From NCBI GenBank assembly GCA_021827665.1, contig JAKAUR010000004.1:1-45472 (forward strand): a DNA stretch of 45,472 nucleotides. Direction: 5' to 3'. This document shows, piece after piece, positions 1 to 45,472 of the stretch. The stretch's first letter is position 1. Each line of letters opens with the position of its first letter. The DNA comes from Microcaldota archaeon (GTDB lineage Archaea > Micrarchaeota > Micrarchaeia > Micrarchaeales > Micrarchaeaceae). The translations under genes were made by a program, and so were the position numbers. The notes below the pieces were generated by a model. The model did not search any database. It saw nothing but the letters and a program-made list of their open reading frames with translations, and was not told the DNA's origin.

Positions 1-2733
1 GAGAATGTGGCGCTTAACATCAATCCAGATGTTGAGAACGTAGGCAACGCAGCGCAGCTTATGAACGGGCAGTCCTATACTGAGGTAACGCAGAAGGTCT
101 ACAACAACATATTCGACAAGCTGCTTGGTAAGGTAACAACATACCAATATTATATCCCGCTTACAGAAGACCTGCTTTCCACAGGAGAACACGGACTTGG
201 ATTTACTGAGGACATATCAGCGCCATTATATGTAAGGGGGGCAGACGGAGTATTGAGGCAGGTAACAAACATAAAGATTCCGCAGCAGCTCGCAATCTCA
301 GAGCTTTCAAAGGCATTGGAAACAGACTTTAACATAGCAAACCCCGAAGAGGTCGCAACAGAGACACTTCCTGAGCTTTACAAGGCTGTGGAAGAAGCAG
401 CCTCAAAGGGCGAAGGAATACCATTCCAAGGAAAGATATACAACGTTGATGAATTCATAAAGGCAATGCAGGGCGGTGCATTTGAGCAGAGCAACCTTCC
501 CGCAATAATAGGAAAGGACGGCCAGCCGCTTGAGCCTAAGGAAGTCTTAAATCTTCTCTTTACTCTTAAGAACGATCCGCCAACAGACTTCATAGGCAAT
601 ATGTGGCAGGGGGTGGCACATGGAAACCCAGCCATTTATTCGCAGGGAACAATATACTCAAATCCTTCATTTTTTGACAGGCTTCTCGGCAGGGCGCAGC
701 AGGACCCTCAAGCAACATTTGAGATACTATTAGTATACCTGAAGAACCTTGCAGTCCAAGATTCAGAGATACCCGCAGATGCAGCAGATAGCGTTGCACA
801 GGACACTGCCTTAAAGCTTACAAACAATATAATTGCACTGCAGAACGCAGCAATGAACTATCTTACAACCCATACGGTTGCGGAGCTCCCAGCAGGCTCA
901 GGAATACCAATGCTTACCGCAGGAATGTCTGGCTTAGAAGCAAAGCTATTCGCAGACTTGGTTTCGCAGGGCTTCCTGAACCAGAACGGCAATCCAGTAA
1001 CGCAGAGCAAAGAAGAAGCTCCAGCTCCAAGCGGCGGAACGCAGCAGGGCAATAGCGAATATATTTACATAGAGAACCCAGACGGCACCGTAACAATCCA
1101 GAAAGTGGTTTATACATCCAATGAGCAGCAGGAACAGCAGGAGATAGAAAAGACCGAGCCAGGAGAAGTGGAAAACCAGGAGCAGGCTACAGGAGCAACA
1201 CAAACAACAGAAGGCCGCCAAGAGCAGGTGCAGGCCAATCCTCCAAGCACAAGGACCATTGTTACTCCTATTCCAGGAACGGACTATGTAATAGTGACTG
1301 ACCAGAACGGAAGGGTCATACGCATACACAGGACCAAAGTCAAGGGCGGAGAGAAGACTAAGGAAGCCGCTCCAGCAACGACAGCAGAAGGCGCAGAATC
1401 TTCACAGAAGAGCGCAGAGCGTACCGCACAAGGTCAGCCTGTAAGGGTAATAAGCAAAGCAATCTCAGTCCAGAAGACCATACCTGCAGAGCTTCAGAAA
1501 GAAGCAGAGCAGACTACAACCACCACTACAAATCCAATTCCTGCTCCGCCAACCCCAACGCGTAAGATTATTATACCGTTGCCGTGGCCAACCTGGCCCA
1601 TCGGCGCAGAGGCTAACTACCACATCATAGAACCAGAGGAGAGCGCAAACATATACAGCCCATCCTTGCTTCCGCTATTGCTTCCAGGCTTGGAGAAATA
1701 CGCAGAGGCTTCATACTCCCCGCTCACAGCCACAACAACGTTCAGGCCGTTAAGGAACCCTACTAACTCTCCTTTGGTCCCAGGCACAGAGCCACTGCCT
1801 CAGGGCAACGCAGTCCAATACAACACACAAACCCCTTCAATACAGGGCAGCGCGGTTAATTCCTATTCAGGCTTAAGCTCGTTGGCAAACTCTCCAGCAT
1901 ATTCCAATATGGTTAATACAATCGCAGACCCAGCAACAATGATGCTGATGCAGAACGCAGTTCAGAAGTTTAACGCCCAGTCCCCTATGCCTCTGCCACA
2001 GGGAACATCCACAGTTCCGTTAAGCCCAATGCAGAACGCACAGAACAACCTCCTTACAGCACAGCTTGGCAGTATGCTTAACCCTCCTGCGCCTAACCCT
2101 AATGCGCCATTGACAAATACGCCCCCAAGGCTTTCGCCCTCAATACAGGGAAGGGCATTAAACCCTATGCCATTGGGGCTTAGCAATTCAATGCAGGGAA
2201 GCGCATTAACTAACCCGATACCATTCGCTAACCTAAGCACATTCGGAGGAGGAGCAAACCCAGCAATGACCAGCGTAATGGGTCAAAGCATAGTCCCGAC
2301 AGCCCAGCAGCTAATATCAAGCTTAGGAATAAACACATTGCTTCAGTATCTCAACAAGGTAATGCCACAGACCTTCAACAGCCAGACGCTTCTTTCAGCA
2401 CCAAAGAGTTTAATCCTCCAAGCGATTGAGAAATTGCCTTACGATGTATTGCTAAACATATTCCTAATGCTTCCAATACAGCAGAGGGCAAACCTGATAA
2501 TGTTAGAAGGCTTGGCAACGACCCCGGGAGAGGCAATGATGATGGCTCAGGGTATGTATGGCTTGATACCAGCCACTATGGCCGAAGCGCAGCTCAACGG
2601 AAATATAAAGAAGCGTATGCCGGGAATGGTAAGCCCGATAGCCCAGCCTACGCCGATAACAATGCCCATGCCTATAACACCTGCTCCAATGCCTGTAAGA
2701 ATGGTAAAGCCAAAGGCACCTGTGGTGGTATGA
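1..2733 (+). CDS. Large repeat-bearing protein of the mobile element, 5'-partial, function unknown
   Basis: The reading frame is open at the first base of the window, so the gene probably starts upstream; the first in-window start is a GTG at 7. About 909 residues are visible. Roughly residues 1-340 look globular. Residues 340-540 are low-complexity, rich in Gln, Glu, Thr and Pro. The last 350 residues are Pro/Asn/Gln/Met-rich and carry recurring short motifs (SIQGSAVN, SIQGRALN, SMQGSALT, LPQGNAV). I see no signal peptide or clear membrane helix, and no enzyme motif. Its stop overlaps the start of the zinc-finger recombinase (ATGA), so both probably share a transcript. Size, composition and repeats would suit a virion structural, tail or adhesion protein of a virus-like element, but this is inference. 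I do not recognise the family. Confidence 0.75.
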   Translation, partial: ENVALNINPDVENVGNAAQLMNGQSYTEVTQKVYNNIFDKLLGKVTTYQYYIPLTEDLLSTGEHGLGFTEDISAPLYVRGADGVLRQVTNIKIPQQLAISELSKALETDFNIANPEEVATETLPELYKAVEEAASKGEGIPFQGKIYNVDEFIKAMQGGAFEQSNLPAIIGKDGQPLEPKEVLNLLFTLKNDPPTDFIGNMWQGVAHGNPAIYSQGTIYSNPSFFDRLLGRAQQDPQATFEILLVYLKNLAVQDSEIPADAADSVAQDTALKLTNNIIALQNAAMNYLTTHTVAELPAGSGIPMLTAGMSGLEAKLFADLVSQGFLNQNGNPVTQSKEEAPAPSGGTQQGNSEYIYIENPDGTVTIQKVVYTSNEQQEQQEIEKTEPGEVENQEQATGATQTTEGRQEQVQANPPSTRTIVTPIPGTDYVIVTDQNGRVIRIHRTKVKGGEKTKEAAPATTAEGAESSQKSAERTAQGQPVRVISKAISVQKTIPAELQKEAEQTTTTTTNPIPAPPTPTRKIIIPLPWPTWPIGAEANYHIIEPEESANIYSPSLLPLLLPGLEKYAEASYSPLTATTTFRPLRNPTNSPLVPGTEPLPQGNAVQYNTQTPSIQGSAVNSYSGLSSLANSPAYSNMVNTIADPATMMLMQNAVQKFNAQSPMPLPQGTSTVPLSPMQNAQNNLLTAQLGSMLNPPAPNPNAPLTNTPPRLSPSIQGRALNPMPLGLSNSMQGSALTNPIPFANLSTFGGGANPAMTSVMGQSIVPTAQQLISSLGINTLLQYLNKVMPQTFNSQTLLSAPKSLILQAIEKLPYDVLLNIFLMLPIQQRANLIMLEGLATTPGEAMMMAQGMYGLIPATMAEAQLNGNIKKRMPGMVSPIAQPTPITMPMPITPAPMPVRMVKPKAPVVV
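1837..2210 (+). repeat. Degenerate coding repeats (xIQGxAxN motif) inside the large protein gene
   Basis: Copies starting near 1837, 2140 and 2187 share the core TCAAT(A/G)CAGGG followed by (C/A)AG(C/G)GC and encode SIQGSAVN, SIQGRALN and SMQGSALT. Looser copies encode LPQGNAVQ and LPQGTSTV. Similarity is visible at both DNA and protein level, which points to local duplication inside the C-terminal Pro/Asn-rich domain. Confidence 0.55.
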
Positions 2734-3593
2734 TGGAAAGGCAGCTATATCGAACAAGCTGGCAATTCGTAGATCGTGCGAGCGCAGATAAGACAGTCTA
2801 TGAAATGTTTCAAAAGGCAATGGCGGAAACCACACTCTTCAGGCACAAGCAGCTCTTCTTCCAATACGCGATGTTTCTGTACCTTGCGGGGGCGCGGCGG
2901 GTTGAGCCGTTTTTGTCTCCTGTTTCTGTTATAAAAATGAGCGAAAAAGGTGGGTTATTTTATAAAGTTCAGCACCAAAATGCAAAGCACTTTTCAAGCA
3001 CAAAGATTGTTTGCAAGATTTGTGAGCAAGGCTTCAACTCAATTAAAAAACTACATACTCACCAAGTTGAGACAAGTCACAAAGGATTCCAATACATGGC
3101 AAGCCGCAAAATGCTAAGTTCTATCTTTTATGTTTTCGGCTCTTATGAAGCAGCAATGTTTAGGTACATAACCAACGACAAGCAACAAATAAGATTAGAC
3201 TTTACTCCGCTACTGCCGCCAAGAGCACAGAGTGCAATCGTTGACGGGGAGGTTGTCGACATGCAGCTTTTGGAATCGGGCGTTGCGAAGCTTACAAGAA
3301 AGTTCAAGATCTTCAAAGCAGACATAACGGATGGCAACCAGGTTTATAAGAATAGTTCGATAAGCCCACACCAGTTAAGACATTTAAGAGCCTACGACTT
3401 ATTAGCCAACCATTCAATACCGCTGCACCTCGCGCAGAAGTTATTAGGTTGGAATAGCAGCGATATGGCAGTCAGATATGCAGACATTGCAGGAGTTATA
3501 AACGATGCCGAGACAATGGCGATGTGGCAGAATGTTTTAAACAAACCAAGTACAATAGAAACCAGCACAGCCTTGTTTAACCACATGCCTTAA
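2730..3593 (+). CDS. Tyrosine recombinase with inserted classical C2H2 zinc finger
   Basis: 287 residues. Tyrosine recombinase catalytic signature: first Arg in AGARRVE (R56, matching the usual TGxRxxE), HQLR (H214, R217), LGW (W241 in the usual His/Trp position) and the nucleophile Y250 in RYADI. Between the first Arg and the HxxR box lies a full C2H2 finger: C95-x2-C98-x3-F102-x5-L108-x2-H111-x5-H117, with the Phe and Leu core residues in place. The protein would cut and rejoin DNA through a 3'-phosphotyrosine link; the finger may add DNA recognition. The region before R56 is short, so a full core-binding domain is missing or reduced. Start: ATG at 2730 overlaps the upstream stop; the second ATG at 2733 is an equal alternative. 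It is followed by a 618-bp structured stretch that may hold its target site. Confidence 0.85.
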   Translation: MMERQLYRTSWQFVDRASADKTVYEMFQKAMAETTLFRHKQLFFQYAMFLYLAGARRVEPFLSPVSVIKMSEKGGLFYKVQHQNAKHFSSTKIVCKICEQGFNSIKKLHTHQVETSHKGFQYMASRKMLSSIFYVFGSYEAAMFRYITNDKQQIRLDFTPLLPPRAQSAIVDGEVVDMQLLESGVAKLTRKFKIFKADITDGNQVYKNSSISPHQLRHLRAYDLLANHSIPLHLAQKLLGWNSSDMAVRYADIAGVINDAETMAMWQNVLNKPSTIETSTALFNHMP

Positions 3594-4211
3594 CCCTGAC
3601 GCTCTTTCTTGCCATGGCGGCTGCCCGTGGGCCCACTCCACGCCTGCCATGGCTCTTATTCTCGGAGATTGCCCGTAGGTGCGCAGAATTGCGTTGCTTT
3701 GCGTTTTCTCGTTTGGGCGATAAAGTAATCGGGCTGACCCATTATCTTTTGTTATAACGCAAATGCGAGGCATATTTTTTCTGACCCTAGGCTATGGAAT
3801 GCGATGGTGGTGCGCAATACATGTAGTTGTATATTTTGTAAGTACCAACCTTAGGGCAGCCCCTAATAGGAATTGGTCGCCGGGCTTCAACCAGGTTGGG
3901 TAACGCCATGGGCCACCACGCAGAAGCATAAGCCAGGATCCGCAACGGGCAGGTAAGGATACCCCCTACCCCTGCCTGCCCAGCCTGACCAGCGTATTGG
4001 CTTGCCATAGTATATTGGTTCTGTACAGTGCAGCAAGCAGGAGGTAAGATAAAAGAATCCTAAAGAACAATATGTAATATGTAAATAGTAAATAGTCTAA
4101 TATATCGTTAAGACAAATGAAATATACTCGTGATACGAGTATACCTATTAGGGTTTGAGGTTTGAAAACCTTATAAGAACCAATAATACTAGATAAAATG
4201 TCTTTTCATAA
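3594..4211. other. Non-coding stretch between convergent genes: GC-rich structured part, then AT-rich part with palindrome
   Basis: No convincing gene. The left part (about 3600-4030) is GC-rich and full of inverted repeats: TTTGCGTT (3698-3705) with AACGCAAA (3757-3764); TTAGGG-CAGC-CCCTAA (3851-3866) enclosed by ACCAA/TTGGT (3844-3848, 3873-3877); GGGCAGG (3947-3953) with CCTGCCC (3975-3981). The right part (4055-4211) is AT-rich with a tandem GTAAATA repeat near 4081 and a 9-3-9 palindrome at 4123-4143. CCCTAATAGG at 3862-3871 recurs inverted at 4144-4153. Flanking genes converge on this stretch, so it is not needed for their promoters. A structured RNA, a recombination site for the neighbouring recombinase, or a replication origin are all possible. 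Confidence 0.6.
4123..4143. repeat. Perfect 9-3-9 inverted repeat
   Basis: Arms TATACTCGT and ACGAGTATA are separated by GAT. It lies in the AT-rich half of the stretch between the recombinase and the orphan operon. The layout suits a dimeric binding site such as a recombinase core site or repressor operator, but no function is shown. Confidence 0.7.
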
Positions 4212-4709
4212 CTATTGCATACTTGGCGGGGCGTTTTGGCAATCTTGCAATCTATCGCGCAGTTCATATTCGGCGATTGTACTGTTGCCAATCATTTCGG
4301 GCCAGACCCTATCAAAAATTTCTCGGACTTTGTCGCCTTTATGATTAGGGCATACCCGTTGGACTACTGGCTCGCGTGCCTCCTTGAACTTACGGCGAAC
4401 TTCATCAATTGGAATTTTCAGTAAATTCGAAAAATATTCGCTGAAGTCGACGCGTTGAAGCATGACGATGTCAGGGCTGCGACCATAGGCGCATCGCTCG
4501 CAATAGTTTACGAGATGCCTTCTTTCTATCTCGGCTTCGACAATAGCAAGCCTCCTATCGTGCCAGCTCAGGGGTGCAGGCGGTGGCTTTAGCTCGATGT
4601 CCGCGATGAACTCAGGCCAACTCATCGAGCCTTTCAGCCGCATGAGTTTGTCGTAACTCTCTGCAGGCATAAAGGCGTTCAGCGCCTTAAAAGATCTATA
4701 TTTTTCCAT
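4212..4709 (-). CDS. Orphan element protein with CxxC and CPNH cysteine pairs
   Basis: 165 residues; I do not recognise the family. The N-terminal 40 residues (ALNAFMPAESYDKLMRLKG, then SWPEFIADI) resemble a short helical DNA-binding or ribbon-helix-helix type segment. The middle contains YCERCAYGRSP and the C-terminal half contains RVCPNHKGD; the two Cys/His pairs may bind one zinc. It is the last gene of the minus-strand replication operon. Its ATG at 4709 follows GGTGA and overlaps the end of the preceding gene by 14 bp, which supports co-translation. Confidence 0.65.
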   Translation of the reverse strand: MEKYRSFKALNAFMPAESYDKLMRLKGSMSWPEFIADIELKPPPAPLSWHDRRLAIVEAEIERRHLVNYCERCAYGRSPDIVMLQRVDFSEYFSNLLKIPIDEVRRKFKEAREPVVQRVCPNHKGDKVREIFDRVWPEMIGNSTIAEYELRDRLQDCQNAPPSMQ

Positions 4710-5064
4710 TCAATTCACCTTTTTGCATTAAAAGTTTTTTAGCATTCTGGCGCTTTACTTCAAATTTTTCTCGCTCCTGTTTAGCGAGAAGCTTGTCGAA
4801 TGCGCCATATGCCTTGCGCAATTCAGCTGAGGATGGAGGCTCTGGTGTCAGGCAAGGGCAAAAAGGACAAACAGAGGTTGGAGCTTTTCCTCTGTGCTTC
4901 CATTTGCCGACTGCGCCGCCAGACGTCACATTCATCAGCTGATGATGCGGCTCGGAACAATTTTTGCAATAAATCGCAAGCGAGTATTGGCCATGATAAA
5001 TCGAAATTTCCCAATGGTCGCCTTTGACGACTGTTTGCATTTTTTTAGTATCGTCTTGAGCCAT
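4696..5064 (-). CDS. Orphan zinc-ribbon-like element protein
   Basis: About 122 residues. Two Cys pairs, YCKNC and VCPFC (the latter followed by another Cys), separated by about 30 residues, form a probable zinc ribbon. A lysine- and glutamate-rich helix makes up the C-terminal third (AKQEREKFEVKRQNAKKLL) and could form a coiled coil. The ATG at 5064 is preferred over the GTG at 5073 because GAGGTG sits 6 nt before it. It lies between two other small orphans in the same operon. A nucleic-acid-binding or adaptor role is plausible but inferred. Confidence 0.65.
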   Translation of the reverse strand: MAQDDTKKMQTVVKGDHWEISIYHGQYSLAIYCKNCSEPHHQLMNVTSGGAVGKWKHRGKAPTSVCPFCPCLTPEPPSSAELRKAYGAFDKLLAKQEREKFEVKRQNAKKLLMQKGELNGKI

Positions 5065-5066
5065 TC

Positions 5067-5282
5067 TTACCACCTCACGAAAGTCCCAGGTTTAAGGCGT
5101 TTTGATGCTTTCTGCGAATAATACTGAGCCACAAACTTGTGAATTAGCTCAGATGCAGTCTGCCGATTTAGCCCCGCGATAACCTCTTCTCTTATACCTA
5201 TTTTACGCAGGAGCAGCCGCTGCGCATCGGTTATGGGCTGGTCTGGATATTTGCCTTTATATTGGATTTGCGTTTCCTGCAT
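5067..5282 (-). CDS. Small orphan with helical TxxQ...LxKIGI...ASELI type domain
   Basis: 71 residues. The segment from ITDAQRLLLRKIGI to TASELIHKF resembles a short two-helix module (T-x-x-Q-x3-L-x-K-x-G-I ... A-S-x-L-I) that recurs in phage recombination and replication proteins as I know them; this is pattern similarity, not a confirmed homology. The C-terminus is basic (QKASKRLKPG). The ATG at 5282 follows a near-ideal GGGTGAT ribosome binding site. It is in the minus-strand element operon between the 67-residue and 122-residue orphans. Confidence 0.6.
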   Translation of the reverse strand: MQETQIQYKGKYPDQPITDAQRLLLRKIGIREEVIAGLNRQTASELIHKFVAQYYSQKASKRLKPGTFVRW

Positions 5283-5288
5283 TCTTAA

Positions 5289-5492
5289 TCACCCTATCGC
5301 GTCCTGGAGCCTTGTCCAACACTTTCTGCAGACAATTTCGCGTGGTTCTGCGTCAATCTGAAACAACTCTGCTTCACCAAGGAAGGTTGCTGCAACAGCC
5401 CATTCATGTTCATTCCCAAAAGGGCATTTCTTTGCAAAGTCTGTCGCCTTTTTCAAAGGCTTTTCCATCAAAACTTGTTCAGATTCTCTCAT
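5289..5492 (-). CDS. Small orphan with CPFGNEH and CRKC metal-binding pairs
   Basis: 67 residues from the ATG at 5492, which follows AGGGTGA at good spacing; an upstream ATG at 5519 would overlap the helicase stop and give 76 residues. CPFGNEHEW near the N-terminus and VCRKCWTRLQD near the C-terminus form a likely single zinc site, with a short beta-rich centre (AVAATFLGEAELFQI). It follows the replication helicase directly in the operon. No family recognised. Confidence 0.6.
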   Translation of the reverse strand: MRESEQVLMEKPLKKATDFAKKCPFGNEHEWAVAATFLGEAELFQIDAEPREIVCRKCWTRLQDAIG

Positions 5493-5502
5493 CGTTTTCA
5501 CC

Positions 5503-8121
5503 CTATTCTCCATCAGCATGAGTTAAACGCCAAAGACCCGGCCTCGGGCTGTAAATGTCGCCAATACGCTCCAGTTCTTTCAGAGCGTCCCTAATCTGGT
5601 CAGGATAAAGACCAGCCAAGGCATCGTAGAGCTGCGGGTCAGGGTTGTCAGGGTCAAGGGGAAGGTTAAGCTCCTGGCCCCTGCGGACTGCGGCAAGGAC
5701 TTGCTGGAGCATTCTAAGCTTTGGGTCTTGAGCGTCAGACCCCTGGCTGGAAACCATAGGGCCAGGGGTCGAAGGTGTTTGGGATACAGAAGTGCTGGGC
5801 TGCTGGAAAGGTGTAGAACCAGCAGCCATTGCTGGGCTCTCCTCCTGCCCAGCTGTAGGTAAAGGACTTGACTGAGGAGCGGAAGGGTTGGCAGGTTTGG
5901 CAGGGTCTTTGGGGCTTTGGAGATTTTCAGAAGCGGAATTTGATTGACTTAATTGACTTCCATTTTCTTGGAAGGCATTAAGATTAGGATTTGGCTGTGT
6001 GTAACAAGTTTTGTCGTCGGAAATTTGGGTATTTTCTGATTTTGTCGTCGTAGAAGCAGGGTGTAACGAATTTTCAGCAGTTTTGTCGTCGGAAAAGTTA
6101 GGATTTTGGGGTGTTACACAATTTTCATTTTGTAGACCTATTATTACGGAATTAGCTATAAAGGAAGAATATATGTGTAACTTGTGTAACAGTGTAACAT
6201 TATTATTATTTATATTCAATATCCCTTTTACTTTTTCTGTTACACTTTGCGTTCCACTTGCGTTCCACTGATTATTGCTGTTTTTCTGCATTTCTGCAAC
6301 AGGTATTTTGGCAAAACTGCTTATTGCACTCCCAAACCTGTGCCTGGCTTCCCTATTATAAACCTCGTTTGGCTCGAGTCCCAGAACCGGCGCTAACTCT
6401 TTGAAAGCCCCCAGGTTTCGGAAGCGACCAGAAAGGGGGTGCTTCTGGTCCTTGTTGACATGCGACAGGTACATGCCGCTAACGTAGAGCCACTTTTCGT
6501 CCTTGTCCAGCATAGTACCAAGTTTGACATCGCCCCACCGTCCAGCTGAAATCTGATCGAAATCATTCTGGATTATGAGTACCGCGTCCTCCCTTGGGTC
6601 ACTGCCACCCAGAGCTTCCACCTTGACCTCATCTAAAGCTTCTGGGCTAAGCTTTCCCAAAAATGCAAGACCTAACAGCATAGATGCCACAACTGAATTC
6701 CCATCAGCCAGTCTATATGCCTCAAGTACTGCCTGTTCGAGTTCGTTTGCAGTATGATCCTGTAACCATAGGTAAACCAGCCCACCCTCTTTCACCTTTG
6801 CGGCAAACAAATCGTGCTCCACCCGCTTGGCTGCGTCTATATCTCCCTCTTCGTAGTTGTTTACGTAGAGCCGATTTCCTACAGCCAGGTCATCAGAGAG
6901 GGTACCGACTCCGAGGTAAATATTTGTTTGAGCAGTACTGACTATAGTTGCTTTCATGCTGTATGTAGTTACAGATTGGTCAGCCCTACCTCGTGCCCCT
7001 ATTGCACCCATGCTTTTCGCTTTGAGCAAATCAATAAGCTGCTTACCCACTGCGCCTGCTTCGTCAATAAGAACGGGTAAGTTTGTTGCACTTACCGCAC
7101 TTTCGAATCTAAAAGCGCTTGTAAAGACATCAGAATTCAATAATGTGCCAGCAGCCGGTGAAAGCTCAATGCCAAGATAAAGTTTTACTGCAATCTTAGT
7201 GATCCAAGTTTTACCAGTGAGTGTTGCCCCTGATAAATGCACCATGACCTCTCGAAGCCCTAACTTCCTGATGTTGTTGACTACATTAAATAGGGTTGCC
7301 CCTATTATTATCGTGAGGTCTGCCCTTTGCTTTGGGCTGGCAATGCCCCAGAGCTCTGAGCTTAGCGTTTCTAATTCCCCCCTATTAGTGCTGAGAACGA
7401 GCGCTGCTTTAAGGCGCTGCGCGTACCAGTTGTTTGTATAGACGAGATCAAGTGGTGGCAAGGTTAAATAGTTGTTTATTTCGACAAGCTCAAGTCCATA
7501 TGGTTGTCCTTCCTCAACAGATAACAAGCTCAAGGCTGCAAAAGCAGTATCCCTGTGTTTTATCGGCACTCCGACTTTTATGAAGTAATCTTTCGCAGGC
7601 AGGAATAACTTGTGCTTTTTGTCGAGTACAAAAAGCTCGTTTTCTTTTGCATAAATTAATAAATCGTTGCAGTTAAGTGGAAAAATCTTCTCCCTAAAAC
7701 TTGGATAAGTGCCATTCTTGCCTTGTTCATAGTGCTGAACAACGCATGCTCCTGCGCCGTCCCATAACGCTGCCTTTCTGGTTTCGCCGTTTGCAAATTC
7801 CTCGAGTACGATTGCGTCTCCTTCCTGGTGCAAGTTCAAATTACTGCGCTGTTCCTCGACATAGAGTTGTTCAATAGCTTTTTTTATAGGGCCTTCAAGT
7901 GCCTCTGAATTGCTTTTGTGGGATTCATAAAAGTCTTTACTCACGAAAACGGCCCAATCCTCAGCGCGGAAGTTTACAGTCGTTCCAACAATCTCTCCAG
8001 CAAGTATTCTGGGCTCCAGCAGCTTCAGAAATTCATCAGCACCTTCCTTGCGTATGCTGACGTAGCCGTCACGCTCAAACATTCCTGCCCAGTCTCCAGG
8101 ACTCAAATCTTTGTCAGTCAT
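5503..8121 (-). CDS. AAA+/SF3-like replication helicase of the mobile element
   Basis: 872 residues. An N-terminal 290-residue region of unknown fold precedes an ATPase core: Walker A GATLTGKT (298-305), Walker B LPVLIDEAG (348-356) and a polar sensor-1 segment (STAQTN, 396-401). This layout fits the virus- and plasmid-type initiator helicases (SF3/DUF927-like) that unwind an origin and drive the fork. Residues about 612-800 are a low-complexity Asn/Ser/Pro/Gln linker. The last 65 residues (LYDALAGLYPDQIRDALKE, then GLWRLT) look like a winged helix. GGGGTGGG precedes the ATG at 8121, which overlaps the upstream Sm-like stop (ATGA). The linker-coding DNA contains a cluster of GTGTAAC repeats that may be the origin. 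The assignment rests on motifs, so the exact family is uncertain. Confidence 0.8.
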   Translation of the reverse strand: MTDKDLSPGDWAGMFERDGYVSIRKEGADEFLKLLEPRILAGEIVGTTVNFRAEDWAVFVSKDFYESHKSNSEALEGPIKKAIEQLYVEEQRSNLNLHQEGDAIVLEEFANGETRKAALWDGAGACVVQHYEQGKNGTYPSFREKIFPLNCNDLLIYAKENELFVLDKKHKLFLPAKDYFIKVGVPIKHRDTAFAALSLLSVEEGQPYGLELVEINNYLTLPPLDLVYTNNWYAQRLKAALVLSTNRGELETLSSELWGIASPKQRADLTIIIGATLFNVVNNIRKLGLREVMVHLSGATLTGKTWITKIAVKLYLGIELSPAAGTLLNSDVFTSAFRFESAVSATNLPVLIDEAGAVGKQLIDLLKAKSMGAIGARGRADQSVTTYSMKATIVSTAQTNIYLGVGTLSDDLAVGNRLYVNNYEEGDIDAAKRVEHDLFAAKVKEGGLVYLWLQDHTANELEQAVLEAYRLADGNSVVASMLLGLAFLGKLSPEALDEVKVEALGGSDPREDAVLIIQNDFDQISAGRWGDVKLGTMLDKDEKWLYVSGMYLSHVNKDQKHPLSGRFRNLGAFKELAPVLGLEPNEVYNREARHRFGSAISSFAKIPVAEMQKNSNNQWNASGTQSVTEKVKGILNINNNNVTLLHKLHIYSSFIANSVIIGLQNENCVTPQNPNFSDDKTAENSLHPASTTTKSENTQISDDKTCYTQPNPNLNAFQENGSQLSQSNSASENLQSPKDPAKPANPSAPQSSPLPTAGQEESPAMAAGSTPFQQPSTSVSQTPSTPGPMVSSQGSDAQDPKLRMLQQVLAAVRRGQELNLPLDPDNPDPQLYDALAGLYPDQIRDALKELERIGDIYSPRPGLWRLTHADGE
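5999..6245. repeat. GTGTAAC iteron cluster, candidate replication origin inside the helicase gene
   Basis: GTGTAAC occurs at 5999, 6061, 6175, 6184 and 6192, and its complement GTTACAC at 6113 and 6239: seven exact 7-mers in 247 bp. Copies at 6175, 6184 and 6192 are spaced 9 and 8 bp; several of the others are about 50-60 bp apart. Interleaved are TTTTGTCGTCGGAAA at 6009 and 6081 and an 11-bp partial copy at 6040. A very AT-rich block lies at 6199-6232. The cluster encodes helicase linker residues about 626-708. Repeats plus an AT-rich block is the usual design of iteron origins. Confidence 0.65.
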
Positions 8122-8315
8122 ATTCGCCCACCCCTATTATCTGCCTGCTTCACGCTGTCGATTGCCTCGAAGCTTATGATTTCCTCGCGCCCATCAAGGA
8201 ATTGTAAAATTAGGAATCGGTCAGTCAATGCCTTCAAAATTCCGATTTTCTGGTAGCCGTCCCTTTTAACGACCACAACTTGTTTACTTATTAGATTCGT
8301 CAATTCCAATGTCAT
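8118..8315 (-). CDS. Sm-like (LSm/Hfq-type) small protein of the element
   Basis: 65 residues. The pattern ISKQVVVVKRDGYQKIGILK, LTDRFLILQFLDG, then EEIISFEAIDSVKQ matches an Sm fold: a strand with K/R-x-G, the strongly bent second strand, and a closing ISFEAI strand like the Sm2 motif. Sm proteins form rings that bind RNA. Start: GAGGTG lies 7 nt before the ATG at 8315; the ATG at 8321 is too close to it. It precedes the helicase with a 4-bp overlap. Fold assignment is by pattern and moderately certain; an RNA-binding or copy-control role is inference. Confidence 0.6.
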   Translation of the reverse strand: MTLELTNLISKQVVVVKRDGYQKIGILKALTDRFLILQFLDGREEIISFEAIDSVKQADNRGGRI

Positions 8316-8337
8316 TTTCATACACCTCTATCAAACA

Positions 8338-8523
8338 TCAAACTTTCATGCTCGCCTCTTGCTTCTCGCCCTGCGCCTCCAGCTCTTCCTGCACACGCTT
8401 TTCGACCATGTCGAGCCACAACCCGAGAGGCTCATTGCGTTCCTTTAGCTGCCTTCTGGCCTCCGCATTCTCAGGCGACAAGAACCATTCAACTGCTGAA
8501 ATTTCATCTTTGCTTATTGTCAT
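8338..8523 (-). CDS. Small charged helical orphan
   Basis: 61 residues, rich in Glu, Lys and Arg and predicted all-helical (SAVEWFLSPENAEARRQLKE, LDMVEKRVQEELEAQ). No domain recognised. Its ATG overlaps the stop of the ribbon-helix-helix gene (ATGA), so the two are translationally coupled as the first two genes of the element's minus-strand operon. Confidence 0.6.
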   Translation of the reverse strand: MTISKDEISAVEWFLSPENAEARRQLKERNEPLGLWLDMVEKRVQEELEAQGEKQEASMKV

Positions 8524-8675
8524 TGCCTCGCCTTGGCTTCCTTCAATTTCTTTGCTGCCATCTCCGCTACCGCCTTTCGAATGAGAACTGCAGGTAGATA
8601 CCCATACTGACGCAGTTCGCGTAGCTGGTTGTCAACTTCCTCAGGAAGTTTCACCATGTAATTTCGCATTGCCAT
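8520..8675 (-). CDS. Ribbon-helix-helix transcription regulator
   Basis: 51 residues from the ATG at 8675. The pattern YMVKLPEEVDNQLRELRQYG followed by two helices (PAVLIRKAVAEMAAKKL) is a typical CopG/Arc-like fold: one DNA-contacting strand and two helices, acting as a dimer. Longer readings back to 8735 would place the start upstream of the TATA-like element TTTAAATATTTATATG (about 8697-8712 on this strand), so the short form is preferred and would be close to leaderless. As first gene of the operon and divergent from the gene at 8783, it probably controls the shared promoter region and itself. Confidence 0.75.
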   Translation of the reverse strand: MAMRNYMVKLPEEVDNQLRELRQYGYLPAVLIRKAVAEMAAKKLKEAKARQ

Positions 8676-8782
8676 GTAAATCACTTTAATTAGAAGCATA
8701 TAAATATTTAAACCTTTCGCTTTTGTCTTATACAAAAAGAAAGTTATTTAAATCCAATTATTCTAACTTATATTGTGTTAAA
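8676..8782. promoter_or_regulatory. Divergent promoter region of the element
   Basis: Two outward TATA-like elements lie in 107 bp: TTTAAATATTTATATG for the minus-strand operon (about 8697-8712) and TTATTTAAAT (8744-8753) for the plus-strand gene whose ATG is at 8783, about 30 bp downstream as expected for a leaderless mRNA. A ribbon-helix-helix repressor gene on one side makes this a likely control point. Confidence 0.6.
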
Positions 8783-9652
8783 ATGCAAAAAGAAGAGCAG
8801 TTAATCATAACAAAAACCGACGATAAAATCTCGCTTTTAGACATGGCAGCATCTCTTCTCCCTCAGCAAAAAATAGTTTTTGGAATACTTGCATCAAAGA
8901 ACAAGCCAATGACTCCTGGAGAAATTGCAAGCGAGTACTATTCGTTGCTGTCAGAAAACATTATACTTAATTGGCAGCTCGCTAATGCCCTCAATAAAAT
9001 AGTCTCTTTTTATCTCGGAAGTAACGACCCACAAGCCAGGACACCTCAAGGCAGCCATATAGAAGAGGTCTCTGATAAGCGTCTTGATGACCTTAACTTA
9101 ACCACTTTGAAAGACTTCTCAAATAAACTTGAGTTTGTTCGTAAGGCAACAAGTTGGCTATTAAATAAAAGTGCTTCAAAAGGGGTTGTTCTCTCGATTC
9201 CAGCGATTAAAAATGTTTTACTATCTTTACCCACTGAAAATGCTAAACCAATAACGCCGCTTATACGTGCGTATATAAGTCCCTCTTTTTTGAAAGAGTG
9301 GCGTACAGAACAACAGGCCTTATTAACTGAGATAAATAATAACCCGTTAACTAAATTTGATGAGGAACTACTAAGGTTTTTTGGCTTATCAAACTACTTA
9401 CTGAGCCTACGCTTAATGATCGTGGAGAAGCCAGCAAAATCAATCGAGGAAATGTTTGTAGTTCTTAAAACTTATCCAGATGATCGTGTATTAAATAATA
9501 AAAATTTGAATTCAACTTCAAAAGAAATTGACAATTTTATTGAACGTCTGAGCATTCCGAAGTCGGTCCTTGACATTCATCTGGCTATTCAATACGTTGC
9601 TGTGCCGCTTGCTGAAAAATTAGATGGCTTTGTCTTTGCTCAGCATTTTTGA
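8783..9652 (+). CDS. Orphan protein with possible N-terminal winged-helix segment
   Basis: 289 residues from the ATG at 8783, chosen by the TATA box at 8744-8753; an upstream in-frame start at 8723 would precede that TATA. Residues about 25-55 (QQKIVFGILASKNKPMTPGE followed by IASEYY) resemble a winged-helix DNA-binding segment. The rest is helical with no motif I recognise. It is transcribed toward the integrase gene, away from the replication operon. Base composition is AT-rich relative to host genes. A regulatory role is a guess from the N-terminus and the divergent promoter. Confidence 0.6.
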   Translation: MQKEEQLIITKTDDKISLLDMAASLLPQQKIVFGILASKNKPMTPGEIASEYYSLLSENIILNWQLANALNKIVSFYLGSNDPQARTPQGSHIEEVSDKRLDDLNLTTLKDFSNKLEFVRKATSWLLNKSASKGVVLSIPAIKNVLLSLPTENAKPITPLIRAYISPSFLKEWRTEQQALLTEINNNPLTKFDEELLRFFGLSNYLLSLRLMIVEKPAKSIEEMFVVLKTYPDDRVLNNKNLNSTSKEIDNFIERLSIPKSVLDIHLAIQYVAVPLAEKLDGFVFAQHF

Positions 9653-9664
9653 GTTCATTCAAAA

Positions 9665-10858
9665 TTATTTCTTCCCCCTCTTTAGCTTCTTAGCAACTTC
9701 CTTGACAAGCTCGTCCATCTGCTTTGCATCAAGTGCTGCATGTAATGCTGTTTTTTCAAGCGTGGCCTCTTGCTGTGCAACCGCAAAGTCCCTTGGCCTG
9801 CCACAGCCACTGCAGAACCTTGCATCTGCTCCATTTAGCTTGCCGCAGTACTGACAGGTCCAACCTTTAAGTATGCTTGGTTCAGGCTCGACTTTGACTT
9901 GGTCTCCAGCTGCAGCGAGTATATGCTCTCTTGTATCTCCGTCAGTTAAATGACTATAAGTCGCTTCTGCAATGTTGCTTCCAGGGGTATGTCCTACTTG
10001 TTTCTTAATTGCTGACATAGGCACGCCGCGGTTAATCCAACAAGTAATTCTCGAATGCCGTAGCATGTAAAGCCAAATGCGTGGCTTCTGTATGTTTGCA
10101 GCCTTGCATGCTCTCTTAAATGCTATCGATATTGCATTCGGAGATAGCGAGTTGCCGTTGTAATCAGCCCATAGCCAGTCGTCAGGCTTCTTGTCAGGGA
10201 CGCTGTTCAGGTATGCGCTCAGAAAAGGTATGCTGAAGCTTGACAACCAACCTTTGCGCCTTCCCGTCTTGCCGTCAATATAAATGAATCCTTCAGCAAG
10301 GTTTACGTCGCGCATTTTTATTTGCGTTTCTCCGCTTCTTAGCGCCAGATCATATATAACCGCAATTGCACTTTTATCCCGAAGGTTCTTTAAATGCTTG
10401 ACAACTTCCAAAACCTCTTGTTCGTTTAGCAAGTCAGCCCCGTCAATCTGGTTCCTTGGCCTGCCTGTTTTTATGAATCCAACCGCTTCAGGTATTCTTA
10501 TATCAGAGCCAAAAAAGTGGCGGTAAAAAGCCTTCACAACCATACGTGCCGTCGTTTTAGTCCAATCTGCGTATTTTGAATTGTTTAGTTCTGCGATAGC
10601 CTTCATCATCTGTGACTTAGTTATCTTTTCAAAATTAGTACGCTTGGGGAAGAATTGCATCGCATGCTCCATGCCATATAACCATTTGGCTATAGTCTTA
10701 GGATCAGAGCCATTGCCAGTTGCTCCACCGCTTGCCTCAAGCCATTCCACAAGACTTTCTGTAACCAGCTTCTTGTTATGCTCAGTAATGTCAGGGTTGC
10801 TGCGAATGCGCTTTACGATACTCTTAATTGTCCTCGTAGTTAAGTCATCTTTTGCCAT
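9665..10858 (-). CDS. Tyrosine integrase with C-terminal double zinc ribbon
   Basis: 397 residues from the ATG at 10858; a TTG at 10876 would add six. TTTTTTAA about 26 bp before this ATG may be the TATA element. The N-terminal 130 residues are a helical core-binding (SAM-like) domain. Catalytic domain: LALRSGE (R174), YMLRHSR (R267; Tyr stands where the HxxR box normally starts with His), VGHTPGS (H290) and nucleophile Y301 in TYSHL. The C-terminal extension has CQYCGK and CSGCGR (C335, C338, C349, C352), a zinc ribbon, then a helical tail. It abuts the 3' end of tRNA-Phe, the usual place for an archaeal tRNA-targeting integrase, so it probably inserted this element. The enzyme would act by 3'-phosphotyrosine chemistry. 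Confidence 0.9.
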   Translation of the reverse strand: MAKDDLTTRTIKSIVKRIRSNPDITEHNKKLVTESLVEWLEASGGATGNGSDPKTIAKWLYGMEHAMQFFPKRTNFEKITKSQMMKAIAELNNSKYADWTKTTARMVVKAFYRHFFGSDIRIPEAVGFIKTGRPRNQIDGADLLNEQEVLEVVKHLKNLRDKSAIAVIYDLALRSGETQIKMRDVNLAEGFIYIDGKTGRRKGWLSSFSIPFLSAYLNSVPDKKPDDWLWADYNGNSLSPNAISIAFKRACKAANIQKPRIWLYMLRHSRITCWINRGVPMSAIKKQVGHTPGSNIAEATYSHLTDGDTREHILAAAGDQVKVEPEPSILKGWTCQYCGKLNGADARFCSGCGRPRDFAVAQQEATLEKTALHAALDAKQMDELVKEVAKKLKRGKK

Positions 10859-10914
10859 AATTATATTTGGTTCCAAAAGGTTAAAAAACTATCGGAGTTA
10901 AACATATTAACCAT

Positions 10915-10986
10915 TGCCGCTGGTCGGATTTGAACCGACGACATTTCGGTCTTCAGCCGAACGCTCTCCCACTGAGCTACAGCGGC
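10915..10986 (-). tRNA. tRNA-Phe (anticodon GAA)
   Basis: The minus strand folds into a complete cloverleaf: acceptor GCCGCTG pairing with CAGCGGC, D-stem GCTC/GAGC, anticodon stem TTCGG/CCGAA with loop CTGAAGA giving anticodon GAA, T-stem GTCGG/CCGAC with loop TTCGAAT, and discriminator A. It is 72 nt with no intron and no encoded CCA. Its 3' end faces the integrase gene and the mobile element, so it is the likely attachment site. Confidence 0.97.
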
Positions 10987-11013
10987 GCTGTATAGGTTTA
11001 TTCCTTAACAAAG

Positions 11014-11023
11014 TATATAAATA
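11014..11023 (-). promoter_or_regulatory. TATA box of tRNA-Phe
   Basis: TATTTATATA on the minus strand lies 28-37 bp before the mature tRNA 5' end, so transcription would begin a few bases before the tRNA. Confidence 0.6.
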
Positions 11024-11123
11024 GTTGCAATGAGGGAGTCGCAGGCCGCATTTCTGCGCAGCACGTCTTCGCTTCAAAATGCGTTTTTGCATAAGCTATT
11101 ATAGAGTTCTTGGCAAATTAATC

Positions 11124-12716
11124 ATGCCGTTTATACGGGGCATGCGCATGGCGCCAGACACCAAGATAGCCTGGTCGGAACTCAAACCGTATTCCGATCT
11201 TGTCAATACGGATGACATAGAGCCCAGGCAATACCAAATAAGCATAATAAAATCCATAGAAGGAGGAGCAAGCGAGCTCGTCGTGCTCCCCACCGGGCTT
11301 GGGAAAACGGTCATAGCAGTGTTTGCCATAGCGATGGCGCTTTACAAAGGCAGGCGCGCCATAATGCTTGCGCCCACGAAACCGTTGAGCGTCCAGCATT
11401 ACGAATCCGCGATCAAGATGCTAAAGCTTAATCCTGACGACATACTGCTGCTTACAGGTACCACCAAGGCCGGCAAGCGCTCAGAGATGGCTTCCAGGGC
11501 CAGGGTCATAATAGGAACGCCGCAAACCGTATCCAACGACCTCAGGAGCGGAAGGATCGACATGGGTGATTTTGGGATAGTGGTGCTTGACGAATGCCAC
11601 CATGCTGTCGGCAGGTACGCTTATACTTACATTGCGGACGAATGCAAGTTCAAGGGCGTGCAGCTTGTAGGGCTCACCGCATCCCCAGGAAGCGACAGGA
11701 AAAAGGTTGTCGCGCTCATAGAAGCGCTCGGAGTTACCAAAATAGAGGCAAAAAGCTCTTTCGACGCCGATGTGTCCCCGTACATAAAGGGCAACGACAC
11801 GGAGACCATATACGTGGAGAACTCCAGGCTTATAAAATCAATAATGGCAACGCTAAAGGGAATAATAAACCAAAGGCTCAGGAAGCTTTACGAGGTAGGT
11901 CTGAGCCCCACACCCGAATTCGATCGCGTGCCGAAGAAGAGGCTGCTCATGATAGGCGACCACATAAAGAGGCTAAATTCAAGCAACTACAAGTTCGCGG
12001 CGATATTCAACTACGTCTATGTACTAGACCTGATGCATGCTTACGACCTGATATCGACTGAGGGGCTATATCCCTTTGTCAATTACATAGAGAGCCTGCG
12101 CACAAGGGAAAAAAGGAGCAAGGTGGTTGACAGCATACTTAAAAATCCGCAGCTTGCCGCGGCGGTGAGCGCAACAAACTCCGCTTTGGATTCCGGAGAA
12201 GAGCACCCCAAGATGGAGGCTCTTCTGCAGTTCCTGAAAACCGAGCTTAACGGCAAAAGCGCAATGGTTTTCGCGCAGTACAGGTCCACAATACGCAGCA
12301 TAGTGAAGCTGCTGACGGACAAGGGAGTCAAGGCCCAGGGATTCGTGGGAAAGAAGGAGGGCATCAAGCAGTCTGAGCAGGAGGGAATCATAAGCAGGTT
12401 CAGGAACGGGGAATTCAACGTCCTGGTTGCTACGTCAGTCGGCGAGGAGGGATTGGACATACCTGCGGTTGACTACGTGGTTTTCTACGAGCCCATACCT
12501 AGCGAGATAAGAAACATACAAAGGAGGGGCAGGACTGGAAGGTTCAGGATAGGAAAGGTCGTCATACTTGTGGCAAAGGGCACGAAGGACGAGGCGTACC
12601 TGATGATATCGCGAGTGAGGGAGAAGAGGATGTTCGATACAATTATAAAGCTGAAAGAGCAGATAGAAAGCGGTAAATACAGGCCCGGAAAAAAGGTCGG
12701 GCAGGTGAAGCTCTAG
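11124..12716 (+). CDS. hef: Hef/FANCM-like DNA helicase, helicase domain only
   Basis: 530 residues. SF2 helicase motifs: RQYQ (Q motif), Walker A LPTGLGKT, APTKPL (Ia), GTPQTV (Ib), DECHHA (II), LTASPG (III), then after a helical insert FAQYRST (IV), VATSVGEEGLD (V) and IQRRGRTGR (VI). The insert between motifs III and IV matches the thumb-like domain of the Hef/FANCM/Mph1 group, which remodels forked and branched DNA. Euryarchaeal Hef usually carries a C-terminal ERCC4 nuclease with HhH; this protein stops after the helicase core, so it is nuclease-less. Start ATG 11124 is 24 bp after CTATTATAG, suggesting a leaderless mRNA; in-frame ATGs at 11079 and 11142 are alternatives. Hjc and DnaG lie downstream. 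Confidence 0.85.
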   Translation: MPFIRGMRMAPDTKIAWSELKPYSDLVNTDDIEPRQYQISIIKSIEGGASELVVLPTGLGKTVIAVFAIAMALYKGRRAIMLAPTKPLSVQHYESAIKMLKLNPDDILLLTGTTKAGKRSEMASRARVIIGTPQTVSNDLRSGRIDMGDFGIVVLDECHHAVGRYAYTYIADECKFKGVQLVGLTASPGSDRKKVVALIEALGVTKIEAKSSFDADVSPYIKGNDTETIYVENSRLIKSIMATLKGIINQRLRKLYEVGLSPTPEFDRVPKKRLLMIGDHIKRLNSSNYKFAAIFNYVYVLDLMHAYDLISTEGLYPFVNYIESLRTREKRSKVVDSILKNPQLAAAVSATNSALDSGEEHPKMEALLQFLKTELNGKSAMVFAQYRSTIRSIVKLLTDKGVKAQGFVGKKEGIKQSEQEGIISRFRNGEFNVLVATSVGEEGLDIPAVDYVVFYEPIPSEIRNIQRRGRTGRFRIGKVVILVAKGTKDEAYLMISRVREKRMFDTIIKLKEQIESGKYRPGKKVGQVKL

Positions 12717-12717
12717 A

Positions 12718-14016
12718 ATGCTGAATTACGACATAGTTTTCATATTCATAGCTGGAGTCGCATTCCTAGGGTTCATACTGAATGCGCTTTTCGACAAGAT
12801 CAACATAACTAGCGTGCTGCCGTTAATGCTCATCGGCCTGCTCATTGGCCCGGTCTTCCACTTCGTTAACACAGGGACTGGCAGCACCATAGCTGATCTG
12901 ACCCCGTACGTTACAGCTCTCGCCGTATCCTTCATACTTTTCGACGTTGGAATAAACATAAGGATAAGCAAGCTTAAGACGGTATTCAAAAAAGCCACGA
13001 GCTTCACTTTCGAGCTTGCCACAGCTACGGGCATAGTTGTTGGAATAGTCACGTTCCTTGCATTTCATTATACGCTTGGCTGGACGATTGCGGAATCCTT
13101 CATATTCAGCTTCGCGCTGTCAGGGCCCAGCAGCATAATAGTACCCACCTTGGTCAAGGTGATAAGAGTGGGAGAGGACCTGAAGACCACTCTTGTCTAC
13201 GAAAGCGTAGCTTCCGACACGCTTGAGCTGATAATACCGATACTGCTTCTCGACATAATCGCAAGCGCAGGGATAACCGGAATCGCAGTGCTCGGATTGG
13301 TTGTGAGCGCAGTAGTCGGATCCATAATATTCGGCCTCGTTTCCGCGGTCTTTTGGCTTTTCATACTCAACAGGTTCAAGGCCTACAGCGAAAGCTATTC
13401 GTGGATGCTCACGATAGCGATGGTCATAGCGACCTACGGGATAGCGGAACTCGTTGGGTTCAACGGCGCGATAACGATATTCGTGTTCGGAATACTTTTC
13501 AGCAACATAGGCTCGGTAAAGCCAAGCACAGATCCGGTGCATGAGCCGAATTTCGTGGAAAAATTCCTCGCGGTGCCTTACAGCATAGACCACATAAAGG
13601 ATTACCAGAAGGAGATAGTGTTCTTCACAAGCACGTTCTTCTTCGTTTACATAGGCATGCTCTTCACATTCAGCGGCGTGTACCTCGACTCTGTTGTGTT
13701 TGCTGTAATGATAACTTTCGTGATAATGCTTGTAAGGTTTATGGGATCCGGTCTGCTGAAGAAATTCCTTTCGAGCGACCAGAAGGAAGCGGTAAAGCAA
13801 AGAAATTTCATATCCTACAACGTCGCCAGGGGGCTTTCCCCTGCAATAGTGGCAACGCTGCCGCTGACATACGGGGTGGTAATACCCGGTTTCCTAGATT
13901 CCATATTCCTAGTCATACTGATAACGAACATTGCCTCCACAGCAGGCATATTCATGGCCTACAGGCACAAGCCGGTGGAGGTCATGAAAGCGGGGCAATC
14001 GCCCAGCCCGGTTTGA
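12718..14016 (+). CDS. Cation/proton antiporter of the CPA superfamily
   Basis: 432 residues with about 12 membrane segments. LMLIGLLIGPV, LFDVGINIRI and FSFALSGPSSIIVPTL followed by ESVASDTLELIIP correspond to the conserved CPA motifs; the SD pair takes the place of the ND/DD ion-binding pair. It would exchange Na+ or K+ for H+ across the cytoplasmic membrane, useful for pH or salt balance. The stop of the helicase gene and this ATG are one base apart, so they are probably cotranscribed. The exact ion cannot be told from the sequence. Confidence 0.85.
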   Translation: MLNYDIVFIFIAGVAFLGFILNALFDKINITSVLPLMLIGLLIGPVFHFVNTGTGSTIADLTPYVTALAVSFILFDVGINIRISKLKTVFKKATSFTFELATATGIVVGIVTFLAFHYTLGWTIAESFIFSFALSGPSSIIVPTLVKVIRVGEDLKTTLVYESVASDTLELIIPILLLDIIASAGITGIAVLGLVVSAVVGSIIFGLVSAVFWLFILNRFKAYSESYSWMLTIAMVIATYGIAELVGFNGAITIFVFGILFSNIGSVKPSTDPVHEPNFVEKFLAVPYSIDHIKDYQKEIVFFTSTFFFVYIGMLFTFSGVYLDSVVFAVMITFVIMLVRFMGSGLLKKFLSSDQKEAVKQRNFISYNVARGLSPAIVATLPLTYGVVIPGFLDSIFLVILITNIASTAGIFMAYRHKPVEVMKAGQSPSPV

Positions 14017-14077
14017 CGCATGTGCAATCCCGAGAAAGTATTATATACCGAATATGAGAATAGGTATCGGTGTATCG

Positions 14078-14476
14078 GTGCACAGGTATATAAAGGGAGC
14101 AAGGAGCGAACGCGAGCTCATAAACACGCTTTACGAGAAAGAATATTCGGTAATGAGGAGCGCGGGAAGCGGCGTGAATTCCCTGAGCCCGGACATAATA
14201 GCGTTCAAATCTGGAAAGGGATTCGCTTTCGAATGCAAGGCTTGGAACAAGGATAGGCTGGCAATAGAGCCTGACAAGTTTGAAGTGCTTAAGAAATGGG
14301 AAAGCAACACCGGCATGGATACGATGATTGCGTGGCGCATGAACGGCAAGGGCTGGTTCTTCATAAAGCTGGACGAGATGAAAAAGACAGATAAGAGCTA
14401 TTCGGTGACCAAGAGGGTAGCTCTCGAAATAAACAGGCGCATAGGGTTCATGCCCGGGCTTGATGACACGCAGTAA
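14078..14476 (+). CDS. hjc: Holliday junction resolvase Hjc
   Basis: About 132 residues. It shows the archaeal Hjc pattern: GARSEREL near the N-terminus, SAGSGVNSLSPDIIAF with the catalytic Asp, and FECKAW (the E-x-K of the PD-(D/E)xK nuclease core). Hjc dimers cut four-way DNA junctions during recombination and fork repair. A TATA-like TATTATATAC at 14038-14047 lies about 30 bp before the GTG at 14078, giving a leaderless start at the expected family length; the ATG at 14054 (140 residues) is too close to that TATA but cannot be excluded. It lies between the antiporter and the primase, near the Hef helicase that would supply branched substrates. Confidence 0.9.
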   Translation: MHRYIKGARSERELINTLYEKEYSVMRSAGSGVNSLSPDIIAFKSGKGFAFECKAWNKDRLAIEPDKFEVLKKWESNTGMDTMIAWRMNGKGWFFIKLDEMKKTDKSYSVTKRVALEINRRIGFMPGLDDTQ

Positions 14477-14597
14477 AGACTTATATATCTATCATTGCTT
14501 AATGTTAAAACTGTAAACATATAACACTACGAACTGGGTAATCGTACTGCTATGGGTGTTGAAATGTGGCATCATATTACAAGTGATTTTTATAATT

Positions 14598-14625
14598 CTG
14601 CCGTCTATATAAATAGCGGCGGCAG
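14598..14625 (+). promoter_or_regulatory. dnaG promoter: TATA box inside an inverted repeat
   Basis: CTATATAAA (14605-14613) is bracketed by CTGCCG (14598-14603) and CGGCAG (14620-14625). Transcription would begin near 14635, leaving a leader of about 80 nt before dnaG. A protein bound to the repeat would block TBP access. An earlier TATA-like element, ACTTATATATC, occurs just after hjc near 14479. Nothing clear was seen between the two. Confidence 0.5.
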
Positions 14626-14716
14626 TATTTCACCAGCTTTAGCCGGAATAGGGCTGGAGCGTGCCGCGTACGACCACCAATAGCCTTGCGAATCCTGATT
14701 TAGTAGGGTGGTAAAT

Positions 14717-16135
14717 ATGGCAAAGACGTACATAGACATAGTAAAATACATGATAGAAGCCAGATTTGAAATATCCGGCTCGGTTGAAAAACCAGACATA
14801 ATAGGCGCAATATTCGGCCAGACCGAAGGCCTTCTCGGGCCTGACCTGGACCTTAGGGAATTGCAGAAAAACGGCAAGATAGGCCGCATAGAGATTGAAA
14901 GCGGATCGACCAACAACAAAACCTACGGAAAGCTGATGCTGCCAAGCTCTTTGGGCAAGGTCGAAACGTGCATACTCGCGGCAGCAATAGAATCAGTGGA
15001 CAGGGTTGGGCCGTTCGAGACGAACTTCAAGATAGACAAGATTGACGACACTAGGAACGAGAAGCGCAACAAGGTAATAAACAGGGCCAAGGAGCTCGTC
15101 AAATCGCTGCTTACCAACGTCATACCAGACAGCAAGGAGATAAGCGAGATGGTAGAAGCGGACGTGAAGTCAAGCACCGTAACGCATTACGGAACAGACA
15201 ATCTTCCTGCCGGACCTGACATAGCGAAAAGCGACAGCGTAATAATAGTCGAGGGAAGGGCCGACGTGGTCAACCTGCTTAAAAGCGACATAACGAACTG
15301 CATAGCAGTCGGCGGGGCCACAGGCACCATACCAAAAACGATAACAGACCTTTGTGCGCAGAAAGAGGTCACCCTTTTCGTTGACGGGGACAGGGGCGGA
15401 GACATAATATTCAAGGGAATATCGAATGTCGCAGACATAGATTACGTTGCGAAGGCTCCGGACGGCAAGGAGGTTGAGGAGCTCACCAGGAAGGAGATAA
15501 TAAAGGCGCTGAGGTCAAGGATACCGTTTGAGCAGACTTCCGTAGGAAGGCAGCACGCCAAGGAAGAGCAGCAGAATCAGCAGCACAGCAACGGAAACGG
15601 CCAGAGACCGCAGCAGAGGCAGCCGGTGCAGAGGAACCCGGATAACTACAAGAGCGAAGATAGGCCGCAGAGGCGCAGCTACGAACCGCGGGACACGCAG
15701 CAGGAAAGGAAGATACTGAGCCCAAGCGAAATAGCAACGAACCTCTCTGAAAGGCACGTAAGCGACGCTAGGGAGAATGATGTAGTATCTGCGGTTGAGG
15801 AGAATTCCGATGGCATAAGCAGCATAGAATTCGAAAACCATGCGGCAGCGCCAGAACCTTCGAAGAAGTACATAGACGCGCTGGCGGAGCTCAAGAACAC
15901 GCTGCGCGGAAGGCTGTACGACGCCAACGGAAAGCTGGTCAACGAGATACCAATAAGAGACCTAATACAGACCGTGCAAAGCACCGACGGCACGAACACG
16001 ATAGTGTTCGACGGGATAATAACCCAGAGGCTGATAGAGCTGGCTTACGGGAAGGGAGTCAAGGAAATCTATGGAATAAGGTCCAGCCAGATAACCAAGA
16101 AGTACGGCGACCTGTTGCTTTACACGAAGGAGTGA
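14717..16135 (+). CDS. dnaG: Archaeal DnaG-type primase
   Basis: 472 residues. A conserved N-terminal archaeal DnaG region (AKTYIDIVKYMIEARFEISG) is followed by a TOPRIM domain: IIVEGRADV (catalytic Glu), then VGGATGTIP and FVDGDRGG (metal-binding Asp pair). Next come a Gln/Asn/Arg-rich linker (about 277-345) and a C-terminal domain ending in SSQITKKYGDLLLY. Archaeal DnaG can make RNA primers in vitro and is also a stable part of the exosome cap, so its role may lie in RNA decay, replication or both. The ATG at 14717 fits the family start; an in-frame GTG at 14708 is upstream. The linker is longer and more polar than usual. Confidence 0.92.
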   Translation: MAKTYIDIVKYMIEARFEISGSVEKPDIIGAIFGQTEGLLGPDLDLRELQKNGKIGRIEIESGSTNNKTYGKLMLPSSLGKVETCILAAAIESVDRVGPFETNFKIDKIDDTRNEKRNKVINRAKELVKSLLTNVIPDSKEISEMVEADVKSSTVTHYGTDNLPAGPDIAKSDSVIIVEGRADVVNLLKSDITNCIAVGGATGTIPKTITDLCAQKEVTLFVDGDRGGDIIFKGISNVADIDYVAKAPDGKEVEELTRKEIIKALRSRIPFEQTSVGRQHAKEEQQNQQHSNGNGQRPQQRQPVQRNPDNYKSEDRPQRRSYEPRDTQQERKILSPSEIATNLSERHVSDARENDVVSAVEENSDGISSIEFENHAAAPEPSKKYIDALAELKNTLRGRLYDANGKLVNEIPIRDLIQTVQSTDGTNTIVFDGIITQRLIELAYGKGVKEIYGIRSSQITKKYGDLLLYTKE

Positions 16136-16175
16136 ACGCTCCTTTCTTTTTCTTATTTTTCTTTTTTCCTCTTGC
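16127..16175 (+). terminator. Hairpin plus T-tract terminator after dnaG
   Basis: AAGGAG (16127-16132) pairs with CTCCTT (16139-16144) across the stop codon and is followed by a long T-rich run up to about 16169. The same hairpin-at-stop plus T-rich design appears after rps10. Confidence 0.6.
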
Positions 16176-16212
16176 AAGCTAGTGTAGCCAAGGTCAGGGA
16201 AATAGCGTCAAG

Positions 16213-16259
16213 CTATAAATATTTAACTATTTTAAATTTAAAATAGTTTAAATTTAAAC
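16213..16259 (+). promoter_or_regulatory. Promoter with two overlapping AT palindromes, probable PadR operator
   Basis: A TATA-like TATAAATATTTAA (16213-16225) leads into a perfect 24-bp palindrome with half AACTATTTTAAA (16225-16248), overlapped by a 14-bp palindrome GTTTAAATTTAAAC (16246-16259). They lie about 45-75 bp before padR and cover the expected transcription start, a good position for autorepression. Confidence 0.65.
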
Positions 16260-16301
16260 CATATTGATTTTTACCGCATTGTTCGGAACGCAAGTGAAGC
16301 C

Positions 16302-16658
16302 ATGGACAAAAAGCAGTTCAGCACCAAGTACATGAGCAAGGAGATGCGCAGGATGATATTCAAGCTCATGCTACTGAGCGAGATAAAGGAGAAGAAGCGC
16401 TACCCATACGAGCTTATAGAGCTCATGGCAAGCCAGAAGGCCGCATTTATAGGATCCAAAAGGAGCGAGATAAAAAATGACATTTACAACATAATACGCG
16501 GGCTGGAAAAATCTGGCTACGTGAAGATGGTCTCGAGCAGCAAGGGAAGCCAGGACAAAAAATATTACAAGATTACCCCGCAGGGCAGGGAAGCGTTGCT
16601 AAAATCGAAGAAGCTGATGCTGAGCTACATGAAGGAGCTCGTGAGGCTCATAAAGTAG
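16302..16658 (+). CDS. PadR-family transcription regulator
   Basis: 118 residues. Winged-helix PadR pattern: an N-terminal helix (MRRMIFKLMLLSEI), YPYELIELM, then NDIYNIIRGLEKSGYV as recognition helix, and a wing KKYYKITPQGREALL, with a C-terminal dimerisation helix (KKLMLSYMKELVRLIK). PadR dimers commonly repress transporter operons and release DNA on ligand binding. It is first in an operon with an ABC ATPase 9 bp downstream and a permease, and its promoter holds perfect palindromes, so it probably controls this export system and itself. The effector is unknown. Confidence 0.85.
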   Translation: MDKKQFSTKYMSKEMRRMIFKLMLLSEIKEKKRYPYELIELMASQKAAFIGSKRSEIKNDIYNIIRGLEKSGYVKMVSSSKGSQDKKYYKITPQGREALLKSKKLMLSYMKELVRLIK

Positions 16659-16666
16659 GTGTACCG

Positions 16667-17659
16667 ATGGCAGGCGAAGTCATAGAAATAAAGAATCTTG
16701 TCAAGAGATTTGGGGATTTCACCGCAGTAAACGGGATAAGCCTCAGCATAAAGGAGAACGAGATATTCGGAATTCTTGGACCGAACGGAGCCGGAAAGAC
16801 TACCACGATAAACATGATGCTCGGACTTATAATCCCGACAGAAGGCACGATAATCGTAGACGGATACAACATAAACAAGAATCCCGCAGTGATAAAGGAG
16901 AAGATGGGCCTCATGACCCAGGAAACAGTGGTTGACGGAGACCTGACCGCACAGCAGAACCTCGAGATATTCGCCGAGCTCTACGGGATGAAGGGAAAGG
17001 ACAAAGAAGATGCCATAGACTACGCCCTTGACGAGGCTGACCTGACCAATTTCAGGAACGCGAAGGCAGGATCGTTCTCTGGAGGAATGCAGAGGAGGCT
17101 GAACCTGGTAAAGTCCATGCTGCACAGCCCGAAGATACTCGTTCTTGACGAGCCCACCACCGGCCTCGACGTGCAGAACAGGGTGAGCATGTGGGACAGG
17201 ATAAGAAAGCTCAACAAGAGCGGAGTCACGATAATACTAACTACGCAGTACCTTGAAGAAGCGGATTCGCTGTGCAACAGGATAGCCATAATAGACCATG
17301 GCCAGCTCAAGGCGATAGGAACCCCCGGCGAGCTCAAGAGAATGGTAAGCGAGGGCAACATAATAGACATTTCGCTGAGGTTCGAGGACATAGAAAAGGG
17401 GGAGAAAGTAATAAAGCAGAAGCTGAAGATGGACTGCAAGGTGGTAGCGGACAGGATAAGCATAAATGCCGGAAAGGAGGATGTTAAAACGCTCAGTGCG
17501 ATAATAGCTGCTCTTGAGAAGGAGAAGATACCCATAATTGCGGCATCCATGCACCTGCCTACTCTTGATGACGTGTTCATAAGCCTCACCGGAGGCACCA
17601 TACGAGACGAACTGGGAGAGCAGAAATCCAACGCATCGAAGGTAATGTGGAGGAGATAA
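16667..17659 (+). CDS. ABC transporter ATPase, ABC-2 export type
   Basis: 330 residues. Walker A GPNGAGKTT, Q-loop in LMTQET, ABC signature SGGMQRRL, Walker B ILVLDEPTTGLD and H-loop region TTQYLEEAD are all intact. The C-terminal 90 residues are the extra domain seen in DrrA/CcmA-like exporters. It would power the permease encoded 3 bp downstream. It belongs to the padR operon. The substrate (lipid, drug, polysaccharide or surface component) cannot be read from the sequence. Confidence 0.9.
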   Translation: MAGEVIEIKNLVKRFGDFTAVNGISLSIKENEIFGILGPNGAGKTTTINMMLGLIIPTEGTIIVDGYNINKNPAVIKEKMGLMTQETVVDGDLTAQQNLEIFAELYGMKGKDKEDAIDYALDEADLTNFRNAKAGSFSGGMQRRLNLVKSMLHSPKILVLDEPTTGLDVQNRVSMWDRIRKLNKSGVTIILTTQYLEEADSLCNRIAIIDHGQLKAIGTPGELKRMVSEGNIIDISLRFEDIEKGEKVIKQKLKMDCKVVADRISINAGKEDVKTLSAIIAALEKEKIPIIAASMHLPTLDDVFISLTGGTIRDELGEQKSNASKVMWRR

Positions 17660-17661
17660 GA

Positions 17662-18816
17662 ATGTCGAACATAATCACTTCTACATTGGGAAAGGCTTAC
17701 ATACTGTACAAAAGGGACATGCTGATATTCAAGAGCAACCTGAGGGCGAACATAGTCAGGACTGTCCTCTTCCCGCTTATAATATTGATATTCTTCAGCA
17801 ACATAGGCGCCGTAGCGCACAACGTGCCTGTCGGCGTGGTGAACATGGCCAACAACGCCAATTCCTACAAGTTCGTCCAGTCGCTCTATGCGACCTCTTC
17901 TGACGGGCTGTTCAAGGTAGTGAGCATACCTTCGATGAGCCAGGGCATGTCTGAAGTCAATTCAGGCACCGTTTCGCTGCTGCTCGTAATAAATCCCACT
18001 GTAGGAACATCGTCAGAAAGCACCGGCATACTTGCGTATTACAGCAGCCCGGACGCTTCCACCGTCGAAGGCATACTGCCGACGATAAGTGCGGTAGCTT
18101 CTGAATTTTATTCAGGCTTAGGGTCGAGGAGCATAGTTCCGATAAATGCGCAGCCGCAGACACCGAACACAGAATTCGCCCCGACGCTCACTTCTGGACT
18201 CTCGACCAACTACGAAGACTTCCTTGTCGGTGGCGTCATAGCGCTTGTTGCGGTGTTTGGCACCCTTTTCGGAGGCGGCTTCACGCTGATAACGGACAAG
18301 CAGCTCGGAAACCTGAAGGCACTGCTGATAACCCCTCTGAACAGGTCCTCCGTCATGCTCGGAAAAACAATATATACCCTAACGCTTTCCGTGATAAGCA
18401 CCCTGCTCGTAATAGTCATATCCCTGTTCTTCGGAACTACGATACTCATGGGGCTCGTGGGGGTAGTATGGATATTCATACTCGTATTGATGCTCACGCT
18501 GGGCTTTACCGGCATATCGCTCATAATGGCTTCGAGAGTCAAGAAGCCCGAGATTTACGCCATATTCACACAGACCATAGCGCTTCCACTGTGGTTCCTA
18601 AGCGGCGCCTTCTTCCCTGCAGCGTCGATGCCAACGTGGATGAGGGTAATATCGACTGTGAATCCGATGACGTACGCAGTTGACGGCATAAGGGACGTAA
18701 TGATAACCGGCTCGTACCCGCTCAGCACGGCTTTGCCACAGATAGGAATACTGGCTCTGTTCGCGGTCATAATGCTCGGTTTGGCGATTAAACTGTTCAA
18801 GGTGCAGATAGCATGA
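17662..18816 (+). CDS. ABC-2 type transporter permease
   Basis: 384 residues from the ATG at 17662, which follows GGAGGAGAT. One N-terminal membrane helix (IVRTVLFPLIILIFFSNIG) is followed by a large extracytoplasmic domain of about 150 residues, then five C-terminal membrane helices with FGGGFTLITDKQLG and AIFTQTIALPLWFLSGAFFP, the typical ABC-2/YhgE-like layout. It pairs with the ATPase upstream, and its stop overlaps the start of the surface protein downstream (ATGA). Confidence 0.88.
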   Translation: MSNIITSTLGKAYILYKRDMLIFKSNLRANIVRTVLFPLIILIFFSNIGAVAHNVPVGVVNMANNANSYKFVQSLYATSSDGLFKVVSIPSMSQGMSEVNSGTVSLLLVINPTVGTSSESTGILAYYSSPDASTVEGILPTISAVASEFYSGLGSRSIVPINAQPQTPNTEFAPTLTSGLSTNYEDFLVGGVIALVAVFGTLFGGGFTLITDKQLGNLKALLITPLNRSSVMLGKTIYTLTLSVISTLLVIVISLFFGTTILMGLVGVVWIFILVLMLTLGFTGISLIMASRVKKPEIYAIFTQTIALPLWFLSGAFFPAASMPTWMRVISTVNPMTYAVDGIRDVMITGSYPLSTALPQIGILALFAVIMLGLAIKLFKVQIA

Positions 18817-20471
18817 GAGGTAAAAAAACATATTGGAGTTCAAAGTTCGGAGTCGCGGCAATCGTTTTGCTGCTTGCAATGTTTTACATCGGGACCGCTT
18901 CAGCACAGGTTTCCGGGCAGTCCGGCGGCATATCAAGCACTCCGCTGTCGCTCACCAACCTGTACGTTTCGCCCACGCCAGTTGTTGCAGGTGACACTGT
19001 AAACATAACATTCCAGCTCTTCAACTCTTATTCGCAGCCGCTGCAGGACGTCAACATACAGCTTGAAGCACAAGACCAGATAATAAACGTTTCGCCGGCC
19101 TACAGCTCCATAGAGAGCAGCATAGGCACCGGACTGGTTGGAGCCATAGGGTTCGACGAGTTCAGCTACACGCTGCACATACCATCTACACTGCAACAGG
19201 GAGATTACCCGATATACATAATAGCCACGTATAGGACCTCTGTTACGTCTGCAACAGGCCAGAGCGTAAGCACCCCGATGGAATCCGAAATACCGATATA
19301 CCTGTACGTATACGGAAAGCCCGCGGTAAAGGCCACGGCAGTGCCGACTACGCAGATAAGCCCAGGAGAGCCGTTCAGCCTTGGCATAAGCGTGCTCGAC
19401 ACAGGCACTGGCCCTATGACCAATGCAACGCTTACGCTCAGGAACTCAAGCAGCTTCAGCATAATAGGCACTCCGACATTCAATCTTGGCGCGCTCAATG
19501 AGGATTCCGCAGTGCAGGTAAGCGAGCCGATGTTTGCATCCCAGAACATAACGCCAGGCACCCATTACCTCAACGGCACGGTTACGTATGAAAACAGTGT
19601 CGGTGCAATGCTAACGGCAAGCGTGTCAATGCCAGTTAGCGTAGTAATAAACTCTCCCGAGATAGCAGTAAGCCTTGCCGGATCAGAGCCTTCTTCGCTA
19701 TACGCCGGGGCAAACCAGAGCGTCGAGGTCCTACTCCAGAATATAGGGACAGGCACTGCAAGGAACATAAGCGTGGAGTTCACAAGCGGCCCGTCGATAA
19801 GCGTGAGCAGCAGCGTGAACAGATTCTTTATAAACAGTCTCCCTGAAGGAGCTTCTACGACGGAACAGATATACGTAAACACGTACGGACAGAACATAAC
19901 GAACACTTCCATAGGAGCACGCCTGAGCTACGAGAATGCGAATTACAATAAAACATACAGCTCGGCACAGCAGCTCAAGCTGAACGTTGAGGGCTCTGCG
20001 CTCTACAGCATAGCAGGCTCCAAGTCAAGCCTGAGCGTTGGCTCCACCTACGTCCCGGTAACGCTGCAGATAAAGAACACGGGAAACGAGCCTGCAGATT
20101 CCGTGCTGCTGACCATGGAGAGCGTATATCCGGTGAGCATGGTTTCCTCTACGTACTACGTGAACAGCATAGCCCCGAACCAGACGGTCAACGCGACGTT
20201 CTACGTTAGCGTGGACAGCTCAGGACAGTCGGGAGACTACCCGATAACTCTTTACGAACAGTGGAAGCAGCCCAACAGCCCTCAGAGCCTTGAATTCTCG
20301 GGCTCCACGCAGTACTTCGTGACCGTAGGCACTACAACGAGCAGCACAACTGGCTATGCCGAGGACGCGGTAGCGGCCATAATAATGCTGTTGATAATAG
20401 CAATAGCGGTCCGCAGGGCGAGGAAGAGCAGGGGCAGAGCCAAGGAGGAAAAGCCAAAGAGAAAGGCATAA
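18813..20471 (+). CDS. Secreted, C-terminally anchored surface protein with CARDB/S-layer-like repeats
   Basis: 552 residues. It has an N-terminal signal or anchor helix (FGVAAIVLLLAMFYIGTASA), then about 480 extracellular residues rich in Ser/Thr with several N-x-S/T sites. At least four beta-sandwich units contain phrases such as VVAGDTVNITFQLFN, ISPGEPFSLGISVLDTG and TYVPVTLQIKNTGN, typical of CARDB/NEW3-like domains in COG1361 proteins. A C-terminal membrane helix (DAVAAIIMLLIIAIAV) and a basic tail of 20 residues (RRARKSRGRAKEEKPKRKA) end it. It is the last gene of the padR-ABC operon with a 4-bp overlap, so it may be a partner or extracellular guide for the exporter. That function is inferred. 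Confidence 0.8.
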   Translation: MRGKKTYWSSKFGVAAIVLLLAMFYIGTASAQVSGQSGGISSTPLSLTNLYVSPTPVVAGDTVNITFQLFNSYSQPLQDVNIQLEAQDQIINVSPAYSSIESSIGTGLVGAIGFDEFSYTLHIPSTLQQGDYPIYIIATYRTSVTSATGQSVSTPMESEIPIYLYVYGKPAVKATAVPTTQISPGEPFSLGISVLDTGTGPMTNATLTLRNSSSFSIIGTPTFNLGALNEDSAVQVSEPMFASQNITPGTHYLNGTVTYENSVGAMLTASVSMPVSVVINSPEIAVSLAGSEPSSLYAGANQSVEVLLQNIGTGTARNISVEFTSGPSISVSSSVNRFFINSLPEGASTTEQIYVNTYGQNITNTSIGARLSYENANYNKTYSSAQQLKLNVEGSALYSIAGSKSSLSVGSTYVPVTLQIKNTGNEPADSVLLTMESVYPVSMVSSTYYVNSIAPNQTVNATFYVSVDSSGQSGDYPITLYEQWKQPNSPQSLEFSGSTQYFVTVGTTTSSTTGYAEDAVAAIIMLLIIAIAVRRARKSRGRAKEEKPKRKA

Positions 20472-20476
20472 ATTTA

Positions 20477-20500
20477 TAACCGGATTATAAATATCGGTTA
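20477..20500 (+). promoter_or_regulatory. TATA box inside inverted repeat, promoter of the 20530 gene
   Basis: ATTATAAATA (20484-20493) is flanked by TAACCG (20477-20482) and CGGTTA (20495-20500), a 6-12-6 inverted repeat around the TATA element. Transcription would start near 20515, a few bases before GGTGA and the ATG at 20530. Confidence 0.55.
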
Positions 20501-20529
20501 ATCCCGGTATTTAACCCTCGGTGAGAATT

Positions 20530-21426
20530 ATGGCTGGAGGAAACATGTTAGTAGACAAAGTTATGAAGAAATACGGGGTTCCGGACTGGGTAAGACCCTA
20601 TGTTTACGCATACATAAGGAGCAACCCGTTAAACGCAGTCAGGCGTGGAATAAGCTTCATAGACGTCAAGAGAAAGAGAGGCAGGATAACCGGCAACGTC
20701 ATAGAGCTGCCAAACTCCGTGCAGTTCGATGTTTCCGACGTGATGAGAATAGTAGGGCTTTTCTATTCCGGAGAGGAAGAAAGCTCCAAAATAGCCGAAT
20801 CATGGTCGAAGGAGCTGCACGACTACGATTCGAAAAGGTATGCAGAGCATTTTGCTGCGCTTAGTGAAATAGAGCAAAAGCACCTAAGGGCCATAAGGAA
20901 CATGCTCGAAGGACTTGGGAAAAAATCCGGAATAGAAACCCAGGAGGTAAAAGTTCTATTCGAAAAGCTTGGCTCCGTAGCCGACTGGAAGGAGCGGATA
21001 ATAGCTTATGACCTAATACTCAAGTCGTCATACGGCAGCACCTTCGGTAACATATTCTACAAGGTTTTCTATCCAGTCATGCCTGAATACATGCGCTCAT
21101 TTGGCAAGGCCTTCTCATCTGAAGATGCAGAGGCAAACTGGGGCTACGAAGAAGCAAAGAGGATAATAAGGGACGGAGAGATAGAAACACAGAGGCTCGT
21201 GCAACTTTTCGGCGACCTGCTACCGCTGATCGGGAATATAATCAACGCCAACATGGACATAGCCGCCAAAGCCGGCATAGACAAGGAGGTCAGCCTGCTG
21301 CGGGACATAGCCATAGCCTATCCGATTTACATAGCCAAGGAGTGCGGAGCCGACATAAACGCGGAGAAGGAGACCGCCGCAATTCTCGAAACCCTCAAAA
21401 GGGGAAACAAGCCAGCAAAGGAATAA
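20530..21426 (+). CDS. Conserved-looking helical protein, possible ferritin-like fold
   Basis: 298 residues, start at the ATG after GGTGA (GTG at 20521 is an in-frame alternative). It is almost entirely alpha-helical. SEIEQKHLRAIRNMLE contains an ExxH motif, and later helices carry KERIIAYDLILKSSYG and DGEIETQRLVQLFGDLLPL. One ExxH with several other helical Glu residues is reminiscent of a ferritin-like four-helix bundle, but the second ExxH is absent, so this is weak. There is no signal peptide. It lies upstream of Alba on the same strand. Function unknown. Confidence 0.65.
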   Translation: MAGGNMLVDKVMKKYGVPDWVRPYVYAYIRSNPLNAVRRGISFIDVKRKRGRITGNVIELPNSVQFDVSDVMRIVGLFYSGEEESSKIAESWSKELHDYDSKRYAEHFAALSEIEQKHLRAIRNMLEGLGKKSGIETQEVKVLFEKLGSVADWKERIIAYDLILKSSYGSTFGNIFYKVFYPVMPEYMRSFGKAFSSEDAEANWGYEEAKRIIRDGEIETQRLVQLFGDLLPLIGNIINANMDIAAKAGIDKEVSLLRDIAIAYPIYIAKECGADINAEKETAAILETLKRGNKPAKE

Positions 21427-21506
21427 ATACGTTGACCGAGAAATAGTACCGATGGCCTGGCGGGCTGAGAGAATTCCCGCAGCATTATGCGCAACAAGTG
21501 ATATAC

Positions 21507-21806
21507 ATGGCAGACAACGAAAGGATTAACGACGCAGGAAGAGAAAATGTTGTATACATAGGCAAGAAACCGACGATGAACTATGTGTTGGCTGTCGTCA
21601 CGCAGTTCAACAGCGGAATGCCTGAGGTCACCATAAAGGCCAGGGGAAACGCGATATCGAGGGCTGTGGACGTCAAGGAGATAGTCCAGAACAAGTTCCT
21701 TCCAGGGCTCAAGGAGAAGAGCATAAAGACTTCGTCCGAAGAGATAAGCAACGAGGACGGCACAAAGTCGAAAGTTAGCGCGATACAGATAGTGCTGATG
21801 AAGTAA
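21507..21806 (+). CDS. albA: Chromatin protein Alba
   Basis: 99 residues. [20 protein letters not shown], with the Lys in the loop after strand 1, and [20 protein letters not shown] are the Alba hallmark segments (RNA/DNA-binding loop and helix 2). The C-terminal strand ends in AIQIVLMK. Alba dimers coat and bridge DNA and also bind RNA; acetylation of an N-terminal Lys lowers DNA affinity in Sulfolobus. The ATG at 21507 follows AAGTGAT, and an upstream in-frame start at 21498 is less likely. A T-rich terminator follows. Confidence 0.93.
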
Positions 21807-21809
21807 ACC

Positions 21810-21836
21810 TTATTTTTATTTTTTATTCTTCTTTCT
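21810..21836 (+). terminator. T-rich terminator after albA
   Basis: A run of TTATTTTTATTTTTTATTCT type sequence directly follows the Alba stop, without a strong hairpin. T-rich tracts are the common archaeal termination signal. Confidence 0.5.
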
Positions 21837-21944
21837 GAGCGCCATCGCGCCTTTCAGAAAACTATAAATCCCTTATAATACAAATAATCGTGGTTCGGAC
21901 CCGCTTTTTGGGCTCGTTTCTGATTGCTTAATGCTGTGATTTTC

Positions 21945-23234
21945 ATGATAAGGACCGCTTATGTGAATGAGATAACTCCCGAAATGGACGGGAAGGAGGT
22001 TACAGTGGCCGGATGGGTTCACGAAGTCAGGGAGCTCGGAAAGGTTACGTTCCTGCTCCTTAGAGACATGAGTGGAATAGTACAGATAGTGGCCAAGAAA
22101 GGCACTACGGATGAATCCGTAATGGGCGCGCTGTCGCTGCCCAAGGAGAGCGTAATAAGCGTCAGGGGCACTGTGAAAGCCAACAAGGAGGCAAGGGCAG
22201 GATTCGAGATAGCCCCAATAGAGGTAAAAAATCTAAATCCGCTTTCAGCCAACATACCGTTTGAGGTGACAGGGAAGGTGCCTGTGGAGCTTGACGTAAG
22301 GCTGAACTACAGGTACATAGACCTCAGGCGCATACAGAGCACGGCCATATTCAGGATAGAATCTACGATATTGAATTCATTCAGGGAGAGCCTGCAGCAG
22401 AAGGGCTTCAACGAGATAAGGACCTCGTCCATAGTAGCCGAAGCCACCGAAGGCGGCTCTGAGCTATTCGAAATAAAGTATTTCGACGAAAAGGCTTTTC
22501 TTGCACAGTCGCCGCAGCTCTACAAGCAGTTCGCAGTCATAGGAGGCCTGGACAAGGTGTTCATGGTCATGCCGGTTTACAGGGCGGAGAAGTCAAACGA
22601 CACCTATCACATAAACGAAATAACGCAGATGGACGTGGAAATGGGCTTCGCAGACCACAACGATGCCATGCAGCTACTTGAGGAAACGCTCAAGCGCATA
22701 ATCGGAGACGTCAGAAGGAGCAACGTGCGCGAGCTGGAGGAGCTCGATGTGAAGCTAGACGTGCCCTCGGTCAAGCGCGTTTCCTACGAAGAGGCTGTCG
22801 AAAGCCTGAAGGCCCACGGCGAAAGCATAAAACAGGGGGACGATTTTTCGAGGGAGAACGAGATCAAGCTTGGGGAGATATTCGGGGACGCCGTACTTGT
22901 ATGTGAATACCCCACCGCAGTAAGGGCGTTCTATTCAATGCCAAAAGAGGGAGATTCGGAGGTGTGCAACAGCTTCGACATGATATATAAGGGCTTGGAG
23001 ATAAGCAGCGGGGCGCAGAGGATACACATGCCTGAGATGCTGATAGAAGCAATAAAGAGAAAGGGCCTTGAGCCCAAAAACTTCGAATTCTACGTCAATG
23101 CATTCAGGTGCGGCGCACCACCGCATGCTGGATGGAGCATAGGCCTTGAGAGGCTTGCCATGAAGATGATGAACCTCCAAAACATAAGGGAGTGCACAAT
23201 GTTCCCAAGGGACAGGAAGAGGATAAGGCCGTAA
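21945..23234 (+). CDS. aspS: Aspartyl-tRNA synthetase, archaeal class IIb (possibly non-discriminating)
   Basis: 429 residues from the ATG at 21945, preceded by GTGAT. An N-terminal OB-fold anticodon-binding domain (VTVAGWVHEVRELGKVTFLL) is followed by the class II catalytic core: ATEGGSELF, FLAQSPQLYKQ, motif 2 around YRAEKSNDT/HINEITQMD, and motif 3 GWSIGLERLAMKM. It ligates Asp to tRNA-Asp. At position 26 it has His, where discriminating archaeal enzymes such as that of T. kodakarensis have Trp as I recall; His is associated with enzymes that also charge tRNA-Asn. The residue aligned with Lys85 is Arg, so the signature is mixed. The stop abuts the stop of the convergent MIP18 gene. Confidence 0.93.
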   Translation: MIRTAYVNEITPEMDGKEVTVAGWVHEVRELGKVTFLLLRDMSGIVQIVAKKGTTDESVMGALSLPKESVISVRGTVKANKEARAGFEIAPIEVKNLNPLSANIPFEVTGKVPVELDVRLNYRYIDLRRIQSTAIFRIESTILNSFRESLQQKGFNEIRTSSIVAEATEGGSELFEIKYFDEKAFLAQSPQLYKQFAVIGGLDKVFMVMPVYRAEKSNDTYHINEITQMDVEMGFADHNDAMQLLEETLKRIIGDVRRSNVRELEELDVKLDVPSVKRVSYEEAVESLKAHGESIKQGDDFSRENEIKLGEIFGDAVLVCEYPTAVRAFYSMPKEGDSEVCNSFDMIYKGLEISSGAQRIHMPEMLIEAIKRKGLEPKNFEFYVNAFRCGAPPHAGWSIGLERLAMKMMNLQNIRECTMFPRDRKRIRP

Positions 23235-23528
23235 TCAGGTACGATATTTTATCTCGTCACTCATCATATCGGGACTCCACATTGGGTCCCAGACAAGCTC
23301 AAGCTCAACCTTTCCTATATTGGGAATTGATTCCAAGCGGAGCTGAGCATCCGCAAGTATGAGCGAGGTAACAGGGCACATTGCGCTAGTCATTGTAAGG
23401 GTTACCTTTACCTCTCCGGACCCATTAATGGCTATGCCGTATATAAGCCCAAGATTAACTATATCGGCATCCAATTCCGGATCCTTGCACTGTGAGAGCG
23501 CTTCTATTACTTCCTTTTTGGTTGCCAT
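23235..23528 (-). CDS. MIP18/SufT-family (DUF59) iron-sulfur assembly protein
   Basis: 97 residues. The DUF59 signature is clear: CKDPELDADIVNLGLIYGI, then VTLTMTSAMCPVTSLI with the conserved Cys, and ELVWDPMWSPDMMSDE at the end. Relatives (SufT, PaaD, MIP18/CIA2) help deliver iron-sulfur clusters to target proteins. The ATG at 23528 is chosen because a TATA-like GATTAAATATTGG lies about 30 bp upstream; an ATG at 23546 is in frame. The Fe-S client could include the radical SAM protein in this window, but nothing links them directly. Confidence 0.88.
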   Translation of the reverse strand: MATKKEVIEALSQCKDPELDADIVNLGLIYGIAINGSGEVKVTLTMTSAMCPVTSLILADAQLRLESIPNIGKVELELVWDPMWSPDMMSDEIKYRT

Positions 23529-23664
23529 CTTACCGGTATAAATCATTCCAAGCCAATATTTAATCGTTTCTGGATAATCTTTAACGCTGCATACAAAAGT
23601 GCAATATGTTGAAGAGGAAAGAGTCGGCGTGCCTATGCCCAGAAACAGCTCAATGAAACAATTG

Positions 23665-24669
23665 TCACTGCCTTACGAATACCTTTTCGGCAGAGGCAAA
23701 GACCTTATCCACATACTCTTCGATTGCCTTGTCCATTTGTTTCTGCGTAACCTTCAGGGTGAAGCCCGAAGCCATCTCGTGCCCGTTGCCTCCTAGCGCT
23801 GAGGACAGCAATGATGAGTTTATGCCGTTTTCGCTTCTCACATGGGCAGACCAGTCCTTTGTGGTGACAAATATCTGTATGTTGGCACCGGTTATCTGCT
23901 TTATCTTGGCGCACGCCATATTGCTCTGCAAGTTGTCCGCAAATGCTATCCCTATCTTATACCTGCCAACGTCCAACGTCCTGACAGTATCGTTGAGCAT
24001 CTTAAGGTTTTCACCTTCGGATTTCTTGTATTCTGCGTATATCTGGTCTATTATCCCTCCGCTTATGGATCCAGTTGCCACGCGCTCGACCAATGAGCCC
24101 CTTAGCTCATTGGAATGCATGTCGTCCCTGTCCAGAAAGGCTATGCATTGGGACATTCTTACCAAAGCCTCGTCAAGCTCTTTGTCCTCTGGCCTCAGGT
24201 TGAAATCAGTGAGATGGGCCAATGATGAGAGCTTTTTGCATACGTCGTCGCCGGTGCAGAAATTCTCGTATACGAGCTCTGCTGCGCACCTGTTCTTGTC
24301 CTCCCCATAGATAAGCATTTCCGCAATCGGCTTCATTTTCAGCGCGGCGGCCTCGGGCCATGGATGATGGTCCAACCATATTATTTTGTTGCTGCGCGAT
24401 TTGACACCCTCGAATTTTGAGCACAGCTCTTCGTATCCTTCAGCAGACATCGAAACGTCGGCAATGTATATGTAAGTGTCTTTGGCTGAGTCGAGCTTCG
24501 AAATAGTGGAAAGCATCTCCGCTCTCCCAGGGTTTGTGAAAAGCACCTCTTTGACCGACCCCCTTAAAAACCTGGACAGCTCTGCAGCGCTGGCTATCCC
24601 GTCAAAATCCCTCCTGTGGCTTATTATAATGGATTTTTGAGCCATGCGAATACCCCAGCCAATCTTCAT
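23665..24669 (-). CDS. DHH/DHHA1 phosphoesterase
   Basis: 334 residues. DHH-family motifs in order: RRDFDGIASA (DxDG), ADVSMS, the eponymous DHH in WLDHHPW, and the DHHA1 box GGNGHEMASGF at the C-terminus. These metal (Mn2+) enzymes split phosphodiester bonds of single-stranded DNA/RNA, nanoRNA or cyclic dinucleotides; archaeal members include RecJ-like nucleases. Which substrate applies here is not clear. TATAAATT about 28 bp before the ATG at 24669 supports a leaderless start there; ATG at 24645 (MAQKSI) is the alternative. Confidence 0.88.
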   Translation of the reverse strand: MKIGWGIRMAQKSIIISHRRDFDGIASAAELSRFLRGSVKEVLFTNPGRAEMLSTISKLDSAKDTYIYIADVSMSAEGYEELCSKFEGVKSRSNKIIWLDHHPWPEAAALKMKPIAEMLIYGEDKNRCAAELVYENFCTGDDVCKKLSSLAHLTDFNLRPEDKELDEALVRMSQCIAFLDRDDMHSNELRGSLVERVATGSISGGIIDQIYAEYKKSEGENLKMLNDTVRTLDVGRYKIGIAFADNLQSNMACAKIKQITGANIQIFVTTKDWSAHVRSENGINSSLLSSALGGNGHEMASGFTLKVTQKQMDKAIEEYVDKVFASAEKVFVRQ

Positions 24670-24748
24670 ATGTTGTTTTCTAGAATTTAATTTATAGCGT
24701 TATGTTATTGTCTTATATTGGAATCGACAATCATAGTAGGATGTAAAT

Positions 24749-24760
24749 TGTGCATGCACA
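24749..24760. repeat. 12-bp perfect palindrome upstream of the DHH gene
   Basis: TGTGCATGCACA lies upstream of the TATA element of the DHH gene and downstream of the stop of the next gene. It could be an operator, but a palindrome of this length can arise by chance. Confidence 0.4.
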
Positions 24761-24786
24761 GGCAAGGCGCATTCTAGAGCGACGCC

Positions 24787-25398
24787 CTACTTGCGCATCA
24801 GCCCGGAGAGCCCGAAATGCTCTGCATACGCCTTTGCGAGACCGCATGTTGTGCTTAGCGCGTTTTCCGGTGTGCCTAGCTTTTCTAGGTCTCCGTACGG
24901 GTTCGTTCCGGATCCAAGATTTGCCAATATTATCCCGAATATTGTAGCCACGAATGCCCCCTCGTATTCCTTGTATAACTTTTCCCCCCTCAATCCCTCC
25001 TCCAGGATTGCCGCCGCAAGATCGCCTATTGCATAGCTTATTGGCCTGCCTTCCTCTATTGCAGCAGAAATCGACAGGCTTGTTACGAGCAGAAGGGCCT
25101 TTGCATTAATCCCGTTGTCATCCGTCGATATTACCCTAAGCGCATCTAAATCGCTTTTTGGGATCGATGAATAAAACTTGAGTATGTCTGAAAATTTTTC
25201 AACGTCCGATTCGGATCCCAATTTGTACAGCTCAAGCAGGAAGCTTGGAGATGCGTTGAAATACTTTATAATGCCAAGCGACAAATCGGAGTCCTTTGTG
25301 TTTGATATCTTTGCGCACAGCTCGAACGCATCGTAGTTTCCCCTGGAAAGCTCCTTTATGCTATCTATGCTGCCAATATTTTCGTTATGCTTTTCCAT
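24787..25398 (-). CDS. Unknown helical protein
   Basis: 203 residues from the ATG at 25398, chosen because AATAAATATATC lies about 33 bp upstream. Predicted mostly helical with acidic loops. The C-terminal half contains Ala/Gly-rich amphipathic segments (AIGDLAAAILEEGLRG, VATIFGIILANLGSGTNPYG) that could be buried helices rather than true membrane spans. No catalytic motif or family recognised. It is divergent from the gene at 25499 with a 100-bp shared upstream region. Confidence 0.6.
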   Translation of the reverse strand: MEKHNENIGSIDSIKELSRGNYDAFELCAKISNTKDSDLSLGIIKYFNASPSFLLELYKLGSESDVEKFSDILKFYSSIPKSDLDALRVISTDDNGINAKALLLVTSLSISAAIEEGRPISYAIGDLAAAILEEGLRGEKLYKEYEGAFVATIFGIILANLGSGTNPYGDLEKLGTPENALSTTCGLAKAYAEHFGLSGLMRK

Positions 25399-25498
25399 AA
25401 TAACACAGGGCTTTGGATTGCCTGATATATTTATTGCTTTTGATTTTTCGCTGCTGCGAACGGTTTTTAAAGCATTTACAAACAATATTATTGTTTAT

Positions 25499-26053
25499 AT
25501 GGCAACCGCAAACGCGAAAGTGAAAACACCGGGCAGGCATGGCAAAGGCAGGGCGAAGGACAGCGTGAGAAGCCTTGTAAGCTCGGAGCTGTCTTATCTT
25601 AAAAAGGTGCAGATACTGCTGTTAGGGGACAGCGTTAAGGTAGCGGAGCTCGCCAGGTATTTTTACGGCAGCGACAGGAAGGTCAGGCTGACAATACTCT
25701 CTTTCAGCAGGAAGGAGCTGCTTGATGCTGTTGATGCAACATCGAGATTCGGCAGCATAAGGTACGCGTATTCCAAGGATATTTATACTGGCCTGCCGGA
25801 AGACGAATTCGGTCTCACTGTAAGTTATGGGACTTTCGACAGGATGGGAAGCAACAAGTCGATATCAGTCCTGAAGGAGCTTTACAGGATTTCGAAGCCG
25901 AACGGGATAGTGATAATCATCGGCGATGACATAGACTACCTTTACAAGCACTACAATAAGAGCAATTTCTCAAGCTGCGACATAATAGAGGGCAAAGGGC
26001 TCAGGTACCTTAAGCTTGTGAAGATAAACGAGATAAGCCTGCTGCCTCAATAG
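25499..26053 (+). CDS. Unknown protein with Rossmann/methyltransferase-like fold
   Basis: 184 residues. A basic N-terminus (TPGRHGKGRAKDSVR) precedes alternating strand-helix units: VQILLLGDSVKVAELARYFY, VRLTILSFSRKELLDAV, then FGLTVSYGTFDRM and ELYRISKPNGIVIIIGDD. The order resembles a class I methyltransferase fold with a degenerate glycine-rich loop, so binding of S-adenosylmethionine is doubtful. The start ATG at 25499 is preceded by an AT-rich promoter shared with the divergent gene. No specific function can be given. Confidence 0.6.
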   Translation: MATANAKVKTPGRHGKGRAKDSVRSLVSSELSYLKKVQILLLGDSVKVAELARYFYGSDRKVRLTILSFSRKELLDAVDATSRFGSIRYAYSKDIYTGLPEDEFGLTVSYGTFDRMGSNKSISVLKELYRISKPNGIVIIIGDDIDYLYKHYNKSNFSSCDIIEGKGLRYLKLVKINEISLLPQ

Positions 26054-26166
26054 AGCCTTTATGTCCTGCATGTTCCCGAAAATGGCAGCCGGGCTTTCAA
26101 ACGTCTTTAAACGAACCCCCGCGAAAGCTTAAATATGCCACATGCTCCTATCGTAGACCGATCTGA

Positions 26167-26676
26167 ATGGAAGAAGTAAGCGAAGTGGACGTTGCCTTCG
26201 TCATGGTTGCTACCCGCGATGGAGTTGTGTACCTTAAAAGGAACGAGGAAGACGACATAGAACCAGGAAAATGGTGCCTGCCTTCAGGGCACATTGAAAG
26301 AGGTGAGAAATACGAGGAAGCTGCAATTAGGGAGCTTTATGAGGAAACCGGGATAAACGCGGAACCGGAGGAATTGAAGCATCTGGGTACATTCCCGTAT
26401 TTTCTTGACGGAATCAAGTACAGGGTGTGGTTGTATTTTGTCGAAAAAGGCAAGCTGGGATTTGAGGACGTGCGCGCCTTTGAGGAAGAACACTCGGGAA
26501 AGAAATGCATAGGCATTGGCGCATTGGCTGCAATGCGCAACCTGAGGGTTGATAACTTGGAAAAGTTTACCTCAATAGACCAGCATATAATAGCGAACTA
26601 CGTTCCCGAAGCATTGGTCAAGGTAAAGGGAAGGGAGAATGGCACCGGAATGCACAGCCTTTACAAGGCGTTCTGA
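26167..26676 (+). CDS. Nudix hydrolase
   Basis: 169 residues. The complete Nudix box is present: G-H-I-E-R-G-E-K-Y-E then AAIRELYEETGI, matching GX5EX7REUXEEXGU, with the Glu residues that bind Mg2+. These enzymes hydrolyse nucleoside diphosphates linked to another group (oxidised NTPs, ADP-ribose, NADH, diadenosine compounds); the substrate is not clear here. CTTAAATATG about 30 bp upstream is a probable TATA element. It is monocistronic. Confidence 0.88.
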   Translation: MEEVSEVDVAFVMVATRDGVVYLKRNEEDDIEPGKWCLPSGHIERGEKYEEAAIRELYEETGINAEPEELKHLGTFPYFLDGIKYRVWLYFVEKGKLGFEDVRAFEEEHSGKKCIGIGALAAMRNLRVDNLEKFTSIDQHIIANYVPEALVKVKGRENGTGMHSLYKAF

Positions 26677-26737
26677 GCAATCTCCTTTTGGATTGAAACA
26701 CATTTGAATTCAGGGCCTTTTATTTTTGCCCGATAAT

Positions 26738-26780
26738 GTTAGGTTTTGTTTGACGCCGAAAAACCTAACAAAAACCTAAT
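26738..26780 (+). promoter_or_regulatory. Operator-like array of three AAAACCTAA half-sites
   Basis: GTTAGGTTTT (26738-26747) is inverted relative to AAAACCTAAC (26760-26769), and a third site AAAACCTAAT follows at 26771-26780, exactly 11 bp on from the second. Spacing by one helical turn puts two sites on the same DNA face. They lie just upstream of the HTH regulator gene and of a TATA-like TTAATTAATA near 26793-26802. Confidence 0.65.
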
Positions 26781-26801
26781 CCTCTCAAAATCTTAATTAA
26801 T

Positions 26802-27554
26802 ATGGCCATACAAATGCTAAGCGGTGTAGGAATGTCAAAGACTTTCGGAACGAAGAACAAGATTGTCAAGCTTTTGGGGGAAAAGCCGATGACGGTTACG
26901 GAAATAAGCGCTGTGCTCGGGCTTTCGAAAGCGACCGTGAGCCAGCACATGGCCGAATTGGAGAACATGTCAATGGTTGAGCAGATAGACAACCCGCATT
27001 TCAAGAAGGTGAAGTTTTACAGGCTTTCTGATGCGAAGAGCAGAGCAGTGGAGCAGAGTAGCAGCCCGGGGTTCAGGAGGATGATAATACCTGCAGTGCT
27101 CGCAGTCCTTGTGGTTGGAATAATACTCATAGCTGGCGCGGTGCAGAAGCCTGTCAATCAGACGCACATAGTTACCGGAGTAACCAACGCAAGCCCTGGA
27201 ATAGGGTCGCTGACAAGCGGATACGCTTGCCCGATGATAAGGGCTTTCACGAACGGGACGCATGCGAATGAATCCACGTTGAGCGGCATAGTTTCAGAAA
27301 TAGCCTTGGGATCGCCATGCAGCCTCGCATACGTGAGCGGAAACATTGTAGCCAACCTGAACTACACTTCATCGAACGGCACGGTGCTGGTGCCCGAACT
27401 GGGATACAGGTATACGATAAACCAGACTGCGATAGCGAACCTTAAGGCAAGAATAAACAATGGAGATTGCTACGACACCGGGGCCCTGGCCTTCTTCGGC
27501 ATAAGCTACCAGATTCCTTCAGGAGTGACGTGCAAGGCGGACATATACTCTTGA
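26802..27554 (+). CDS. Membrane-anchored ArsR-like HTH regulator with extracellular domain
   Basis: 250 residues. An N-terminal winged helix (KNKIVKLLGEKPMTVTEISA, LGLSKATVSQHMAELENM, with a wing at FKKVKFYRLSDA) is followed by one membrane helix (MIIPAVLAVLVVGIILIAGA) and about 140 extracellular residues with several N-x-T/S sites and four Cys (two near YACP and SPCS, two near GDCYD and VTCK) that may form disulfides. This is a one-component sensor design: external input, DNA-binding output. ATG 26832 (MSKTFG) may be the true start, since a TATA-like element sits about 30 bp before it. The helically phased half-sites upstream are its likely binding site. Confidence 0.75.
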   Translation: MAIQMLSGVGMSKTFGTKNKIVKLLGEKPMTVTEISAVLGLSKATVSQHMAELENMSMVEQIDNPHFKKVKFYRLSDAKSRAVEQSSSPGFRRMIIPAVLAVLVVGIILIAGAVQKPVNQTHIVTGVTNASPGIGSLTSGYACPMIRAFTNGTHANESTLSGIVSEIALGSPCSLAYVSGNIVANLNYTSSNGTVLVPELGYRYTINQTAIANLKARINNGDCYDTGALAFFGISYQIPSGVTCKADIYS

Positions 27555-27605
27555 ACGGCTTGGGGCAGAAGCAAGGCAGGCAAGGGTCTGGCTGCAGATG
27601 TGCAG

Positions 27606-28811
27606 TCAGAACATGCCGTGCTTTCCGGATATTATCTCGTGAGTGAGATAGCCTATGTTTTCTAGGCTCTGCTCGGCTATGTCGTTTACCTTCTTTCTTA
27701 TGTTGTCGAGCTCCTCGCGCTTTTCGGTGCTTATCTTCACGTCCAGATGCTTCGGGTCGTCTATCCTCCTGCCTATCTGCGAGACTATGGAAATATTGCA
27801 TTCCCTAACCTGCGGATAAAGCGTGACTATGTCGTTGGCTATCTCCTTTGCAAGGACGTTGTATATCTTTCCTATGTGGTTGACAGGATTTTTCCCTGCT
27901 GCCGCTTCAAGACTCATGCGCCTGAAGGGAGTTATTAGCCCGTTAACCCTATTACCCCTGCCCACGGATCCGTCGTCTCCGGCCTCGCAGCTTAATCCCG
28001 ATTTTGTGATGTAGACCTTCCCGGCTTTGTTGTCCCCGTTGTTCAACGTTACGTTCACGTCGTTCCCTATCAATTTCTTTGCGAATGAGATTATGTCGTT
28101 CCTTACCTCCTCTTTTTTACCCTGATAATCGTCTGCATTCTGTATTTTGGAAGAAACGAACGCTATGGCCACCGTAAGGCTTATGTCATCCATGTCCCTT
28201 ATCCCCATTACCTTGACGTCCTCGCCCACTTCCGGGTGGCTTTTTTTGTATTCGGGGGAATTAAGCATCCTCTCCGTTTCCAGCACCAGCCTCTCGGTCT
28301 TTGTGAACGGGGCAAAGCCTATACCGAAAGAGGTGTCGTTTGCCAGCGGCACGTCGGTGTTACGGTCGAATATTTCGCTTAGGTCGGCCGATCCCTTGAG
28401 TATCTTCGACTGAAACAGAACCTCTTTTTCTATGTCTAGAAAGCGCGTATGCTCGCGAAGGTAATCCTTTGCAGCCTTTATGGCTATACCGTCAACGTCT
28501 ATGTTTATATTCTGGTATGAGCGCGCCGCCCTTCCAGCAAGTATTACCTCTATGGGCTTTGTTATCGAGCCGTTTCCGAAGCTCACGTCAGATGATCCGC
28601 CTATTATCAGCCCCTTGTCCACATTATGGTGGAGTATCTTTCCGGTAGAATCTATGTATGCGTTGGAAAGCGCCGTGCTTACGTTTTCCATTATGCCGTC
28701 TATCAGGCTGTCCGGGTGGCCTATGCCCTTGCGCTCCACGTATTCCACAGGCTGCTCTGCAACTATCGTTGAAAATCCCTCCGCTACCCTTATGTTTTTG
28801 CTAGAACCCAT
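27606..28811 (-). CDS. mat: Archaeal-type S-adenosylmethionine synthetase
   Basis: 401 residues, full length for the archaeal MAT family (distinct in sequence from bacterial MetK). Signatures: [58 protein letters not shown] and [17 protein letters not shown]. It makes S-adenosylmethionine from Met and ATP, the methyl donor for the methyltransferase and the cofactor for the radical SAM protein in this window. A TATA-like CTATTTAAAG lies about 60 bp upstream. Confidence 0.95.
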
Positions 28812-29005
28812 TTTATCACTTATCAGTCAAGATTGCATCTTTTTTGAATAAGCTGTCTCCGCCCGTTTCTTTAAATAGGGCGTGAAATTTCTTTTACACC
28901 GATAAAATTTTGCAATTGTTTCGGAGGCATTTATCTCTTATTTGATTAATTTTTTATATATCTTAATACATAAAATATTCATTTAAGAATTAAGAAGCAT
29001 TTTGA

Positions 29006-30754
29006 CTATTTTTTCTTTTTCTGCAGGCCGAGCGTTTTTGCAAGCAGTTCCTTGTCCTCCTCGTTTAGCGACGACGCAAGCTCCGAGCCGAGCGTCTTAA
29101 CGTCGAATTCGTTAAGCCTGGCGTAGAGCTTCTGTCCCTCCTTTACCTGCCTTCCGAAAGTGGGCTCGTCCATGGAAACCGCAACGCTTTCGCCCTTCTT
29201 TGCGGACTCAAGCGGGGTTCCTTCGTTCTGCACGCCCTTCAGCTTGCCCACGAATTCGCCCTCCTCGTTTATTATCTGTATTCCGGGCTTTATCACTCCT
29301 GCGATTACTTCCACACCGAATATAGCAGGATGCGAAGCCCTGAAGCAGCTGTTGGGGAGCACTTCCACTTCAGCAGGCATTGTGACGCGTTTCAGTATCT
29401 CGGCCGTGCGGTTGCGCCTTATCGAATCGACATACGCCGCGTAGTCGTCCACGAGCTTGTATATTATGTTGCCGCCTATGTGCTTGACGTTGCTGGCCGA
29501 TATGGCGGCTTCCGCGTCGGCCTCCACAGGTACGCCGAAGCTCAGCACCACAGAGTATATGGGATCCACCGCATTCATGGCGAAGGCGTCCATCACGTCC
29601 CTCTTGGTTACTTCCCCTATGCCCTTCTTGCTTATTTTTGCGCCCTGCGAGGCCAGAAGCTTGGATATCGCCTCCAGGCTGCCTATGGAATCGGCCTTTA
29701 GCACCACGCCCACTCCATCTGTCTTGAAGACGTCCGTTAGCTCAGAGCCTATCTCCTTCTCGAAATTAGCATCGTTGACCTCTATTATCGGAGTGCCGGG
29801 CATGGCGTCCTCCAACCCTATCGCGCTTATCTTTATTCCGGATGCGGCGCTTACCGAATCGACGTTGTAGAATTTGCTAGCCGACTCAACTAGTTCGTGC
29901 AGGGGCTTGGGCTTCAGCAACGCCTTTATTTTCGTAGTAGCTATCGAGCCGTCCAGATTTGCGAACGCGACTATGTCGTTCACGTGCAGAGATCCGTCGT
30001 AGAGTATCACGTCTACGGTGGTGCCCATCCCCTTGAGCTCCTTCTTTTCTATGACGCTTCCGCGCCCTGGCCCTGATGATTCTATGTTTAGCTTCATTTC
30101 CAAGAACTTCTGCGAAAGCCCGACGGCAAGCATCAAAAGCTCTGCCAGCCCTTCGCCAGTCTTAGCGCTTAGCGGCACTATGGCGAGCTCCTTCTGGAAG
30201 TTCTCGACCTTGTTGTACAGCTCTCCGCTGAAGCCGTACGAGCTCAGCGAGCCTATGAGCTCGTATATCTTTGTTTCAAGCAGGTCCAGGACGTTCTTGT
30301 CCTGCTTTTTCATTGCCGCAGATATGCTGCTGAGTCCAGTGGGCCTCCATCCTGTTATTAAGTCGACCTTGTTTGCGGCCACTATGAAAGGAGTCTTGTA
30401 TTCCTTGAGTATGTTTATCGCTTCCACGGTTTGAGGCTGGAATCCCTGCGTTATGTCCACAACCAGTATTGCAAGATCTGCCACGCTGCTTCCCCTTCTT
30501 CTAAGGTTCGTGAATGCTTCGTGACCTGGAGTGTCTATGAAAAGCAGCCCGGGTATCTTGATTTCCGAGGTTCCGAATGATACACCGTTGCATATCTTGT
30601 TTATCACGTCCAACGGGACTTCGCTAGCGCCTATGTGCTGGGTTATGCCTCCGGCTTCCTTGGCGGTTATCGAGCTGTTGCGTATCTTGTCCAGCAGGGT
30701 GGTCTTGCCGTGGTCGACGTGACCCATCACGCATATTATGGGCTGCCTTATCAT
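29006..30754 (-). CDS. infB: Translation initiation factor aIF5B (IF-2-like)
   Basis: 582 residues. G domain motifs GHVDHGKTTLLD, the switch region GGITQHIGA, DTPGH, NKVD and SAKTGEG are intact, followed by EF-Tu-like domain II, domain III and the C-terminal beta-barrel plus helix that contacts initiator tRNA, ending LGLQKKKK. It promotes subunit joining on the ribosome. The ATG at 30754 is fixed by an excellent GAGGTG ribosome binding site 7 nt upstream. No intein, unlike in several other archaea. Confidence 0.95.
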   Translation of the reverse strand: MIRQPIICVMGHVDHGKTTLLDKIRNSSITAKEAGGITQHIGASEVPLDVINKICNGVSFGTSEIKIPGLLFIDTPGHEAFTNLRRRGSSVADLAILVVDITQGFQPQTVEAINILKEYKTPFIVAANKVDLITGWRPTGLSSISAAMKKQDKNVLDLLETKIYELIGSLSSYGFSGELYNKVENFQKELAIVPLSAKTGEGLAELLMLAVGLSQKFLEMKLNIESSGPGRGSVIEKKELKGMGTTVDVILYDGSLHVNDIVAFANLDGSIATTKIKALLKPKPLHELVESASKFYNVDSVSAASGIKISAIGLEDAMPGTPIIEVNDANFEKEIGSELTDVFKTDGVGVVLKADSIGSLEAISKLLASQGAKISKKGIGEVTKRDVMDAFAMNAVDPIYSVVLSFGVPVEADAEAAISASNVKHIGGNIIYKLVDDYAAYVDSIRRNRTAEILKRVTMPAEVEVLPNSCFRASHPAIFGVEVIAGVIKPGIQIINEEGEFVGKLKGVQNEGTPLESAKKGESVAVSMDEPTFGRQVKEGQKLYARLNEFDVKTLGSELASSLNEEDKELLAKTLGLQKKKK

Positions 30755-30874
30755 GAAAATGCACCTCTCTTGAATCTGGTTGCGCCTCTTTATAGTCAAA
30801 ATCTTGCAATAGAAAACAAACTCCGCTGCGGTTACGTATTGTTGTAATAATTATTTAGCGTTTGGCATTTACGT

Positions 30875-31195
30875 CTATCTTTCGTCCCCGTTTCCGTGTA
30901 TAGTGCCGTTTCTCATGCGCTTTTCGAGCTTCTCTATGTTAGAAGCTGCTATGTCGTCAAGGCTTATGCCCGCTTCCTTCGCCACCATGGCCACGTACCA
31001 CATTATGTCGCCCAATTCGAGCTTGATGCCCTCCCTGTCCGGCTCGGCATTGTCCCTTGCTATCTTCTTCACCTTGTTCAGCAGCTCTCCGACCTCTCCT
31101 GAAAGACCTATGCACGCGTAGAATATCCCCCCGTTCAAAACCTTAGGATATACTGCGCTCGTGGCGCTTTTTTCTTGGTATCCATTCATTTCCAT
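30875..31195 (-). CDS. MazG-like nucleotide pyrophosphohydrolase
   Basis: 106 residues. The metal-binding helices carry GLSGEVGELLNKVKK (ExxE) and IKLELGDIMWYVA (ExxD), the hallmark of all-alpha NTP pyrophosphatases, which convert NTPs to NMP plus pyrophosphate and clear abnormal nucleotides. The ATG at 31195 is preferred (MEMNGYQ matches the family start, and GCGGTG precedes it); TTTTATAT at about 31226-31233 is the TATA element, which rules out starts further upstream. Its promoter region is shared with the divergent gene at 31299. Confidence 0.85.
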   Translation of the reverse strand: MEMNGYQEKSATSAVYPKVLNGGIFYACIGLSGEVGELLNKVKKIARDNAEPDREGIKLELGDIMWYVAMVAKEAGISLDDIAASNIEKLEKRMRNGTIHGNGDER

Positions 31196-31298
31196 GTGCA
31201 CACCGCGCATAAATGGAAAGCCAAATATAAAAGTTGTTTCGTGCATGGGGCTGGGCAACTAATATAGATTTTTCTTTCTTTAATTGATTGTTTTGGGT

Positions 31299-31847
31299 GT
31301 GCCCTTGGCAAGGAAAAAATCTTCGCGCAGCGTCTCCAAAAAAAGCGGAGGCGCCGGAAAATCCGCTTACGGCTTCTATGCCATGTCGGCCGTTGCGGTG
31401 ATATTGCTGCTTGCCTTCATCTTTGAGCTCTCATACTCGTCAAGCCTGCGCTTAATTATAGGGACTTCTTCAGTGGCAAACCCGCAGATACGCTTCTTCG
31501 TAGGCACAGCGCCTGCAAATGTCATCGGCGTTATTGAGGTTCCTGCAAACCAGACCTTCTGCCCCGAGAACAGCACCATAATCAATGAGAGCGACAAGGC
31601 GTTTTCGTACGGCTATTACACCGAGTTGAACGGCAACGAAGAGTTCACGTACTCGTTCGCGCAGAACTCCAGCAGAGCTTACACGTTCGCCACAGTCGGG
31701 AAGCCGTTTTCGCTTGTTTCGTATTCCAGCGTGACAGTGAACTCAAGCGTATGCGCGGGATACCCGAACGCAAAACATTTGCTCGTATTGAAGATAGCCG
31801 CTCCTGCCAAGTATGTCGGACCCATATACATAAGCCTGTACCGCTAG
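31299..31847 (+). CDS. Unknown single-span membrane protein with extracellular domain
   Basis: 182 residues from the GTG at 31299, placed by the TATA-like TAATATAG near 31259-31266. A basic cytoplasmic N-terminus (RKKSSRSVSKK) is followed by one membrane helix (MSAVAVILLLAFIFELSY), then about 130 residues outside with N-x-T/S sites and two Cys residues (FCPEN and VCAGY) that may form a disulfide. Architecture recalls the extracellular half of the HTH regulator at 26802. No known domain. Confidence 0.6.
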   Translation: MPLARKKSSRSVSKKSGGAGKSAYGFYAMSAVAVILLLAFIFELSYSSSLRLIIGTSSVANPQIRFFVGTAPANVIGVIEVPANQTFCPENSTIINESDKAFSYGYYTELNGNEEFTYSFAQNSSRAYTFATVGKPFSLVSYSSVTVNSSVCAGYPNAKHLLVLKIAAPAKYVGPIYISLYR

Positions 31848-31905
31848 TGCGACGCATCGGTTTATTATATTTTATTAGCCAATCCCTGATAATTCAGGTG
31901 TAATT

Positions 31906-32355
31906 ATGCCAAAAGAAAGAACCTTGGTTCTGATAAAGCCGGACGGCGTTATGAAAAAGATAATCGGCGAGATATTTTCCAGATTCGAGAGAAAGGGGCT
32001 CAGGATCGCAGCAATTAAGATGCTGAACGTGAGCATAGAGACTGCGGAAAGGCACTATTCCGTGCACAAGGGAAAGCCTTTCTATGGGGGTCTTATAGAC
32101 TACATAACGTCAGGGCCGGTTGTCGCGATGGTGCTCGAGGGAAGCGACGCAGTCGCAGTTGTCAGAAAGATGGTAGGGACTACCGACGGCGCGAAGGCCG
32201 AACCCGGCACCATAAGGGGGGATTTCGCAATGAGCATAAATTTCAACACGGTCCATGCAAGCGACTCCGTTGAATCTGCGAACTACGAGATGCCCATATT
32301 CTTTACGGAGAAGGAGATATTGGATTACGAAATGCCTGACAAGGATTTCATATAA
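31906..32355 (+). CDS. ndk: Nucleoside diphosphate kinase
   Basis: 149 residues, normal length. ERTLVLIKPDGV at the N-terminus, GPVVAMVLEG, GTIRGDFA, and the active-site segment NTVHASDSVESA with the phosphorylated His. It transfers the gamma phosphate from ATP to other NDPs. AGGTG precedes the ATG. Its stop lies 4 bp from the stop of the convergent aIF2-gamma gene. In many archaea ndk sits beside aIF5B and ribosomal genes; here aIF5B is two genes away. Confidence 0.95.
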   Translation: MPKERTLVLIKPDGVMKKIIGEIFSRFERKGLRIAAIKMLNVSIETAERHYSVHKGKPFYGGLIDYITSGPVVAMVLEGSDAVAVVRKMVGTTDGAKAEPGTIRGDFAMSINFNTVHASDSVESANYEMPIFFTEKEILDYEMPDKDFI

Positions 32356-32359
32356 AGGC

Positions 32360-33580
32360 TCATTCGGATATTCCGTAGCCCGTCAGCTTCCATCTCTGCG
32401 AGACGTTCCTCATTATCGCTATCTTAGAGCCTTTCTCTGCGCACACAGGGTGCTTGAGGTCGAACTTTATAGTGTCGCGCTTGGCGCTCTTGACATATCC
32501 CACAACCGTAAGAGTGCCTATGCTTAGTATCATTGGCTCGTTCTCGCTTATGCCGCGCTCCTGAAGGTCCGGCCTCTTTAATGAATGATATTTTAGCGTG
32601 AGCGTCGTGAGCACTTCTGGAAGCTTGCCCGGCCTGCCCAGCAGGTTTCCCACCAGCCCGTCGGCCTTGGTGAAGTACGGGTCTATCTCGGTCGAAAGCC
32701 CTATCAGCCCTCCCGGATACGCCCCCTCTAGCTGTATCTCCCCGTTGCTTATGCCTATTACCTTTGTCTTTACCGGTTTGTAGGTCTCCTTCTTCGACTT
32801 GTTTATTATCCTTATCCCAGGCCTTATCTCGACCTCGTCGCCGAGACCTATCTTGCCGCGTATTATGGTGCCGCCGACAACTCCCCCTTTCAGGCTCCCG
32901 GGCTTTGCACCTGGCCTGTTGACGTCGAACGATCTCGCTATGTACATTATCGGGTCGGCATTGACGTCGTGCTCCGGCTTTGGCAGCTCTGCTATTTTCT
33001 CCAAAAGCACGTCTATGTTTATCCCCTTGCTCGCGACAACTGGTATTATGGGCGCGTCCTCTATGACGCTGCCCTTCAGGAATTCCTTTATCTGATCGTA
33101 ATGCTTTACGGCAGCTTCCTTGCCGACTATGTCGACCTTGCTCTGTATGACTATCGCGTGCTTTATGCCGAGTAGGTTTATCACCATGAGGTGCTCCTTT
33201 GTCTGCTGCATCGGGCACGGCTCGTTGGCCGCTATCACGAACAGTATTGCATTTATTATGTTTGCGCCGGCTATTGTTGTGGCCATAAGCGTTTCGTGCC
33301 CTGGCGCGTCGAGTATGGATATTCTCATCAGGGGCTCCGGCTTGCCCTCGCAGCCATGGCACTTGTCCCCTACGGTATAAGCTTCAGGACCCTCGCAGCC
33401 ATGGCACTTCTTGATTATGGTGTCGGCATAGCCCAGCTTTATCGTCATGTTCCTCTTTATGCTCTCGCTGTGCCTGTCGGTCCACATCCCGGTCAAAGCA
33501 CCGACTATCGTAGTCTTGCCGTGGTCGACGTGACCCAAAGTCCCTATGTTTAGAACGCTCTGCTTTATGCCATTATCCAA
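32360..33580 (-). CDS. eif2g: Translation initiation factor aIF2 gamma subunit
   Basis: 406 residues. GTPase motifs GTLGHVDHGKTT, DAPGHETLMA and QSKVDIVG, the zinc knuckle with two CHGCEG units, and the C-terminal domains II and III. With alpha and beta subunits it brings Met-tRNAi to the small ribosomal subunit. No ATG lies upstream of the P-loop: the start is a TTG at 33580 after AAGTGGTTTT. It is third in a minus-strand run with cdc48 and rps6e. Confidence 0.93.
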   Translation of the reverse strand: MDNGIKQSVLNIGTLGHVDHGKTTIVGALTGMWTDRHSESIKRNMTIKLGYADTIIKKCHGCEGPEAYTVGDKCHGCEGKPEPLMRISILDAPGHETLMATTIAGANIINAILFVIAANEPCPMQQTKEHLMVINLLGIKHAIVIQSKVDIVGKEAAVKHYDQIKEFLKGSVIEDAPIIPVVASKGINIDVLLEKIAELPKPEHDVNADPIMYIARSFDVNRPGAKPGSLKGGVVGGTIIRGKIGLGDEVEIRPGIRIINKSKKETYKPVKTKVIGISNGEIQLEGAYPGGLIGLSTEIDPYFTKADGLVGNLLGRPGKLPEVLTTLTLKYHSLKRPDLQERGISENEPMILSIGTLTVVGYVKSAKRDTIKFDLKHPVCAEKGSKIAIMRNVSQRWKLTGYGISE

Positions 33581-33610
33581 AAAACCACTTCGAGATTCCG
33601 GGCTTGGGAG

Positions 33611-34015
33611 TCATTGCTTGTTCTCCTGCTCCTTGCCCTGCGCCTTCTCCTTCTTAGGGAAGACCTCGTCTATCGGCTTGTCGCCGTATTTAACTATTAC
33701 CGCGTTGAGCTGCTCTATGTTCTCGCTTATCGTGCTGCCTGCGACCGTCTTGCGCCTGTATTCTCCCTTGTCCTTGCCGGCGTCTGCAATCTTCTTCATG
33801 ACGCTCCTCTTCGCTGTTCCCTGTATGCTGTTGTCCATTGGGAAGCCGCTCTTGTCAGAGCCTCCGGTTATCTTCAGCGTGTAGCCGCTGAGGCCGACGA
33901 CTGCTCCGTCGATCTCGTCACCTATGCGCTTGTTTACAACCAGCGCGACCATGTCGGAGCTGAGCTCGGACTGTGCCGTACGTCCGCTTTTCGGGTCTGA
34001 ATAAACGATTTTCAT
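33611..34015 (-). CDS. rps6e: Ribosomal protein S6e
   Basis: 134 residues. MKIVYSDPKSGRTAQSEL, LVVNKRIGDEIDG, YTLKITGGSDKSGFPM and RRKTVAGSTISENIEQLN are the S6e core; the Lys/Glu-rich tail (PKKEKAQGKEQENK) is a short extension. It is a small-subunit protein present in archaea and eukaryotes. ATG at 34015 is preceded by GTGAGA; longer readings into the upstream gap lack support. The S6e and aIF2-gamma pairing is an old archaeal gene neighbourhood. Confidence 0.93.
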   Translation of the reverse strand: MKIVYSDPKSGRTAQSELSSDMVALVVNKRIGDEIDGAVVGLSGYTLKITGGSDKSGFPMDNSIQGTAKRSVMKKIADAGKDKGEYRRKTVAGSTISENIEQLNAVIVKYGDKPIDEVFPKKEKAQGKEQENKQ

Positions 34016-34125
34016 ATCTCTCACTTTTGCATAGACTATAGTGTCATTGTTTTGTGCTCCGGGGCAATCGGGCAGGCTGGCCCGTGGACCGTCGCGCATT
34101 ACTATTGGCGTTTAATCTTTTATTA

Positions 34126-36282
34126 CTATCTGTACATGTTCTCGGGCTCTTCTTTGAAGCGCTTTATGCGCTCGGACAGCTCTTTCGGTATTGCAGGCCT
34201 TATTTCCTCAAGCGCCTTTTCGAAGTCCTCCTTGATGACTTCGTCCCTGTTGGCCCTTATGGCGTTCATGCCGGCCTCCCTTGTGAGGTTCTCAATCTCC
34301 GCGCCGGTGTAGCCTTCTGTTGACTTTGCCAGCTGCTCGATGCTCACCTCCTTTGCTATGGGCATTCTCTTCATGTGGACCTTGAGTATCTCCAGCCTTG
34401 CAACCTCGTTAGGCATAGGTATCTCTATTATCTTGTCGAACCTTCCCGGCCTGAGCAACGCGGGGTCTATTATGTCCGGCCTGTTTGTTGCCGCTATGAC
34501 TATGACGTTCTTGAGCCCTCCCAATCCGTCCATCTCGGTCAGCAGCGTGTCGACCACTCTTTCCGAGACCATCGAATCGCTAGAATCGCCGCTGCGCGTG
34601 TACGCCACGGAGTCTATCTCGTCTATGAATATTATGCACGGCGAGGCCATCTTGGCCTTCCTGAAAAGCTCCCTCACCGCCTTCTCGCTCTCTCCTACGT
34701 ACTTGCTAAGCAGCTCGGGACCCTTTATCGATATGAAGTTCGATTCGCGCTCCGTAGCCACGGCCTTCGCAAGCATGGTCTTTCCGACACCTGGAGCCCC
34801 TACGAGAAGCACCCCCTTGACTGGCCTTATGCCCATTTTAGTGAAAGCCTCAGGCTTCCTTATAGGCAGCTCTACGGCCTCTTTTAGCTGGGCCTTGACC
34901 TCTTCAAGGTCTCCCACGTCGTTCCAATGCACGTTCGGCCTTTCCACGAAGACCTCCCTGAGCGCGCTTGGCTGTATGCCGTTGAACGCCTCCATGAAGT
35001 CCTCCTTCGTGACCTCCAGACTCACAAGCAGCTCGTTGGGCACCGACCTCTTGTCTAGTATCTTTGGAAGTATCCTCCTGAGCGTTGCCATTGCGGCCTC
35101 CCTTGCCAGCGATGTTATGTCCGCTCCCGTGAACCCGTGCGTCATGTCAGCGAGATCATCCACGCTTACGTCCTTCGCCACGGGCATGTTCCTCGTGTGT
35201 ATCTGCAATATCTCCTTCCTTGAATTCCTGTCCGGAACGCCAATCTCTATCTCCCTGTCGAACCTTCCGGGCCTTCTCAGCGCCGGGTCTATGGCATTCT
35301 GCCTGTTCGTCGCGCCTATGACTATGACCTGACCCCTTGAGCTCATTCCGTCCATGAGTGTGAGGAGCTGCGATACCATGCGCCTCTCGACCTCGTTCGT
35401 CGCCTCTTCCCTCTTCGGCGCTATGGCGTCTATCTCGTCCATGAATATTATGGTCGGGGCCTTCTCCTTAGCCTCGTCGAATATGCTCCTGAGCCTCTCC
35501 TCGCTCTCTCCAACGAACTTGCTCACGAGCTCTGGCCCTGAGATGTCTATGAAGTTGGCGTCGCTCTCGTTGGCCACTGCCTTCGCAAGCAGCGTCTTTC
35601 CTGTTCCAGGTGGCCCATACAGAAGAACGCCCTTGGGCGGCTCTATGCCGAGCCTCTCGAATAGCTCCGGATACCTTATCGGCAACTCGACCATCTCCCT
35701 TATCTTCTGTATCTCGTTCTTGAGGCCCCCTATGTCCTCGTAGTGCACGTCCCCTATGCGGACCATCGATTCCGATACTGGCTCGTTCTTCACCGAGACC
35801 TCTGTGCTCTGCGTGACCTTTACCACTCCGTGGGGTGTGACCTGCGCCACAACGAAGTTGAACACATAACCGAACATTGGCACCGGGACGACGTCGCCCT
35901 TGACTAGCGGCTTGTTCTCCAGCTTGTTCTTTGCATATTCTGAGAAATCCGGAGATATTGGAGTTCTCTGGTTCTGCGGCGGCGCCAGGACAACGCGCTC
36001 GGCGTCGTTGACCTCAGCCTTTGTGACGAATATCTTGTCGCCTATGCCCACTCCGAGGTTCTGCCTTATGTAACCGTCAATCCTTATGAAGTCCAGGCCC
36101 TCGTCCTGCTGGTGGGCCTGCCACACTATCGCCGCGGTGGACCTTCTCTTGCCCTTTATCTCTATTATGTCTCCGGATATTACGTTTAGCATCTTTCTGG
36201 CCTTGGAGTCTATGCGCGCTATGCCCCTTCCGTCATCGGTTACTAGTGCCCCTGCGACCGTCAATTCTATTCCATTAACCAA
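34126..36282 (-). CDS. cdc48: Cdc48/VCP/VAT-type AAA+ unfoldase
   Basis: 718 residues. An N-domain (double-psi barrel plus four-strand barrel, about 1-180) is followed by two AAA+ modules. D1 has Walker A GPPGTGKT and Walker [10 protein letters not shown]2 has GAPGVGKT and IIFIDEID. Sensor and arginine-finger regions are present ([38 protein letters not shown]). The hexamer unfolds proteins for the proteasome. The chain ends in M-Y-R, a hydrophobic-Tyr-X (HbYX) tail of the kind that docks into and opens 20S proteasomes. The start is a TTG at 36282 after AGGTGGTTTT, since no suitable ATG precedes the N-domain. A TATA-like CTTTTATAC lies about 65 bp upstream. Confidence 0.95.
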
Positions 36283-36518
36283 AAAACCACCTTGTTTTGA
36301 ACGCCAGTATTAACAAACACTATATTTTTAAGCCAAAAGTATAAAAGGCATTTACAAAAAAAGCAGTTTTTTCGCTTCCTTTCACATGGAATGGAGCGCC
36401 AAAGCGGGCGCTGCGCTGCAACAGAAAATCCAGATGAAAGCCAAAAATGGATATAATTAGGGTGGTAAACAAAAAATAAAAACCATTAATTCGGAAGGCT
36501 GTGAAATGCGCTTACGTT
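36283..36518. promoter_or_regulatory. Intergenic stretch: cdc48 promoter and microprotein terminator
   Basis: On the minus strand, CTTTTATAC (about 36340-36348) and TTAAAAATATAG (about 36321-36332) are TATA candidates for cdc48. The run around 36467-36484 reads as TTTTTATTTTTTG on the minus strand and would terminate the acidic microprotein gene. Between them I see no gene or clear structure. Confidence 0.45.
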
Positions 36519-36614
36519 TCAGTAATCGTCGCTTTCGTCGTCTTCGTCGTCGTCCATGTCGTCGTCTTCATCCATGTCTTCGTCGTCTTCGTCTACGTCT
36601 TCATCCTTTGCCAT
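36519..36614 (-). CDS. 31-residue highly acidic microprotein
   Basis: ATG at 36614, stop TGA at 36519-36521. Of 31 residues, 23 are Asp or Glu (MAKDEDVDEDDEDMDEDD begins it; it ends ESDDY). A perfect GGTGAT ribosome binding site lies 3 nt before the ATG, a TATA-like CTTTTATATC (about 36654-36663) lies about 40-50 bp upstream, and a T-rich terminator follows. These three signals together support a real gene despite its size. It sits between cdc48 and EF-1A. Possible roles are a polyanionic partner of basic proteins or a DNA mimic; neither is shown. Confidence 0.7.
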   Translation of the reverse strand: MAKDEDVDEDDEDMDEDDDMDDDEDDESDDY

Positions 36615-36740
36615 TCGATCACCGAAAAGCTAGCATTATAAGGTATGCACAAAGATATAAAAGCCTTTTGCGAATATCGATGCCGCACAATGCAACACGC
36701 TCGCGGAAGGCAAAAACTGCGAGATGGACATTATAAAGAT

Positions 36741-36898
36741 TTATATATTTATCTCTAGTTAAATTAATCTGGTTCGGCAATCGATGGCCGGATTTGCATG
36801 AAAGATTCGCATAAAGCTTAGAATGCTCATTCAAGCCGAACTCAAAGGACAAGCCCTGCTTGTATATAATACTAAGATAGAATTAATTGGTGAAATAA
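36741..36898 (+). promoter_or_regulatory. EF-1A promoter and structured leader
   Basis: TTATATATTTA (36741-36751) is a strong TATA element. The leader of about 120 nt contains GTTCGGC (36772-36778) pairing with GCCGAAC (36835-36841) around a GAATG-CT-CATTC hairpin near 36821-36832. A second TATA-like TGTATATAAT (36861-36870) lies close to the gene. GGTGA at 36889-36893 is the ribosome binding site. A leader this long is unusual in this window. Confidence 0.5.
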
Positions 36899-38176
36899 AT
36901 GTCAGACAAACCCCACATGAACCTGATCTTCATCGGGCACGTAGACCACGGCAAGTCGACAACCGTAGGAAGGTTGCTTTACGAGACGCACGTCATAACG
37001 GACAGGGACATACAGAGATACAAGGAGCTAACGCAGCAGATGAACAGGCCGACGTTCGAATTCGCATTCGTCATGGACCAGCTCAAGGAGGAGCGTGAAA
37101 GAGGAATAACCATAGACATAATGCACAGGGACTTCCAGACCCCGAAATACTACTTCACGATAATAGACGCACCAGGCCACAGGGACTTCGTAAAGAACAT
37201 GATTACGGGAGCCAGCCAGGCAGACGCGGCAGTTCTCGTAGTGAGCGCTGTTGACGGAGTGCAGGCGCAGACAAGGGAGCACGCGATACTCGCGAACGTT
37301 CTCGGAATAGCCCAGATCATAGTCGGAGTAAACAAGATGGACGCCGCGAACTACGACCAGAAGAAGTTCGAGGAGGCAAAGGCAAACGTGCAGACGCTTC
37401 TGAAGTCTCTCGGCTACAGGAATGTAGACTCAATAAACTTCGTACCGTATTCGGCGCTTGCCGGAGACAACGTAGCCGCAAAGTCAGACAAGATGCCGTG
37501 GTACAACGGACCTACGCTCTTGGGATCCTTGGACCTGCTTACAGTACCTGCAAAGCCCACGGACAAGCCGCTTAGGCTTCCGATACAGGACGTTTACAGC
37601 ATATCCGGATTCGGAACCGTTCCAGTGGGAAGGGTAGAAACCGGAGTAATGAAGCCTGGAGACCAGGTCATAATAATGCCAAGCGGCGCAAAGGCCGAAG
37701 TAAAGAGCATAGAAATGCACCACCAGCAGCTGCAGAAGGCAGAGCCCGGAGATAACGTTGGCTTCAACATAAAGGGCGTTGACAGGAAGGACGTCAAGCG
37801 CGGAGACGTTGTCGGGCCGACAAGCAACCCGCCGATGGTTGTGAGCGAGTTCAAGGCGCAGATAATAATACTGCACCACCAGAACGTAATAGCGAAGGGC
37901 TACACTCCGGTGTTCCACATACACACTGCGCAGATTGCATGCACCATAACCGAGATCCTTGAAAAGAAGGACCCGAAGACAGGGCAGGTCATGGAGCAGA
38001 ACCCCGAGACCATAAAGACCGGAGACATCGCCATAGTCAAGATAAAGCCGACCAAGCCGATATGCGCGGAGAAGTACAGCGATTTCCCGCAGCTCGGAAG
38101 GTTCGCGATAAGGGACATGGGAGAAACGGTGGGCGCAGGAGTAATACTCGACGTGACGCCGGCGCAGGGCAAATGA
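36899..38176 (+). CDS. tuf: Translation elongation factor EF-1 alpha
   Basis: 425 residues, normal length. G motifs [12 protein letters not shown], the effector region [20 protein letters not shown] and NKMD, followed by two beta-barrel domains, ending [14 protein letters not shown]. It carries aminoacyl-tRNA to the ribosome as the GTP complex. Followed after 13 bp by rps10, the classical archaeal tuf-rps10 pair. Very strong ATA/AGG codon bias fits high expression in this host. Confidence 0.97.
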
Positions 38177-38189
38177 TTAGTGGTGCCGA

Positions 38190-38498
38190 ATGAGTGGAGT
38201 CGCAGTAATCAAGCTCGCAAGCATCTCGAAGAGCGATGCCGATAAGGTAATGAAGCAGATAAAGGACATAGCCCAGTCCATAGGAGTGAAGGTCAAGGGC
38301 CCGATACCACTCCCGACCAAGAGGATAAAGCACGCGGTCAGGAAGGCTCCGGGAGCTGACGGAAGCCACACCTATGAGAAATGGGAGCTGCGAATCCACA
38401 AAAGGCTCATACAGATATACGCAAACGACCAGGCACTCAGGCAGGTCATGCGCATACCGGTCCCTGACACAGTACAGATAGAAATAAGCCTCACGTAA
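38190..38498 (+). CDS. rps10: Ribosomal protein S10
   Basis: 102 residues. VKVKGPIPLPTKRIKHAVRK followed by YEKWELRIHKRLIQI and VQIEISLT are the S10/S20e core. It is a small-subunit head protein. GTGGTG precedes the ATG. It is cotranscribed with EF-1A, with a hairpin terminator overlapping its stop codon. Confidence 0.95.
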   Translation: MSGVAVIKLASISKSDADKVMKQIKDIAQSIGVKVKGPIPLPTKRIKHAVRKAPGADGSHTYEKWELRIHKRLIQIYANDQALRQVMRIPVPDTVQIEISLT

Positions 38499-38526
38499 TG
38501 AGGCCTCTTTTTATTTTTTATTTTTG
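38488..38526 (+). terminator. Hairpin plus T-tract terminator after rps10
   Basis: GCCTCA (38488-38493) pairs with TGAGGC (38499-38504) over the stop codon region, followed by CTCTTTTTATTTTTTATTTT. It resembles a bacterial intrinsic terminator and the one after dnaG. Confidence 0.65.
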
Positions 38527-38652
38527 ACCTTTTGCGGCCTTCGGGCTGCAATATCGCTTTGTTCAAACGGCAAGATGCAATCCATCCAAGCTTAAAGGCC
38601 TAGACATTATTGTTTTAAAAGATATTGGAGTTAGTCTTTGAAACTCTGCATC

Positions 38653-39753
38653 TTATTCGTGCATTGATGCCGCTACCCTGATGCACGCCGGATCCGACCC
38701 GTAAATATCTCCGCAACTGGCAAATGCCCTTGCCCTGCTGCCTCCGCAGACATTTGTAAAGTCGCATGAGCCGCACGCTCCGTTGAACTTCCTTGACCTT
38801 ATTTTTACAAGCATCGGATCGTTCCTGTACGCTTCGACCAGATCTTTAGCTTTTATGTTTGCAATGGCAGCCGGAGCGAATCCGCCCGGGTTGATCGTGC
38901 CGTCGTGCGATACAAAGATTATGCCGTCGCCGTCCATGGTGCCGCTTTTGGACAATGTAGACATCCCGGATGGCTCGCCTAGTTCAGAAACCAAATCTTC
39001 GTGCATTGCAAGATAATCTTCGGAATTCCAATACGCGCCTTGCGATTCGCGCAGCTTGGCCACGCGCCTTATGAATGGCCCTTCGACGACCCTTATGATG
39101 ATCCCATATTTTGATGCATCGTAAAGGAAATTGCACACGCTTTCGTATTGGACTGCCGATATGTCTTCTACAGTAGTTCCGCGCCCGGTATTTATCAGGA
39201 AAAACACCTCCCAAACCTTTACCCCCTCGTGCTTGAGCAGTGCAAATATCTTCGGGAGCTCAGCCATATTGCTTTTCATTACGGTAGTATTGATTTGTAT
39301 TCCGAGGCCGATGCTTTTTGCATGCCTTATCGCATTTATGGTCTTGTCGAATGTGCCGGGCTTCCGCCTTATTGCATCGTGCTTCCAGCCATAGGAGCTG
39401 TCCAGGCTTAGCGAAATTGACGCAACGCCGCTGGCTTTGATTTTATTTAGCACATCTGGAGTGAGGTCCTCAGACACTGCCGGAGCCAACGCCGAAGGAA
39501 CTCCCTTTTCCGAGGCGTATTTCAGCAGCTCGAAAAGGTCCCTGCGCCTTAGCGGGTCGCCACCTGTGAATATCATCACAGGCGCTGGTTTCCCGAAATC
39601 GGAAACCATGTCTATCAGGTCTTTTCCTTCCGAAGTGCTTAGCTCACCGGGCAGCGAATTGCTTATTGCTTCGGCCCTGCAATGCACGCAATTGAGCGGG
39701 CACGCCTTGGTTGTCTCCCAAAACACCAGGACCGGTTTGTTTTCAAATGGCAT
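38653..39753 (-). CDS. Radical SAM/SPASM protein, heme-biosynthesis (AhbD/NirJ)-like
   Basis: About 366 residues from the ATG that begins MPFENKPV; an upstream GTG at 39777 adds eight. CPLNCVHC is the 4Fe-4S CxxxCxxC motif, FTGGDPLRR the GGE-like SAM motif, and the C-terminus carries a SPASM-type cluster of Cys (CGSCDFTNVCGGSRARA, then DPAC). The closest pattern I know is the AhbD/NirJ and TIGR04053 group, which act on heme precursors or modify peptides. It follows a CopD-like membrane protein on the same strand. A role in heme formation is plausible, not proven. Mat in this window would supply its SAM. Confidence 0.85.
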   Translation of the reverse strand: MPFENKPVLVFWETTKACPLNCVHCRAEAISNSLPGELSTSEGKDLIDMVSDFGKPAPVMIFTGGDPLRRRDLFELLKYASEKGVPSALAPAVSEDLTPDVLNKIKASGVASISLSLDSSYGWKHDAIRRKPGTFDKTINAIRHAKSIGLGIQINTTVMKSNMAELPKIFALLKHEGVKVWEVFFLINTGRGTTVEDISAVQYESVCNFLYDASKYGIIIRVVEGPFIRRVAKLRESQGAYWNSEDYLAMHEDLVSELGEPSGMSTLSKSGTMDGDGIIFVSHDGTINPGGFAPAAIANIKAKDLVEAYRNDPMLVKIRSRKFNGACGSCDFTNVCGGSRARAFASCGDIYGSDPACIRVAASMHE

Positions 39754-39793
39754 TAACATCGCTTGGCATATACGCACGTAAACTTTCTAAACG

Positions 39794-40276
39794 CTACATA
39801 AGCACTGCAACAACCGTAATCATAACCATTATGCACAGGTTTGCGTAAGATACTGCCGTGCTTTTCCTGCGCACATTTCGCAATCCGTCCAAATCTCCTT
39901 TCTTTGCAAACCCTGCTATCATCCTGCCGTAGTGCCTTCCAGGCCCGTACAGGGACGCGATAAGTGCGGCGGTAAGCGCCACCATAGCGACCACAAGGTC
40001 AAACCCGTACGCCGAAGCATGCGCAGAGTATGGCAAGTACCAAAACGCATTTATCACTCCGGTTATTATAAGGGTGGCGAGCAGCATCCATGTCATCCTT
40101 GCAAACCTCCTTGATATTTTGGAAACAAGGACGGTCCTCTGCGCTTCGTCCTTTATGGCGTCTTTAGATCCCGGAACCAAGACCAGCCACATGAAGAAAG
40201 ACCCTCCTATGAACAATATTGCGCTGAAAAGGTGCAGCCAGAGAAAGAAATATTTCAGGACGATAAAAGCGAGCAT
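39794..40276 (-). CDS. CopD/HemJ-like four-helix membrane protein
   Basis: 160 residues with four membrane helices: FFLWLHLFSAILFIGGSFFM, MTWMLLATLIITGVINAFW, LVVAMVALTAALIASLYG and ANLCIMVMITVVAVLM. LHLFSAILFIGG with the His in helix 1 matches the CopD/DUF2269/HemJ type, in which His residues can bind heme or copper. It lies 17 bp before the radical SAM reading frame on the same strand, so they are likely cotranscribed. Together they may concern heme handling; this is inference. Confidence 0.7.
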   Translation of the reverse strand: MLAFIVLKYFFLWLHLFSAILFIGGSFFMWLVLVPGSKDAIKDEAQRTVLVSKISRRFARMTWMLLATLIITGVINAFWYLPYSAHASAYGFDLVVAMVALTAALIASLYGPGRHYGRMIAGFAKKGDLDGLRNVRRKSTAVSYANLCIMVMITVVAVLM

Positions 40277-40421
40277 CTAATCGTTCAATATATGGCACAA
40301 ACTGAATAATAATCTTGCCCCAAAGTAGCCATGAATTAAAGCAGCGACATAGTCTCAAGACTTGAACTTCGCATTTACGTCAACGTTAATAATGCAGCTG
40401 CCAAACAATAATGGTGCTGCA

Positions 40422-41018
40422 ATGGAAAGAGTGAATACGCAGGAGGTGGAGAAAAGGGCGCTGCTAGACCGCTCGGAATACGACGCTGTCAGCAAAAGGC
40501 TGAAGGAGCTTGGGGCTTCTCATGAAGGAATGGCCAGTGTAAAGGACACCTACTTCTGCGGAAAGGAAGTGGAATCGTTTTCCGAAATAGAGATGAGAGA
40601 ATTGGGATCTTTCAGCTTAAGGCTTAGGGAACAGTCTGAAGAAAACAAACGCGGAGAGGCAACCCTAAACGTCAAGGTAATAACCAAAAGGAACGACCAC
40701 AATTCCTGGGAGGAGCATGAAACACCGGTGGGAAACATAAATGAAGCCGCAAAGATACTCAAAGCTTCAGGGTTCAAACCATTCTGCACCATAAATAAGA
40801 GAAGATCGACCTATGTCCTTGACGGAATAGCAATAGTGCTTGAAGACATAGAAGATTTCGGCTTGGGAATAGAAGCGGAGATAATGACCTCAAAGGAAAA
40901 GGAGGAAGAAGCCAAGGCAAGAATAGACAGGACATTGTCGGACATAGGAGTAAGAAAGGATAAAATAGTGGAGAAGAGCATAACCAACATCATAATGCAC
41001 GAAAAGGCCAGATTTTAG
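40422..41018 (+). CDS. CYTH-domain protein (class IV adenylate cyclase / thiamine triphosphatase-like)
   Basis: 198 residues from the ATG at 40422, after GGTG. CYTH tunnel pattern: EVEKR near the N-terminus, DTYFCG, FSLRLREQ, RRSTYVLDGIAIVLEDI and GLGIEAEIM. CYTH enzymes hydrolyse triphosphates or form cAMP in a beta-barrel with a divalent metal. The signature ExExK reads E-V-E-K-R, so the Lys is replaced by Arg. The substrate is unknown; polyphosphate or thiamine triphosphate are the common options. Confidence 0.82.
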   Translation: MERVNTQEVEKRALLDRSEYDAVSKRLKELGASHEGMASVKDTYFCGKEVESFSEIEMRELGSFSLRLREQSEENKRGEATLNVKVITKRNDHNSWEEHETPVGNINEAAKILKASGFKPFCTINKRRSTYVLDGIAIVLEDIEDFGLGIEAEIMTSKEKEEEAKARIDRTLSDIGVRKDKIVEKSITNIIMHEKARF

Positions 41019-41146
41019 CAATATGTTTCTGCATCACCATATGGCAAGCGATAAAAAGCAATGAAAGTTACGGTTGCAATGTTTAGGCCGAAACTTGCAT
41101 GTGTGTCGTTAATCCTGCTTATGCAGTATTCCTGCACCCTATGATC

Positions 41147-41920
41147 CTATTCCTTGATTCCGACCATAACCATGCGCTTGTCTCCCTCAGTAAAGTCTTT
41201 GAATGAGTAACCGGCAAGGGTGCGCATGACCTTGAAACCCGCTTTTACAAGCTGCTTTTCCAAATCTTCCTTTGAATAGAGCCTGAGCCTGTTGAGCCTT
41301 TGCATTTTCACGAAAAGCAAATCCTTTCCATGCTTTTTGTATATGCTTTCGTTTCGCACCTGGTATGCTACGCCATCTTCGTACTCCAGGTATGGCCTTT
41401 CTATTGATAGATATTCGCCGGATCTTTCATGTATGAATACTGACTTCGGATGTGTTTTTAGATATTCAACCGTAGGCGTTCCGTTTGACAGCTCTATAAT
41501 GATGATGCCATTCTTTTTCAGGTGGGTGCGTGCCGTCCTTAGCACCTTGATGTTATCCTTGTCATCGAAATAGCCGAAGCTGGTGAACCAAGACAAATAT
41601 ACGTCGAATTTCTTATTAAGGCTGAAGTCCCTCATATCGCCTAAGCTGTATTCGTAGCCTTCTCCTGGATGAGACTTTTTCGCCTGCTCTATGAGCTCTT
41701 TGCTTATGTCTACTCCGTATACCGAGTAGCCATACACCCTAAAGTAATCGTGCAGGCGCCCGTTGCCACAGGGCACGTCCAGTATGCTGCCGAGCTTGCG
41801 GCCCAGCTTTCTGGACAATAGATTTATCAGCGCGTCTATGTATTCCGCATCCAGTTCCGATTTCGGCCTGTCGTAATCTATGTGCCATTCTATCTCTTGG
41901 GGTACTTTGCCAGATGCCAT
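41147..41920 (-). CDS. Class I SAM-dependent methyltransferase
   Basis: 257 residues. Motif I LDVPCGNGRLHDYF, motif II YGVDISKELIEQA, then SLGDMRDF (adenine-binding Asp) and FDVYLSWFTSFGYF. The central sheet ends in IIIIELSNGT. A small-molecule methyltransferase (type 11/25 domain) is most likely; the substrate cannot be inferred. It is monocistronic and next to a decayed transposase. Confidence 0.85.
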   Translation of the reverse strand: MASGKVPQEIEWHIDYDRPKSELDAEYIDALINLLSRKLGRKLGSILDVPCGNGRLHDYFRVYGYSVYGVDISKELIEQAKKSHPGEGYEYSLGDMRDFSLNKKFDVYLSWFTSFGYFDDKDNIKVLRTARTHLKKNGIIIIELSNGTPTVEYLKTHPKSVFIHERSGEYLSIERPYLEYEDGVAYQVRNESIYKKHGKDLLFVKMQRLNRLRLYSKEDLEKQLVKAGFKVMRTLAGYSFKDFTEGDKRMVMVGIKE

Positions 41921-42114
41921 GCAACCACGTAATTATGCATCAATGCGCAACCTTAATACCTTTTGTACAGATTCGAAAACTGCTATTATTTTCTATGGCA
42001 AGTACTGATTTAGCGCTAGCACAATCGGCTTAGTTTTTGGCTTAAGCCTTTTTGCGCTTAAATGTTATGTTTTAGGCAGGCTCTCAGACAAATTTATTAT
42101 TATAGATGGCGCCT

Positions 42115-42323
42115 TTATCTTGGGCTTTGATCTGGCATCGCATACAATTCCTTTATTGTTATCCCATGCCTTTCGGCAGCGTTTTCCAACGCAATTTCAC
42201 AGTCTTTGTAGTGACTCCCCTTCAGGAGAGTTTCGTACCTGTGCTTCTTCACCCATTGCAGGTGGTACTCACTTACCCCAATCGAATGCGCGTAGTCTGC
42301 AAACTCTTTATTTTATCAGTCAT
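42115..42323 (-). pseudogene. tnpA: Decayed IS200/IS605 TnpA (Y1 transposase) fragment
   Basis: The minus strand begins MTDKIKSL at 42323, then a frameshift near 42290 moves to the frame DYAHSIGVSEYHLQWVKKHR and continues YETLLKGSHYKD through ITIKELYAMPD to a stop at 42115-42117. EYHLQWVxKxRY, then GI.I.EL..MPD, is the N-terminal half of Y1/HUH transposases; the usual H-x-H after MPD is replaced by QSPR-stop, and the catalytic Tyr half is missing. The fragment is 209 bp against about 400 for an intact gene. Flanks 41921-42114 and 42324-42479 hold no gene; the latter may contain old IS end sequence. Confidence 0.75.
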
Positions 42324-42479
42324 GAACAAGTACGGCTCATGTCCATAGGGCCAAGCAAATGGCCAGAAGAGATAGCCACTAGCAACTTCATAAGCCCCGC
42401 AACCCTAACTTTATCAGAACGCTTGGCAAAAAGACAATGACCTTCAGCCATTGAGTACCGTTCAATATAAGAATAGGTT

Positions 42480-43076
42480 TCAGGATTTCTGCCGCGGCAT
42501 CAAGTCTAGAAAATCCCTAACCATCTTCGCCTGGCCCCTATATGTGGTGGTGTACTGCAGCGTCTTGCGCACACTGTGACCATTACTCGAATAAAGTAGC
42601 AGAACCATGTCGTTTCCGGCTACAAACTTTCCAGCAGGAGGAGTATATGGCTTGGAGTGTAGGTATCTAATGATCCTTGCAATCCTTTCTGGACCTTTTG
42701 TTTTTCGCGTCAAATATACGGCAGCGAAGAACATTGCAGAGCTCTCGAAGATGTTGTTGACAATGTCCTGCACGTCATCGTGCTTCAAGTTATAGGGCTT
42801 CAGCATGTTCCAAAGCTTGCTAGGGTCGTAGTGCTTGAACTTGGTATGCTGCACGTGGTGGAAGAAGCCGTGTGCGATTAGCGCGCTCAGGCTTATCCTC
42901 TCCCTGCCTTTCAGATAGCCAGGATTTAGAATTATAACTCCGTCCCAATATTCTTCGGCATCATTGATTTTGTTTGATATGCGCACCTGAGGCACGGTGA
43001 GCTTAACACTAATCAAAGAGTGTAAGAACCTGTCTATATCCTGCACCTCCTTCTTGAGAATCTTTTCTTCAACCAA
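42480..43076 (-). CDS. Zincin-like protein with HGxxH in place of HExxH
   Basis: 198 residues. LSALIAHGFFHHVQH (H69, G70, H73, H74, H77) sits on a helix like the HExxH helix of zinc peptidases, and a later ESSAMFFAAVY (E111) could be a third ligand. The catalytic Glu position is Gly, so a normal peptidase mechanism is unlikely; it may bind metal or be an inactive relative. The start is a TTG at 43076, well supported by AGGAGAT just upstream. It is followed by IS debris and preceded by RsgA on the same strand. Confidence 0.6.
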   Translation of the reverse strand: MVEEKILKKEVQDIDRFLHSLISVKLTVPQVRISNKINDAEEYWDGVIILNPGYLKGRERISLSALIAHGFFHHVQHTKFKHYDPSKLWNMLKPYNLKHDDVQDIVNNIFESSAMFFAAVYLTRKTKGPERIARIIRYLHSKPYTPPAGKFVAGNDMVLLLYSSNGHSVRKTLQYTTTYRGQAKMVRDFLDLMPRQKS

Positions 43077-43159
43077 ATGAATCTCCTATCGTCAATTGTA
43101 GATATGGTACAATGGCTTTATGAATTGTATCTTTATAGAACTGAATGTTGTGTGGTAAG

Positions 43160-44224
43160 TTATTCTTTTGAAAGCAGGCGTATGTAGCTGTCGTACCTGT
43201 CCCTGCGAATCAGGCCTTCTTCTACCGCTTTCTTTACCGCACATCCTGGCTCGTGCGAATGCGTGCAGTCCCTGAATTTGCAGTTTGGAGAAAACTCTGC
43301 GAATTCCGGATAGTACAAACGAAGGGAATTCTTGTCTATTCCCCACATGCCTAGCGAGCGTATTCCTGGCGTGTCGATAAGCATTGTGGATTCGTCAAGG
43401 AGGTGAAGGGAAGATGTTGAAGTGGTGTGAGTCCCCTTTCCCGATTTCCTGCCAACTTCATCAGTGAGAAGAAGCTCATCGCCCAAAAGGCTGTTTATAA
43501 GAGAGGATTTTCCCACTCCGCTGCTGCCTATCATGACGCATCTCTTTCCCTTGATATATGGGAGAAGCTTTTCAACGCCGTCCTTTGTCTTGTTTGAAAG
43601 CTTGACTACTGGCAGATCAGCTCCCTCGTACATTGAGATATCAGGAGCCGGAGCCAAATCGGTCTTTGTAATGCACAGCAACGGGCTCACGCCTCCGTAC
43701 TGGCTTATCACCAGGTACCTGTCAACCAGGTTGGGGTTGAACTGGGGCTGTATTGTGGAAGCCACTATCACAGCTATGTCAATGTTGGCTGCAATCACGT
43801 GCTCTTCGGCCCGCAGCGCTGACTTTTTTGATGTGTCCATGCGCAGCCTGGCGAGCTTGGAGCTCCTGACTGTTATGCCCTTTATTATTGGGTTGCTGCC
43901 CTCAAGCGAAAATATGACGTTGTCTCCTATTGCGAGCTGGTCCAGAAGGTCCAGCTGGTAATCGGTTTCCGCTTTTCCTGATACGAATTTTTTCCCATCC
44001 AGAAGTGCGAACTTTGGGGGATTCAATTCCGCAAGAATGCCTATGCTGCCCAGCTTTTGGGCCTCTTCGTGTTCATAGACCTCAAGGTCGGCACGGCTGC
44101 TTGTGCTACTTCTAAGGCTGCCGTATTCAGAATCGCTGCCATCTCTGCTGGCCTGCCTGAGCGACTTGACACGCATGGCACGGCGGGTCTTCCAATGCAC
44201 CGCATGCCTAGCTTGATTTTTCAT
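43160..44224 (-). CDS. rsgA: Ribosome small subunit GTPase RsgA
   Basis: 354 residues. A basic N-terminal extension (about 1-55) and an OB-like domain precede a circularly permuted GTPase: G4 ITKTDL (185-190) comes before G1 GSSGVGKSS (233-241), G2 region THTT, and G3 DTPG (284-287). A C-terminal zinc motif follows: C315, C320, H322 and C328 in FRDCTHSHEPGC. RsgA/YjeQ matures the bacterial 30S subunit near the decoding centre. The family is common in bacteria and sparse in archaea, so lateral gain is likely. CCTTTAAATCTC about 30 bp upstream of the ATG fits a leaderless archaeal promoter. Confidence 0.9.
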   Translation of the reverse strand: MKNQARHAVHWKTRRAMRVKSLRQASRDGSDSEYGSLRSSTSSRADLEVYEHEEAQKLGSIGILAELNPPKFALLDGKKFVSGKAETDYQLDLLDQLAIGDNVIFSLEGSNPIIKGITVRSSKLARLRMDTSKKSALRAEEHVIAANIDIAVIVASTIQPQFNPNLVDRYLVISQYGGVSPLLCITKTDLAPAPDISMYEGADLPVVKLSNKTKDGVEKLLPYIKGKRCVMIGSSGVGKSSLINSLLGDELLLTDEVGRKSGKGTHTTSTSSLHLLDESTMLIDTPGIRSLGMWGIDKNSLRLYYPEFAEFSPNCKFRDCTHSHEPGCAVKKAVEEGLIRRDRYDSYIRLLSKE

Positions 44225-44405
44225 AGTATAAGTTTGGGTGTATAGAGATTTAAAGGAGCAGCAGTGTTATTCGCTAGTACAAGTATCGTAGCTTATTTAA
44301 ACGATATTTAGTTGTAATGGATACGTAGTATTTGATCTGGATGTGGCAAATTTAATAAATAATTGCAGGTATTTACTTATTGAATGGGGTTATATTGGTG
44401 CAATA

Positions 44406-45392
44406 ATGCAGAATAATCTGGATGCAAACGTCCTTCGATGGAAAAAGGATCTTATTGAAAATATAGTATACCTTGTATGTACAAAACAAAACATTTCTCC
44501 ACCAGTCATAAACTTTAATGGATGCAGCAAAGAAGGGCCGAACGAGCTTGCGCATTATCACCCTGATCAACATCTTATATGTGTATCAGAACGCCAACTT
44601 CGAATACAAAGTCTAGAAGGATTAAAAAGAACTGCGGTACATGAAGTGACACATGCATTGGGTTTTTATTCTCACGGCGCAGATTTTGAACGTATGAATA
44701 GAGAGATTAATATAGAATTGGCAATGTACAATCCAAACAGCATAATAAGCGAATCGAATAAAAGCAAAACAGCAGATAAGTCAGTACCTACTCGCAAAAT
44801 AAGGACTGGAATTAATGTATGCTCTGCTAATGGATGCAACAAAAAAGCAGTAAATATTTGCAGATATTGCATGAAACGTTACTGCCAGGTACACTCAGAG
44901 GCACTGATGGTTTCTACCTTGGCACAAATAAATACGCTTAGCCAGTATGATGGTGAAAAACGCATCAAACTAGAAAAGGATTGGAAGAAAGAAGGCGGTC
45001 ACCCATGCTCTAAGTACACTGCAGAATGGAATGATTGGTACGATAAAAAGAAAAGGATAACTTATGATGCGTTCGGCGCATTTCTTGGAGATGATAAAAG
45101 AGTAGCAAGCATAACGAAAGAACCACCTTCTTTGTTTATATACCCTATAGAGAATAACGCAAAAGAGAAGATAAAAGAAACGACAAAGCATCCACCACTT
45201 ACTCAAGAAGATTTGAAGGCTGCAAGAGATAAGCTCGGAATTGATATCGAATACAAACAACCAGTAAAGTCCATTAAAAATGATGGAGATATTAAAGAAA
45301 TTGGCAGTAAGAACACTGAAAAACTAGGCAATAAAAAGAAAAAAAGTATGATAAATAAGCTTAAAAAAGTTTTTGGCATTAGACACAAATAA
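44406..45392 (+). CDS. HExxH zincin-like domain fused to an AN1-like zinc finger
   Basis: 328 residues from the ATG at 44406, after GGTG. The first domain carries AVHEVTHALGFYSH: H79, E80 and H83 form HExxH, with G86 and a further His at 90, one residue longer than the metzincin spacing. The second domain has C139-x4-C144, C152-x2-C155-x4-C160-x2-H163 and, after a 35-residue insert, H199-P-C201: an AN1-like finger with an expanded loop. The C-terminal 120 residues are Lys/Glu-rich and probably disordered, ending very basic. AN1 fingers are linked to stress and ubiquitin biology in eukaryotes. Base composition is AT-rich compared with its neighbours. An intracellular metalloprotease is a reasonable guess. 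Confidence 0.65.
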   Translation: MQNNLDANVLRWKKDLIENIVYLVCTKQNISPPVINFNGCSKEGPNELAHYHPDQHLICVSERQLRIQSLEGLKRTAVHEVTHALGFYSHGADFERMNREINIELAMYNPNSIISESNKSKTADKSVPTRKIRTGINVCSANGCNKKAVNICRYCMKRYCQVHSEALMVSTLAQINTLSQYDGEKRIKLEKDWKKEGGHPCSKYTAEWNDWYDKKKRITYDAFGAFLGDDKRVASITKEPPSLFIYPIENNAKEKIKETTKHPPLTQEDLKAARDKLGIDIEYKQPVKSIKNDGDIKEIGSKNTEKLGNKKKKSMINKLKKVFGIRHK

Positions 45393-45404
45393 GCTATTAG
45401 GCAT

Positions 45405-45472
45405 ATGCAGAAACATATAAGAGAAGGAAAGAGAATAAAGGCTTATGGCAAGGTTATTGGTAAACTAGTTGA
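45405..45472 (+). CDS. Possible start of a small basic protein, cut by the window end
   Basis: An ATG at 45405 opens a frame (MQKHIREGKRIKAYGKVIGK) that is uninterrupted to the window end. Only 22 codons are visible and there is no clear ribosome binding site, so it may not be a gene. Confidence 0.25.
   Translation, partial: MQKHIREGKRIKAYGKVIGKLV

Follow-up and report, generated by a model that had tools for sequence, protein, structure and literature searches.

The window analysed here, a stretch of 45,472 nucleotides from the start of the archaeal contig JAKAUR010000004.1, carries on its minus strand an intact frame of 872 codons (5503–8121) that encodes an AAA+ protein, our proposed initiator helicase, with a Walker A motif (GATLTGKT, residues 298–305) and a Walker B motif (LIDEAG). 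The original prediction placed a low-complexity linker between the AAA+ core and a C-terminal winged helix of this protein, and such a linker is indeed present: residues 611–795 (5737–6291, minus strand) consist to 52–69% of N/S/T/Q/P/G, compared with 29% in the core, and lead into a winged-helix-like domain (residues 796–872; 5506–5736, minus strand) that is similar to the C-terminal winged helix of archaeal MCM. According to a domain search, this terminal domain is not HTH_56, but is MCM-like instead. Profiles of the winged helix also produce weak matches across the archaeal class, which, judging from the loci that we opened, appear to be the MCM helicases of the hosts and not proteins of mobile elements.

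The AAA+ core itself has no Pfam match (E ≤ 1) and no match to a PHROG family. We compared it with four helicase profiles built in this analysis, and the DUF927-helicase profile aligned to residues 245–361 in hhalign with both Walker motifs in register, a weak match at a probability of 48% and a single-comparison E of 1.8e-4. Two of the other profiles reached 0.1% and 1.6%, and the remaining one matched the winged helix alone, leaving DUF927/Cch as the only noticeable match to the core. The earlier description of the protein as a helicase thus stands in part: the Walker motifs and the weak DUF927 match make this identity probable, whereas the core falls into no Pfam family. AlphaFold models from the single sequence were too poor for use, with a pLDDT of 54 for the winged helix and 34 for the core. 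A tblastn-confirmed search of GTDB, IMG/VR, and phage and plasmid records found no homologue of the full protein, nor was one found among 301 genomes of the class, where a single C-terminal match in one genome (G052, described below) was the only one obtained.

Close to the helicase gene, an intact ORF encodes a tyrosine integrase (9665–10876, minus strand; Pfam Phage_integrase, 5e-17), and the adjoining tRNA-Phe(GAA) gene (10915–10986, minus strand, identified by tRNA match) is its likely integration target. No second copy of an att site was found within the 45-kb window, and the contig begins inside a gene. The remaining 300 genomes of the class yielded neither a homologue of the whole helicase nor the close triple of heptamers described below, which fits a mobile element. 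With the integrase abutting tRNA-Phe, we infer that the helicase belongs to such an element. Judging from a relative in the same order, the host lineage is probably Micrarchaeota.

Several further features of the window were recorded. At the start of the contig (1–2733) lies the gene of a 908-aa protein without a Pfam family. Its N-terminal 33 residues recur at 97% identity within a 1024-aa frame on a different contig of this assembly (C25), and a second genome (G127) has a 56% homologue, so that the contig may be interrupted at a gene that is present more than once. This gene is followed by a second, partial tyrosine-integrase-like protein (2730–3593), corresponding to the C-terminal part of Phage_integrase and encoded on the strand opposite the main integrase. 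A tandem repeat array, TCGTCGTCT / TCGTCGTCTTCG, is located at 36526–36602.

Inside the helicase coding sequence, in the first half of the segment that encodes the linker, seven exact copies of the heptamer GTGTAAC form an array (5999–6245), which we propose to be an iteron origin. Counting exact motifs, we found five direct copies on the plus strand, namely copy 1 (5999–6005), copy 2 (6061–6067), and copies 4–6, which start at 6175, 6184 and 6192 and make up the close tandem GTGTAACttGTGTAACaGTGTAAC (6175–6198), as well as two inverted copies on the minus strand, copy 3 (6113–6119) and copy 7 (6239–6245). These 247 bp therefore hold the same five direct and two inverted heptamers that had first drawn attention to the locus, and there are no others in 45 kb. 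At the background density, 0.004 copies would be expected per 247 bp (P(≥7) ~2e-21), and dinucleotide shuffles of the whole window yield 2.7 copies over 45 kb, or ~0.015 per 247 bp, so that both estimates lie well within the chance level of fewer than 0.1 copies put forward previously. A comparable density elsewhere, which had been named as an observation that would speak against an origin, was not found: the whole assembly of 852,456 bp contains 20 copies, of which the 13 outside the array are sparsely distributed with no more than 2 per contig. Since the reversed control motif occurs 57 times in the same assembly, GTGTAAC is otherwise rare there. The close tandem triple of GTGTAAC is found in 1 of the 301 genomes of the class, the present one.

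Between copies 6 and 7 lies an AT-rich block (6199–6238; 85% AT), a candidate duplex-unwinding element, and the value of 85% also holds for the slightly shorter interval, 6199–6232, in which it had been claimed. Within the helicase gene, the array has an AT content of 66%, compared with 53% in the sequence that precedes it and 49% in the sequence that follows. The block is not unique in its composition, with ~93 of 45,400 40-bp windows being equally or more AT-rich. A second repeat had been noticed among the heptamers, and our repeat search recovered three copies of TTTTGTCGTCG on the plus strand, at 6009–6019, 6040–6050 and 6081–6091, the middle one in a codon phase different from that of the other two. 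The same search identified two tandem 11-bp TTGCGTTCCAC repeats directly beyond the last heptamer (6247–6268, plus strand), each of which holds a one-mismatch iteron, GTGGAAC, on the minus strand (two in all).

Repeats in a coding sequence can arise as a by-product of a repetitive low-complexity peptide, and the linker, rich in N/S/T/Q/P, would offer a setting for this; many GTGTAAC arrays located inside ORFs in IMG/VR in fact simply reflect a repeated peptide (e.g., VTP or GYTG). The copies in the window, however, occupy phases 0, 1 and 2 of the coding sequence and both orientations of the ORF (5503–8121, minus strand), where they encode seven different peptides, SVT, CVT, VTL, LLH, KLH, SLH and CYT. 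Furthermore, synonymous codon shuffling of the ORF gave a mean of 0.79 GTGTAAC and a maximum of 4 in 5000 trials, compared with the 7 observed. From the use of three phases and both strands, together with the excess over all synonymous shuffles, it follows that the array is constrained as DNA rather than as peptide. We hence rejected the peptide explanation on the phase and strand usage of the seven copies and assign it a negligible probability. Alternatively, the helicase mRNA could contain a structured element or a hairpin with a regulatory role: the inverted copies can pair, with the longest arms at 6112–6127 and 6176–6191. Five of the seven heptamers are direct, however, Rfam matches nothing but the tRNA, and the folding z-score is −1.57. 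Given the weak folding and the missing Rfam match, this candidate was likewise rejected, and we hold it to be very improbable.

To place the array in a wider context, we scanned IMG/VR for three close copies of GTGTAAC, blind to genes, and obtained at least 120 contigs, among which intergenic arrays of mixed orientation number 61; the reversed motif gave 51 matches, only 3 of which were of this kind. Across the loci L040–L159, GTGTAAC arrays are widespread on phage contigs, where they are mostly intergenic, of mixed orientation, and situated beside helicase-primase genes. Among the matches listed, we scanned 21 long ORFs that point toward an array with their 3′ end, and nearly all of them are replicative helicase-primases, with overlapping assignments to DUF5906 (10), VapE (7), DUF927 (5), Cch HTH_56 (5), Prim-Pol (4), DUF3987 (3) and D5_N (3). 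BLAST separates the array-facing helicases among these matches into at least five groups, between which no similarity is detectable. Again among the matches listed, the arrays begin between 0 and ~250 bp past the stop codon, apart from a few that begin shortly before it, and have the same anatomy as in the window, with clusters of heptamers, usually around AT-rich tracts; in a few listed helicases of other groups (L115, L043 and L124), copies overlap the end of the coding sequence.

In a complementary comparison, loci were chosen by their helicase and not by the motif. We picked 74 DUF927/Cch-type loci by protein similarity and compared the 400 bp behind the stop codon with other windows of the locus; the query alignment (A6) was built partly from helicases that had been found through the motif, and the 74 loci thus start from that family. 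Per 400 bp, these loci contain 6.8 GTAAC/GTTAC pentamers behind the helicase versus 0.43 elsewhere. The GTAAC-core array exceeds every control window of its own locus in 62 of the 74 loci, and the top heptamer exceeds all control windows in 65 of 74; an earlier count over 73 DUF927/Cch-type loci agrees with this result. GTGTAAC is the commonest heptamer across the 74 loci, followed by GTAACAA, GGTAACC, GTAACCA, GCGTAAC and others, with unrelated ones being rare. The heptamer differs between elements, yet it repeats inside each of them, so that the position of the array is kept while the heptamer drifts, which is what iterons would be expected to show. Repeats with a GTAAC core are located at the same place behind the helicase in four annotated phages as well. 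Behind other helicase families the picture is less uniform than behind DUF927, with 40 of 75 VapE loci and 23 of 75 DUF3987 loci having a top heptamer that exceeds every control window. Beyond what overall identity explains, the sharing of iterons between 47 non-redundant DUF927 loci follows residues 561–610, a small effect (maximum r 0.21; 0 of 500 permutations) in a statistic from which kinship is only partly removed. These residues are in or next to the HTH domain of Cch (510–604).

Arrays of this type could also serve another protein than the helicase. Terminase_2 is found in 15 of the 61 proteins flanking GTGTAAC arrays among the IMG/VR matches listed, and because terminase small-subunit genes adjoin them, some of these arrays may be regulatory or packaging sites, such as late-operon operators or pac/cos sites. 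The array in the window could by the same token be an operator or centromere for an element-encoded regulator or partition protein that lies in the helicase gene by chance, and its combination of inverted and direct copies could suit a dimeric regulator. It is situated mid-gene, however, ~1.9 kb from the start of the helicase (8121), without a promoter-like excess. In addition, nearly all of the DUF927/Cch-type loci, which were selected blind to the motif, place the array behind the helicase itself, and the site just downstream of such helicases has been reported as their own origin (PMC7581432). We therefore consider a regulator or partition site unlikely.

For an origin read by its own helicase, the closest known system is SaPI Rep/Cch. 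Cch contains DUF927, and both Cch and SaPIbov1 Rep are of the DUF927 type (PMC7581432). SaPI Rep is stated there, with reference to Ubeda et al. 2007, to recognise iterons directly downstream of its own gene via its C-terminal domain, and Cch2 was shown in vitro to bind direct repeats that lie downstream of its gene, as was its C-terminal domain alone (PMC7581432). Because SaPI Rep and Cch2 read repeats downstream of their genes, the arrays of our comparison sets are most likely origins read by the adjacent helicases. The system in the window has in common with SaPI Rep/Cch an AAA+ protein of a mobile element, with a C-terminal domain that is here a putative DNA-binding one, and short repeats toward the 3′ end of the helicase gene. 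It differs in that its host is archaeal, its C-terminal domain is MCM-like and not the HTH_56 of Cch, and its core is weakly DUF927-like; moreover, the origin of SaPI Rep/Cch is directly downstream of the gene, whereas the array in the window is surrounded by coding sequence and precedes the part that encodes the C-terminal domain. Loci of bacterial phages with DUF927/HTH_56 helicases, for example those of Roseburia phage Jekyll and Thermoanaerobacterium phage THSA-485A, similarly feature clusters of GTAAC-core iterons at the helicase 3′ end, where they surround AT-rich tracts, but their arrays begin past the stop codon. The array in the window has the characteristics of GTAAC-core arrays, i.e., a heptamer repeated in both orientations close to an AT-rich tract. 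Because it is enclosed in the coding sequence (5999–6245), we regard the window system as a variant and not as a typical member of the SaPI Rep/Cch type.

This enclosed position could in principle result from decay, the frame having fused through an old downstream origin in an element that is now a non-replicating remnant. The missing second att site and the start of the contig inside a gene are compatible with such a history. Nevertheless, nothing interrupts the 872-codon frame, the integrase ORF is likewise intact and its domain recognisable, and all seven heptamers are exact, and hence we consider a decayed origin improbable.

Phage lambda had been proposed as a parallel, with its O gene carrying iterons and an AT-rich block inside the coding sequence of an initiator, as would be the case here. 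Lambda O, however, is not a helicase, P being the protein that recruits DnaB; O binds DNA with its N-terminal part, and the lambda iterons are unrelated to GTGTAAC. SaPI Rep/Cch is the closer parallel, although the origin is downstream of the gene there. The location of the lambda ori within gene O is stated in PMC6022878. In the open-licence literature on iterons, origins and DUF927, we found no description of the GTGTAAC heptamer.

Within the archaeal class, the single C-terminal match to the window protein belongs to the helicase of a Micrarchaeota element in G052 (L002/L466, JAJZLJ010000008.1), with 29% identity over 183 aa comprising part of the linker and the terminal domain. In this helicase, too, a comparable linker leads into the same C-terminal winged helix, whereas its core is that of a DUF5906/D5 helicase; a search of IMG/VR for archaeal D5 relatives found none. 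Since the domain beyond the array has a protein-level relative in G052, the frame in the window is likely translated through the array. The linker of the G052 protein contains three tandem ATTGTCAAC, a number within the range of synonymous shuffles, and these are no more than suggestive. Only a 16-bp palindrome, TTCCATAATTATGGAA, exceeds the shuffles, with three near-copies in the gene (L002:1345–1849), two of them exact, compared with at most one after shuffling. A winged helix and palindromes near the linker weakly suggest that the two proteins share a design. A different arrangement is seen in G240, a genome of the same class with an archaeal DUF927/HTH_56 helicase that has AGTGTACAA iterons directly behind its gene; five AGTGTACA iterons, direct and inverted, are located just past the stop codon (L467:250–667). 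A 493-aa protein in G101 (L036:2099–3577) ends in a similar winged helix (GEIYQPKEGIWKL) and is possibly another replication protein of an element.

Weighing these observations, we think it probable that the array is the iteron origin of a tRNA-integrated mobile element in a Micrarchaeota-like archaeon, read by the self-loading AAA+ initiator helicase that contains it, in the manner of SaPI Rep/Cch. An iteron origin within the linker of its initiator, as originally predicted, is the best-supported reading, given that the array is constrained as DNA and rare elsewhere and that the same heptamer recurs behind phage helicases. The C-terminal winged helix, as the likely reader, would bind the GTGTAAC heptamers, and the AAA+ core would form rings on the array and melt the AT-rich block at 6199–6238, the likely melting site, where the helicase would begin unwinding. 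The TTTTGTCGTCG and TTGCGTTCCAC repeats may act as secondary sites. Because the frame runs through the array into the C-terminal DNA-binding domain, the origin would at the same time encode a flexible linker. Weighing against this reading are the location of the array inside a gene, the weak match to DUF927, and the type of the C-terminal domain; as the C-terminus is MCM-like and not the HTH_56 of Cch, the same heptamer would be read by a different domain. Given that no close homologue was found, that the core assignment is weak and the structural models are poor, and that some IMG/VR arrays adjoin terminase genes, there is also room for a regulatory role.

More broadly, a GTAAC-core iteron code may be common to the origins of at least five BLAST-dissimilar groups of phage helicases and to an archaeal element whose helicase gene has swallowed the origin, making one gene both initiator and origin, with an exchangeable binding domain (MCM-type here, Cch-type in the phages). 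We put this forward tentatively, as a proposal with slightly less than an even chance of being correct. What seems to be new here is the placement of the origin inside the helicase gene, the mechanism itself being already known. For many uncultured phages, candidate origins could be predicted from sequence alone wherever a GTAAC-core array lies no more than 400 bp from the stop codon of a DUF927-type helicase, a rule that is less reliable behind VapE and DUF3987 helicases. For the DPANN archaea, a mobile element gains a concrete candidate origin and, possibly, a one-gene replicon becomes available for hosts that lack genetic tools.
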